A model generated the notes under the pieces. That model was not told the origin of the DNA and did no database searches. It saw nothing but the letters and a program-made list of their open reading frames with translations. Below are positions 1-37,578 of a stretch of 37,578 bases of DNA, in pieces. Every line of letters begins with the position of its first letter. Position 1 is the first letter of the stretch. The stretch is from a virus: positions 1-37,578 of IMG/VR virus record IMGVR_UViG_3300037521_000128, one strand, 5' to 3'. The position numbers and the translations under genes are program-made.

Positions 1-738
1 CAGAGAAAGAGAGAAGACAAGGGAGACGCAAGCGACATAATAACTATTATGGATATCTGGGAAAACAACGCGATGGAATTCATCGCAAGTCGCCGTAAAA
101 AAGAGGCTCCAAAAAGAGCTACCCCCCATGCACCAGATGCACCCCCCCCCATGCACATCGTGCACCCCCCCCATGCACCAGGTGCACCCAAAGAAGATCC
201 CTATAAAGAAGATCCAATAGAAGAAAGAATGTCGCAACTCGCTGAAGCGAGCTGTCGACTCGCTACTCTTCTTCTAACTTTCATCTTAAAACTCAATCCG
301 AAAGCAAAGAAGCCCAACCTCGACACATGGGCTAATGACATCGATAAGCTCATTCGTCTAGACGGACGTTCAGAAGAGGAGATAGAGAAAGTAATTCGTT
401 GGAGCTTATCGGATGACTTCTGGTGCAAGAACATCCTCAGTGGTCGTAAGCTCAGAGAGAAGTTCGACCAGCTCTTTGTCGCCATGCAAACTCAGAAGAA
501 AGACCCTAAGAAACAGAAGGCCGTCGAAGCGAAAACTAAGGCAGACAGAGCGTTGAAAAACATGGAGTGGGCTAAGAACTTCTTAAAGGAAGGACCTGTC
601 AATATCGGTGACAACTTCATTAGGCTTAGAGACAACGGGGTGGAAGTAAAGCTTAATACCGGCTATCACATCATCGGACTCCTAGAACACGGGTTTTCCG
701 AACAAGTGAAGAATGCACACATGAAAATAACAAGATGA
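1..738 (+). CDS. Replication initiator, 3' part (continues from 37170 across the circle junction)
   Basis: This is the distal part of a 339-residue protein whose true start is the ATG at 37170; the two pieces join in frame through the 127-base overlap. An ATG at 49 is only internal (codon 111). The full protein has an N-terminal winged-helix domain, a Pro/His-rich linker encoded at about 112-205, and a C-terminal domain with the WSLSDDFWCKNILSGRKLR segment typical of phage DnaD/O-like initiators. By analogy with lambda O it should bind iterons and recruit host replication proteins. The linker DNA itself carries the iterons. The next gene starts 10 bases after the stop. Family assignment is by pattern and the origin role is inferred. 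Confidence 0.8.
   Translation, partial: QRKREDKGDASDIITIMDIWENNAMEFIASRRKKEAPKRATPHAPDAPPPMHIVHPPHAPGAPKEDPYKEDPIEERMSQLAEASCRLATLLLTFILKLNPKAKKPNLDTWANDIDKLIRLDGRSEEEIEKVIRWSLSDDFWCKNILSGRKLREKFDQLFVAMQTQKKDPKKQKAVEAKTKADRALKNMEWAKNFLKEGPVNIGDNFIRLRDNGVEVKLNTGYHIIGLLEHGFSEQVKNAHMKITR
122..190 (+). repeat. C-tract/TGCAC iterons, candidate replication origin
   Basis: Three direct repeats start at 128, 151 and 173 (periods 23 and 22). Each has the form ATGCAC-N3-(A/G)TGCAC followed by a C-tract of 8-9 bases in the first two units, and a further C6 tract precedes the array at 122-127. Each unit is itself an imperfect dyad of TGCAC half-sites 9 bases apart. The repeats lie inside the initiator gene and encode its Ala-Pro-His-Met linker. 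Lambda-type phages carry origin iterons in the initiator gene at the same relative place. Origin function is inferred. Confidence 0.6.
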
Positions 739-748
739 AGGTACAGAT

Positions 749-1060
749 ATGAAGGTATTTGACAAGATTATGGACGACATTCGTTCGGAGATGAAGGAAC
801 TCTCGTTTCACGAGATCCTTCGACAATCTCGAGATGGGATGGGACTCATGCAGTACAGAACTGCTGAATTCTTAGGAATGCGCAACAGCAGACTGAAGAA
901 CCTAGAGACTGGTTTCTTTAGATCGATGCCTTTGGATCAAGAGCTTGATGCTATATCCGACTTCTTTGAGCTTCCTAGAGAAATGCTAGAGGACAAAGCA
1001 GCTCGCCATGTCAGAAGCAGACGAGTAGACCGAAAGGTAAGGACGCTAGGAGATGGCTAA
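749..1060 (+). CDS. XRE/Cro-like helix-turn-helix protein
   Basis: A 103-residue protein with a Cro/C1-type HTH around residues 22-52, where a QYRTAEFLGMRNSRLKNLE segment gives the two helices, then helices that read like the rest of an XRE fold. Basic Arg/Lys-rich C-terminus. A GAAGG Shine-Dalgarno lies just upstream and the gene follows the replication initiator by 10 bases, so it is cotranscribed with it. It is likely an early transcriptional regulator; its target is unknown. The stop overlaps the start of the zinc-protein gene at 1053. Confidence 0.7.
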   Translation: MKVFDKIMDDIRSEMKELSFHEILRQSRDGMGLMQYRTAEFLGMRNSRLKNLETGFFRSMPLDQELDAISDFFELPREMLEDKAARHVRSRRVDRKVRTLGDG

Positions 1061-1232
1061 AGTTGAATGCACTTACTGTCGCAAGGAACAGGACTCTACC
1101 TTCGGCTTCTATTGGTCTAAAGGTAATAGGACATCTCTCTGTAAGACGTGTCAAAAGAGATATGCAAGGTCTTGGTATCAAATGCATTTAGACAAAATCG
1201 AGATGAACCGAAAGGCGGGTAAACATGGCTAA
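1053..1232 (+). CDS. Small CxxC zinc-ribbon protein
   Basis: A 59-residue protein starting at the ATG at 1053 (AGGAG just upstream), overlapping both neighbours by 8 bases, which indicates translational coupling. It contains CTYC near residue 6 and CKTC near residue 30, two CxxC knuckles about 20 residues apart, followed by a basic YxRxWYxxH stretch. This is the arrangement of small phage zinc fingers that resemble HNH-associated or recombination-endonuclease zinc ribbons, but no HNH residues follow. Zinc binding is inferred from the cysteines; function is unknown. Confidence 0.75.
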   Translation: MAKVECTYCRKEQDSTFGFYWSKGNRTSLCKTCQKRYARSWYQMHLDKIEMNRKAGKHG

Positions 1233-1674
1233 AAATACTTATAATTTCATACTTTTTGGCAAACCTAAGTCGCAATGTCGGCCTCGTTTCGTTCCAGAAA
1301 AGAATGGGCGAGTGAGGTGTTATGACCCTATGTCCAGCAAGAAAGCTATTGATAGAATAGCACTCATGAGCCAGATGCGATCTGTAGGCCTTGTAGCACG
1401 TCTAGAAGAGCCGTTGTTTGTTCAGATGAAGTTCCACCTTGGTGGAGCAGCAACACGCAGCACGGCCCGTTTAAATGGCAAACCGAAGCCCACTACACCA
1501 GACATCGACAATCTAGTGAAATACTACCTCGATGTGATGAACGACCTCATCTTCAAAGACGATAGATACGTCACACATCTCACCTGTTTGAAGATCTACT
1601 CGGAAAAGAAGAAGGTGGAGATAGTTATCACTCCAATGAGTCAAGTTCTAGAAAAGAAAAAGAAAGATGTATGA
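1225..1674 (+). CDS. rusA: RusA-like Holliday junction resolvase
   Basis: A 149-residue protein, normal for the RusA family. It starts with a beta strand (NFILFGKPKSQ...RPRF), as RusA does. The catalytic acidic motif is visible as PDIDNLVKYYLDVMND at residues 92-107 (D93 and D95 correspond to the paired aspartates) followed by KDDR at 111-114 (the third acidic site). RusA dimers cut four-way junctions symmetrically. Here it would resolve recombination or replication branches before packaging, in concert with the RecT/YqaJ genes on the other strand. It is coupled to the preceding zinc-protein gene by an 8-base overlap. The C-terminus is lysine-rich. Confidence 0.9.
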   Translation: MAKNTYNFILFGKPKSQCRPRFVPEKNGRVRCYDPMSSKKAIDRIALMSQMRSVGLVARLEEPLFVQMKFHLGGAATRSTARLNGKPKPTTPDIDNLVKYYLDVMNDLIFKDDRYVTHLTCLKIYSEKKKVEIVITPMSQVLEKKKKDV

Positions 1675-1747
1675 CATGGCTTTCGTCCCCGACCATTGGG
1701 ATATGGCTGAGTTAACCCCCATGACAAAGGAACAGTATGAAAAATAA
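1667..1747 (+). CDS. Possible 26-residue peptide
   Basis: An ATG at 1667 overlaps the rusA stop by 8 bases and opens a 26-codon frame (MYDMAFVPDHWDMAELTPM... ending in YEK) whose stop overlaps the next start at 1737 by 11 bases. The chain of overlaps matches the rest of this operon and fills an otherwise empty 62-base gap, which argues for translation. No family is recognised and so short a frame could be chance. Confidence 0.35.
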   Translation: MYDMAFVPDHWDMAELTPMTKEQYEK

Positions 1748-1958
1748 GACCCACACCAATGTCAAAGATAAACTGCCAGAAGCTTTTGAGCTGGTAGACC
1801 TTCAACTGGATGATGGGAAAGAAAACATAGGATGGTGGACAGGTTATAAGTGGCACATCATCGGCTTAAACTGTAGCAAATCAAAGGTGCAGCTTTGGAA
1901 AAAGACAGGATTTCAGGGAAGGAAGGCTCTCTACAAAGAACGAAAAAGAGGAAGATAA
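1737..1958 (+). CDS. Hypothetical small phage protein
   Basis: A 73-residue protein with a central GWWTGYKWHIIG segment and a strongly basic C-terminus (KERKRGR). The aromatic-rich core suggests a small beta domain. It sits between rusA and other short early genes in the same orientation. Start ATG at 1737 with a purine-rich AAAGGAAC upstream. No function is recognised. Confidence 0.6.
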   Translation: MKNKTHTNVKDKLPEAFELVDLQLDDGKENIGWWTGYKWHIIGLNCSKSKVQLWKKTGFQGRKALYKERKRGR

Positions 1959-1983
1959 GGAAATAAGAAAGAAGGTAAGAACA

Positions 1984-2193
1984 ATGGAAATAGAGATAAA
2001 AGTTAAAGGGGACTACTTAGAAGATCGTAACGAGATGCTTATTATTTCTCATGCTGCGGAGCTTTCAAGTATTCTCCATAAAGTTAGAGAAGAAGTGGAT
2101 TGCAGAAAAAAATACTGTGACGATGTGACAGAAAAAGAAGGCTATTTCTTGGAAACTCTTCAGGAAATGCTTTGTCTGGAGTGGATGGATTGA
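1984..2193 (+). CDS. Hypothetical small acidic helical protein
   Basis: A 69-residue, acidic, mostly helical protein. The leader contains GAAGG about 10 bases before the ATG at 1984. Two cysteines (CRKKYC) are adjacent in sequence and a third lies near the C-terminus, but there is no zinc-finger spacing. The stop TGA at 2191 overlaps the probable TTG start of the next gene at 2190. Not recognised. Confidence 0.6.
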   Translation: MEIEIKVKGDYLEDRNEMLIISHAAELSSILHKVREEVDCRKKYCDDVTEKEGYFLETLQEMLCLEWMD

Positions 2194-2501
2194 ACGACGC
2201 TCAACTGTTAGGAGAAACACTAGGTGAATGGGTAAGCGTCGAAGCAAAAAACCCTTCTGAAGCAGGACGATATTTGGTGTTGCAAAAAGCTTATATCTTC
2301 AAATCAAAAAACTATAAAACTAATAAAATGGACGACTATCGATTTGGTCCCTCGATTAACATAACAAGGTTAGCACGAAGAAGAAAGGATCTTAAAGATG
2401 TAGGGACTCTTAGGTGGTGGGCATCCAAAGGTGTCGTTGTAAAGAGAATCACGCATTGGATGCAATTGCCACCATTACCAAAGGCAAAAGATGAAGACTG
2501 A
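2190..2501 (+). CDS. DUF551-like phage protein (non-ATG start)
   Basis: It carries the DUF551 pattern: an N-terminal GEWVSVEAKNPSEAGRYLV strand set and a C-terminal THWMQLPPLP signature. No in-frame ATG precedes the domain. The best start is TTG at 2190, which overlaps the previous stop and has GGAG 8 bases upstream; GTG at 2181 or TTG at 2172 are alternatives. About 103 residues. DUF551 proteins are common in phage early regions and their biochemical role is not established. It is one of three intact members in this genome, with a fourth remnant. Confidence 0.65.
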   Translation: MNDAQLLGETLGEWVSVEAKNPSEAGRYLVLQKAYIFKSKNYKTNKMDDYRFGPSINITRLARRRKDLKDVGTLRWWASKGVVVKRITHWMQLPPLPKAKDED

Positions 2502-2910
2502 ACTCAACTACCAACTAACTCTTTCTGAGGAACATATGCAGATTCTATGGGAGGCTCTAGAGCTATATACTCGTATTCACATGGGACAATGGGAAGAGTG
2601 CAGTAGATATTCCCAAGTCCCCATAGACTTCGTGATAGACTGCGATAAAGCGTTAAGGAAGGTAGCGGAAGAGTTTGAAGCTACTCCCTATCCAGGATCT
2701 TATTACGGAATTTTCAGTAAGAAACTTCCAATAACTGCAAGTATCGCGTTCGATATGGAACAAGTCATACGTCGTCACCTGTCATTGGATAGACATCCAG
2801 AGGGTGGATTTGGCGTACATTTTGACAAACCAGGTCATTGGGTCAAGGACAGACCACTACCCGAAGTAGAAACCATAAGACAACACAAGAACCACAAGGA
2901 AGGGCAATGA
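2491..2910 (+). CDS. Hypothetical phage protein (139 aa)
   Basis: It starts at the ATG at 2491, overlapping the DUF551 gene by 11 bases. The N-terminal LTLSEEHMQILWEALELYTR segment predicts a helix followed by a conserved-looking MGQWEE stretch. This architecture occurs in small phage proteins of unknown role. The C-terminal third is Pro/Gly/His-rich. The stop overlaps the next ATG (ATGA). Confidence 0.65.
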   Translation: MKTELNYQLTLSEEHMQILWEALELYTRIHMGQWEECSRYSQVPIDFVIDCDKALRKVAEEFEATPYPGSYYGIFSKKLPITASIAFDMEQVIRRHLSLDRHPEGGFGVHFDKPGHWVKDRPLPEVETIRQHKNHKEGQ

Positions 2911-3113
2911 AAGTTCAGTTTAAAGGAATCACACGCAACAAAGAATCTCTACACGTCTTGAAGTACGTCATTGAAGAGCAGAAAGGAGACGCTCAGATTA
3001 CAAGCACTATATGTATCATTCTTGAAGACACGGGCATGACCGCTTCTCAGCCACTGGATGACATCATTCCCAAGGGAGCTAAATTAGCGTCTGAGCAATA
3101 CAAAAAGAGGTAG
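2907..3113 (+). CDS. Hypothetical small protein
   Basis: A 68-residue protein beginning at the ATG at 2907, coupled by ATGA to the previous stop and preceded by AAGGAAGGG. A longer in-frame extension back to 2838 lies within the preceding gene and is an artefact. It reads as a beta-alpha-beta fold ending in a basic KKR tail. Not recognised. Confidence 0.55.
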   Translation: MKVQFKGITRNKESLHVLKYVIEEQKGDAQITSTICIILEDTGMTASQPLDDIIPKGAKLASEQYKKR

Positions 3114-3117
3114 GTCA

Positions 3118-3345
3118 ATGCATAGAAGAAGAAAAATTAAGACTGTAAGTCACGATGATACCACAATCTTTGATAGGAGAGTCAACGATGCGGTGGAAGA
3201 GATTACTTATCGTGTATCAAGATATATCGTAGATATAAAATTTTGTACTAGCTGCTCTTCTGATAATGAAGAAGTTGCAGCAGTATTTATGAACACAGCT
3301 TTTATTATGTACGAGGAGAACAACGATGCCATTGAAGAAAGGTAA
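3118..3345 (+). CDS. Cse60-like small protein, copy 1
   Basis: A 75-residue protein with the Cse60-like pattern: an N-terminal strand, a VNDAVEEITYRV helix, a VDIKF strand and a C-terminal FIMYEE strand. It is a paralogue of the protein at 3588, sharing the start (KIKTVS/KLKTVS), VNDA, the EIT segment and the same AFI-YEE...NND end. The two genes and their overlapping downstream frames form a tandem duplication. Cse60 is a short sporulation-associated protein in Bacillus and its role in phages is unknown. Start ATG at 3118 with AGGTAGG upstream. Confidence 0.65.
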   Translation: MHRRRKIKTVSHDDTTIFDRRVNDAVEEITYRVSRYIVDIKFCTSCSSDNEEVAAVFMNTAFIMYEENNDAIEER

Positions 3346-3379
3346 ATCAAAATTAGAAAGATGGATGGAGATGACCTAA
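3326..3379 (+). pseudogene. Truncated DUF6496-like frame (MPLKKGKSK)
   Basis: The ATG at 3326 inside the end of the Cse60-like gene starts MPLKKGKSKLERWMEMT (17 residues) and stops at 3379, overlapping the next start as TAATG. Its first residues match the intact [10 protein letters not shown] protein at 3811, which overlaps the second Cse60-like copy in the same way. It therefore looks like the shortened half of a duplicated gene pair. It could still be translated and serve only to couple the next gene. Confidence 0.55.
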
Positions 3380-3588
3380 TGATGGAATATATCAAGGATA
3401 AAGAAGTGTTTAAGGCGGTTTCTTTCGCTTCTTCTATGATTAAAAAAGGAGTAAGTAAGGGGTTATCTGTCTACAAAGCGGCTTCTTATTACAATGTGGC
3501 TACTTATGAAGTTGCGAGCCATCTTGGTAGAAGAGGAGCTGATAAAGCTAAAATGAACAGAAGAAATAGAGAGGCGACGGGATACTAA
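3379..3588 (+). CDS. Small helix-turn-helix protein
   Basis: A 69-residue protein starting at the ATG at 3379 (GGAG 8 bases upstream, TAATG overlap with the preceding frame). Residues around GLSVYKAASYYNVATYEVASHLGRR fit a homeodomain-like or resolvase-type HTH, where the AASYYNV turn precedes a recognition helix. The basic C-terminus (KMNRRNRE) would aid DNA binding. It lies between the two duplicated Cse60-like copies and ends in a TAATG overlap with the second. Role unknown, probably DNA-binding. Confidence 0.55.
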   Translation: MMEYIKDKEVFKAVSFASSMIKKGVSKGLSVYKAASYYNVATYEVASHLGRRGADKAKMNRRNREATGY

Positions 3589-3848
3589 TGAAAAAGTTAA
3601 AGACCGTGAGTAGCTGTTATGGGAATGTCGATTTTGATCTGATGGTCAACGACGCTATTTATGAGATTACTTCACGAGTAGGAGAAATCGTAGACGTACA
3701 ATTCAATTCTGTCTCTTTTTCTGGAGACATGGACAACGAGGATTACTCAGTAAGAACAGCTTTTATTATTTATGAGGAAACCTATCCTGATAACCAAAAG
3801 GAGAACAACGATGCCACTGAAGAAAGGAAATTCAAAGAAAGTAGTTAG
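3588..3848 (+). CDS. Cse60-like small protein, copy 2
   Basis: An 86-residue paralogue of the 3118 protein with the same strand-helix-strand layout ([25 protein letters not shown]) and a longer tail because its last 38 bases overlap the DUF6496-like gene at 3811. The overlap is larger than in copy 1 (20 bases) but placed identically, so the pair duplicated as a unit. Role unknown. Confidence 0.65.
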
Positions 3849-3963
3849 CGAGAACATCAGTGAATTAAAAGCATCTGGCTTTCCTCAGAAGCAAGCCGTT
3901 GCTATAGCTTTGGACTCAGCAAAAACCAGGAAGAAAAAGAAAATTTCAAGAGGGAGAAGGTGA
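3811..3963 (+). CDS. DUF6496-like small basic protein
   Basis: A 50-residue protein from the ATG at 3811 with AAAAGGAG upstream. It matches the DUF6496 pattern: [16 protein letters not shown] start, then [12 protein letters not shown], then a Lys/Arg tail. Such proteins are widespread in phages and their role is unknown; the charge suggests nucleic-acid contact. The stop overlaps the RyR-domain gene start (TGATG). A truncated copy of the N-terminus sits at 3326. Confidence 0.75.
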
Positions 3964-4310
3964 TGAAGGTACGAGACATTGCAAGAATTTGCCATGAAGC
4001 TAACGCAGCCTATTGTGAGTCACTAGGTGATGACTCAGAACAGCATTGGAATTTAGCACCACTATCAGTCCAGGTAAGTGCGCAACAAGGTGTCCAGTCG
4101 GTATTAAAGGACCGATTTATGCTGCCTTATGATTTGCATGCAAAGTGGATGGAAAGAAAGTTTCGTGATGGATGGAGGTACGGGGAGTTTAAAGATTTAA
4201 ATCTTAAAACACATCCATGTTTAGTTAGCTATGGAAGGCTTTCAAGAGAAGAGCAATTAAAAGATAAGTTATTTTTAACAATATCAAAGTTTTTAATTTG
4301 TTATTTATAA
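3963..4310 (+). CDS. RyR-domain protein
   Basis: A 115-residue protein that is essentially one RyR (ryanodine-receptor repeat) domain: IARICHEANAAYCE at the start, W residues near 30, LHAKWMERKFRDGWRYGE in the middle, then THPCLVSYGRLSREEQLKD. The GW-YG and HP-L-Y-L-EQ-KD signature is typical of bacterial and phage RyR domains, which are thought to bind nucleotide-like ligands. Start ATG at 3963 overlaps the previous stop and follows a GGGAGAAGG site. Its role in infection is unknown. Confidence 0.8.
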   Translation: MKVRDIARICHEANAAYCESLGDDSEQHWNLAPLSVQVSAQQGVQSVLKDRFMLPYDLHAKWMERKFRDGWRYGEFKDLNLKTHPCLVSYGRLSREEQLKDKLFLTISKFLICYL

Positions 4311-4323
4311 AAGGAGAAAAGAG

Positions 4324-4590
4324 ATGACTGAAGATTACATGACTATTGCACAGTTCGTAGAAAAGCATAAATTTTTAACAGAAAACGGATTGAGATGGAT
4401 GATTTTTAAGGACTCTGAAGGTTTAGAAGAATGTTTAGTTAGACGAGCCAATAGAATCTGGATAAAAGAAGAAATGTTTTTTAAGTTTTTAGAAATTCAA
4501 TCAGACAAAGAAAAAGAAAAGAAAAAAAAGACTAAGAAACCTTTTGTTCCGATGAAGAGCCCTTATATAAAAGTAAAGGATAGAAAATGA
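4324..4590 (+). CDS. MerR/excisionase-type DNA-binding protein
   Basis: An 88-residue protein. MTIAQFVEKHKFLTENGLRWMIF reads like the TxxExA...T-xxLR HTH of small excisionase-like proteins, and IWIKEEMFFKFLE like the following wing/helix. The tail is a lysine cluster (KEKEKKKKTKK). Strong AAAGGAGAAAAG site before the ATG. Without an integrase in the genome it is more likely a transcription factor than a true excisionase. Confidence 0.55.
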   Translation: MTEDYMTIAQFVEKHKFLTENGLRWMIFKDSEGLEECLVRRANRIWIKEEMFFKFLEIQSDKEKEKKKKTKKPFVPMKSPYIKVKDRK

Positions 4591-4646
4591 GTAAACAACT
4601 AATCATACCTTTACTTGAATGGCTGCTCTTTAGACCAAGCTATTGA
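4587..4646 (+). other. 19-codon frame coupled by ATGA, possibly the broken 5' end of the next gene
   Basis: The ATG at 4587 overlaps the preceding stop and encodes MSKQLIIPLLEWLLFRPSY before TGA. The long frame of the sigma-like gene is open in another frame from 4615, so this could be the original start separated by a frameshift, or just a coupling peptide. Confidence 0.3.
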
Positions 4647-4677
4647 AGCGGTAGGAAATAGGATCAGGAACAACAGG

Positions 4678-5466
4678 ATGTCGAAGAGAAAAAATAAGTT
4701 TAAAGAGACTGTCTTGATGGCTTGGAAGTTAAGAAAGAATCTCAAAACGATGACATATCTGGAGTTAGACCCAGAAATGATGACAGAAGAGACACCTCGA
4801 GACATCATAGATGACAAATGGCGACGAGAAGCTATCTTGGAAGCTGTCTCTACTCTGAACGAAAGGGAAAGGTCAGTCATCATTAGCAGGTATATTGACG
4901 ATGAGACCCTGAAAGTGAACGCTGAAAGATTGAGTCTGTGCACAGAAAGAATAAGGCAGATAGAGGCGAAAGCCTTGAGGAAGCTTAGGCTTCCTATTCG
5001 ATCCAAGCAACTTGCGCCTTATCTTGATGACATGGAAGCGCGACTTCATAAAAGGGAACAGGAACGAAAAAAGTCAGAGGAGAGGAGCAAGCGCCAGTCT
5101 CTTAGTTGGATGATGGGAAGTAGAACTCGTGAAGCAAGGAAACGTCTAGCTCTTGCAACTGCTCGAGAAGAGGAAAGAAAGGAAGCGTTAGACAGGAAAG
5201 AAAAGAGAGACAGGTTCCAAGTAGAGTGGGAGATTGAGCACAAAGAGAAGTATGACTTCTACAATGAGGTGCAAACTATGATTAGTAATGTCGATAGACT
5301 GAAGGATATCACTCTTAAGCCAAGACTCTTTGTAGGAAAATGCAAATGCCGAGACTGGCACGCAGAGTACAGGCTTTTATGTGAAGAGTTTGAAATAGGG
5401 TGCATGAAATGTCTTACTGTATTTGATATGGAAGTAAAGGAGAAGGATGAAGAGATTGAGCGGTAA
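4678..5466 (+). CDS. Sigma-70 region-4-like protein with C-terminal cysteine knuckle
   Basis: From the ATG at 4678 (AGGA upstream) the protein has 262 residues; the frame is open from 4615 but offers only a TTG there without a ribosome site. A sigma-region-4-like segment is clear: LNERERSVIISRYIDDETL followed by ERIRQIEAKALRKLRL, the helix-turn-helix signature of sigma-70 factors. Regions 2 and 3 are absent. A long charged coiled coil follows, then CKC...C..GCMKC, a probable zinc knuckle. Phage proteins of this type can act as late-gene regulators. Whether it binds RNA polymerase is unknown. Confidence 0.7.
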   Translation: MSKRKNKFKETVLMAWKLRKNLKTMTYLELDPEMMTEETPRDIIDDKWRREAILEAVSTLNERERSVIISRYIDDETLKVNAERLSLCTERIRQIEAKALRKLRLPIRSKQLAPYLDDMEARLHKREQERKKSEERSKRQSLSWMMGSRTREARKRLALATAREEERKEALDRKEKRDRFQVEWEIEHKEKYDFYNEVQTMISNVDRLKDITLKPRLFVGKCKCRDWHAEYRLLCEEFEIGCMKCLTVFDMEVKEKDEEIER

Positions 5467-5722
5467 TCTATGCATTGTGGAGCAGGAGTCTTTAGATAAT
5501 ATTCTAAAAGAGTTTGAGGATGTTAAAAATAAGTTTTATGAATTGGAACTTGAGATGACAAAAAAAATTACTCGTTTTGATGTGATGTATCATCACTTAG
5601 AACAACAACGTAAAATATTGGCTGATAATGCCGATACTTATTTTAAACTATCATTAAGGTCTTTAACTGAGCTTGATACAATGAAAAACAAGCTACAAAA
5701 GGATCGCGAGAATAGATTATGA
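5447..5722 (+). CDS. Small coiled-coil protein
   Basis: A 91-residue protein, nearly all helical with heptad-like spacing from about residue 14 to the end. The ATG at 5447 is preceded by AAGGAGAAGG, and the start overlaps the sigma-like gene by 20 bases. The stop overlaps the next start (ATGA). No family recognised. Confidence 0.6.
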   Translation: MKRLSGNLCIVEQESLDNILKEFEDVKNKFYELELEMTKKITRFDVMYHHLEQQRKILADNADTYFKLSLRSLTELDTMKNKLQKDRENRL

Positions 5723-5943
5723 AACAAGAGCTAAACAATGGATGGGTTTGTATTAATGATTCGGTGCCACCTGAAGACTTTCATGTATTGGTAATACACG
5801 ATCTATACCCACAGATGATTCATGTTGCAGAGAGAAGAATAGGTAAATTTGACGTGTATAAAGTGTGTGATAGAATCCAAGTTTATCCTACCCACTGGCA
5901 ATATTTGCCGCCACCACCAGACTATAAAGGAGACCCAGAATGA
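5719..5943 (+). CDS. DUF551-like phage protein
   Basis: A 74-residue protein with the DUF551 layout: GWVCINDSVPPEDFHVLV at the N-terminus, an AERRIGKFDV middle strand and a C-terminal THWQYLPPPP signature. ATGA overlaps at both ends couple it to its neighbours. It is the second DUF551-like gene of the rightward early operon. Confidence 0.7.
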   Translation: MKQELNNGWVCINDSVPPEDFHVLVIHDLYPQMIHVAERRIGKFDVYKVCDRIQVYPTHWQYLPPPPDYKGDPE

Positions 5944-6278
5944 TTGAATGTACCAGTTTTAAAAGCTTTCAGAAAGGAAACTTTCAAGGATACGCCAACA
6001 TCTACGTGGAGAAGTGGGGTATTGAGATTACCGGATGTTCGCTATTCATGAAGGATGGTAGAAGGTGGATAAACCTTCCGTCAAAAGAGTATGTGAATAA
6101 GGAGGGAGAGAAGAAATTCCAACCTCTCTTCTTCTTCAGAGAGAAGTCTCATCATGAGGTGTTTGTCAACAAAGTTAAAGAAGCAATAGACAAGTGGTGT
6201 ATAGAGAATCCAGAGACACAGCAGTCTCAAGATACACTATTTGAAACAGCTTCTGATGACTCAGACATTCCATTTTAA
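5940..6278 (+). CDS. SpoVG-like single-stranded DNA-binding protein with SSB-type tail
   Basis: A 112-residue protein. Its body (KGNFQGYANIYVEKWGIEI, then GRRWINLPSKEY, then PLFFFRE) follows the SpoVG-like beta fold found in some phage and plasmid SSB substitutes. The C-terminus ends DDSDIPF, the acidic-plus-PF tip by which bacterial SSBs recruit replication and repair partners. Together these features make it the likely SSB of this phage. Single-strand binding is inferred. The ATG at 5940 overlaps the previous stop. Confidence 0.75.
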   Translation: MIECTSFKSFQKGNFQGYANIYVEKWGIEITGCSLFMKDGRRWINLPSKEYVNKEGEKKFQPLFFFREKSHHEVFVNKVKEAIDKWCIENPETQQSQDTLFETASDDSDIPF

Positions 6279-6287
6279 GGAGATATT

Positions 6288-6572
6288 ATGACAAAGGAGT
6301 TCAGTGGAACAATAGAAAAGATGTTCCACTGTGACTGGCCTAATTTTGTCTTACTGAAGGATAGGTTTTGGTTAGTCGCGAGTTCTTTTGAGAGAGTTGA
6401 CCACTTAGGGTTTGACAAATTCCTAGAGTTTCACCTTACTCAGAATGTGAGTTGTCAATTTCTTAAGAAAAAGTATGGAAATGACAAGTTCATAAACAAT
6501 ATTTCTCTAATGAGACATTGTTTATCTATAAACCAAGAATACATTGTGTTAATACAACCATTCGGGAGTTAA
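6288..6572 (+). CDS. Hypothetical protein (94 aa)
   Basis: It starts at the ATG at 6288, preceded by AAGGAGATATT, one of the best ribosome sites of the early block. The protein is rich in aromatic and hydrophobic residues (FVLLKDRFWLVASSF) and appears to be a soluble alpha/beta domain without a membrane span. Its position after the SSB-like gene suggests DNA metabolism, but no family is recognised. Confidence 0.6.
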   Translation: MTKEFSGTIEKMFHCDWPNFVLLKDRFWLVASSFERVDHLGFDKFLEFHLTQNVSCQFLKKKYGNDKFINNISLMRHCLSINQEYIVLIQPFGS

Positions 6573-6866
6573 ATGAATAAATGTTGCGAGCTTCAAGTAG
6601 TGCATAAAGATAATGTCAAGCTAAAATTAATCATTGAAGAGAGAGAGGTTGATCGCTTCTTTACTGATCTTATGAGGGGAGAGGTTTATCACTATCCCAA
6701 ATCTTCAAAACCTAAAGGTGTTGGGATTTGGATTAATCTTGCAGAGATTAGGTATATCACAGTTTGGGAGGTAGAAGGTGACTCAGGAAAAAACGCGAGT
6801 ATTGAGAGCATTGAGTCAATACGAGCTAGAAATGGAGTTCCTCCGTCAGGAGAGGGACCTTCTTGA
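6573..6866 (+). CDS. Hypothetical protein (97 aa)
   Basis: The ATG at 6573 directly abuts the previous stop. N-terminal strands (CCELQVVHKDNVKLKLIIEE) precede an acidic helix and a WINLAEIRYITVWEVE strand pair, a layout seen in small phage DNA-metabolism proteins. The last 88 bases overlap the next gene in another frame, so the low-complexity C-terminus may be under dual constraint. Confidence 0.55.
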   Translation: MNKCCELQVVHKDNVKLKLIIEEREVDRFFTDLMRGEVYHYPKSSKPKGVGIWINLAEIRYITVWEVEGDSGKNASIESIESIRARNGVPPSGEGPS

Positions 6867-7005
6867 TGATATAGAGGAATTATCTTTCATGCGCTTTATT
6901 ATGAATTGTGAAGATTCAACGGATAATAATGAAGAACCAGAGAAGGAAAGTCTATCTGAGAAGATTAAAAAGAGGAGGATGAAACATGTTACCCAGGGGT
7001 GGTGA
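6778..7005 (+). CDS. Small acidic/basic helical protein (GTG start)
   Basis: A 75-residue frame from GTG at 6778 with GGAGG six bases upstream; the ATG at 6832 is an alternative that removes most of the overlap with the preceding gene. Helical throughout, with an acidic middle (NNEEPEKESLSE) and basic end (KIKKRRMKH). It is the last gene of the rightward early run. Function unknown. Confidence 0.5.
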   Translation: MTQEKTRVLRALSQYELEMEFLRQERDLLDDIEELSFMRFIMNCEDSTDNNEEPEKESLSEKIKKRRMKHVTQGW

Positions 7006-7013
7006 AAAGAAAA

Positions 7014-7047
7014 AGCTCCCCGATTCGAGGGACCAAATCGGGGAGCT
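7014..7047. terminator. Perfect 12-bp stem hairpin after the early genes
   Basis: AGCTCCCCGATT pairs perfectly with AATCGGGGAGCT around a 10-base loop. On the plus strand the stem is preceded by an A-rich run and followed by CCACCAAAAAACC, so there is no U-tract. On the minus strand the stem is followed by TTTTTCTTTT, which makes a good intrinsic terminator for leftward transcripts. In the rightward direction it may act as an RNA stability or processing element at the early/late boundary. Confidence 0.55.
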
Positions 7048-7075
7048 CCACCAAAAAACCTCTGATACTAAGATG

Positions 7076-7119
7076 CCACAAGACCTACCATTGAGTATGA
7101 TGTCAGGTAAGTCTTGTGG
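7076..7119 (+). other. Long hairpin upstream of the packaging genes
   Basis: CCACAAGACCTACC pairs with GGTAAGTCTTGTGG (14 positions, one G-U) around a 16-base loop. There is no T-run. It lies in the 264-base non-coding gap between the early block and the ParB-like/terminase genes, where cos or pac sites and late promoters are often found; a perfect GATAATTATC palindrome follows at 7133-7142. Function unknown. No convincing sigma-70 promoter is visible in the gap. Confidence 0.5.
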
Positions 7120-7269
7120 TAGATCACCGTACAGATAATTATCTCACAACCATACTTACAGGAGAATCCTAAAATAAGTCAACTACAGTAAAAAATTTAG
7201 GAAGCTACATGCAAAAGAACCACACGCAGGCTATCACATATTTTCTACCTCTTGAGATGGAGGTTATCT

Positions 7270-7782
7270 ATGAAATGGACTCTTGAAAAGAGAAAGATAA
7301 CCGAGTTGCGAGAATTCGCACGTAATCCCAGGAGATTGAATAAACATGACGCAAAACACCTACAAGAAAGTCTCGAAAAGTTCGGTCAATGCGAACCCCT
7401 CGTCATCAATAGTGATGACACTGTTATTGGAGGACATCAGAGACTCCGCACGCTTAAAAAGCTTAAATACAAAGAGGTCGATGTATACGTACCCGATTCC
7501 CCACTCAGTGAGAAAGAGGTCGAGGAGCTTAATATCCGACTCAATCGCAATAATGGCGAATGGGATTATGACATGCTTGCTAATGCTTGGGAAAGCGACG
7601 ATTTGTTTGATTGGGGCTTTCTTGAGGAAGAGTTTGGAATGGGCACGGAAGATAAGGCTGAAAAGAAAAAGAAGTTTGTAATTTCTCTGGAATTTTCAGA
7701 CAAAGACGAGATGTTGGAGTGCATGAATAAATGTGAAGAGCTAGCTCAGTCTTCGGGAGCTAAACTTAAGATGAAAGGTTAA
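7270..7782 (+). CDS. ParB-like nuclease-domain protein
   Basis: A 170-residue protein from the ATG at 7270 with GGAGG at 7259-7263; an upstream in-frame TTG at 7252 has no site. ParB/Srx-fold features run in order: NPR near residue 19, LQESLEKFGQCEPLVIN, the phosphate-binding VIGGHQRL at 52-59, then IRLNRNNGEWDYDMLAN. This form of ParB-like protein is characteristically encoded next to phage small terminase, as here (10 bases upstream). In phages it may act in packaging or DNA modification; plasmid-type partition is unlikely without ParA. The GGHQR box suggests nucleotide binding. Confidence 0.85.
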   Translation: MKWTLEKRKITELREFARNPRRLNKHDAKHLQESLEKFGQCEPLVINSDDTVIGGHQRLRTLKKLKYKEVDVYVPDSPLSEKEVEELNIRLNRNNGEWDYDMLANAWESDDLFDWGFLEEEFGMGTEDKAEKKKKFVISLEFSDKDEMLECMNKCEELAQSSGAKLKMKG

Positions 7783-7792
7783 GGAGAGGAAA

Positions 7793-8224
7793 ATGGCTAA
7801 ACAGATGAAAAGTAATATTCAAGAGAATGGAAGAACTCCTTCAAAGAGTAAACCAAAGAAGAAGATGGATTGGAAAATTATAAAGAAGCTTTGCCAAATG
7901 CAATGCACTATAGGTGAGATTTGTGGCTTACTTGAGCTTTCAGAAGACACGATGTTACGAGCTTGCAAGCAGAACTATGGAGCTACTCCATCAGAGAAGT
8001 TTTCCGATTGGTACGAAGGTGGTAAATGCTCTCTTAGAAGATCTCAATGGCTATTAGCTGAAACGAGTGCTGCCATGGGAATCTTTCTAGGCAAACAAAT
8101 TTTAAAGCAATCGGATGACTACAATGTCAATCACAAGGGTGATTTATCATTTCAGATTGTCAATTACGGAAATAAAGAACCAAAACAATGGGTTAACGAA
8201 GATGAGAGGGATTCCGAGGAATAA
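7793..8224 (+). CDS. terS: Terminase small subunit
   Basis: A 143-residue protein, adjacent to and overlapping the large terminase. After a basic N-terminus, MDWKIIKKLCQMQCTIGEICGLLELSEDTM gives the HTH typical of phage TerS, followed by GGKCSLRRSQWLLAE and MGIFLGKQIL, motifs typical of one TerS family found with ParB-like neighbours. It should recognise the packaging site and recruit TerL. Ribosome site AAGGAGAGG before the ATG. Confidence 0.85.
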   Translation: MAKQMKSNIQENGRTPSKSKPKKKMDWKIIKKLCQMQCTIGEICGLLELSEDTMLRACKQNYGATPSEKFSDWYEGGKCSLRRSQWLLAETSAAMGIFLGKQILKQSDDYNVNHKGDLSFQIVNYGNKEPKQWVNEDERDSEE

Positions 8225-9554
8225 CAAGGGCATTAAGCGTATGATGCAAATACCATGCTTCAGTCCCAGGGATTACCAAGTTCCTTTCCTAGAAGCTATG
8301 GATAATGGACTCAAAAGAGCGGTCCTTGTCTGGCATCGAAGAGCTGGAAAGGAAGTAGAATGCTTCAATTATCTAATTAAGCAAGCTTTTTGGCACAGGG
8401 TAGGCACCTATGTTTACTTTTTCCCTACAACTAGGCTAGGTCGAAGGATTCTATGGGATGGTGCAACTAAAGAAGGAAAGAGATTTTTAGATTACATCCC
8501 AAAAGAAATAATTGATGTTTCTCCTAACAATGTAGAAATGAAAATAAGGTTAACTAATGGTAGTCTCATCCAAGTCATCGGCACTGATCAAATCCTTAAT
8601 GTGGGGATTAATCCTGTTGGATGCATCTTCTCCGAGTATTCTTTGCAAGATCCAAAGACATGGGACTTCATTCGTCCTATTTTGCGCGAAAATGGTGGGT
8701 GGGCTGTTTTCAATTTCACCCCTAGAGGAAAGAATCACGCATATGACCTCTATCTCATGGCCAAGAATAATCCCGATTGGTTCTGTGAAAAGCTTACTAT
8801 ACGAGAGACGGGTGTTCTTACTGAAGAGGATATGGACATTGAACGCTCCGAAGGAATGTCGGAGCATCTTATCCAGCAGGAATATTACTGTAGTTTCGAC
8901 CAAGGCATTGAAGGGGCTTATTACGCCAAACTTCTAAATAAAGCTGATCTAGACGGCAGACTTACGAATGTACCGTACGACTTCAATAGTCCAGTAGATA
9001 CTTATTGGGACCTTGGGGTCTCAGACGAGACGGTTATTCTACTGGCTCAAAATGTCGGAAAGGAAATCCATATCATCAATATGTATCGCAATCAGGGAGA
9101 AGGATTGCACCACTATGTCAAGTGGCTCAAGAAAGAAGAGAAGGAATGGGGCTACATCTATGGCACTCACTACGCTCCTCATGACATTCGAGTAAGGGAG
9201 CTCGGTTCAGGCGCACAAACACGTCTTCAGATTGCGAGAGATCTAGGCGTTCGATTTGAAATTGTACCGAACATCCCTATACAGGAGGGTATTGAACTAG
9301 CCCGAGGGATTTTCCCAAGATTATGGGTAGATGCTAAATCATGTTCTTATTTTATTAAATCAGCCGAAAATTATCACAAAAAGTATAACGAAAAATATAA
9401 TGTTTATAGCGATAAACCTGTACACGATTTTTCAAGTCATTGTATGGATGCCTTTAGGTATCTGTCAGTTAGCCAAAATAAAAAGAGTCGAGGACGCATG
9501 TCTGAGGAGGAGGCAAATATCCTTGAAAGAAATTATTCTTTTAAACATATATAA
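8202..9554 (+). CDS. terL: Terminase large subunit
   Basis: About 450 residues from the ATG at 8202 (23-base overlap with terS); the ATGs at 8241 or 8244 are alternatives, and the frame back to 8115 lies inside terS. The ATPase carries a variant Walker A, WHRRAGKE (residues 44-51), and a Walker B-like CIFSEYSLQDP with the catalytic Glu near 145. A coupling-type NFTPRGKNHAYD follows. The nuclease domain begins with YWDLGVSDETVI (D270, D275) and continues with YAPHDIRVREL and SHCMDAFRYL. It pumps DNA into the prohead and cuts genome lengths. Confidence 0.93.
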   Translation: MRGIPRNNKGIKRMMQIPCFSPRDYQVPFLEAMDNGLKRAVLVWHRRAGKEVECFNYLIKQAFWHRVGTYVYFFPTTRLGRRILWDGATKEGKRFLDYIPKEIIDVSPNNVEMKIRLTNGSLIQVIGTDQILNVGINPVGCIFSEYSLQDPKTWDFIRPILRENGGWAVFNFTPRGKNHAYDLYLMAKNNPDWFCEKLTIRETGVLTEEDMDIERSEGMSEHLIQQEYYCSFDQGIEGAYYAKLLNKADLDGRLTNVPYDFNSPVDTYWDLGVSDETVILLAQNVGKEIHIINMYRNQGEGLHHYVKWLKKEEKEWGYIYGTHYAPHDIRVRELGSGAQTRLQIARDLGVRFEIVPNIPIQEGIELARGIFPRLWVDAKSCSYFIKSAENYHKKYNEKYNVYSDKPVHDFSSHCMDAFRYLSVSQNKKSRGRMSEEEANILERNYSFKHI

Positions 9555-9591
9555 AAAACATTTAAGTATGTATAGACACATTTAAATTGAT

Positions 9592-9674
9592 AGCACTGAA
9601 CCACAATGTGTGCTTGAGCTACACGCGAGGCAGAGGTTGATCGCCTTGTTCTAGTCCGCTAACTAGAGCCTCGC
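9592..9674 (+). other. Structured non-coding segment between terL and the portal gene
   Basis: The 128-base gap holds two nested structures. AGCAC (9592) pairs with GTGCT (9610). GCGAGGC (9625) pairs with GCCTCGC (9668) and encloses a short AGG/CCT hairpin and a 6-bp TCTAGT/ACTAGA hairpin, giving a compact three-way junction of 50 bases. It is too small and lacks the arms of a tRNA. A leader RNA element for the portal gene or a packaging-site structure are possibilities. The stem ends 8 bases before the portal start. Confidence 0.45.
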
Positions 9675-9682
9675 ATCTTTCC

Positions 9683-11797
9683 ATGGCGGTGGAAAATACA
9701 AAACTGCTGTGTTGGGATGCGATGGCTACAGATCAAAACATAATCCGTGATTTCGACGTTAGATATCAAGAAGCCTACTATGCGTGGGACCCATTTTTTC
9801 CTGAAGCTGAGCGAGACCTCAGATTTTATTTGGGAGACCAATGGGATGAGCAAGAAAAACGACAACTTTTTCAAGAAGGCAGGAACACTTTTGTCTTCAA
9901 TCGTGTCCGTCGAAACATCAACATGGTCACAGGTTACCAGAGAAAACATCGCCTTTCTTCTGTCGTTACTCCCGTAGAAAACTCCGATCAAAAGACATCT
10001 GACCAGCTTTCACAACTTCTTCTCTATGCGATGAATTATGCAGAGGGCTACCAGATGGTCAGTGACTGTTTTGGTGGTGCGTTAAAGACGGGTTGGAATC
10101 TTGCAAGCTTATGGGTGGATTACAGGGATGATCCCGTCAGTGGAGACATCAAGTTCAATAGAGAGACCTACAACAGCTTTATTCTCGATCCCTACCTCAC
10201 TAAATTAGACCTCTCCGACTGCGGATACATCATGCGTCGGAAATATCTCAGTGTCGAGCATACAGCCTCATTACTTCCAGAGTTCAAAAGAGAAGTTTAC
10301 GATCTTTTCGATTACGGATGGGAAAGAGACGACAAATTCACATGGCTTCCCTACCAAAGACAGCCTAACGGCGAGCAGCTCATGGCATACAACGAAATGT
10401 ATGAGCAGAAGTGGAAAAACGTACCTACATTAGTCGATATGGAAACAGGGGAAATGATCGAGTTTGATGTCAATGATGACATTATTCGAGCATTCATGCA
10501 GCGTTATCCTCAATTAAGGGTTGTCGATAGGCCAAAAAGATACATCGAAAAACACATCATCATTAATGACCAAGCTATCAAGACGGAGATCAATCCAAAC
10601 GGTCTCGATGAGTATCCTTTTGTCCCATTTACAGCAATTTGGGAGCCAGAATCGGACCAATGGGGCTTAAAAGTTCAGTCATTGATCCGGTGCATGAGAG
10701 ACCCTCAACGAGAGTCGAACAAAAGACGCTCTCAGATGATCGATTTGCTTGATTCCCAGATCAATTCTGGATGGATAGCCAACGAAAACAGCGTTATTAA
10801 CCCAAGAAGTCTCTTCCAATCCTCACAAGGAAAGGTAATTTGGAGACGAGAAGATGCGCCTCCAGGGGCCATTGAGAAAATCCCCCCAGCTCAGATTCCA
10901 CCTTCTATGTTTCAGCTTCAAGAGCTGTTCGATAGAGACATGATGGAAATTGCTGGAATCAATGATGCAGCTTTTGGGCAGACAGAGAATGCAGGTGAGT
11001 CGGGTGTCATGATGATGCTACGACAAAGTTCAGCTATAGTTAACCTTCAAGAGCTATTTGATAACTTAAGAGTAAGTCAGAAACATTTAAGTAAAAAGGT
11101 TCTTAAGTTAATTCAAAAATGGTCACCTGAAAAGGTAGAAAGAATCATTAATGAAGACCCTACTCAAGAGTTCTACGAAAAAGAATTTACTAAGTACGAC
11201 ATCGAGGTTGGAGAGGGAATCCTTACCGATACTCAGAAGCAAATGTACTTCCGTCAACTTGTTGATCTCAAACAGCTTGGTGCTCCTGTAACGGGTGAGA
11301 TGCTTGCTAAAGCTGCTCCTATCCAGGGTAAAACCGAATACATTGAGGAACTTGCAGCCCTTGAAAAGCAACAGGGCCAGCAAGCTCAACAGCAACAACA
11401 AATTCAAGAACAACTACTCGATTCACAACGTCAAATGTCTCAAGCGAAGGCTATTTCCGATATTGCTCTCAGCAAGGAAAGATTTACTCGTGCTGTCGCA
11501 AATATGGGACTCGAAGATGAGAGAGCCTCTGCTGCCGTAGAAAACAGAGCAGATGCAGCCTTATCAAGAACCAGAGCTATGAAAGAGCTTGAGTCCATGA
11601 GTGATGACCGTCTTGTCAAATACCTGGGGATTATCCGCTCTATGGAAGAGATGAATCGTCAGAGTGAAGAGCAAGTCAAAGAAGACGATGTCAACATTTC
11701 TGCAAGGGTCAATGAGCCTCAGCAGACTGTCCCTGAAGTAGGAAGTCTACTCCAGGAATTACCACAACAACAACAAGTGGAGGTCCCAAATGCCTAA
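9683..11797 (+). CDS. Portal protein (P22-type)
   Basis: A 704-residue protein in the place expected after terL. The N-terminal half reads as a P22-type portal: AWDPFFPEAERDLRFYLGDQW, then FVFNRVRRNINMVTGYQRKHR, SFILDPYLTKLDLSDCGYIM, and FVPFTAIWEPESDQWGL. The last ~180 residues are a Gln-rich, helical barrel-like region (QQGQQAQQQQQIQEQ). The ATG at 9683 gives the longest form but has no ribosome site; the ATG at 9722 (MATDQNIIRDFD) has a weak GGGA and may be the real start. Twelve copies would form the DNA channel. Confidence 0.9.
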   Translation: MAVENTKLLCWDAMATDQNIIRDFDVRYQEAYYAWDPFFPEAERDLRFYLGDQWDEQEKRQLFQEGRNTFVFNRVRRNINMVTGYQRKHRLSSVVTPVENSDQKTSDQLSQLLLYAMNYAEGYQMVSDCFGGALKTGWNLASLWVDYRDDPVSGDIKFNRETYNSFILDPYLTKLDLSDCGYIMRRKYLSVEHTASLLPEFKREVYDLFDYGWERDDKFTWLPYQRQPNGEQLMAYNEMYEQKWKNVPTLVDMETGEMIEFDVNDDIIRAFMQRYPQLRVVDRPKRYIEKHIIINDQAIKTEINPNGLDEYPFVPFTAIWEPESDQWGLKVQSLIRCMRDPQRESNKRRSQMIDLLDSQINSGWIANENSVINPRSLFQSSQGKVIWRREDAPPGAIEKIPPAQIPPSMFQLQELFDRDMMEIAGINDAAFGQTENAGESGVMMMLRQSSAIVNLQELFDNLRVSQKHLSKKVLKLIQKWSPEKVERIINEDPTQEFYEKEFTKYDIEVGEGILTDTQKQMYFRQLVDLKQLGAPVTGEMLAKAAPIQGKTEYIEELAALEKQQGQQAQQQQQIQEQLLDSQRQMSQAKAISDIALSKERFTRAVANMGLEDERASAAVENRADAALSRTRAMKELESMSDDRLVKYLGIIRSMEEMNRQSEEQVKEDDVNISARVNEPQQTVPEVGSLLQELPQQQQVEVPNA

Positions 11798-12050
11798 ATA
11801 TCAAGGGTATTCAGACCGTAAAGACGAATCTTTAGGGATGCGTGATGGAGCTTCTAGAGGAAAGAAGCAACGTTACAAGGATCGAAGAGATGAATCTTAT
11901 GGAATGAGTAACAAGGGAGTCATGGGTCACGACAAACAACCTAAGTCATTGAATGTATTCAAATCGCAGAAGCGAGACATGGGAAAAGTAGACGTGAGGA
12001 GCATGGACTACCGAGGGTCACCAGACCAAGCATTCGATTACAAATACTAA
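11790..12050 (+). CDS. Small repeat-containing protein beside the portal
   Basis: An 86-residue, very polar, basic protein whose ATG overlaps the portal stop by 8 bases. It contains two copies of a YxDRxDESxGM repeat (residues 7-17 and 28-39). The composition suggests an intrinsically disordered protein. It sits between portal and scaffold and is probably a minor head component or assembly factor. No family recognised. Confidence 0.55.
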   Translation: MPKYQGYSDRKDESLGMRDGASRGKKQRYKDRRDESYGMSNKGVMGHDKQPKSLNVFKSQKRDMGKVDVRSMDYRGSPDQAFDYKY

Positions 12051-12082
12051 TTCGGTAGGAATTGGTAGGAAATCGGTAGGAG
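12051..12082 (+). repeat. Triple GGTAGGA repeat at the 12088 ribosome site
   Basis: Three near-identical 10-12-base units (TTCGGTAGGA, ATTGGTAGGA, AATCGGTAGGAG) lie end to end just before the ATG at 12088. Each contains an AGGA Shine-Dalgarno core and only the last is correctly spaced. They could raise ribosome loading or be the product of slippage. Confidence 0.5.
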
Positions 12083-12087
12083 AAAAA

Positions 12088-12459
12088 ATGAGTCAAGAGA
12101 CTGGAGAAACCCGTAACGCGATAATTGAAGACGACGAAAAAATAATTGAGCAAATCGTCAGCGCAAATATAAGCCGACGAGATCCTTATTGGATTGTTCT
12201 TTTCGCTAAACCGTCCAGACAGAGCGTAGATGGAAAACCAACCTTGCTGAAGCACCTCAGGCCTTACTTTACGAAGCCAACCCCACAGGTGGGGATGATC
12301 GTAGGTGAGGTTAACAATGAAAAGGGAACCATTCAATGGGACGTAAATATGCCCCAGCGACCTTTTGATTTCGATGCGCTTCACGCCCTAGGAGCAGAAA
12401 GATGCAATGAAGTAGTCGTTGAAACTACTTCGATTCCAGGGGCTTACATAACGAAATAG
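12088..12459 (+). CDS. Hypothetical head-region protein (123 aa)
   Basis: A start ATG with GGTAGGAG seven bases upstream. The first half is acidic and helical (EDDEKIIEQIVSANISRRDPYW). The second half has strands such as QVGMIVGEVNNEKGTIQWDVNMPQ and ends in a VVVETTSIPGAYITK strand. It lies between portal and scaffold in the late operon. No family recognised; a minor virion or assembly protein is likely from context only. Confidence 0.6.
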   Translation: MSQETGETRNAIIEDDEKIIEQIVSANISRRDPYWIVLFAKPSRQSVDGKPTLLKHLRPYFTKPTPQVGMIVGEVNNEKGTIQWDVNMPQRPFDFDALHALGAERCNEVVVETTSIPGAYITK

Positions 12460-12496
12460 TGCCGCCGGCTAGCGGGCGTAAATAGGAGCTACACGC

Positions 12497-13171
12497 ATGA
12501 GCGAAGAACCACAACAAACGGGCGATCAAAATTCGGAAGCCGCCGTTCCGGTAGATGTTACTGCAACTGAGTCGCAAGGGCAAGAGAGTCCAGAGAGCCT
12601 CCAGGTTCCTTTGGATGCTTTAAAAGCCGAGCGAGGGGAACGGCAACGTCTACAAGATGAACTCAAGATAGTAAAGGATAATATGCAGTTGATGATGGCG
12701 CAACAGCAACAGCTTACAGCACCTAGTCAGCCAGACGAGTTTGAAGGTATTTCCAAGGATGATGTGATTACTTACGGAGACTTAGAAAGGATTCTCAGTA
12801 AGAAAGAACAGAAATACGATATGGGCATCCAAGAACTTCGAATGACGCAGAAATATCCTGACTATCAAGAGGTCGTCACAACGTATTTACCCGAAGTATT
12901 AAAAACCAATCCAGGGTTAGGAAACACGTTGCGGAAGTCTAACGATTACGAGTTGGCCTACCATTTAGCTAAGAATAGTGACTCCTATAGAGGAAGCCAT
13001 AAGCAAGCGAAGAGAAGTGCCGATGCAGAACGCATAGTTCAGAACGCCCAAAGGGCAGGTTCACTTTCAAGTGTGGGACAAACTTCGCCGATCTCAGAAG
13101 CTAAACGATGGAAGGAAATGTCCGACTCAGATTTCAAGGCTGCTGCTACCAAAAACCTTGGATACTGTTAA
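12497..13171 (+). CDS. Capsid scaffolding protein (putative)
   Basis: A 224-residue protein directly before the major capsid gene. The N-terminus is acidic and Gln/Ser-rich, then a helix and coiled coil follow (LKAERGERQRLQDELKIVKD, QLMMAQQQQL), then YGDLERILSKKEQKY, and a basic patch (HKQAKRSADAERI) near the C-terminus. This order (disordered acidic start, coiled coil, basic helix-turn-helix end) is usual for phage scaffolds, which bind coat protein and leave the prohead. AGGAG lies 12 bases before the ATG. Confidence 0.75.
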   Translation: MSEEPQQTGDQNSEAAVPVDVTATESQGQESPESLQVPLDALKAERGERQRLQDELKIVKDNMQLMMAQQQQLTAPSQPDEFEGISKDDVITYGDLERILSKKEQKYDMGIQELRMTQKYPDYQEVVTTYLPEVLKTNPGLGNTLRKSNDYELAYHLAKNSDSYRGSHKQAKRSADAERIVQNAQRAGSLSSVGQTSPISEAKRWKEMSDSDFKAAATKNLGYC

Positions 13172-13182
13172 AGGAGATTAAC

Positions 13183-14127
13183 ATGGCTAATGTAACAACC
13201 GTTGCAGTGCTACCTCCAGCTGTTCGGGAGTATTATGATCGCCTTTTGTTGATGACTGCATATCCGATGCTTATCCATACAAAATTCGCTCAACGAAGAG
13301 TACTTCCTGAAAAGATGGGGGACACTATTGTGTTCCGCAGATACTCACGTCTTGACACAGTACCTGTACCACTCACTGACGGCATCACGCCTCCAGGAGC
13401 ACCACTTTCTGCCGATGACATAAAAGCCAGAGTAGATTTTTACGGTAACTTTGTAACAATTACGAACCAAGTTGAGCTTACCGTAGAGGATCGTGTACTA
13501 AACGAATCATCAAGACTATTGGCGCAAAACCTTGCCCAAACCATGGATGAAGTTACTAGAGATGTTCTAGCTTCAACAAGTTCTGTGCTCCAGTGTTCAT
13601 CTGGAAGCAATGGTAATACACCTACAGAGCTTACAAAAGCTGACATCGATAATGTAGTGCAAACACTTCTTACAAGTGATGCGCAAATGATTTCACATGT
13701 AGTTGTAGGACGTGATGCGTTTGGTACTACACCGGTAAGACCAGCATTTTGGGGATACATTGATACTGCGCTTCTAGACGATCTAGAAGCGGTTTCAAAC
13801 TTTTCTCACTCTGCAAATTATCCCAACCAGCAATCCGTATTGGAATCTGAGTGGGGCGCAACTGGAAACGTAAGATGGCTTTATTCATCAGTTGGTAGTG
13901 TAACAGCTGCAGCAACTCCGGTGTATAACAACTTCATCATTGGTAAGGAAGCATATGCAGTAGTGCATTTAGGTTCTGAAACGGGTGAGTTCTACGTGGA
14001 ACCTCTTGGTTCTGCTGGTTCATCCGACCCCTTGCATCAGCGCGGATCGGTTGGTTGGCAACACCCATTTGTGTCCAGAATCCTTAACGACGCTTTCATG
14101 GTTAATCTTGAAGCAACCCACACTTAA
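13183..14127 (+). CDS. Major capsid protein, N4 gp56 family
   Basis: A 314-residue protein from the ATG at 13183 with AAAGGAGAT upstream; a longer frame from 13108 overlaps the scaffold gene and is not used. It follows the N4 gp56 pattern: VREYYDRLLLMTAYPMLIHTKFAQ at the start, then GDTIVFRRYSRLDTVPVPL, GNFVTITNQVELT, LAQTMDEVTRDVLAS, and the C-terminal GSVGWQHPFVSRILN. This HK97-fold family builds the heads of many podoviruses. Head assembly would use the scaffold upstream. Confidence 0.92.
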   Translation: MANVTTVAVLPPAVREYYDRLLLMTAYPMLIHTKFAQRRVLPEKMGDTIVFRRYSRLDTVPVPLTDGITPPGAPLSADDIKARVDFYGNFVTITNQVELTVEDRVLNESSRLLAQNLAQTMDEVTRDVLASTSSVLQCSSGSNGNTPTELTKADIDNVVQTLLTSDAQMISHVVVGRDAFGTTPVRPAFWGYIDTALLDDLEAVSNFSHSANYPNQQSVLESEWGATGNVRWLYSSVGSVTAAATPVYNNFIIGKEAYAVVHLGSETGEFYVEPLGSAGSSDPLHQRGSVGWQHPFVSRILNDAFMVNLEATHT

Positions 14128-14138
14128 GGAGAAATAAA

Positions 14139-14741
14139 ATGGCACAGATTAAAAAACTAAACTGGACAAACGCTTCTACAGCGGTTGCCAGGAACGAAAG
14201 CGTTGGTTTTACGGTAGCTAAGATTGAAATTTTCAATCTATCTACAGCCGCAGCACTAGCGTGGACAGCTGACATGGCTGTTGCTTCTATTTTTAATGTA
14301 GGAGTACCAGCTTATACGACAAGTAATGGTATCACACCTCTTTCACAAAATGCAGCTTATGGAGCAGCTATTAGTGGTTTCACTAATGCTAATCCAGGAG
14401 TCATTACTGTGAATGATACAGCTACATTTGGTTATGCAGCTGGAGATACCGTTAAAGTCGCTGGCGTAGCAGATGATGGAACTGGAACGTTAAGTCTAAA
14501 TAATGACTTTACGATCGCTTCTGTTACTGCAACTACTATTACTTTAGTTGAAAATACTTCAGTAACTGGTTACAGCGTTTGGGTATCAGGTGGATTTGTT
14601 ATTCGCGTATCAGACACCAATGGCGTTGCTATCCCAACAGAGAACCTAGCTATTGAGGGTGTTACCATTGGTACATCAGCTGTAGGTGGAAACTCTGAAG
14701 TGATGGTTGCAATCTGCTACGGCGAAGAGCCTGTAGTTTAA
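14139..14741 (+). CDS. Capsid-associated protein with inserted FCCH-like beta module
   Basis: A 200-residue protein 11 bases after the capsid gene stop, with AAGGAG before the ATG. It is Ala/Thr/Val-rich and all beta. The outer parts (residues 1-65 and 155-200) read as one small fold. Residues about 76-154 (TNANPGVITVND, FGYAAGDTVKVAGV, NDFTIASVTATTITL, YSVWVSGG) look like an inserted module of the kind annotated as E1-FCCH-like in phage tail proteins. Its position suggests a head decoration protein, with the insert displayed outside. This is inference. Confidence 0.6.
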   Translation: MAQIKKLNWTNASTAVARNESVGFTVAKIEIFNLSTAAALAWTADMAVASIFNVGVPAYTTSNGITPLSQNAAYGAAISGFTNANPGVITVNDTATFGYAAGDTVKVAGVADDGTGTLSLNNDFTIASVTATTITLVENTSVTGYSVWVSGGFVIRVSDTNGVAIPTENLAIEGVTIGTSAVGGNSEVMVAICYGEEPVV

Positions 14742-14747
14742 TCCTGT

Positions 14748-14793
14748 GGGAGGGACTGGGCTTGGTGCTCTCTCTCGGTTTCTCCCCTTTTTT
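14748..14793 (+). terminator. Intrinsic terminator after the capsid genes
   Basis: GGGAGGGAC pairs with GTTTCTCCC (nine positions, two G-U) around a 21-base loop and is followed by CTTTTTT. It probably reduces transcription after the abundant capsid products, before the connector and tail genes. The next ribosome site (TTAGGAG) follows at once. Confidence 0.6.
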
Positions 14794-14804
14794 AGGAGAA
14801 AAAA

Positions 14805-15176
14805 ATGGAACCAAATATCCAAGATATAGTCTTAGATTACAAGAAGATGCAAAGGCTTCCAATAATCGATGCTAAGAATCCGAGCAAAAAACATACGGAG
14901 AAAGAAGAAAAGTGGCTACGCGAATTAGTGACCTATGAATTCACAAATATCGAAGAGTCAGGACTTATGCAAACTTTTTGTTATGGATGCACAGGCAACA
15001 AAATGAAATTTACATTTTTCGATGGAACGACTTATAGAGTGCCTCGATTTATTGCGAGACATATTGATTCCCGTTCAACGCCAACGTGGAAGTGGAGACC
15101 CGATGGAACAGGTTCAATTCGTAAAGAAATGACTGGAAGGAAAAGCCGTTTTCAAATGCGTGAAGTATACGAGTAG
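14805..15176 (+). CDS. Hypothetical head-tail region protein (123 aa)
   Basis: A start ATG with TTAGGAG upstream. It has a helical N-terminus (KKHTEKEEKWLRELVTYEF), then an all-beta part with FCYGCTGNKMKFTFFDGTTYRVPRFIARHI and a final basic stretch. This protein is found beside N4 gp56-type capsid genes in related layouts and its role is unknown. Two cysteines form a CYGC pair but no second pair exists. Confidence 0.6.
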   Translation: MEPNIQDIVLDYKKMQRLPIIDAKNPSKKHTEKEEKWLRELVTYEFTNIEESGLMQTFCYGCTGNKMKFTFFDGTTYRVPRFIARHIDSRSTPTWKWRPDGTGSIRKEMTGRKSRFQMREVYE

Positions 15177-15183
15177 GTAAAAG

Positions 15184-16104
15184 ATGGCTCTTTGGACTTT
15201 ATCAGAAATAAGACAGAAGGTTAGACAGGTTTCGGGTAGATATTCTCCTCAAGAATTGTCCAACACGCAGGTCGATGAGTATATCAATAAGTATTTTCAA
15301 TACACGTTCCCTGCTGAACTTAAATTGGAGCGATTTCATACATACTATGAATTCGTGACCGAGGCTAATACACGTCAGTATGCACTTCCTTCTGGGTTTA
15401 TAAATTTTGAGCCTCCAGCAACTATTGATCGTCGAAATCTTCTATGGTATCAGGAACCATCTACCTTTTTTGAGAACAATCCTCAAAATATTACCCGTGC
15501 AACGCCAGCGACTGGTGATGGGTCAACCCTTGCGTTTGCGTTTACCGCTACAGGAACTCCTATACAGGAGGGAACGACTGTCATCACTGATAATGTGGAG
15601 ACATTCGAAGACACAAACACGGATTTTTCGGCCTCACCTGTCACTATTACAGGAAGCGCAGGGGGTACAGCTACTGTAGATTATAATACGGGAGCGATCT
15701 CGGTTACATTTTCGGTAGCTCCATCTAATGGACAGGGTATTATTTTGTCTTACATACAGTTCAAACCTGGCTTTCCTAGTGCTGTACTTCTCTATAACAA
15801 CTTTTTTACCTTCTTTGTCGTACCTGACACAGCTTACCGCTTCAGATGTAAAGCTTATGCCAACTCTTTGGTGACAACAGCAGCCGGAGTAACGGCAGCA
15901 ACCTTCACCAATTCCACCGATAGACCTCTATTAGACGAATGGGGGCCCTGTATCGCCTATGGAGCTGCACGAGATATAAATGCTGACTACGGAGAGATGG
16001 ACGCTTACACAGAGGTTACGGCGTTATACAAAGAACAACTAGGCTACGTGTTGAGAAGGACGAACCAAAATCTGCTTAATACACGAGCACAACCAATGTT
16101 TTAG
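15184..16104 (+). CDS. Head-tail connector/adaptor protein with inserted beta domain
   Basis: A 306-residue protein. The N-terminal ~90 residues (WTLSEIRQKVRQVSGRY, VDEYINKYFQYTFP) and the last ~90 (WGPCIAYGAARDINADYGEMD..., LYKEQLGYVLRRTNQ) are helical and typical of phage adaptor proteins. Between about 100 and 195 lies a Thr/Gly-rich beta segment (TGDGSTLAFAFTATGTPI, VTITGSAGGTATVDYNTGAI) like modules seen in surface proteins. The protein probably joins the portal to the tail nozzle. Start ATG at 15184; the usual GTAA-AAG spacing is weak. Confidence 0.65.
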   Translation: MALWTLSEIRQKVRQVSGRYSPQELSNTQVDEYINKYFQYTFPAELKLERFHTYYEFVTEANTRQYALPSGFINFEPPATIDRRNLLWYQEPSTFFENNPQNITRATPATGDGSTLAFAFTATGTPIQEGTTVITDNVETFEDTNTDFSASPVTITGSAGGTATVDYNTGAISVTFSVAPSNGQGIILSYIQFKPGFPSAVLLYNNFFTFFVVPDTAYRFRCKAYANSLVTTAAGVTAATFTNSTDRPLLDEWGPCIAYGAARDINADYGEMDAYTEVTALYKEQLGYVLRRTNQNLLNTRAQPMF

Positions 16105-16112
16105 GAGTTATC

Positions 16113-16760
16113 ATGGCGTGGGATAAATCTCTCCCCAATAATGGAACGAAAATCAGGAATTATCCTACTGTTTTGACTTCCAACTTCGCTGCCGTAGAAG
16201 AAGGTGGCACAACACTTCAATTCTGGAAGCAAAACTTTATTGAAAGGAATGCCATTCCATCGGCTCCTGCTGTAGACCCCGCTCGAATTGACGATGTGAT
16301 GCAGGTTTATTCTAAGCAAAACGCTGATGGAGAAACCGATCTCTATGTCACTGATGACAGAGCAATCGCCAATGTCATCGAGCTGACAGAGAATGGAAAA
16401 GTTGGTGGAAGAGCGCAGTCGTTTGTCATGCAAGACGTGTCATTTGGAACCAAGACAGACCTCTATACTGAAGACAATATGGTCACAGCTTGGGCTTACG
16501 TCAATAGTGCAGGAGCTCTTCAAGACGGAACAGGATTAACCTCAGTTAAAAATTCAACAGGAAAATATACCATTTCATTTAGCACTTCAGCTTCTAATGC
16601 AACCTATGGGGTCTTACTCACTTCTTTACACACCCCTGGAAACCCACGAGTTGGTCACTACAATACACTAACAGTTAATGATTTCGATGTTGCTTTTGTC
16701 AATGCAAGTGGAACACACACCAATACTGATTTCACCGTTATGGTAATAGGGGGGAGATAG
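16113..16760 (+). CDS. Virion tail-region protein (215 aa)
   Basis: A GGAG site and the ATG at 16113. The N-terminus (LPNNGTKIRNYPTVLTSNFAAVEEG) matches short leader domains by which small tail proteins attach to the virion. The C-terminal half is an Ala/Ser/Thr-rich beta sandwich (TGKYTISFSTSASNATYGVLLTSL). Translationally coupled to the next gene, whose GTG overlaps its stop. Role beyond virion location is not recognised. Confidence 0.6.
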   Translation: MAWDKSLPNNGTKIRNYPTVLTSNFAAVEEGGTTLQFWKQNFIERNAIPSAPAVDPARIDDVMQVYSKQNADGETDLYVTDDRAIANVIELTENGKVGGRAQSFVMQDVSFGTKTDLYTEDNMVTAWAYVNSAGALQDGTGLTSVKNSTGKYTISFSTSASNATYGVLLTSLHTPGNPRVGHYNTLTVNDFDVAFVNASGTHTNTDFTVMVIGGR

Positions 16761-19156
16761 TGGGTTACCAGCCATTCATTATAGCGCCATTTCATACAGG
16801 ACTTGATACGGACCAAGAGCCGTGGCTTCTTCCTGTGGATGCGTTTAAAAATATATTGAATGGTCATATTCATCATGGATATGTTGAAAAGCGTAAGGGT
16901 TTTCGATTTTTAGCGGAGATGATTCATGCAAGAACAATCACAGCGGCGACAGCAGTCAATCCCTCGGTATTTACTGCTGCTTCTGCCACTGGTCTTTCTA
17001 ATGATGATAGTGTCACGTTGCAGTACCTCGCCGGAGGTAGCTGGCCCAACCTCAATGGAGCCAAGTACACAATCTCCAGCCTTGCAGGTTCGACCTTTCA
17101 ACTTGTTGATTCTACAGGAACGACAGTCAATGGTTCTGGATTAGGGACTTATGATGCAAGCACAGGAAGACTAGGAACTTTTGACGCTCTAAGAATCATG
17201 GGAATCTTTAGGTACATTGGTTCAGATAACACTCGTCAGACTCTCATAGCAGATACCGAGAGAGTGGGCATTTATAACAGTGCAACCAACCTGATCGACC
17301 CACTAGATTTATACGATATTACTGTGACTCTACAGCCCGATAGCGATGTTTTTGCTTCCACAAACTCTGACTTTATCTGGGCAGCAAATTGGCAACATGC
17401 TGGAGCTGTAAATCGGGTTTACTTTACCAATGGCAAAGCCTATGCATCAGGAACTCCAGGAACGGATGGAATCCTCTTCTACGACGCTCAAAACGCTCGA
17501 GTAGAGCAATTTCAACCTGCTCTTAACTCTTCAGACGATCTCTATGGCTGCAAGATGATGTTTAGTATCAAGCAGAGACTCCTTTGTCTTCATACCTTTG
17601 AATTTAACGGATCTACCACCAACACCTTCCCTCAGAGAGCACGTTGGTGTGCAGCTCAAGACCCCTCAAATTGGAATGATACAATAGCTGGGGGAGGAGG
17701 TTTTGTAGACGCTCCAACAGGACAACAGATCATAAGTGCTACGGAGTTACAAGATGTTATCATTGTGCATTTTACAGACAGCGTGTGGACTTTACGTTCA
17801 GTTCCAGACCCAGCATTGCCATTTCGTTGGGACAAAATTAATGATTTCCGTGCATGCGACGGAAAGATGGCCACTATCGGATTTGATAGATATTCTGTGG
17901 CTGTCGGAGTTAGAGGGATTACCGCAACTGATGGAGTAGAAACGCGTCGTGTTGATGAGAGGATTGAAGATTTCGTTAATAACGATATCAATGACAGTGA
18001 GTTTGATAAGGTTTTTGCTGAAAGAAGCTATGCAACAAGAAGAAGTTGGATTCTTTATCCATCCGAGGAGAGTGAGGATTCTAATGCTGTACTCATATAC
18101 GATGATGAAAGTGGAGCTTATAGCAAATATGAAATCGATCTCAATGCTCTTGGTTACGGCTCTGTTGCAAAAGATTTTGCTGCTCAAGATTTCATCGCTG
18201 CGAATAGTCTAGATATTTCTTCTGGAGAAATGACAGATGAGACAGCTTTAAGTTACTTCTGGTCTGACACAGCAGAGATATTTCTTGGAGGAGATTCAAC
18301 AGGTAAGGTTTACACTTTAGAGACGGAGACTACAGATGATGGTACTATTATTCCCTTTTCTCTCACTAGTGCTGGGTGGAATCCTTTTAAGGATCAGAGT
18401 TCAGAAGCTCAATTCGGATACATAGATTTTTTTCTAGAGAGTGATCAGCAGACTAAACTCAACATTTCTTTTTATAAGAATAACAATGAAAATAGTTATG
18501 TATCGCAGAGGTTAGACCTTCTCCCTAATCTAACTTTTTTAGCATCTATTTCCAACATTGTCATCAATTCTGACCCTACTTCAGGATTTACAGTCACTGC
18601 AAACTCTCATGGATTGTCAGTTGGACAGGAATTCTACATCTATGGAGTAGAGGGAGCAGGGTTCTTTAATGATGAACTTTGGACAGTGGGAGCAACAGTC
18701 ACAGAGAACAACTTCACTGTAGATACTGACATTACTTCTTTGGGAAATGTCATCACTGGAATTTCTCAAGCGACTACAGCAGTAGTAACAGCAACAGCTC
18801 ACGATTTATCAGACGGAGATGTGATCACTATCGTTGATGTGTCAGGCATGGTTGAAGTTAATGGCTTTACATTTACCGTAGCTGAATCAACTGCTGACAC
18901 CTTCGAGCTTTCCGGTGTCGATTCCACTGGATTTACAGGTTATACAAGTGGTGGATATGTCTTTAAAAAGTATCTAAGTGGTGGGCAAATCACAGAGAGG
19001 AAGTTCTTTAGAACTAAGGTATGGAAACGGGCATACGCCGGTGGGATTGGGTATGAGCATCAGATTGTCATCACCAGTGAAGGAAAGAATCAACCCTTCA
19101 AGATTCACTCTATGAAGCCTTGGTTTCGGGCTAGAGGAAGGAGGGTACTCGGATGA
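16760..19156 (+). CDS. Large tail (nozzle/tubular-type) protein with FCCH-like modules
   Basis: A 798-residue protein beginning at the GTG at 16760 (shares the G of the TAG stop; GGGGGAG upstream). The N-terminus (FIIAPFHTGLDTDQEPWLLPVDAFKN) and body (WAANWQHAGAVNRVYFTNG, RCMMF-like GCKMMFSIKQRLLCLH, FTDSVWTLRSV) follow the beta-propeller-like tail nozzle proteins of podoviruses (P22 gp10-type). FCCH-like modules are inserted at about residues 56-130 and twice at about 590-735. It likely forms the tail hub or tube below the connector. Confidence 0.65.
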   Translation: MGYQPFIIAPFHTGLDTDQEPWLLPVDAFKNILNGHIHHGYVEKRKGFRFLAEMIHARTITAATAVNPSVFTAASATGLSNDDSVTLQYLAGGSWPNLNGAKYTISSLAGSTFQLVDSTGTTVNGSGLGTYDASTGRLGTFDALRIMGIFRYIGSDNTRQTLIADTERVGIYNSATNLIDPLDLYDITVTLQPDSDVFASTNSDFIWAANWQHAGAVNRVYFTNGKAYASGTPGTDGILFYDAQNARVEQFQPALNSSDDLYGCKMMFSIKQRLLCLHTFEFNGSTTNTFPQRARWCAAQDPSNWNDTIAGGGGFVDAPTGQQIISATELQDVIIVHFTDSVWTLRSVPDPALPFRWDKINDFRACDGKMATIGFDRYSVAVGVRGITATDGVETRRVDERIEDFVNNDINDSEFDKVFAERSYATRRSWILYPSEESEDSNAVLIYDDESGAYSKYEIDLNALGYGSVAKDFAAQDFIAANSLDISSGEMTDETALSYFWSDTAEIFLGGDSTGKVYTLETETTDDGTIIPFSLTSAGWNPFKDQSSEAQFGYIDFFLESDQQTKLNISFYKNNNENSYVSQRLDLLPNLTFLASISNIVINSDPTSGFTVTANSHGLSVGQEFYIYGVEGAGFFNDELWTVGATVTENNFTVDTDITSLGNVITGISQATTAVVTATAHDLSDGDVITIVDVSGMVEVNGFTFTVAESTADTFELSGVDSTGFTGYTSGGYVFKKYLSGGQITERKFFRTKVWKRAYAGGIGYEHQIVITSEGKNQPFKIHSMKPWFRARGRRVLG

Positions 19157-19719
19157 GCGTTCCTTCAACTATTCAGTTTCCTTTTCATACAGATAGAATC
19201 CTCAGTGGAGATTCTAAAGATTTAGAGAAATATCTTCGAGAGCTGACGTTTTCCCTTCAGAGGATGTACGAAGATTTAGCTCAAGGTATCAATGGAGATA
19301 TCAGAGCAAACGTTCTCGAACCAAATAGAAGGTGGACCCCTGTATTGAAAGACACAGGAAACGCAGGAACCACGTTCACCTATGTCCATCAGATTGGATG
19401 GGTGTATCGACAGGGTTTGATGGTGGATTCGTGGTTCGATGTCCGGTGGTCGTCTAATTCAGGAGCCATAACGGGCAATATGTACGTTGAATTACCTTAC
19501 CAAGTGGCAGTAACCAGCGAGAAACCTTTTGTTGGTGTGTTGCAGCCTTCCATATTTGCGTATACGGCGGGCACGGAGTGTGTGATTAATGCGATTAGTG
19601 ACACCTATCGATGTGAAGTTTGGAACGTTGGGGATGGATTTACTACTGCTAATCAGGACTCTAAAGCAGCAGGTCAACTCATAGGTCATATAAGGTACAT
19701 AGGACAATCAGATGAGTAA
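19153..19719 (+). CDS. Tail protein (188 aa)
   Basis: The ATG at 19153 overlaps the previous stop (ATGA-type). It begins with a short region (SVPSTIQFPFHTDRILSGD) and a helix (DLEKYLRELTFSLQRMYEDLAQ), then an all-beta C-terminus, the layout of adaptor proteins that link receptor-binding parts to the tail. No closer match is recognised. Confidence 0.55.
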   Translation: MSVPSTIQFPFHTDRILSGDSKDLEKYLRELTFSLQRMYEDLAQGINGDIRANVLEPNRRWTPVLKDTGNAGTTFTYVHQIGWVYRQGLMVDSWFDVRWSSNSGAITGNMYVELPYQVAVTSEKPFVGVLQPSIFAYTAGTECVINAISDTYRCEVWNVGDGFTTANQDSKAAGQLIGHIRYIGQSDE

Positions 19720-20290
19720 AAAACATGAATTAGACGAGTTAAGATGGGTAAGACTTTTTAGCCCAATTCATATTCCTCGATATTTAGTGGAACAAGTAAG
19801 AGATAGGGACTATAGCGTAGATGATTTCATAAAATATCAAGAAATCAATTGCTTAATCCAGAGAAAGGATGGGCCTACCCTCAATCCATTTAATCATCTC
19901 TATGCTTTGGTAGACCCTGAAAACTGGGTTAAAGGATTTTTATGGTTTATAATTGATTCTTTATCTAAAGACGTGGTGATTAACACGTTTAGCATGGATA
20001 AATCTTATTGGGGTAATGGTGCAGCAGTAAAAAGATTATCTGACCATGTAAAAGAAATCATGAAGAAACTAAAGTTAAATAAAGTTTACTGGTTGACCAA
20101 CTATCCCAAGCATAGTGAACGACACGGATTCAAAAGGTCACGAAGTGTATTAATGGAATTTATGGAGGCTAAAGATGGGCAAGACTCTAATGGGATCAAC
20201 AACTCAAAAGGGAAACATCAACATGTTGACCCCCGAGCAACAGCAACTGTTCTCGCAAGCCCTCGGGCAACTGGGACCGGACTTTCTTAA
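19712..20290 (+). CDS. GNAT-like acetyltransferase fold protein
   Basis: A 192-residue protein. FSMDKSYWGNGAAVKRLSDHVKEIMKKL resembles GNAT motif A, in which the xGNGxA loop binds acetyl-CoA, followed by KVYWLTNYPKHSERHGFKRSR like motif B. GNAT-like genes are common in podovirus tail clusters, where some may act on host or virion proteins. The last 38 residues are low complexity and overlap the S74 gene by 116 bases in another frame, which suggests the original stop was lost. Activity is not shown. Confidence 0.6.
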   Translation: MSKKHELDELRWVRLFSPIHIPRYLVEQVRDRDYSVDDFIKYQEINCLIQRKDGPTLNPFNHLYALVDPENWVKGFLWFIIDSLSKDVVINTFSMDKSYWGNGAAVKRLSDHVKEIMKKLKLNKVYWLTNYPKHSERHGFKRSRSVLMEFMEAKDGQDSNGINNSKGKHQHVDPRATATVLASPRATGTGLS

Positions 20291-20936
20291 TACTTTTAGC
20301 AGTTTTTTGCAGCCTCAAGGCGCGGAAGGTTTTCAAGATGTATTTCAGCAAAGCTTTGTAGACCCAGCGATGCAAGCATTGCAAACGCAGATAGCTCCGG
20401 CTATCCAGCAAAGATTTACCGATGCGAATGCAGGTTCTTCGTCAGCTCTTAACCAAGCTTTGTCTCAAAGTGCGACAGACTTGTCCACTTCGATTGGCTC
20501 TCAGTATGGACAATTCCTGCAAGGACAACAAGGATTGCAACAGAATGCAATCTCACAATTCTTGCCTCTTCTTGGACAGCAAACCTTCTCTCCTTTGATT
20601 CAGGAGAACAAGGGCATTCTCGGTCCTCTTATCCAAGGTGGAGCTACCGTTGGGGCAGGGGCTATGATGTCTTCTCAAGAAGTCAAAGAGAACATCAAGG
20701 ACTACAACAAGTCCATAGAGGTGCTTGAAGAATTAACAGTTAAACAATACGATTATATCGAAGATGTTGGTGGTCAGAAGGATAAGGTGGGACTTATCGC
20801 TGAAGACCTCCCCAAAGAATTAACATTGATGAAAGATGGAATTAACCATGTAGACCTCTATGGACTCATGGGTCTGATGATTAATTCAATGAAAAGCATC
20901 AACGAGAGACTCAAAGCAATTGAGGAGGCCGTCTAA
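20175..20936 (+). CDS. Short S74-peptidase/chaperone-domain protein
   Basis: A 253-residue protein from the ATG at 20175 with GGAGG six bases upstream. Residues 1-165 are Gln/Leu/Phe-rich and probably helical. Residues 166-250 match the intramolecular chaperone auto-processing domain (peptidase S74) of tail spikes: SSQEVKENIKDY at the start, then KVGLIAEDLPKEL, then VDLYGLMGLMINSM and a final helix. S74 domains normally trimerise large beta-helical fibres and cut themselves off. Here the domain is joined to a short helical protein lying before the ejection proteins. Confidence 0.75.
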   Translation: MGKTLMGSTTQKGNINMLTPEQQQLFSQALGQLGPDFLNTFSSFLQPQGAEGFQDVFQQSFVDPAMQALQTQIAPAIQQRFTDANAGSSSALNQALSQSATDLSTSIGSQYGQFLQGQQGLQQNAISQFLPLLGQQTFSPLIQENKGILGPLIQGGATVGAGAMMSSQEVKENIKDYNKSIEVLEELTVKQYDYIEDVGGQKDKVGLIAEDLPKELTLMKDGINHVDLYGLMGLMINSMKSINERLKAIEEAV

Positions 20937-22009
20937 TGCCAGCTCCAATAATACTCAGAGATATGAGTGGTTTATCTGAAGGAATTTCTAGTGCAGGAAG
21001 TGCTCTTGGTCAAGCTTTGCAGATGAGAGGACAAAAAAAGCAAGAAAGACGCGGTCTGGATGCGTTCAATATAGCTGTAGGTGGAGCAGAGGGAGATTCC
21101 AATGCGATTGCACAAGCCTATACCCAAGCCTTAAATGCTGGAGCTGATTCGCAACAATTAGGAATGCTTGCTGGAGCCTATCAATCTGCTCGTAAGCAAA
21201 ATGCTTTTAAGTCTTCATACGACTTGGCAATAGAAGCAGGTGGAATGGATACAGAAGCAGGTAAGTTCGCTTTCTTAGAAGAATATAGTAAGAGTGGTGG
21301 AAACCCTGTGGAAGGTATTAAGTTTTTTAAAGAAGACAGAAAAGGTCAGACGGTTTTCGATAAAAAAATTGACGAGTTCAAGGCTAAGGCAGTGATTGAT
21401 CACATGCAGGGTGGAGATGTATCTCAAAAAACCTTTGATGATAATTTGAATTTCTTAGAACAAAATGTTGATGAAGTAGGTCGTATTGCAGCGATAACTG
21501 GTGGAAGTGCTGGTCTCCTTGGAGGTGGTGAATATGGACCTTTTCAATCGGCTGCTTTCTCTGAGTATGAGCGTCGAGGAAACTTGGTTCTTGATGGAGT
21601 CATTAAGGTATTCAACAAAGCTGGTGTCCTTCCTGAGAAAAAGCTGAAATGGATTCGTGATACATTCGCTATTTCACCTTTCGATACTCAAGAGCAAATA
21701 CGAGGAAGACTTGCAGCTCTTAGGTCTCTTTCTAAAGGAACATCGGGCTTTGAAGAGGGAATTGGTTTATTAATTGATAAATATGGTGATGATATTCCTA
21801 ACTCAAAGTTCTTGAAGCTCCAGAGAAATCTTAATAAATCATTTGACAAGTTTGAGGGTCAATTTGCATTTTCAACACAGCCACAGGGAAAGGGAAGGGT
21901 ATACGAAAAACTTCCTACTTCAGGGATAAAGAAAGGAGATGTAGCAACCGACACTGTCACAGGAAAGAAATTTGTATGGACCGGTAGTAGGTGGTCTAAG
22001 AGTAAATAG
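20936..22009 (+). CDS. Internal virion (ejection-type) protein (357 aa)
   Basis: Mostly helical, Ala/Gly-rich protein with many alternating helices (QALQMRGQKKQERRGLDAF, AIAQAYTQALNAGADSQQL). The ATG overlaps the previous stop (TAATG). Such proteins sit after tail genes in podoviruses and are ejected with the DNA to form a trans-envelope channel. The C-terminal 35 residues form a small basic beta segment (GDVATDTVTGKKFVWTGSRW) that resembles the end of other phage ejection proteins. No catalytic lysin motif was seen. The function is inferred from context. Confidence 0.55.
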   Translation: MPAPIILRDMSGLSEGISSAGSALGQALQMRGQKKQERRGLDAFNIAVGGAEGDSNAIAQAYTQALNAGADSQQLGMLAGAYQSARKQNAFKSSYDLAIEAGGMDTEAGKFAFLEEYSKSGGNPVEGIKFFKEDRKGQTVFDKKIDEFKAKAVIDHMQGGDVSQKTFDDNLNFLEQNVDEVGRIAAITGGSAGLLGGGEYGPFQSAAFSEYERRGNLVLDGVIKVFNKAGVLPEKKLKWIRDTFAISPFDTQEQIRGRLAALRSLSKGTSGFEEGIGLLIDKYGDDIPNSKFLKLQRNLNKSFDKFEGQFAFSTQPQGKGRVYEKLPTSGIKKGDVATDTVTGKKFVWTGSRWSKSK

Positions 22010-22017
22010 GAAACAAT

Positions 22018-24498
22018 ATGCCATTCGTAATTACACAACAACAAGATGAAGAACAACAAGGTGATGAAAAACAAGACCCACAAGCACAAGATGGATTTGT
22101 TATTGCTCCTAGAGAAGAAGTAGAAGATACTGGATTCGACTTTTTAAAAGATATTGTTGGTCCTGCTAAAGAATTTGGAGTAGGGACTCTTAATCTTGCT
22201 TCTATGGCATTTGGTGGTGGTCCAGATAGCATAATGTCTAAGCATGAGGAATGGCGTAAGAATGAGCCTAGTTTTACACATGATATTGAATCAGCTCTCT
22301 TGAGAAATCAAGGGTTATCTGATGAAGAGATCACAAAGAAAATAGGAGAACGTCCTGTTGAGAAAAAAACACTTACTCTTTCTGAGGGAATTGATGAACT
22401 GACAGGTGGAGCACTGGTTCCTGTCACAGCGCGTCAGAGAATGACTCAAAAAGCAGCAAGAGAAGCTGGAGAATTTGCAGCTACAGAAGCTATTTTCCCT
22501 GGTTCTACCGGAGCCAAATCATTGGCAAAATGGGCTGGAGTTGGCGGTCTGTTTGGATTAGGAGAGCAAATAGCCGAAGAGTCAGGTGGTGGTGAAGGTG
22601 CAAAATTAGGTACGGGAGCAGGATTAGCATCATTAGTAGCACTTCCTTTTTTAGCAAAAAAGGGTTTTTCTGGATTAAAAAATGCCTACCAATTTGGGAG
22701 GGGCTTACTCAAAAGTAAGACTTTAGCTGAAAGCACTCCTAGATTTTTGACAGAAGCAAAAACTCCAAAAGCCTTAGCTGATTTAAAGTTAAGTGCTAAA
22801 GATTTGACTGGTCGAGTTGCAAAAACAAGCGAAGAAATGTTGAATACATTCGACAAGTCGTTATCAAACGTTGCAGAACCAAGTTTTAAAGACGTGGGTA
22901 CATTCCGAGCAGCTAATATTGAGGCTGATATCTTAAAACAAAACCAAAAAGCAATTTTGGATACTATCAGTCCTGCTGCTGAAACACAAAAAAAATCATG
23001 GGAAAGCTTACAAAATGTTGTTGAAGAGAATTTTAAAGCTGTCCGAGAAAGTTATCGTGAACTATATAAACAATCTGAACAAATTGCTTCAAAAATAAAG
23101 ATTTTTCCAAAAAACACCTATGATGCTGCAAGAGAATTAAGAAAAGAGATGCACGGCAGTCTCTTGTCAATGGCAGAAGAAGGAGTCATAAAGAGTGCTG
23201 CTGAAAAGTTGTCACAGAAACTGGCTCCTTCACATAAAAAAATGGCTAAAATATTATTCGAAGATTTAAAAAAAGAAGGATTTTTTTCTGATGTTAAAGA
23301 AGTTGCGAGTGCTTTAAAAAAATTAGGAGAAAAGCCCGTACCTCCAGAGATATCTATTGATAAATTAATGAAGACAAAAAGAGGTATCAATAGAATCCTT
23401 TCTAAGTCGGATATTATACCTGCACCAGTTGATCTTCTAAAATCAATTTCTAGAGAATTGAAAATCGACATACTTAAAGGTCTAGAGGCTTCTCCAAAAG
23501 CTAGAGAAATGTATGTGGGAGCAGAAGGTCTTTTTGCGAAAACACAGAATACTTTCAACAATGATGTCATGGTTAAAATGCGTAAAAGTCCTAATCCAGA
23601 AGATTTGACACCTTTATTTACCAAACCAAGCAATACGCAGAGGCTAAATAATGCTATAGGTAACGAACCTAAGATGAAAGATCTTATTGATAGGTTGATT
23701 GTTGAAAATATAGCATCCAAACCAAAAGCAGTTGCACAAGAATTAGCACGAGAAAGTCGTGAGTTCTTAAGTAAAAAATCCCAACGTGCATTGGATAGCC
23801 TTTTAGAATATGGTGATACGTTAACTTCTAAAGGTCAACAATCTGTATCTCGAGGAAATGTATTACAAGACTTACAAAAATCATTTGAAACTGGTAGTAG
23901 ACCAGATTACACTCTAAAATTAATGCAAAATGAAACTGGTTATGGACTCGTCAAAAACACTCTAAATCGCTCTCCTAAAGGAAAGAAGATGTGGAAGTCT
24001 CTTCAACGTCAGACTTTTGAAGATATGATTGCTTCTGTCCTTGATAAAGACAAGGTTATAGATTTCGAGAAAGCTAGAGATATCTTCTCTGATAAGCATT
24101 TACAAAGTGTTGTCAAAGAAGCAATGGGACCAGAGGGAGTCAACTTCTTCAATCAGCTTCAGAATTATGGTCAGAATATGGCTCAAAACATCAAAAATCT
24201 AGCATCTAAAGACAAAGGGATGTTTGAGAGATTTGCAGAGTCCTATTTGCCAAAGGGTATTAAATATTCATTGTACGCGATGGTGGGTCCTACGCATGGA
24301 TTAAGTTTATTACCTTTTTTTGGAAAAGAGGTAGCAAGAAGAGCTTATAGAAATCAGCTTTATAAAATTCTTGAAAATCCTAAGAGTCGTAGTTTGATTA
24401 AAGAAATGGGGAAGAAAAGTGTCTCTCCAGAGAAGATGAAGTCTTTACTTAAGCAGATAGGAAGGCTTGGTAGTGAAGAATACGAGAAAGAAGAATAG
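22018..24498 (+). CDS. Large internal virion/ejection protein (826 aa)
   Basis: The longest protein of the genome, nine bases after its neighbour. Acidic Gln-rich start, then a Gly/Ala-rich hydrophobic region (residues ~150-215, with LGTGAGLASLVALPFLA) that could be membrane-interacting, then long charged helices to the end. This pattern is usual for podovirus ejection proteins that carry DNA through the cell envelope. The gene is noticeably more AT-rich than its neighbours. No transglycosylase or lysozyme motif was found. Assignment is by position and composition. Confidence 0.6.
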   Translation: MPFVITQQQDEEQQGDEKQDPQAQDGFVIAPREEVEDTGFDFLKDIVGPAKEFGVGTLNLASMAFGGGPDSIMSKHEEWRKNEPSFTHDIESALLRNQGLSDEEITKKIGERPVEKKTLTLSEGIDELTGGALVPVTARQRMTQKAAREAGEFAATEAIFPGSTGAKSLAKWAGVGGLFGLGEQIAEESGGGEGAKLGTGAGLASLVALPFLAKKGFSGLKNAYQFGRGLLKSKTLAESTPRFLTEAKTPKALADLKLSAKDLTGRVAKTSEEMLNTFDKSLSNVAEPSFKDVGTFRAANIEADILKQNQKAILDTISPAAETQKKSWESLQNVVEENFKAVRESYRELYKQSEQIASKIKIFPKNTYDAARELRKEMHGSLLSMAEEGVIKSAAEKLSQKLAPSHKKMAKILFEDLKKEGFFSDVKEVASALKKLGEKPVPPEISIDKLMKTKRGINRILSKSDIIPAPVDLLKSISRELKIDILKGLEASPKAREMYVGAEGLFAKTQNTFNNDVMVKMRKSPNPEDLTPLFTKPSNTQRLNNAIGNEPKMKDLIDRLIVENIASKPKAVAQELARESREFLSKKSQRALDSLLEYGDTLTSKGQQSVSRGNVLQDLQKSFETGSRPDYTLKLMQNETGYGLVKNTLNRSPKGKKMWKSLQRQTFEDMIASVLDKDKVIDFEKARDIFSDKHLQSVVKEAMGPEGVNFFNQLQNYGQNMAQNIKNLASKDKGMFERFAESYLPKGIKYSLYAMVGPTHGLSLLPFFGKEVARRAYRNQLYKILENPKSRSLIKEMGKKSVSPEKMKSLLKQIGRLGSEEYEKEE

Positions 24499-24576
24499 TA
24501 TTATTAGAAATAATAATCACCTGATTTGTCTTGTAATAAAAAAATGGAAATAATGAAGTATATAATCAATAACATA

Positions 24577-24717
24577 TTACTTATTAAATTTTTGAGTGTA
24601 ATAAAGAAGCGATTGCATCACCAATTTAGAGATAGTCATGTTGCGTTTAAGAGCTTCCTCTTTGATTCTTTGGTGCTCTTCTTCAGAGATTTCGATGACA
24701 AGACGCTTGTTTTTCAT
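24577..24717 (-). CDS. Ribbon-helix-helix (Arc/CopG-type) repressor
   Basis: A 46-residue protein on the minus strand, too short for standard length cut-offs. The start (ATG at 24717) reads MKNKRLVIEISEEEHQRIKE and continues EALKRNMTISKLVMQSLL before a short YYTQ tail: a strand, a helix, a turn with NMTISKLV and a second helix, the RHH fold. RHH proteins bind DNA as dimers with paired strands in the major groove. A perfect palindrome abuts the start codon, so self-repression is likely. It is the only minus-strand gene among late plus-strand genes and is possibly a regulator of the fibre operon. Confidence 0.85.
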   Translation of the reverse strand: MKNKRLVIEISEEEHQRIKEEALKRNMTISKLVMQSLLYYTQKFNK

Positions 24718-24718
24718 A

Positions 24719-24732
24719 TGTACAAATGTACA
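24719..24732. promoter_or_regulatory. Palindromic operator between RHH gene and fibre operon
   Basis: TGTACA-AA-TGTACA, a perfect dyad, ends one base before the RHH start codon. On the minus strand a TTGCAA box (24748-24753) lies 18 bases before TACATT, which falls in the palindrome, giving a plausible promoter whose transcript would start at or near the ATG (leaderless). A bound RHH dimer would block it. No separate ribosome site precedes the RHH start. Confidence 0.6.
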
Positions 24733-24817
24733 ACAAAGATATATTTACTTGCAAGAAAAAAATAATTTATTTACAAGGAAAATCAACTCGCAGAACCACA
24801 GTTAAGAGGAGTTATCA

Positions 24818-27157
24818 ATGGCTAAACGAAGAAGAGTTTACGGAATATCCACACCTTTTGAAGATGTTTTTCCTATTCCAATTTCATCCACAAGCGTACC
24901 AACCAGTTCAGATATAGGATTTGAGGTTGGGCAAGTATGGATTAACACATCAGCAGACACAGCTTATTTTTTAACAAGTGTTGTTGCTGGTTCAGCTACA
25001 TGGGCTTTAGCTAGTCCAGGAGCGTCAGATGTAGACACCTTAACAGGTGACAGCGGTGGAGCAATTTCTCCAGGAGCTGGAAATATTACACTTGCAGGTG
25101 GCACAAATATCACCTCGGTAGGTGGTGGTTCAACAATTACTTTTAACTTAGATGCAGCCATCACACTTGCTACTTCTATCACTTCAGCTCTCTATACGAC
25201 AGCAGCAGCTACTGATTTGTTGATTACAGCAGTATCGGGACAAGACGTTATCATTAAGATGGGTGACGCAGGAGGAACTAATAAAGTTTCTTTTACAGAT
25301 ACTGGAGATGCCGAAGTAGCTTCCATTGACTCAGATGGTGCTTTTACAACCACAGGTTTAACGTTCACAGGATTGCTAACAGCAAACGCCAGTGCAACGA
25401 TTTTAACAGCAGGAACAGCTTTAAACTTGGGTTCAGACAACAACTCAGCAGCTGTAAATCTTGGTGTAGGAACAACAGCACGAGCTATTGGAATTGGTGA
25501 TTCAGCAGCAGCGCACACCATCACAATCGGTAGTGTAACAGGAGCAGCTTCTTTAGACCTTTTGGCCGGAACAGGAGACTTTTCCATAGACGGAGCAGCT
25601 ACTACAGATATGCTAGTAGGAGCATCCTTAACCAGTGGTATTATCACCATCGGTGGAACTGCTCAAACAGGCACAATGACCCTTGGAGATTCTTCTGGAA
25701 CAAATATTGTTCAGATTGGTTCTGGAGAAGGCGCGACCACAGTGAATATCGCTGGCGGTGCAACGGCTGCCAAGGCAGTAAACATAGCCGTAGGTGCTGT
25801 AGCTAATGTAGTTATAATAGGTAGTACCTCTGGAGCAGCCTCAATGGCACTTAAGGTTGGTACAGGTAACTACAACTTAGACGGTGCAGCAACTTCAACT
25901 TACACAGTCGCAGCAGCTACTACTTCAGGAACAATCACCATTGGTGGTACAGCTCAGACAGGTACATTCTCTATCGGTGATACTTCAGGAACAATGATTC
26001 TTGAGCTAGGTGCTGGTGAAGGTGCAACGACTGTTGCAATCGCTGGTGGAGCAACGAATCCTAAAGCAGTCGATATTGCTATCGGTGCAGTGGCTAATGT
26101 AGTTACGATCGGTACTGTTTCTGGTGCTGCATCCATGGACCTTAAGGTTGGTACAGGTAACTTTACCTTAGAAGGTAATGTAGCCTCAACTTACGACATA
26201 AGCTCTACTGGAGCCAACACTGGAACAGCTAAATTTGCTTCTGGTACTGGTGCTAGAACAGTTGAGATTGCAGGTGGTGGAACTGGCGTTAAGACTGTGA
26301 ACATTGCAGCCGCTGCAACGGCAGATGTGGTAACCATAGGTACGACTACTGGAGCTGGTAGCACAACTATTGCGGCAGGAACTGGCGATATTACTCTTAG
26401 CGGAACCGTTAAAGAGGTTAACTCTGAGTTTGCCTACTCAACAGGAACAGATCTACAGGTACAACAATCTCCAGTAATGACAACAGCCGCCACAACTGGT
26501 GGAGCTGCAACAGGAGCCACTGGTGATGTAAACTTAATGTCCTTGCAAGATGGTTGCTTGATGGAGCAGTTCATCTTAGGTGCTGGTCAGACTATCATTG
26601 CTCCTCGAATGGATGCGACAGCAGGGCTAAGTATTGGACTTGACCTTGTTGATAACGAAGGTGCTGAATACAACTTTGGTGCAAGAGCAAATGCCAAGCA
26701 CGTTTTCACAATTGGAACGTCAGCAGCATTTTTCCTAGAAGCCCAACTTTATGCAGCCGATCTATCAGGACTTGAACCTCTATGGCTTGGTTTCCGTAAA
26801 GTAGAAGCTAACAATGCAACATGGGACTCTTATACAGATTTCTATGGAATCGGCATGAATAACGCTACTTCAGCGACAAATATTTCTTTGACAAGTCAGT
26901 TGAATACTGGAGGTGTAACACTTCAAACCAGTGGAACAGCTTGGACAGGTGGAGATGGTGGTACAGTAACACTTATCATACTAGTTTCAGCTTCAGGAGT
27001 AGTAACAGCAACTATTGATGGTGGAGCTCCATCCTCACCTCTAGCCTACACGTTCGATAACACAGACACAATAATGCCCTGTATACATTTCTTACATGAT
27101 ACAACTACACCTGGTGTCATTGGACTTAAATCACTTAAGTGTGGATTCCAGGCTTAA
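24818..27157 (+). CDS. Repeat-rich tail fibre/adhesin protein (779 aa)
   Basis: A protein dominated by Gly, Thr, Ala and short beta strands with many ITIG/VNIAGG turns, read as a beta-helix or beta-solenoid shaft. A 97-residue repeat occurs at residues 274-370 and 371-467, with a partial third to about 535. The last ~200 residues are non-repetitive and end with a conserved-looking strand set (IMPCIHFLHDTTTPGVIGLKS), probably the receptor or tip part. GAGGAG lies eight bases before the ATG. It probably contacts the host surface. Confidence 0.7.
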   Translation: MAKRRRVYGISTPFEDVFPIPISSTSVPTSSDIGFEVGQVWINTSADTAYFLTSVVAGSATWALASPGASDVDTLTGDSGGAISPGAGNITLAGGTNITSVGGGSTITFNLDAAITLATSITSALYTTAAATDLLITAVSGQDVIIKMGDAGGTNKVSFTDTGDAEVASIDSDGAFTTTGLTFTGLLTANASATILTAGTALNLGSDNNSAAVNLGVGTTARAIGIGDSAAAHTITIGSVTGAASLDLLAGTGDFSIDGAATTDMLVGASLTSGIITIGGTAQTGTMTLGDSSGTNIVQIGSGEGATTVNIAGGATAAKAVNIAVGAVANVVIIGSTSGAASMALKVGTGNYNLDGAATSTYTVAAATTSGTITIGGTAQTGTFSIGDTSGTMILELGAGEGATTVAIAGGATNPKAVDIAIGAVANVVTIGTVSGAASMDLKVGTGNFTLEGNVASTYDISSTGANTGTAKFASGTGARTVEIAGGGTGVKTVNIAAAATADVVTIGTTTGAGSTTIAAGTGDITLSGTVKEVNSEFAYSTGTDLQVQQSPVMTTAATTGGAATGATGDVNLMSLQDGCLMEQFILGAGQTIIAPRMDATAGLSIGLDLVDNEGAEYNFGARANAKHVFTIGTSAAFFLEAQLYAADLSGLEPLWLGFRKVEANNATWDSYTDFYGIGMNNATSATNISLTSQLNTGGVTLQTSGTAWTGGDGGTVTLIILVSASGVVTATIDGGAPSSPLAYTFDNTDTIMPCIHFLHDTTTPGVIGLKSLKCGFQA
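25637..26218 (+). repeat. Two 291-bp tandem repeats in the fibre gene
   Basis: Units at 25637-25927 and 25928-26218 encode the 97-residue repeat. Shared stretches include ACTTAAGGTTGGTACAGGTA-like segments near each unit end and GGTGxAACxGxx turns, so DNA as well as protein is conserved. In-frame unit gain or loss would change shaft length. Confidence 0.7.
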
Positions 27158-27181
27158 ACAACAAACAAATAGGGACCAACA

Positions 27182-27409
27182 ATGGAAGCAAAAAACGTAA
27201 TTGCATTTGAATTCAAAAAAGAGGATCGAGCCTACACTTTCGCAATACCGAATCAAGCTCCCCTCGGAGAAGCATACGAAGCAGCAGCAACTTTTCTACA
27301 GCACACAGTGAAGCTTATCAATGATCATGCTCAGAAGATGACAGAGAATAAGGCTAAATTAGAGAAGGCCGCAGAAAAGAAGGCTGAAGATCCCAAAAAA
27401 GAATCGTAA
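27182..27409 (+). CDS. Small fibre-region protein (75 aa)
   Basis: It begins with a strand-rich half (VIAFEFKKEDRAYTFAIPNQAPLGEAYEAA) and ends with a Lys/Glu-rich coiled coil. This pattern is seen in small proteins encoded between fibre genes. Start ATG at 27182, GGGACC upstream. Function unknown. An intrinsic terminator follows at once. Confidence 0.55.
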   Translation: MEAKNVIAFEFKKEDRAYTFAIPNQAPLGEAYEAAATFLQHTVKLINDHAQKMTENKAKLEKAAEKKAEDPKKES

Positions 27410-27412
27410 AGG

Positions 27413-27434
27413 AAGGGGGCATTGTCCCCCTTTT
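27413..27434 (+). terminator. Intrinsic terminator after the 27182 gene
   Basis: AAGGGGG pairs with CCCCCTT around the loop CATTGT and is followed by TTTT. The next ribosome site (AGGAG) starts five bases later, so downstream fibre genes are either read through or have their own promoter. Confidence 0.7.
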
Positions 27435-27448
27435 AACAGGAGAAGTGA

Positions 27449-27751
27449 ATGGCTAACAGAGCAGCAGGAAACAGACCTTTTAAGTTTGGGGCTAGAGATA
27501 GACGAGAATTCATTGTCCGACACGGTGAGGTTGCCATTAGAGCACAAAATGATGCTAATGGAAATGTTCTCTATCTGGGAATAGCTAAAGCTGGAACATT
27601 AGACGCTGAAGATAAGTGGCAAATTTCATTTTTTGCATGGGATGCTAATAATTCCATTACGTCTCAAACATGGCCTCAGAATGACGAGGGTAATGCTTCT
27701 ACTGAATATGAGTTTGTTTGGGATGATAGACTGACGTACACTTTTTCGTGA
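27449..27751 (+). CDS. Small all-beta fibre-region protein (100 aa)
   Basis: AGGAG ten bases before the ATG. A basic start (NRAAGNRPFKFGARDRREF) is followed by alternating strands with many Trp/Phe/Tyr (WQISFFAWDANNSITSQTWP, YEFVWDDRLTYTF). This looks like a compact beta sandwich, probably a virion component that joins or caps a fibre. No family recognised. Confidence 0.55.
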   Translation: MANRAAGNRPFKFGARDRREFIVRHGEVAIRAQNDANGNVLYLGIAKAGTLDAEDKWQISFFAWDANNSITSQTWPQNDEGNASTEYEFVWDDRLTYTFS

Positions 27752-27762
27752 GGAGCGATTAA

Positions 27763-28455
27763 ATGCCAATGAAATTTAATCCTATAACTGCTCAATTTGA
27801 CTTAGTTATGGGTCCAGGGTCGGGGACAGCAACCATCCAGTTCGATGCTGATAGTGGTTCAGCTGTACCAACGGCTGGTGGAGTTATCACTATAACGGGT
27901 GGGACAGGGATTACCACGTCAGCTACTGGTACAGCGGTGACATTCACGTTGGACACGCCTGTCACTGTAGCTAATGGTGGAACGGGACAAAGTACGTATA
28001 CCGATGGACAATTGTTAATCGGTAACACTACAGGAAATACGTTATCTAAAAGCACACTGACTGGTGGTTCTGGTATTACTATTACGAATGCTGGTGGAAC
28101 CATTACAATCGATACAACTGGTGGTGGGTTTACTTGGAGTGAAGTAACTGGAACATCCCAATCTATGGAAGCAGAAAATGGGTACATTGCAAATAACGTC
28201 GCTCTAGTAACTCTTACTCTTCCTGCTACAGCATCTGTTGGAGATGAAGTTCAAGTAGTTGGTAAGGGGACTGGACTTTTTAAAATTGCTCAAAATGATG
28301 GACAGACGATTCACTTCATTGCAAATGATACTACTCCAGGTGTCGGTGGAAGCCTAACAGCAATTGAACAATACGCTGCACTAGAGCTTATTTGTATTAC
28401 CGAAGATACAGATTGGGCAATCTTGGATTCGGCAGGAAACTTTACTAGGGTGTAA
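27763..28455 (+). CDS. Tail fibre protein (230 aa)
   Basis: A Gly/Thr-rich beta shaft with the VANGGTGQSTYTDGQLLIG motif common in phage fibre shafts, then a C-terminal half with TLPATASVGDEVQVVGKG and GQTIHFIAND that resembles capping domains of phage fibres. The N-terminal MKFNPITAQFDLV is typical of the leader by which such fibres attach. Its stop overlaps the next start (TAATG). Confidence 0.65.
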   Translation: MPMKFNPITAQFDLVMGPGSGTATIQFDADSGSAVPTAGGVITITGGTGITTSATGTAVTFTLDTPVTVANGGTGQSTYTDGQLLIGNTTGNTLSKSTLTGGSGITITNAGGTITIDTTGGGFTWSEVTGTSQSMEAENGYIANNVALVTLTLPATASVGDEVQVVGKGTGLFKIAQNDGQTIHFIANDTTPGVGGSLTAIEQYAALELICITEDTDWAILDSAGNFTRV

Positions 28456-30680
28456 TGATGGCAATAGAAAATGCAATAGGTCTTGGAGAAGGGACTGGCA
28501 CACAGGTGGTTCGTAGTAACGGAACTGGAAACCTTCCAACTATGGAAGATGTAGAAACATGTGCTCTACCCGTCATTTCAGGTGCCACATATGCTACCAT
28601 TGGTGAATTTAATATTGCCAATATGACTTCAGGGGTTATCACAGGGTGTGGATTGTCGGATGGCGGTTCAGGAACAGTTGATGTTGCTTCGGGAACCATA
28701 ATGATTCGTACAACAGCCTCAGATGTTGGAGCTATCGTGTCTGCTAATTTTGCTGGGGATACAGGAGTCGCATTAACGGACAACTCAATAAACTTTGTCT
28801 TTATTGATTACAACTCTGGTACTCCTCAGATTGGAGTTACTACAGCACCTTCTTTCTCACCCCAGGATAATGTAATTGTTGGTCTTGTTTGGAGAGAAGG
28901 AACAGACATCTTTATTTCTGAAGTAAATATTCCTACAGGACAAACGGGACAAAAACTTGCAAGACGTTTAGCTCTAGTTGACGGAGTAACCCGACAATCA
29001 GGTGGTGTAGTTGGGGAATCTGGAACTAATAACGTCACACTCACAGCAGGTACTTGGTGGTTAGCTCTTAAAACTTATGCAACGACATCTCTCGATACGT
29101 CTTCATCGGGTTCATGGATTGGTTACTATCGTGATGCTGGTAGTGGATGGACTGCTCAAGCTGCTCAAACGACAATAAGCAATCTCTTGTACGATGACGA
29201 TTCAGGTACTTTAGCCACGCTAGGCAATAATAGGTATGGGGTACATTGGGTTTATGTTAGCATTGAAGATCAAGTATACGTGGTGTATGGGCAAGGTTCA
29301 TACAACTTAACTGAAGCAGAAACTGCACATTCCCCAGCTACATTGCCTCTGCAAGTATCACCTCTACACGCAATTCTTTTAGCAAAAATTATCATTCAGA
29401 AAAGCGCAAGTTCATTCACAGAAATTGAATCTGCATTTGATACAGTTTTTCAGTCAGCCTTAGCACAAGATCACGATTCGTTATCAGGTCTGCAAGGGGG
29501 AACAGCAGACGAGTATTACCACCTAACATCCGCAGAGTATGGTCTAACGGGTGTTTTGACTGGAAATGGCGCTTCTATCATGTCGGCTAGTACAATAACT
29601 GAAGATGGCACATTAATTGCTGGTGCATCTAATGCAGTTGCATCTCTAGGGGTAGCTGCTAATGGACAGCTCGTAGTGGGGTCTACGGGAGCTACGCCAG
29701 TCGTCGCAAGTGTGGCTAGTACAGATGGCTCGCTTACAATTACTGAGGGTGCTGGAACACTAGTTATTGAAGGAACAGCCGCTTCAGACTCACAAGTAGG
29801 CTCCGTAGAACTCGCAACGGACACAGAGACAAATACTGGAACTTCAACAGTTCTTGCTATTACTCCAGCAAATGTTACCGCTTGGACAGGAAGTACCGCA
29901 CTAGTTACTCTGGGTACAGTGACAACAGGGGTTTGGACGGGTACAACGATAGTCGTGGCAAACGGAGGCACTGGAGCCGAAACTCTTACAGGGGTAGTTA
30001 CTGGAAACGGAACGTCAGCAATGACGGCTAATGCCATTACTGAGCACGGTGTATTATTTGGAGGAGCTTCTAACGCAGTTGGCTCTACCGACGCAGGGAC
30101 AGCGGGAGAAGTAATGACCTCGGGAGGTGCTGGTGTTGATCCCGATTGGGCAGCAGGTGGTGGTGGTGGAGCTTGGAGCCTAATTACAAGCACGACAGTC
30201 TCTAACGATGCATCCATTAGCTTCATCAGTTTAACGGTAGGAGGCACCTATCGATTCGTAATTGAAACACTTCAACCAGCATCAAATGGTACGCAATTAG
30301 AAATGTTAATGAGCACTGACAATGGAAGCTCTTATCTCAGCTCTAACTATACGTGGTTGTCACGTTCTCAAGAAGATGGAGATGTGAACACTACGAGTAA
30401 TAATTCTGATGCTCAAATTGACCTTACAACTAGAGGCATGGGAACAGCAACAGGAGAAAGTGTTTGTGGAGAAATCAATTTCTGGCATCCTGCACAAGCA
30501 ACCGAATATCATCTATGTCAGTTTGATATCACTCAGTACGATGCAAACGGAGCTCTTTGTAAAGAGACAGGAGCAGGAGCCAACAAGACTTCTACCGCAA
30601 TAGATGCAGTAAGATTTACATCGACTTCGGGTAACCTTAATACAGGTATCATCAGTCTTTATAAAAGATCATTAAGTTAA
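28455..30680 (+). CDS. Large receptor-binding tail fibre (741 aa)
   Basis: A 741-residue protein coupled by TAATG to the preceding fibre gene. N-terminal globular part (to about 330, with NVIVGLVWREGTDIFISEV and YRDAGSGWTAQAAQTTISNL), then the fibre motif DHDSLSGLQGGTADEYYHLT at about 346-365, then repeated shaft modules (TGNGASIMSASTITEDGTL and TGNGTSAMTANAITEHGVL) and VVANGGTGAETL. The final ~180 residues form a non-repetitive beta domain, presumably the receptor-binding tip. Cell attachment is inferred. Confidence 0.7.
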   Translation: MMAIENAIGLGEGTGTQVVRSNGTGNLPTMEDVETCALPVISGATYATIGEFNIANMTSGVITGCGLSDGGSGTVDVASGTIMIRTTASDVGAIVSANFAGDTGVALTDNSINFVFIDYNSGTPQIGVTTAPSFSPQDNVIVGLVWREGTDIFISEVNIPTGQTGQKLARRLALVDGVTRQSGGVVGESGTNNVTLTAGTWWLALKTYATTSLDTSSSGSWIGYYRDAGSGWTAQAAQTTISNLLYDDDSGTLATLGNNRYGVHWVYVSIEDQVYVVYGQGSYNLTEAETAHSPATLPLQVSPLHAILLAKIIIQKSASSFTEIESAFDTVFQSALAQDHDSLSGLQGGTADEYYHLTSAEYGLTGVLTGNGASIMSASTITEDGTLIAGASNAVASLGVAANGQLVVGSTGATPVVASVASTDGSLTITEGAGTLVIEGTAASDSQVGSVELATDTETNTGTSTVLAITPANVTAWTGSTALVTLGTVTTGVWTGTTIVVANGGTGAETLTGVVTGNGTSAMTANAITEHGVLFGGASNAVGSTDAGTAGEVMTSGGAGVDPDWAAGGGGGAWSLITSTTVSNDASISFISLTVGGTYRFVIETLQPASNGTQLEMLMSTDNGSSYLSSNYTWLSRSQEDGDVNTTSNNSDAQIDLTTRGMGTATGESVCGEINFWHPAQATEYHLCQFDITQYDANGALCKETGAGANKTSTAIDAVRFTSTSGNLNTGIISLYKRSLS

Positions 30681-30689
30681 GGAATCGAT

Positions 30690-30902
30690 ATGTTGACAAA
30701 AGTTGTAAATGGGGTCAGGTCAATAATGTCTGACGAAGAAGAGGCAGAAATGCGAGCTTATTGGGATGCAAATATCATAAGACGAGCAGAAAAAAAAGCT
30801 GTTGAAGATGCTGACGAGTTAGTGGAACTGCAAAAACGTAATAATCTAAGAGACAAACTAGATCTTACCGACGAGGAAATGGATATTTTATGGAACAACT
30901 GA
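30690..30902 (+). CDS. Small acidic helical protein after the fibre genes
   Basis: A 70-residue protein, ATG at 30690 ten bases after the fibre gene with AAGGAATC upstream. Highly charged helix (SDEEEAEMRAYWDANIIRRAEKKAVEDADELVEL) with a second ATG at 30726 as alternative. Its last 13 bases overlap the next gene. Location fits a fibre assembly chaperone or a lysis-region protein; not recognised. Confidence 0.5.
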   Translation: MLTKVVNGVRSIMSDEEEAEMRAYWDANIIRRAEKKAVEDADELVELQKRNNLRDKLDLTDEEMDILWNN

Positions 30903-31114
30903 AGAATTTTTTAGAAAGGAGAAAGCGGTTGATTATGAAAGTTTTTATTGGTGGCATCCTTCTAGGAGCTCTGGCATGTGCCTGTAGGTACATTAATAAT
31001 CGTCTCTGTCTTGAAGATGACAATTTTTTTGAAGAAACCTTAGAGGAACAAATTAATGAACTTACAGGTCTAGACATCGATCTAAGTCCAGACACTCCAG
31101 AAAATAAGTCTTAA
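30890..31114 (+). CDS. Small membrane protein, possible holin-like or spanin-like
   Basis: A 74-residue protein with a basic N-terminus (LERRKRLI), one hydrophobic span (MKVFIGGILLGALACACRYI) at about 16-35 and an acidic C-terminus (EDDNFFEETLEEQ...). The ATG at 30890 overlaps the previous gene; the ATG at 30935 after AAGGAGAAAG is another candidate. It is the last rightward gene before the convergent minus block, a common lysis-gene position. ACAC in the span could be a lipobox-like site only if the shorter start is used. Function is unproven. Confidence 0.5.
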   Translation: MEQLKNFLERRKRLIMKVFIGGILLGALACACRYINNRLCLEDDNFFEETLEEQINELTGLDIDLSPDTPENKS

Positions 31115-31222
31115 AAAAATATATAGTAGTCGTTTGTCCTTCTGGAAACTTGACTAAAAGAGGTCTATATTAGGGAATTAAACATAACGCATATTATCAG
31201 ACCTTGTTTAGGCTTATAGATT

Positions 31223-31453
31223 TTAGTCTGATTTTTCAGGGTCAAAGCATATTGGTTGAATGTAATTCAATAATTTACTTTGCATTTTATACCGCTCACG
31301 AGTTGCAGCCATGAGTGTATCTGATGTAGAGATCACACGATCAACATTTAAAACCCCACGTATTTGTAGAATAGCATCGATGATCTTCTCTGCGTCATCT
31401 TCACCCAGAGGCTTCTCGAATATTACGGAAATTCCTTCAAGTATATCAGTCAT
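31223..31453 (-). CDS. Hypothetical duplicated protein, copy A (76 aa)
   Basis: The last gene of the leftward operon; its start follows directly on the stop of the DUF551-like gene. Its first 15 residues (MTDILEGISVIFEKP) are identical to those of the protein at 32415; the rest is about 60 percent similar (KIIDA-LQIRG, V--V--TSD--M-A-RERY). A strand-helix-strand-helix pattern, small alpha/beta protein. Function unknown. A weak 6-bp TCAGAC/GTCTGA stem lies at its end but no convincing terminator separates it from the convergent plus operon. Confidence 0.6.
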   Translation of the reverse strand: MTDILEGISVIFEKPLGEDDAEKIIDAILQIRGVLNVDRVISTSDTLMAATRERYKMQSKLLNYIQPICFDPEKSD

Positions 31454-31462
31454 CTATTCCTC
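31409..31462. repeat. 54-bp identical repeat, copy A
   Basis: It is identical to 32601-32654, 1,192 bp away. It covers the 5' end of the 31223-31453 gene and the last codons of the DUF551-like gene. Its perfect identity inside more diverged flanks points to recent duplication or gene conversion. Confidence 0.85.
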
Positions 31463-31756
31463 GCTCGGTGAGTCTGGCAACGGCATCCAGTGAGTAGGCG
31501 ATCCTGCTGCTGTGGAATATTCTCCACTAGAATCTGTCCATAAGCCATTACCATAAGCAGACGCATGCCAATACGCTGAAGCCACATGCATCTTCTTGTC
31601 ATGCTCATCATACCCAGCAATGAGAATACGAGTCTCATTCCTTGGAGCTGTTTCTATTGGCTGCCAGTTCCATTTTATGTTAATAGTATTTGTGAGTGGC
31701 TCATCTTGAACCATTTCAATTTTACCGCAACCATTTAGCACCGTTAACTCATTCAT
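31454..31756 (-). CDS. DUF551-like phage protein
   Basis: A 100-residue protein from the ATG at 31756, overlapping the upstream stop by 8 bases; an in-frame extension upstream lies in the preceding gene. It shows the DUF551 layout: IKWNWQPIETAPRNETRILI, then AYWHASAYGNGLW, ending GSPTHWMPLPDSPSEE. The next gene's ATG directly follows the stop. A broken copy of its 3' end lies at 32638-32700. Confidence 0.75.
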   Translation of the reverse strand: MNELTVLNGCGKIEMVQDEPLTNTINIKWNWQPIETAPRNETRILIAGYDEHDKKMHVASAYWHASAYGNGLWTDSSGEYSTAAGSPTHWMPLPDSPSEE

Positions 31757-32060
31757 CTTTCTCCTCGTGAGCACACTGGACGCTCTTAATAGCTTCCTTG
31801 TGTCCTTCTTTAGCTTCAAAAAGAGTTCGGTATCGCTCCATGTATTCTTCGTCGCTAACACCTTCCTGATTGAAAATCATTGTCTCATAATAATAGTCAT
31901 AGCCGAATGAACCATAATGAGGAACTCCGAGCCATACCGTGCTTACACAACAATTGCAGACGGTTTCTTGTTTAACTATTTGATAATCTTTGATACAGAA
32001 TAGATCTCCATAATCTTTAAGAGAGATAGAGTGACCCTCTTTGTCACGATAATCAATCAT
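31749..32060 (-). CDS. Hypothetical phage protein with VPHYGS motif (103 aa)
   Basis: Best start is the ATG at 32060, which overlaps the stop (ATGA) of the upstream gene in its repaired frame; a TTG at 32075 gives five more residues. It contains VWLGVPHYGSFGYDYYYETMIF followed by an acidic helix and EAKEGHKEAIKSV, a layout found in small phage proteins of unknown role. A CNCC pair lies near residue 35. It is coupled to the DUF551-like gene downstream. Confidence 0.65.
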   Translation of the reverse strand: MIDYRDKEGHSISLKDYGDLFCIKDYQIVKQETVCNCCVSTVWLGVPHYGSFGYDYYYETMIFNQEGVSDEEYMERYRTLFEAKEGHKEAIKSVQCAHEEKDE

Positions 32061-32085
32061 ACGCCCATCCGACAAAATAGAACTT

Positions 32086-32418
32086 CTAGTATCTCGATGA
32101 CTTCTTCAGCAAACTCATCGGCTGCAAGATTTGGCAACTCTTCTCATCTGCTTCATCTTCTCCAAATGCTTTTGTACTTTTTTCATAGTCATCTTTGAGC
32201 GCATCGGCTAAAAGTTCCGCTGCGCTACGAGAAGGAGCATAACCCACAGTTACCCAATTGTTAATATTTCTCATTGTTAATATACATTTCAAATTAGATT
32301 TAGCCCTAATACTTAATCTATCAACATTCCACAAAGACTTATTTGTGCTACCATAGTCTGCATTGAATTCTACAATCCATATCTCTTGACATGTCGCTGT
32401 ATCGAAATAATAATTCAT
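32086..32418 (-). pseudogene. Frameshifted gene (110 aa as read; original frame ends at 32057)
   Basis: As read, the frame stops at 32086 with an unrelated-looking tail (KSCQILQPMSLLKKSSRY). Another frame across the same bases gives EELPNLAADEFAEEVIEILE, which is nearly the same as EDFPDLAADEFAEEVIRILE in the neighbouring protein at 32898. That frame ends with TGA at 32059-32057, overlapping the next ATG at 32060. An indel near 32140 has therefore shifted the gene. Before the indel the protein has strands (IWIVEFNADYGS, NWVTVGYAPSRSAAELLADALK). Function unknown. Confidence 0.6.
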
Positions 32419-32645
32419 TTCTCTGATTCCCTACCAAGGCAAATGGGTGTAATGAACTTAAGTAGCTTTTTATGTAATTCATAACGTTCTCGAACTGCAA
32501 TCATCATTGAATCAGATGTACAGATTACAGGTTCGACCTTCAAAATCCCACGTATTTGTAGGACAGCATCGATGATCTTTTTTGCTTTATCATCACACAT
32601 AGGCTTCTCGAATATTACGGAAATTCCTTCAAGTATATCAGTCAT
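32415..32645 (-). CDS. Hypothetical duplicated protein, copy B (76 aa)
   Basis: A paralogue of the 31223-31453 protein with an identical N-terminus and conserved core. The stop overlaps the start of the next gene (ATGA). Upstream lies a fragment of a DUF551-like gene, so the duplication included the end of the neighbouring gene. Function unknown. Confidence 0.6.
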   Translation of the reverse strand: MTDILEGISVIFEKPMCDDKAKKIIDAVLQIRGILKVEPVICTSDSMMIAVRERYELHKKLLKFITPICLGRESEK

Positions 32646-32654
32646 CTATTCCTC
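32601..32654. repeat. 54-bp identical repeat, copy B
   Basis: It is identical to 31409-31462. After this block the two copies diverge; copy B lacks two bases (GC) that copy A has, which changes the reading frame of the DUF551 end. Confidence 0.85.
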
Positions 32655-32700
32655 TCGGTGAGTCTGGTAACGGCATCCAATGTGTAGGCTTTTCAACTAC
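32638..32700 (-). pseudogene. 3' remnant of a DUF551-like gene
   Basis: The frame reads VVEKPTHWMPLPDSPRGIDD, the DUF551 C-terminal signature of the intact gene at 31454, but an in-frame TAA at 32701-32703 and the absence of any start or upstream domain show it is a fragment. It was carried along in the duplication. Confidence 0.75.
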
Positions 32701-32748
32701 TTACTCGACTTTACGGTCTGGTATGTAAATTCAGACAATTTATTTGTA

Positions 32749-32898
32749 TTATCTATTATAATACAAATAAAAGATTGTTATTAAAGCTATTCCCATGGCA
32801 AGAATATATGCGCTTCCTGGAATAATAAATATGGAACATTGTCCCATGAAAAACCAAATGAAACATGCTACTACGTAACTTCTAAAAAAATCTCTCAT
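32749..32898 (-). CDS. 49-residue protein with two membrane helices, holin candidate
   Basis: The ATG at 32898 overlaps the upstream stop (TGATG). The protein begins MRDFFRSY, then has a hydrophobic helix (VVACFIWFFMGQCSIFII), a PGS turn, a second helix (AYILAMGIALITIFYLYY) and a short NR end. Two spans with few loops resemble a minimal class II holin or a small membrane effector. It lies in the leftward operon rather than with the late genes, so another role, such as superinfection exclusion, is possible. Topology and role are inferred. Confidence 0.65.
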   Translation of the reverse strand: MRDFFRSYVVACFIWFFMGQCSIFIIPGSAYILAMGIALITIFYLYYNR

Positions 32899-33131
32899 CA
32901 ATCCACTACGGGACGAAAGTTTAGAAACAAATGCTCCAGAATCCTGATTACTTCTTCAGCAAACTCATCTGCTGCCAGATCGGGAAAGTCTTCTCGATTA
33001 AACTTGATTTGTCCAAAGGATGTGATGCACATAATCCATTTGCTATCTATATTATGAAAGACTATATCACGTGGATTACTTGAATCCCATATTTCAATGG
33101 CACTTTCTGAATCATTGGATGTTGTTTCCAT
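32898..33131 (-). CDS. Hypothetical acidic protein (77 aa)
   Basis: The ATG at 33131 overlaps the stop of the degraded upstream frame (TAATG). Strands (DIVFHNIDSKWIMCITSFG) come first, then a helix DLAADEFAEEVIRILEHLF shared with the frameshifted gene at 32086. The common helix suggests the two proteins share a C-terminal module. Coupled to the membrane-protein gene downstream. Function unknown. Confidence 0.6.
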   Translation of the reverse strand: METTSNDSESAIEIWDSSNPRDIVFHNIDSKWIMCITSFGQIKFNREDFPDLAADEFAEEVIRILEHLFLNFRPVVD

Positions 33132-33271
33132 TAATCCACTCCATAGATAAGATCTATTTTGGATAAATTGACCATCTCACAATAATTATTGAACAATTCT
33201 TTATTGCGAGATATGGCAATCTTGTCACTTTTAGAGAAAATCTTATATTTCTTCTCAAGTTTACCAATCTC
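33131..33271 (-). pseudogene. Degraded coding frame
   Basis: An open frame with protein-like composition (EIGKLEKKYKIFSKSDKIAI...SKIDLIYGVD) ends in a TAATG overlap with the next gene, so it was once translated. It has no ATG start except one deep inside, and in-frame TAG and TGA stops lie just upstream. The bases up to 33351 carry only short chance frames and an AT-rich AAAATATG/CATATTTT stem. Confidence 0.5.
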
Positions 33272-33351
33272 CTAGTTAAACTTACGTCAATTCAGAACTA
33301 GCCGTCTCATCCAAAGCTAATCAAAAAATATGAATATCAGTGAACATATTT

Positions 33352-33510
33352 TCAACATAAAATTGGATCAATTTTTTGTTTTATATCCTGAATCATCTCG
33401 AGAATCGCTTCAGCTGTCCTGGGGTTCACTCTCAATCTCCTCTGAATAAAACTTACAGAAGGTGTTGGAGTCAACCTAAGAATGTATTCCGCATGATGGG
33501 TCAACTTCAT
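33352..33510 (-). CDS. FtsK gamma-like winged-helix protein (52 aa)
   Basis: An ATG at 33510, two codons after the stop of the upstream 41-residue gene. The core HHAEYILRLTPTPSVSFIQR followed by RLRVNPRTAEAILEMI closely follows the FtsK gamma domain pattern (S-S-LQRR-RI-Y-RAARI---ME), the winged helix that recognises KOPS sequences in chromosomes. As a free-standing 52-residue protein it would bind DNA without a motor. Phage copies of this domain exist; their function is unclear. It is too short for the usual gene length cut-off. Confidence 0.65.
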   Translation of the reverse strand: MKLTHHAEYILRLTPTPSVSFIQRRLRVNPRTAEAILEMIQDIKQKIDPILC

Positions 33511-33513
33511 TAT

Positions 33514-33639
33514 CTAGGTGCTCACCTCTCTATAGCGTATGAAGAGCTCCCTTCGAAAGTTATCAAGCTGTTGCTTTATCGACGAGAGCTCCTGTATTAT
33601 TTCGATGTTAGAAGGAGGAAAAACAGAAAGTTTCTCCAT
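33514..33639 (-). CDS. Small protein downstream of the exonuclease (41 aa)
   Basis: An excellent GGAGG site in the last codons of the exonuclease gene sits six bases before this ATG at 33639. The protein is one amphipathic helix (IEIIQELSSIKQQLDNFRRE) after a Pro-rich start (LSVFPPSN). It is strongly coupled to the exonuclease and may assist it. Not recognised. Confidence 0.6.
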   Translation of the reverse strand: MEKLSVFPPSNIEIIQELSSIKQQLDNFRRELFIRYREVST

Positions 33640-33640
33640 A

Positions 33641-34522
33641 TTAAACCTCCATCATATGTCTAGTGTATTGCTCAGTTTTCACATTCCCGAGCCTCCAAGA
33701 TTCAACCGGAGTTTTTCTATATTTTTCCAAGTCTACACCGGATAACTCCGGTATAGATTTGTAATCCACCGTTCCCTTCCGAATCACTTTCTGGACTCTA
33801 ATGCCCGCTCCTTGGCAATTACAGGGACCAGCAAGTGAAATCAAAGATTCGCGGTGCTCTTTTTCTTTAGACTTCAACGTCTCTAGCTGCTGATGCACAA
33901 GTAACCAATCCTGTGCAGCCTCAACCCAGAAGATGTCTTGTCTCTGTACGTAGTCCTTATCAGACAACGCAGGGGGTTCTATGTTCTTCAGCTTTTTCCA
34001 AAACTCGATTTCTTTCTTCAAAAGCTTCGCAACATAGTCGGGATCACGCTCAACCTCCACCAAGGCGAAATCGCAATCCTTATATGAAAAATAGTGTAGC
34101 TGATTTAGATCAATAGTTGCAAGCTGATGTTGTAATTGTGCCCGATATTTTTCAGGAACCTTTCCTTTCTTAGCTAAATTATGGTCAACAACTCCAGGAC
34201 ATTTGATCTCCACAATGGTGTTTCTGTCCAAAGAAAGACCATCGAGACTTGCCATCATCCAATCGTTTTTCTTATTAAAAACGACTTCAGGATTTGAGCA
34301 ATTACCCGTGTACTCATTGTACGTCTGCAAAGCAATCGGTTCCTGCTCATGACCTCTTTTCATGGCAAAATTCATCTTAGGTGGGGGAGCTAATCCTAGT
34401 TTCTCTTCCCAGAGCTTGTATTCCGTCTTCCATGGGCTATCCCCCATAATAATCGGAGCATCGCTCGCCCCGATCTTCTTCTTGCGCATCTCTAGCCATT
34501 CCTTAGTGTTTTGCTTAATCAT
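33641..34522 (-). CDS. YqaJ-type viral recombination exonuclease
   Basis: A 293-residue protein from the ATG at 34522 with GAGG nine bases upstream; ATG 34531 and TTG 34540 are weaker alternatives. The lambda exonuclease/YqaJ motifs are in order: GASDAPIIMG at 18-27, GHEQEP at 57-62, the catalytic SLDG at 92-95 with D94, EIKCP at 105-109 with E105 and K107, and YRAQLQHQL at 126-134. It degrades 5' strands of DNA ends to expose 3' tails for the RecT partner encoded just upstream. The C-terminal third is less conserved. Confidence 0.9.
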   Translation of the reverse strand: MIKQNTKEWLEMRKKKIGASDAPIIMGDSPWKTEYKLWEEKLGLAPPPKMNFAMKRGHEQEPIALQTYNEYTGNCSNPEVVFNKKNDWMMASLDGLSLDRNTIVEIKCPGVVDHNLAKKGKVPEKYRAQLQHQLATIDLNQLHYFSYKDCDFALVEVERDPDYVAKLLKKEIEFWKKLKNIEPPALSDKDYVQRQDIFWVEAAQDWLLVHQQLETLKSKEKEHRESLISLAGPCNCQGAGIRVQKVIRKGTVDYKSIPELSGVDLEKYRKTPVESWRLGNVKTEQYTRHMMEV

Positions 34523-34622
34523 TTTTTCCATCCTCAGCAATTAATGCGTTATAAATTAACTTAAAATTTTTAATGGTATTCGACAACCTAAATATGTTAA
34601 GAATGTCGTAAGACGTTATCTT

Positions 34623-34651
34623 TCTATCATTTAGATTTTTGTAATCGTCAA
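34623..34651 (-). promoter_or_regulatory. Leftward promoter candidate for the exonuclease genes
   Basis: On the minus strand TTGACG is followed after 17 bases by GATAGA. It lies just downstream of the recT terminator and about 100 bases before the exonuclease start. The -35 box is the same as in the main leftward promoter at 36115-36144. The -10 box is weak (three matches). Confidence 0.4.
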
Positions 34652-34662
34652 ATAAGTAGCGT

Positions 34663-34690
34663 AAAATCCCCTCAGTACGAGGGGATTTTT
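34663..34690. terminator. Strong bidirectional terminator after recT
   Basis: AAAATCCCCTC pairs perfectly with GAGGGGATTTT (11 bp) around the loop AGTAC, with T-runs on both strands. It separates recT from the exonuclease gene in the leftward operon. Confidence 0.85.
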
Positions 34691-34730
34691 GGTGTATTTG
34701 ATCGTATGCTCAACAATTTAATCCTTCATA

Positions 34731-35549
34731 CTATGCCTCTTCCATCTGGGTTTCTTCACCTAGAATCTGCTCAGACTCACCGAACTGTTCCTTAGCTCTC
34801 TGAAGAGCCAATTCGTAAAGATCTCTAGTAATAAAACGTAGGTCTTCAATTGCAAACTTACGCTTTAAGTGAGTCAAAATATTAGCTCGTAGCTGCTCGT
34901 TATCACCTAACCAATTTTCCAGCTCTTCGAATTCCTTATCGGAAACAACCTTTGAAAGAGAAATTATCTCTTTAACAGGTCCTTTTTCATCAAAAACAGG
35001 CGATTCTTGCCCATTAACTACCGGAATTGACTCTTTAAATGGGGCATCTTCCACAATCTCACCTTGCACATAACAGCCCTTGATGACATCTGGAAACAAC
35101 TGCCTTGCTAAACGACTCAACGCTCGAGCAAACAGCATGTCTTTGGGATACTTTATCCATTGGTTTCGGTAGATACCTGCTTTCTTGGCATCCTCAATAG
35201 AAAAGCTCTCAACCCAAGTGTCACCATTGTCACGTCTTTTGCCGTGAAGGATACAGATTGTGTCATCGCTTTTCTTATCTTTGGTGATGCTGTGTGACGC
35301 AAATCTAATCAACTGATTCATCATTGCAGCACTCATTTCTACCTTACCCTGAACGTAGTACATACCTCCATTAAGAGCGTCTAACGGATTTACTCCGATA
35401 GACCTTGCCTTTTCAACGATGGCAAACACGCCTTCGGATGCCATCTTTTTATAGTGAGGTGACATCATCAGTGCTTGACACATCTTCTGAGTGTTTTGGA
35501 TGTCCACCATCATGTCTTGGTTTTCTTTAAGAACTAATTGTTTATTCAT
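34731..35549 (-). CDS. recT: RecT-family single-strand annealing protein
   Basis: A 272-residue protein. The conserved RecT core is clear: FAIVEKARSIGVNPLDALNG, GMYYVQGKVEMSAAMMNQLI, then the Trp/Tyr-rich substrate part and DMLFARALSRLARQLFPDVI. A long acidic/charged C-terminus follows. It anneals complementary single strands produced by the YqaJ exonuclease and supports recombination-dependent replication. Start ATG at 35549 overlaps the zinc-protein stop (ATGA). Confidence 0.9.
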   Translation of the reverse strand: MNKQLVLKENQDMMVDIQNTQKMCQALMMSPHYKKMASEGVFAIVEKARSIGVNPLDALNGGMYYVQGKVEMSAAMMNQLIRFASHSITKDKKSDDTICILHGKRRDNGDTWVESFSIEDAKKAGIYRNQWIKYPKDMLFARALSRLARQLFPDVIKGCYVQGEIVEDAPFKESIPVVNGQESPVFDEKGPVKEIISLSKVVSDKEFEELENWLGDNEQLRANILTHLKRKFAIEDLRFITRDLYELALQRAKEQFGESEQILGEETQMEEA

Positions 35550-35728
35550 TTTAATCCCCCAACACTAATATTGCGCAAAGAATTACCATTAATATTACTT
35601 CTATCATCTTGTTTCTCCGTTTCTAAAGTCCATGAGCACTCCTCACAAATGCAAGAGCAATCATCTGAGGGGTTCTCTCTAGCCTCTGATTTATCATAAA
35701 AATTTCCGCAGTTATCGCATTCAAACAT
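35546..35728 (-). CDS. Small zinc-binding protein (60 aa)
   Basis: The ATG at 35728 is preceded by AAGGAGAACCACA; an in-frame extension upstream is not needed. Cysteines CDNC near residue 4 and CSCICEEC near 26-33 form two zinc-knuckle-type pairs. It is coupled to recT. It uses the same 19-base start region as the upstream gene. Function unknown. Confidence 0.65.
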   Translation of the reverse strand: MFECDNCGNFYDKSEARENPSDDCSCICEECSWTLETEKQDDRSNINGNSLRNISVGGLK

Positions 35729-36050
35729 TGTGGTTCTCCTTGAGCGTGCGCCCATTGTTCATGTTCTGATCCATCGTGGCTCTTTGGTAATCTATGTACC
35801 ATTCCATAAGATCGTTTGACTTACGTATCTTTGGTTTGTCATCCTTCGTAGGAAGCAATTTACAGTCTAAGATGGCGCAAAGTTCTTCTAGTTGATATTC
35901 AAGTTTACCTACATCTCCCGTCTGATAAACACATTCTTGTATTCCTACAAGAAATTCTCTAGCTGACTCAATGTCAGGTAGGTCGTCTTCGTGTATGTAA
36001 CCGTTGTCTAAAGCATGGTTACAGTCGTCATAATCGGAAAAGCTAAACAT
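35721..36050 (-). CDS. First gene of the leftward operon (109 aa)
   Basis: Acidic, helical protein (SDYDDCNHALDNGYIHEDDL, then LEYQLEELCAILDCKLL) with a basic end (NNGRTLKENHNV) that overlaps the next start. The AAGGAGAACCACA ribosome site and a clear promoter precede it, so it is probably one of the first phage products made. No family is recognised; a host-takeover protein is one guess from position alone. Confidence 0.6.
   Translation of the reverse strand: MFSFSDYDDCNHALDNGYIHEDDLPDIESAREFLVGIQECVYQTGDVGKLEYQLEELCAILDCKLLPTKDDKPKIRKSNDLMEWYIDYQRATMDQNMNNGRTLKENHNV
35723..35741 (-). repeat. 19-base translation-start repeat, copy 1
   Basis: AAACATTGTGGTTCTCCTT (plus strand) covers ribosome site, spacer and start codon of the 35546 zinc gene and is identical to 36045-36063. 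Confidence 0.85.
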
Positions 36051-36063
36051 TGTGGTTCTCCTT
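36045..36063 (-). repeat. 19-base translation-start repeat, copy 2
   Basis: The same 19 bases at the start of the 35721 gene. Identity through the non-coding leader as well as the first codons is more than chance and suggests copying of a translation unit or shared control. Confidence 0.85.
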
Positions 36064-36083
36064 CGTGTAGCTATTTATGTTCG

Positions 36084-36109
36084 CATGATCACCGTTCGTG
36101 GTGTTCATG
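36084..36109. promoter_or_regulatory. Operator-like inverted repeat over the leftward start site
   Basis: CATGATCACC and GGTGTTCATG form a near-perfect inverted repeat (9 of 10) around GTTCGT. It starts five bases past the -10 box of the leftward promoter and covers the expected transcription start. The half-site ATGAACACC recurs at 36679, 36730 and 36762. The repressor gene next to it is the natural candidate to bind here. Confidence 0.7.
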
Positions 36110-36114
36110 CTTAT

Positions 36115-36144
36115 AATATATCACGATGCATTGTAATACGTCAA
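36115..36144 (-). promoter_or_regulatory. Strong leftward sigma-70 promoter
   Basis: On the minus strand TTGACG, 18 bases, then TATATT. Transcription would begin near 36107 inside the operator and feed the operon beginning at 36050. The overlapping plus strand shows an exact TATAAT at 36112-36117, a possible rightward promoter for the repressor, but with no good -35. Confidence 0.75.
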
Positions 36145-36221
36145 CAAGAAAAATAAATCTCGCAAAAAAAGAAACTTCTCATATATATTCCTGCTTTGAT
36201 GATCATAAAAAGGAGAATCCA

Positions 36222-36446
36222 ATGGATTTAGATGAATACTGCTGGAGAAAACGAATTACACTTATAGAAATTTCTAAAAAAACAGGGATATGTGCACCAA
36301 CGTTGAGTCATCTTAAAAATTTGAAAGTTACCCCAAATCTAATGACAGCATTAAAGTTGTATGAATTTAGTAAGGGGGAAATTAGCTATGTGGAAATGTT
36401 ACCCGAAAAAGTTCGTGTTGAATTTGAGAAATGGATATGCGAATAA
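36222..36446 (+). CDS. Cro/YdaS-like repressor
   Basis: A 74-residue protein from the ATG at 36222 with AAGGAGAATCC upstream; the frame back to 36126 lies in promoter DNA. An XRE-type HTH is visible: LDEYCWRKRITLIEISKKTG, then CAPTLSHLKNLKVTPN. It is expressed divergently from the leftward operon and faces the operator, so it is probably the regulator of the early switch. No partner repressor or integrase is present. Confidence 0.75.
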   Translation: MDLDEYCWRKRITLIEISKKTGICAPTLSHLKNLKVTPNLMTALKLYEFSKGEISYVEMLPEKVRVEFEKWICE

Positions 36447-36492
36447 TGTGAAATATCTTATAAGAATTTATAGAATCGCTGTAGTAAAAACA

Positions 36493-36522
36493 GGTCGGAC
36501 AGGGAACCACTCCCGTCCGACC
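36493..36522. other. GC-rich hairpin after the repressor gene
   Basis: GGTCGGAC and GTCCGACC pair perfectly and continue, past one bulged A, with GGGA/TCCC. No T-run follows on the plus strand, while an A-run precedes it, as at 7014. On the minus strand TGTTTTTA follows. It may stop leftward readthrough or stabilise the repressor mRNA. From here to 36678 I see only a possible GATCAC/GTGATC stem (36537 and 36560) and short frames, including a basic 27-codon frame at 36595-36678. Confidence 0.5.
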
Positions 36523-36678
36523 AAACTACACGCAAGATCACTCGGCTGGCTAAAGCTTTGTGATCAATTAAGAAAAGGAACCTCGAACACAGATATGTAC
36601 TACCAAAAAAGTGAAACGAAAGTTACCTCAAAACGCCCTAAAAGCCTACAGAAGGCCTTCAAAGCAGAGATTCACTAG

Positions 36679-36752
36679 ATGAACACCACCCAAACAAAGG
36701 ATCGATTCACTAGATTCACGATTCATTACATGAACACCACCCAAACAAAGGA
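36679..36752 (+). repeat. Two 23-base direct repeats 51 bases apart, with ATGAACACC half-sites
   Basis: ATGAACACCACCCAAACAAAGGA-like units begin at 36679 and 36730 and are identical over 23 bases. ATTCACTAGAT also repeats between them. A third ATGAACACC at 36762 lies within a perfect GTTCATATGAAC palindrome. They share the half-site of the operator at 36084. Confidence 0.75.
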
Positions 36753-36765
36753 GAGGTTCATATGA
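36679..36765 (+). CDS. Possible 28-residue repeat peptide
   Basis: The frame from the ATG at 36679 contains the 51-base repeat as 17 codons in phase (MNTTQTKDRF... then MNTTQTKERFI) and ends in an ATGA overlap with the next gene. The in-phase period favours translation, but no good ribosome site precedes it, and the repeats may be operators. Confidence 0.35.
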   Translation: MNTTQTKDRFTRFTIHYMNTTQTKERFI

Positions 36766-36860
36766 ACACCATAAAATATATCACATCTGAAAATTTAAGA
36801 TACACTTATTTTCACGATTTAATCGTTCTTCTCGACAATCTATCGAGAGGTAGAAAATGA
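36762..36860 (+). CDS. 32-residue leader gene
   Basis: The ATG at 36762 has AAAGGAGAGG six bases upstream. The frame (MNTIKYITSENLRYTYFHDL...) stops as ATGA overlapping the winged-helix gene at 36857. A strong ribosome site and coupling support translation. The start codon lies inside the GTTCATATGAAC palindrome, so a repressor there could block it. Function unknown. Confidence 0.55.
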   Translation: MNTIKYITSENLRYTYFHDLIVLLDNLSRGRK

Positions 36861-37177
36861 GTGAGCCACAGACATCTATCCCAAAAAACATTTTCAATTA
36901 CTGGCTTAGAAAACTAAAGCCTTCTACCTCTATCGTACTCTTTTGCTTATTCAACATGAGAAACGATGAGGGATTCGCCATAACTACTAATAATGAAATC
37001 AAAAACATCATAGGTATGACCAAAGAGACTGTCATCCATGCGCTCAACGACCTGAAGCAATTAGGTCTGATAACAAAAACCGTAGCTTCTTACGGATACC
37101 GCCACCGTCCTCATAAAATCTCATTATGTATGGACGTTATTAACCACCTCCAAGTTGAAGGAACTGCCCATGTTTGA
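36857..37177 (+). CDS. Winged-helix replication-associated protein (106 aa)
   Basis: SIVLFCLFNMRNDEGFAITTNNEIKNIIGMTKETVIHALNDLKQLGLITKTVASYGYRHRPHKI reads as a winged helix of the type found in plasmid and phage replication proteins, with the recognition helix around KETVIHALNDL and the wing YGYRHRP. Its stop overlaps the initiator start by 8 bases. It may act with the initiator or regulate it. Confidence 0.7.
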   Translation: MSEPQTSIPKNIFNYWLRKLKPSTSIVLFCLFNMRNDEGFAITTNNEIKNIIGMTKETVIHALNDLKQLGLITKTVASYGYRHRPHKISLCMDVINHLQVEGTAHV

Positions 37178-37578
37178 AGAAAAAAAAGACTCGTATATCC
37201 AGGATAAATCCTCCCTTCACGATTTTCGAACCGAGATTCCGAATATCGTTTTTAGCTTAGGACTCGATCCTTACGAAAAAGCGCTCTACTTAGAATACAA
37301 AAGAGTAGCAGGAGACAAGGGAGCATGTTGGAAAAGCAATAAAAGCCTAGCGGAAGCGGTAGGGTGCTCCATCCGCAAAATTCAAAGCACTAAGAAAAAG
37401 CTGTGTAAAAAAAGATCCAAGTTGAACGGGAAGTCTCTCATCACAGTTGTACAGAGAAAGAGAGAAGACAAGGGAGACGCAAGCGACATAATAACTATTA
37501 TGGATATCTGGGAAAACAACGCGATGGAATTCATCGCAAGTCGCCGTAAAAAAGAGGCTCCAAAAAGAGCTACCCCCC
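37170..37578 (+). CDS. Replication initiator, 5' part (continues at 128-738)
   Basis: The true start ATG at 37170 has AAGGAAC upstream and overlaps the preceding gene. The N-terminal domain (SLGLDPYEKALYLEYKRVA, then CWKSNKSLAEAVGCSIRKIQ) is a winged-helix replication-initiator domain, with GCSIRKIQSTKKKL as the recognition helix. The frame passes through 37500 (internal ATG) and, after the 127-base overlap, continues to the stop at 738, giving 339 residues. Confidence 0.85.
   Translation, partial: MFEEKKDSYIQDKSSLHDFRTEIPNIVFSLGLDPYEKALYLEYKRVAGDKGACWKSNKSLAEAVGCSIRKIQSTKKKLCKKRSKLNGKSLITVVQRKREDKGDASDIITIMDIWENNAMEFIASRRKKEAPKRATP
37452..37578. repeat. 127-base direct terminal overlap with 1-127
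   Basis: Bases 37452-37578 equal bases 1-127 exactly. The sequence therefore represents a circle of 37,451 bp. The overlap ends in a C-tract at the origin repeats. A length of 127 is a standard maximum k-mer size in short-read assembly, so it is best read as a closing artefact, although true terminal redundancy is not excluded. Confidence 0.95.

Follow-up and report, generated by a model that had tools for sequence, protein, structure and literature searches.

The stretch of DNA analysed here (hereafter the window) comprises the 37,578 bp of an IMG/VR virus record and encodes a P22-type portal, recognised with Pfam, together with RecE/RecT-like recombination and DnaD/O-like replication genes. 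Since positions 1-127 recur exactly at 37452-37578, this 127-bp terminal repeat makes it probable that the window is a complete genome that closes into a circle, with a closed length of 37,451 bp. A small gene for a ribbon-helix-helix (RHH) protein was found on the minus strand between the genes for an 826-aa virion-type protein and a divergent 779-aa fibre-like protein (Table 1). The former may be considered gp16-like by position only, and hhalign detected no homology between it and P22 gp16; the latter had no match in Pfam or PHROG, and a search for both proteins in 84,980 genomes revealed no host or prophage relatives. Upstream of the late genes, the window also carries a protein with a sigma-70 region 4 (4615-5466, plus strand; PF04545, 1e-12), a possible phage late sigma factor.

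Table 1. Features of the RHH locus in the window and at the corresponding position in related contigs (presumed promoters given as -35 box, spacer, -10 box and distance to the start codon).
Contig	Feature	Position	Strand	Sequence or size	Remark
Window	Virion-type protein	22018-24498	+	826 aa	Last gene before the RHH gene; homologues in L002 and L006
Window	RHH protein, autorepressor candidate	24577-24717	-	46 aa	Profiles, AlphaFold model, Foldseek, synonymous bias
Window	Inverted repeat, presumed operator	24719-24732		TGTACA-AA-TGTACA (TGTACAAATGTACA)	Recurs in relatives
Window	Presumed -10 box	24725-24730	-	TACATT	Inside the operator, 7 nt from ATG
Window	Presumed -35 box	24749-24754	-	TTGCAA	Spacer 18
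Window	Fibre-like protein	24818-27157	+	779 aa	Divergent from the RHH gene; strong Shine-Dalgarno, AAGAGGAG
Window	RHH promoter			TTGCAA-18-TACATT-7-ATG	Weak, 8/12
L005	RHH promoter			TTGCAA-17-TATAAT-7-ATG	Perfect TATAAT, at least 8/12
L012	RHH promoter			TTGAAG-17-TATAAT-7-ATG	Perfect TATAAT, at least 8/12
L019	RHH promoter			TGGAAG-17-TATCAT-6-ATG	At least 8/12
L007	RHH promoter			TTGCAT-17-TAGCAT-6-ATG	Score 7
Window	Inverted repeat			TGTACATTTGTACA	Ends at -2
L005	Inverted repeat			TGTATATAATTATATACA	18 bp, perfect; overlaps A of the RHH ATG
L019	Inverted repeat			ATATCATTGTGATAT	Overlaps the RHH ATG
L012	Inverted repeats			TGTAT...ATACA and ATGTAATACAT	
L003/L004	Inverted repeat			GGTAAACATTTACC	15 bp upstream of the RHH start
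L007	Inverted repeat			CTAG-CATT-CTAG only	Weak
L009	Leftward genes			66 and 74 aa	One hydrophobic segment each; shared KDFHxRLCxIEERR end
L012	Leftward genes			71 and 56 aa	Hydrophobic
L010	Leftward genes			113 and 41 aa	HTH-like (113 aa); hydrophobic (41 aa)
L014	Leftward gene			108 aa	Glycine-rich
L019	Leftward gene			134 aa	DUF7448
L003, L004	Leftward genes			Small ORFs	N-terminal hydrophobic segments
L016	Leftward slot, no RHH				Zinc-ribbon and membrane peptide
L020	Leftward slot, no RHH				Ribosomal protein uS15-like and membrane peptide
L021	Leftward slot, no RHH				Membrane proteins

The translation of the minus-strand ORF is MKNKRLVIEISEEEHQRIKEEALKRNMTISKLVMQSLLYYTQKFNK, and no in-frame ATG, GTG or TTG was found upstream of its start. 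The first-pass annotation had described it as a 46-residue RHH protein encoded against the late genes and had asked for a sensitive profile search, and both the profiles and the structural comparisons bore this out. As a single sequence, it matched the Pfam families ParD (2e-5) and NikA-like (7e-5), both just under the curated cut-offs, and the Arc-like repressor of PHROGs (0.02), and the profile of the ten-member locus family recovered ORF omega, ParG, Arc, ORF56, NikA, AvtR, ParD and CopG from the PDB. The protein has the beta-strand and two helices, the length of about 45 aa and the profile match by which RHH proteins are recognised; its AlphaFold (AF2) model (pLDDT 93), built as a monomer and with no strand formally assigned, shows an extended N-terminus and then two helices. 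Foldseek placed CopG, ParG, ORF56 and AtaR near the top (probability 0.98-0.99, TM to query 0.7-0.9), with probabilities of 0.8-0.99 to CopG, ParG and Arc, the shortness of the chain keeping its E-values weak. In addition, substitutions between relatives (dN 0.07 and dS 0.31 for L003/L004; pN 0.29 and pS 0.82 for window/L005) indicate that the frame is under protein selection.

Queries with the fibre protein and the 826-aa protein encoded before it retrieved the relatives of the locus. A minus-strand RHH gene lay directly upstream of the fibre homologue in 10 of the 16 contigs examined, namely the window and nine others (L003, L004, L005, L007, L009, L010, L012, L014, and L019), whose RHH proteins are 20-54% identical to that of the window. 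The alignment of these proteins recruited only four contigs from 2.9 million viral contigs, all of them within the same locus set, and among phage isolates the best E-value was about 1. The RHH gene tracks the fibre even beside an unrelated upstream virion gene (L005, L009, and L012 versus L002 and L006). Among the contigs that have no RHH gene, L016, L020, and L021 carry other small leftward genes, whereas L002, L006, and L008 have no insert, only a short gap of 34-84 bp from the upstream virion gene to the fibre.

The presumed operator was exactly where the first-pass annotation had placed it, separated from the RHH ATG by base 24718 alone. The 6-bp arms match perfectly around an AA that is not self-complementary, and each TGTACA forms a palindrome on its own. 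Sought with 0 or 1 mismatch, TGTACAnnTGTACA had this one site in the window and no other copy; up to 3 mismatches gave 21 sites, a chance level, and TGTACA occurs 5 times in total. Taken alone, the window palindrome is not improbable, as 6% of the 212 other start codons taken from these phages do equally well and shuffles of the same 44 nt gave p = 0.14; its weight comes from recurrence. The summed inverted-repeat score of nine independent RHH starts exceeded that of the 212 background starts (p = 0.0003; 0.0016 without the window), a modest excess of about 2.3 sd when measured against composition-matched shuffles of these short, AT-rich start regions. The conservation that had been asked for thus held for the frame and its position in related phages, but for the palindrome in only about half of the RHH contigs, where inverted repeats of differing sequence lie at the start, as in L005, L012, and L019, or near it; no clear one was found at the RHH start of L009, L010, or L014. 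No structured RNA with a z-score below -1 was detected at the junction. The smallness of the ORF and the probability of the palindrome alone (about 0.06-0.14) might suggest a chance ORF beside a chance palindrome, with no gene at all; the relatives, however, share the RHH profile, its place and strand, and the pattern of change by codon position, and the RHH model is confident. This leaves the idea next to no probability, and conservation already refutes it.

A -10-like TACATT had been noted within the palindrome, together with the idea of a self-repressed, perhaps leaderless regulator. The box is indeed there, with TTGCAA 18 nt upstream of it, and the palindrome covers it. A Shine-Dalgarno-like motif was found at 29 of the 44 window starts checked and was absent from the RHH start. 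Four of the nine independent RHH loci showed a sigma-70-like -10 box 6-7 nt from the ATG and no ribosome site; the window, L005, L012, and L019 reached a leaderless promoter score of at least 8/12, as compared with 2 of the 212 background starts, so that the leaderless reading is supported by comparison. This geometry is a stronger signal than the inverted repeats, and RHH genes that have it would lack a leader, their -10 box lying within the inverted repeat or overlapping it; in the window, a leaderless RHH mRNA is probable. The RHH genes of L003/L004 and L009 have ribosome sites and look like ordinary leadered genes.

Analysis of the downstream side revealed a leftward series headed by the RHH gene in L003, L004, L009, L010, L012, L014, and L019, seven of the nine relatives that have it; in the window, L005, and L007, the RHH gene stands alone. 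The genes following it were small, mostly with a predicted hydrophobic segment, and the first membrane gene of L009 had its own 11/12 promoter. A recognisable toxin gene adjoined the RHH gene in none of the relatives, which argues against an orphan antitoxin of the ParD/CopG type that would neutralise a host toxin or repress a host toxin-antitoxin operon. We regard that function as very unlikely: ParD was the best single-protein Pfam match (2e-5) and some family members also match HicB, CopG_antitoxin, and TacA1, but the matches of the window protein lie under the curated cut-offs, and its 46 aa comprise the DNA-binding domain only, without a C-terminal toxin-binding tail.

Several genes in the same slot deserve mention in their own right. 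One-span membrane proteins ending in KDFHxRLCxIEERR, found as two tandem copies in L009 (6272-6698, minus strand) and once in L021 (6590-6811, minus strand), are candidates for superinfection exclusion. L020 has in this slot, after the virion gene and before the fibre, a homologue of ribosomal protein uS15 (6397-6660, minus strand; PF00312, 3e-13, above the cut-off); uS15 encoded by viruses is already on record (PMC6375957). Finally, L003 (3998-4564) and L004 (3994-4560) encode on the plus strand a serine recombinase of the resolvase/invertase type between the virion genes and the fibre. Inversion of the fibre by this enzyme was considered and rejected, as no strong inverted repeats surround the fibre.

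The possibility raised by the first-pass annotation that the repressor also controls the divergent fibre genes was not upheld, as the window has one operator only and no sigma-70-like match on the plus strand in 24718-24817. A repressor dedicated to the fibre likewise found no backing, since the RHH gene heads its own leftward cassette in most relatives and the fibre directly follows the upstream gene in the three insert-free ones, an arrangement that simple co-transcription fits. We therefore consider it unlikely that the RHH protein, from its site at 24719-24732, sets the dose or timing of the fibre, be it by repressing a divergent fibre promoter or by blocking a late RNA polymerase that reads from the 826-aa gene into the fibre; the operator lies over the RHH promoter, with some 86 bp between it and the fibre ATG. 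On the other side, the RHH gene is always next to the fibre and divergent from it, whatever the upstream virion gene, and promoters of the sigma-region-4 protein would be invisible to a sigma-70 scan. The fibre of L003/L004 is split from the virion operon by the recombinase and leftward genes, so it probably has its own promoter there, and the corresponding region of P22 is thought to affect the tailspike level via read-through (PMC2629481). Any RHH effect on the fibre level would be secondary, by analogy with that suggestion. Quite doubtful, in our view, is the broader proposal that uncultivated P22-portal phages use rapidly diverging RHH/operator pairs with leaderless promoters to set fibre expression at this junction, by divergent promoter control or a roadblock, and perhaps also to repress competing relatives at their fibre or exclusion cassette; if true, the dose of a receptor-binding gene would be a regulated trait.

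An ACCACA(T) element was observed shortly upstream of the fibre start (24795-24800, plus strand), and AACCACA/ACCACAT precedes the fibre in the window, L003, L004, L005, L010, and L014. It is a possible promoter or 5' leader element; these 7-mers occur 6 times on the plus and 2 times on the minus strand of the window, near expectation.

The claim that a repressor at this site would be unusual was overstated, as P22 keeps its RHH repressors Mnt and Arc at the equivalent position. Of the P22 genes between gene 16 and the tailspike gene 9, sieA, orf59a, and mnt point leftward, whereas arc and ant point rightward. Operators overlie the mnt and arc promoters, and sieA has a promoter of its own, like the first membrane gene of L009. 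Villafane et al. (2008) named the region the "ant moron" and distinguished ten types in sixteen P22-like genomes, some consisting only of mnt and one other gene (PMC2629481). The contigs without an RHH gene, having other small genes or no insert, show the kind of variability known among ant morons (PMC2629481, PMC8022706). The locus shares with P22 immI the slot between the last ejection-type gene and the fibre or tailspike, the leftward RHH repressor with a presumed operator on its own promoter, and a variable insert that includes small membrane genes in relatives and is absent from some of them; fibre adjacency and the P22-type portal were seen too. In contrast, the window has no ant, arc, sar, or sieA, forming a short, probably leaderless unit, its upstream gene is not detectably gp16, and no rightward gene lies between the RHH gene and the fibre in the window or its RHH-bearing relatives. 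Comparison with Mnt and Arc revealed nothing beyond the RHH pattern (profile 2-3 bits, hhalign probability 4-13%). Since position, RHH content, variability, and membrane neighbours match P22 and sequence does not, the locus, as far as its sequence tells, is a positional and mechanistic analogue of Mnt/Arc and not a member of that family.

Close in organisation are the solitary mnt-like morons of L/ST64T, ST104, and Para1, in which an RHH repressor occupies the same slot without an antirepressor and with no more than one further gene (PMC2629481, PMC8022706). Those are Mnt homologues of Salmonella phages, whereas here a 46-aa CopG/ParG-like RHH protein lies beside unrelated fibres of uncultivated phages. 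With CopG, ORF56, ParG, and Arc it shares fold, size, and presumed autoregulation via an inverted repeat over the -10 region; the operator sequence and host element differ, and there is no copy-control or partition context.

Taken together, the observed RHH family and fold, the synteny in ten contigs, and the recurring palindromes and leaderless geometry favour, with a probability of roughly two-thirds, a self-contained regulatory moron that reads leftward, represses itself, and is placed between the last ejection-type gene and the fibre of a P22-portal-type phage. Its host-type promoter TTGCAA-18-TACATT would start the mRNA at or beside the RHH ATG; the 46-aa protein would dimerise into an RHH fold and bind TGTACA-AA-TGTACA, occupying the -10 box together with the start point; RNA polymerase would thereby be blocked and the promoter shut off by its own product. 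We infer DNA binding, autorepression, and cassette function, autorepression being the best supported. The small, mostly hydrophobic leftward genes in seven of nine relatives make it probable that the ancestral role was to regulate an accessory cassette of lysogenic-conversion or superinfection-exclusion type; in the window, the cassette would have been lost, leaving only the regulator. Of the features of a moron, promoter-like geometry and absence of the insert from L002, L006, and L008 were seen, and no terminator was found in the window. Against this reading stand the clear palindrome at only about half of the RHH starts, the weak window promoter, the leadered look of the L003/L004 and L009 genes, and the negative comparisons with Mnt, Arc, and gp16. 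Such a moron also presupposes lysogeny, yet the complete window genome has no tyrosine integrase, and among the contigs examined only L014 has one.

The arrangement of Mnt and Arc beside the tailspike is itself known, and what is new is this variant of it. It points to the P22 immI position as a hot spot for morons far beyond the P22 group of Salmonella and E. coli, and to RHH repressors not recognisable as Mnt or Arc as its commonest occupant in these environmental phages. The naturally diverged RHH/operator pairs on leaderless promoters would be useful for studying repressor-operator co-evolution, and the small membrane proteins of the leftward cassettes form a list worth testing for superinfection exclusion.

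Elsewhere in the window, a weak phage-repressor-like gene (36126-36446, plus strand), divergent from 35721-36050, has its ATG 8 nt after a TATAAT and is possibly another leaderless regulator. In addition, a structural protein (16760-19156, plus strand) matches the FCCH domain of ubiquitin-activating enzyme E1 with 51 bits (cut-off 29.5), a match that overlaps a PHROG tail-protein match.
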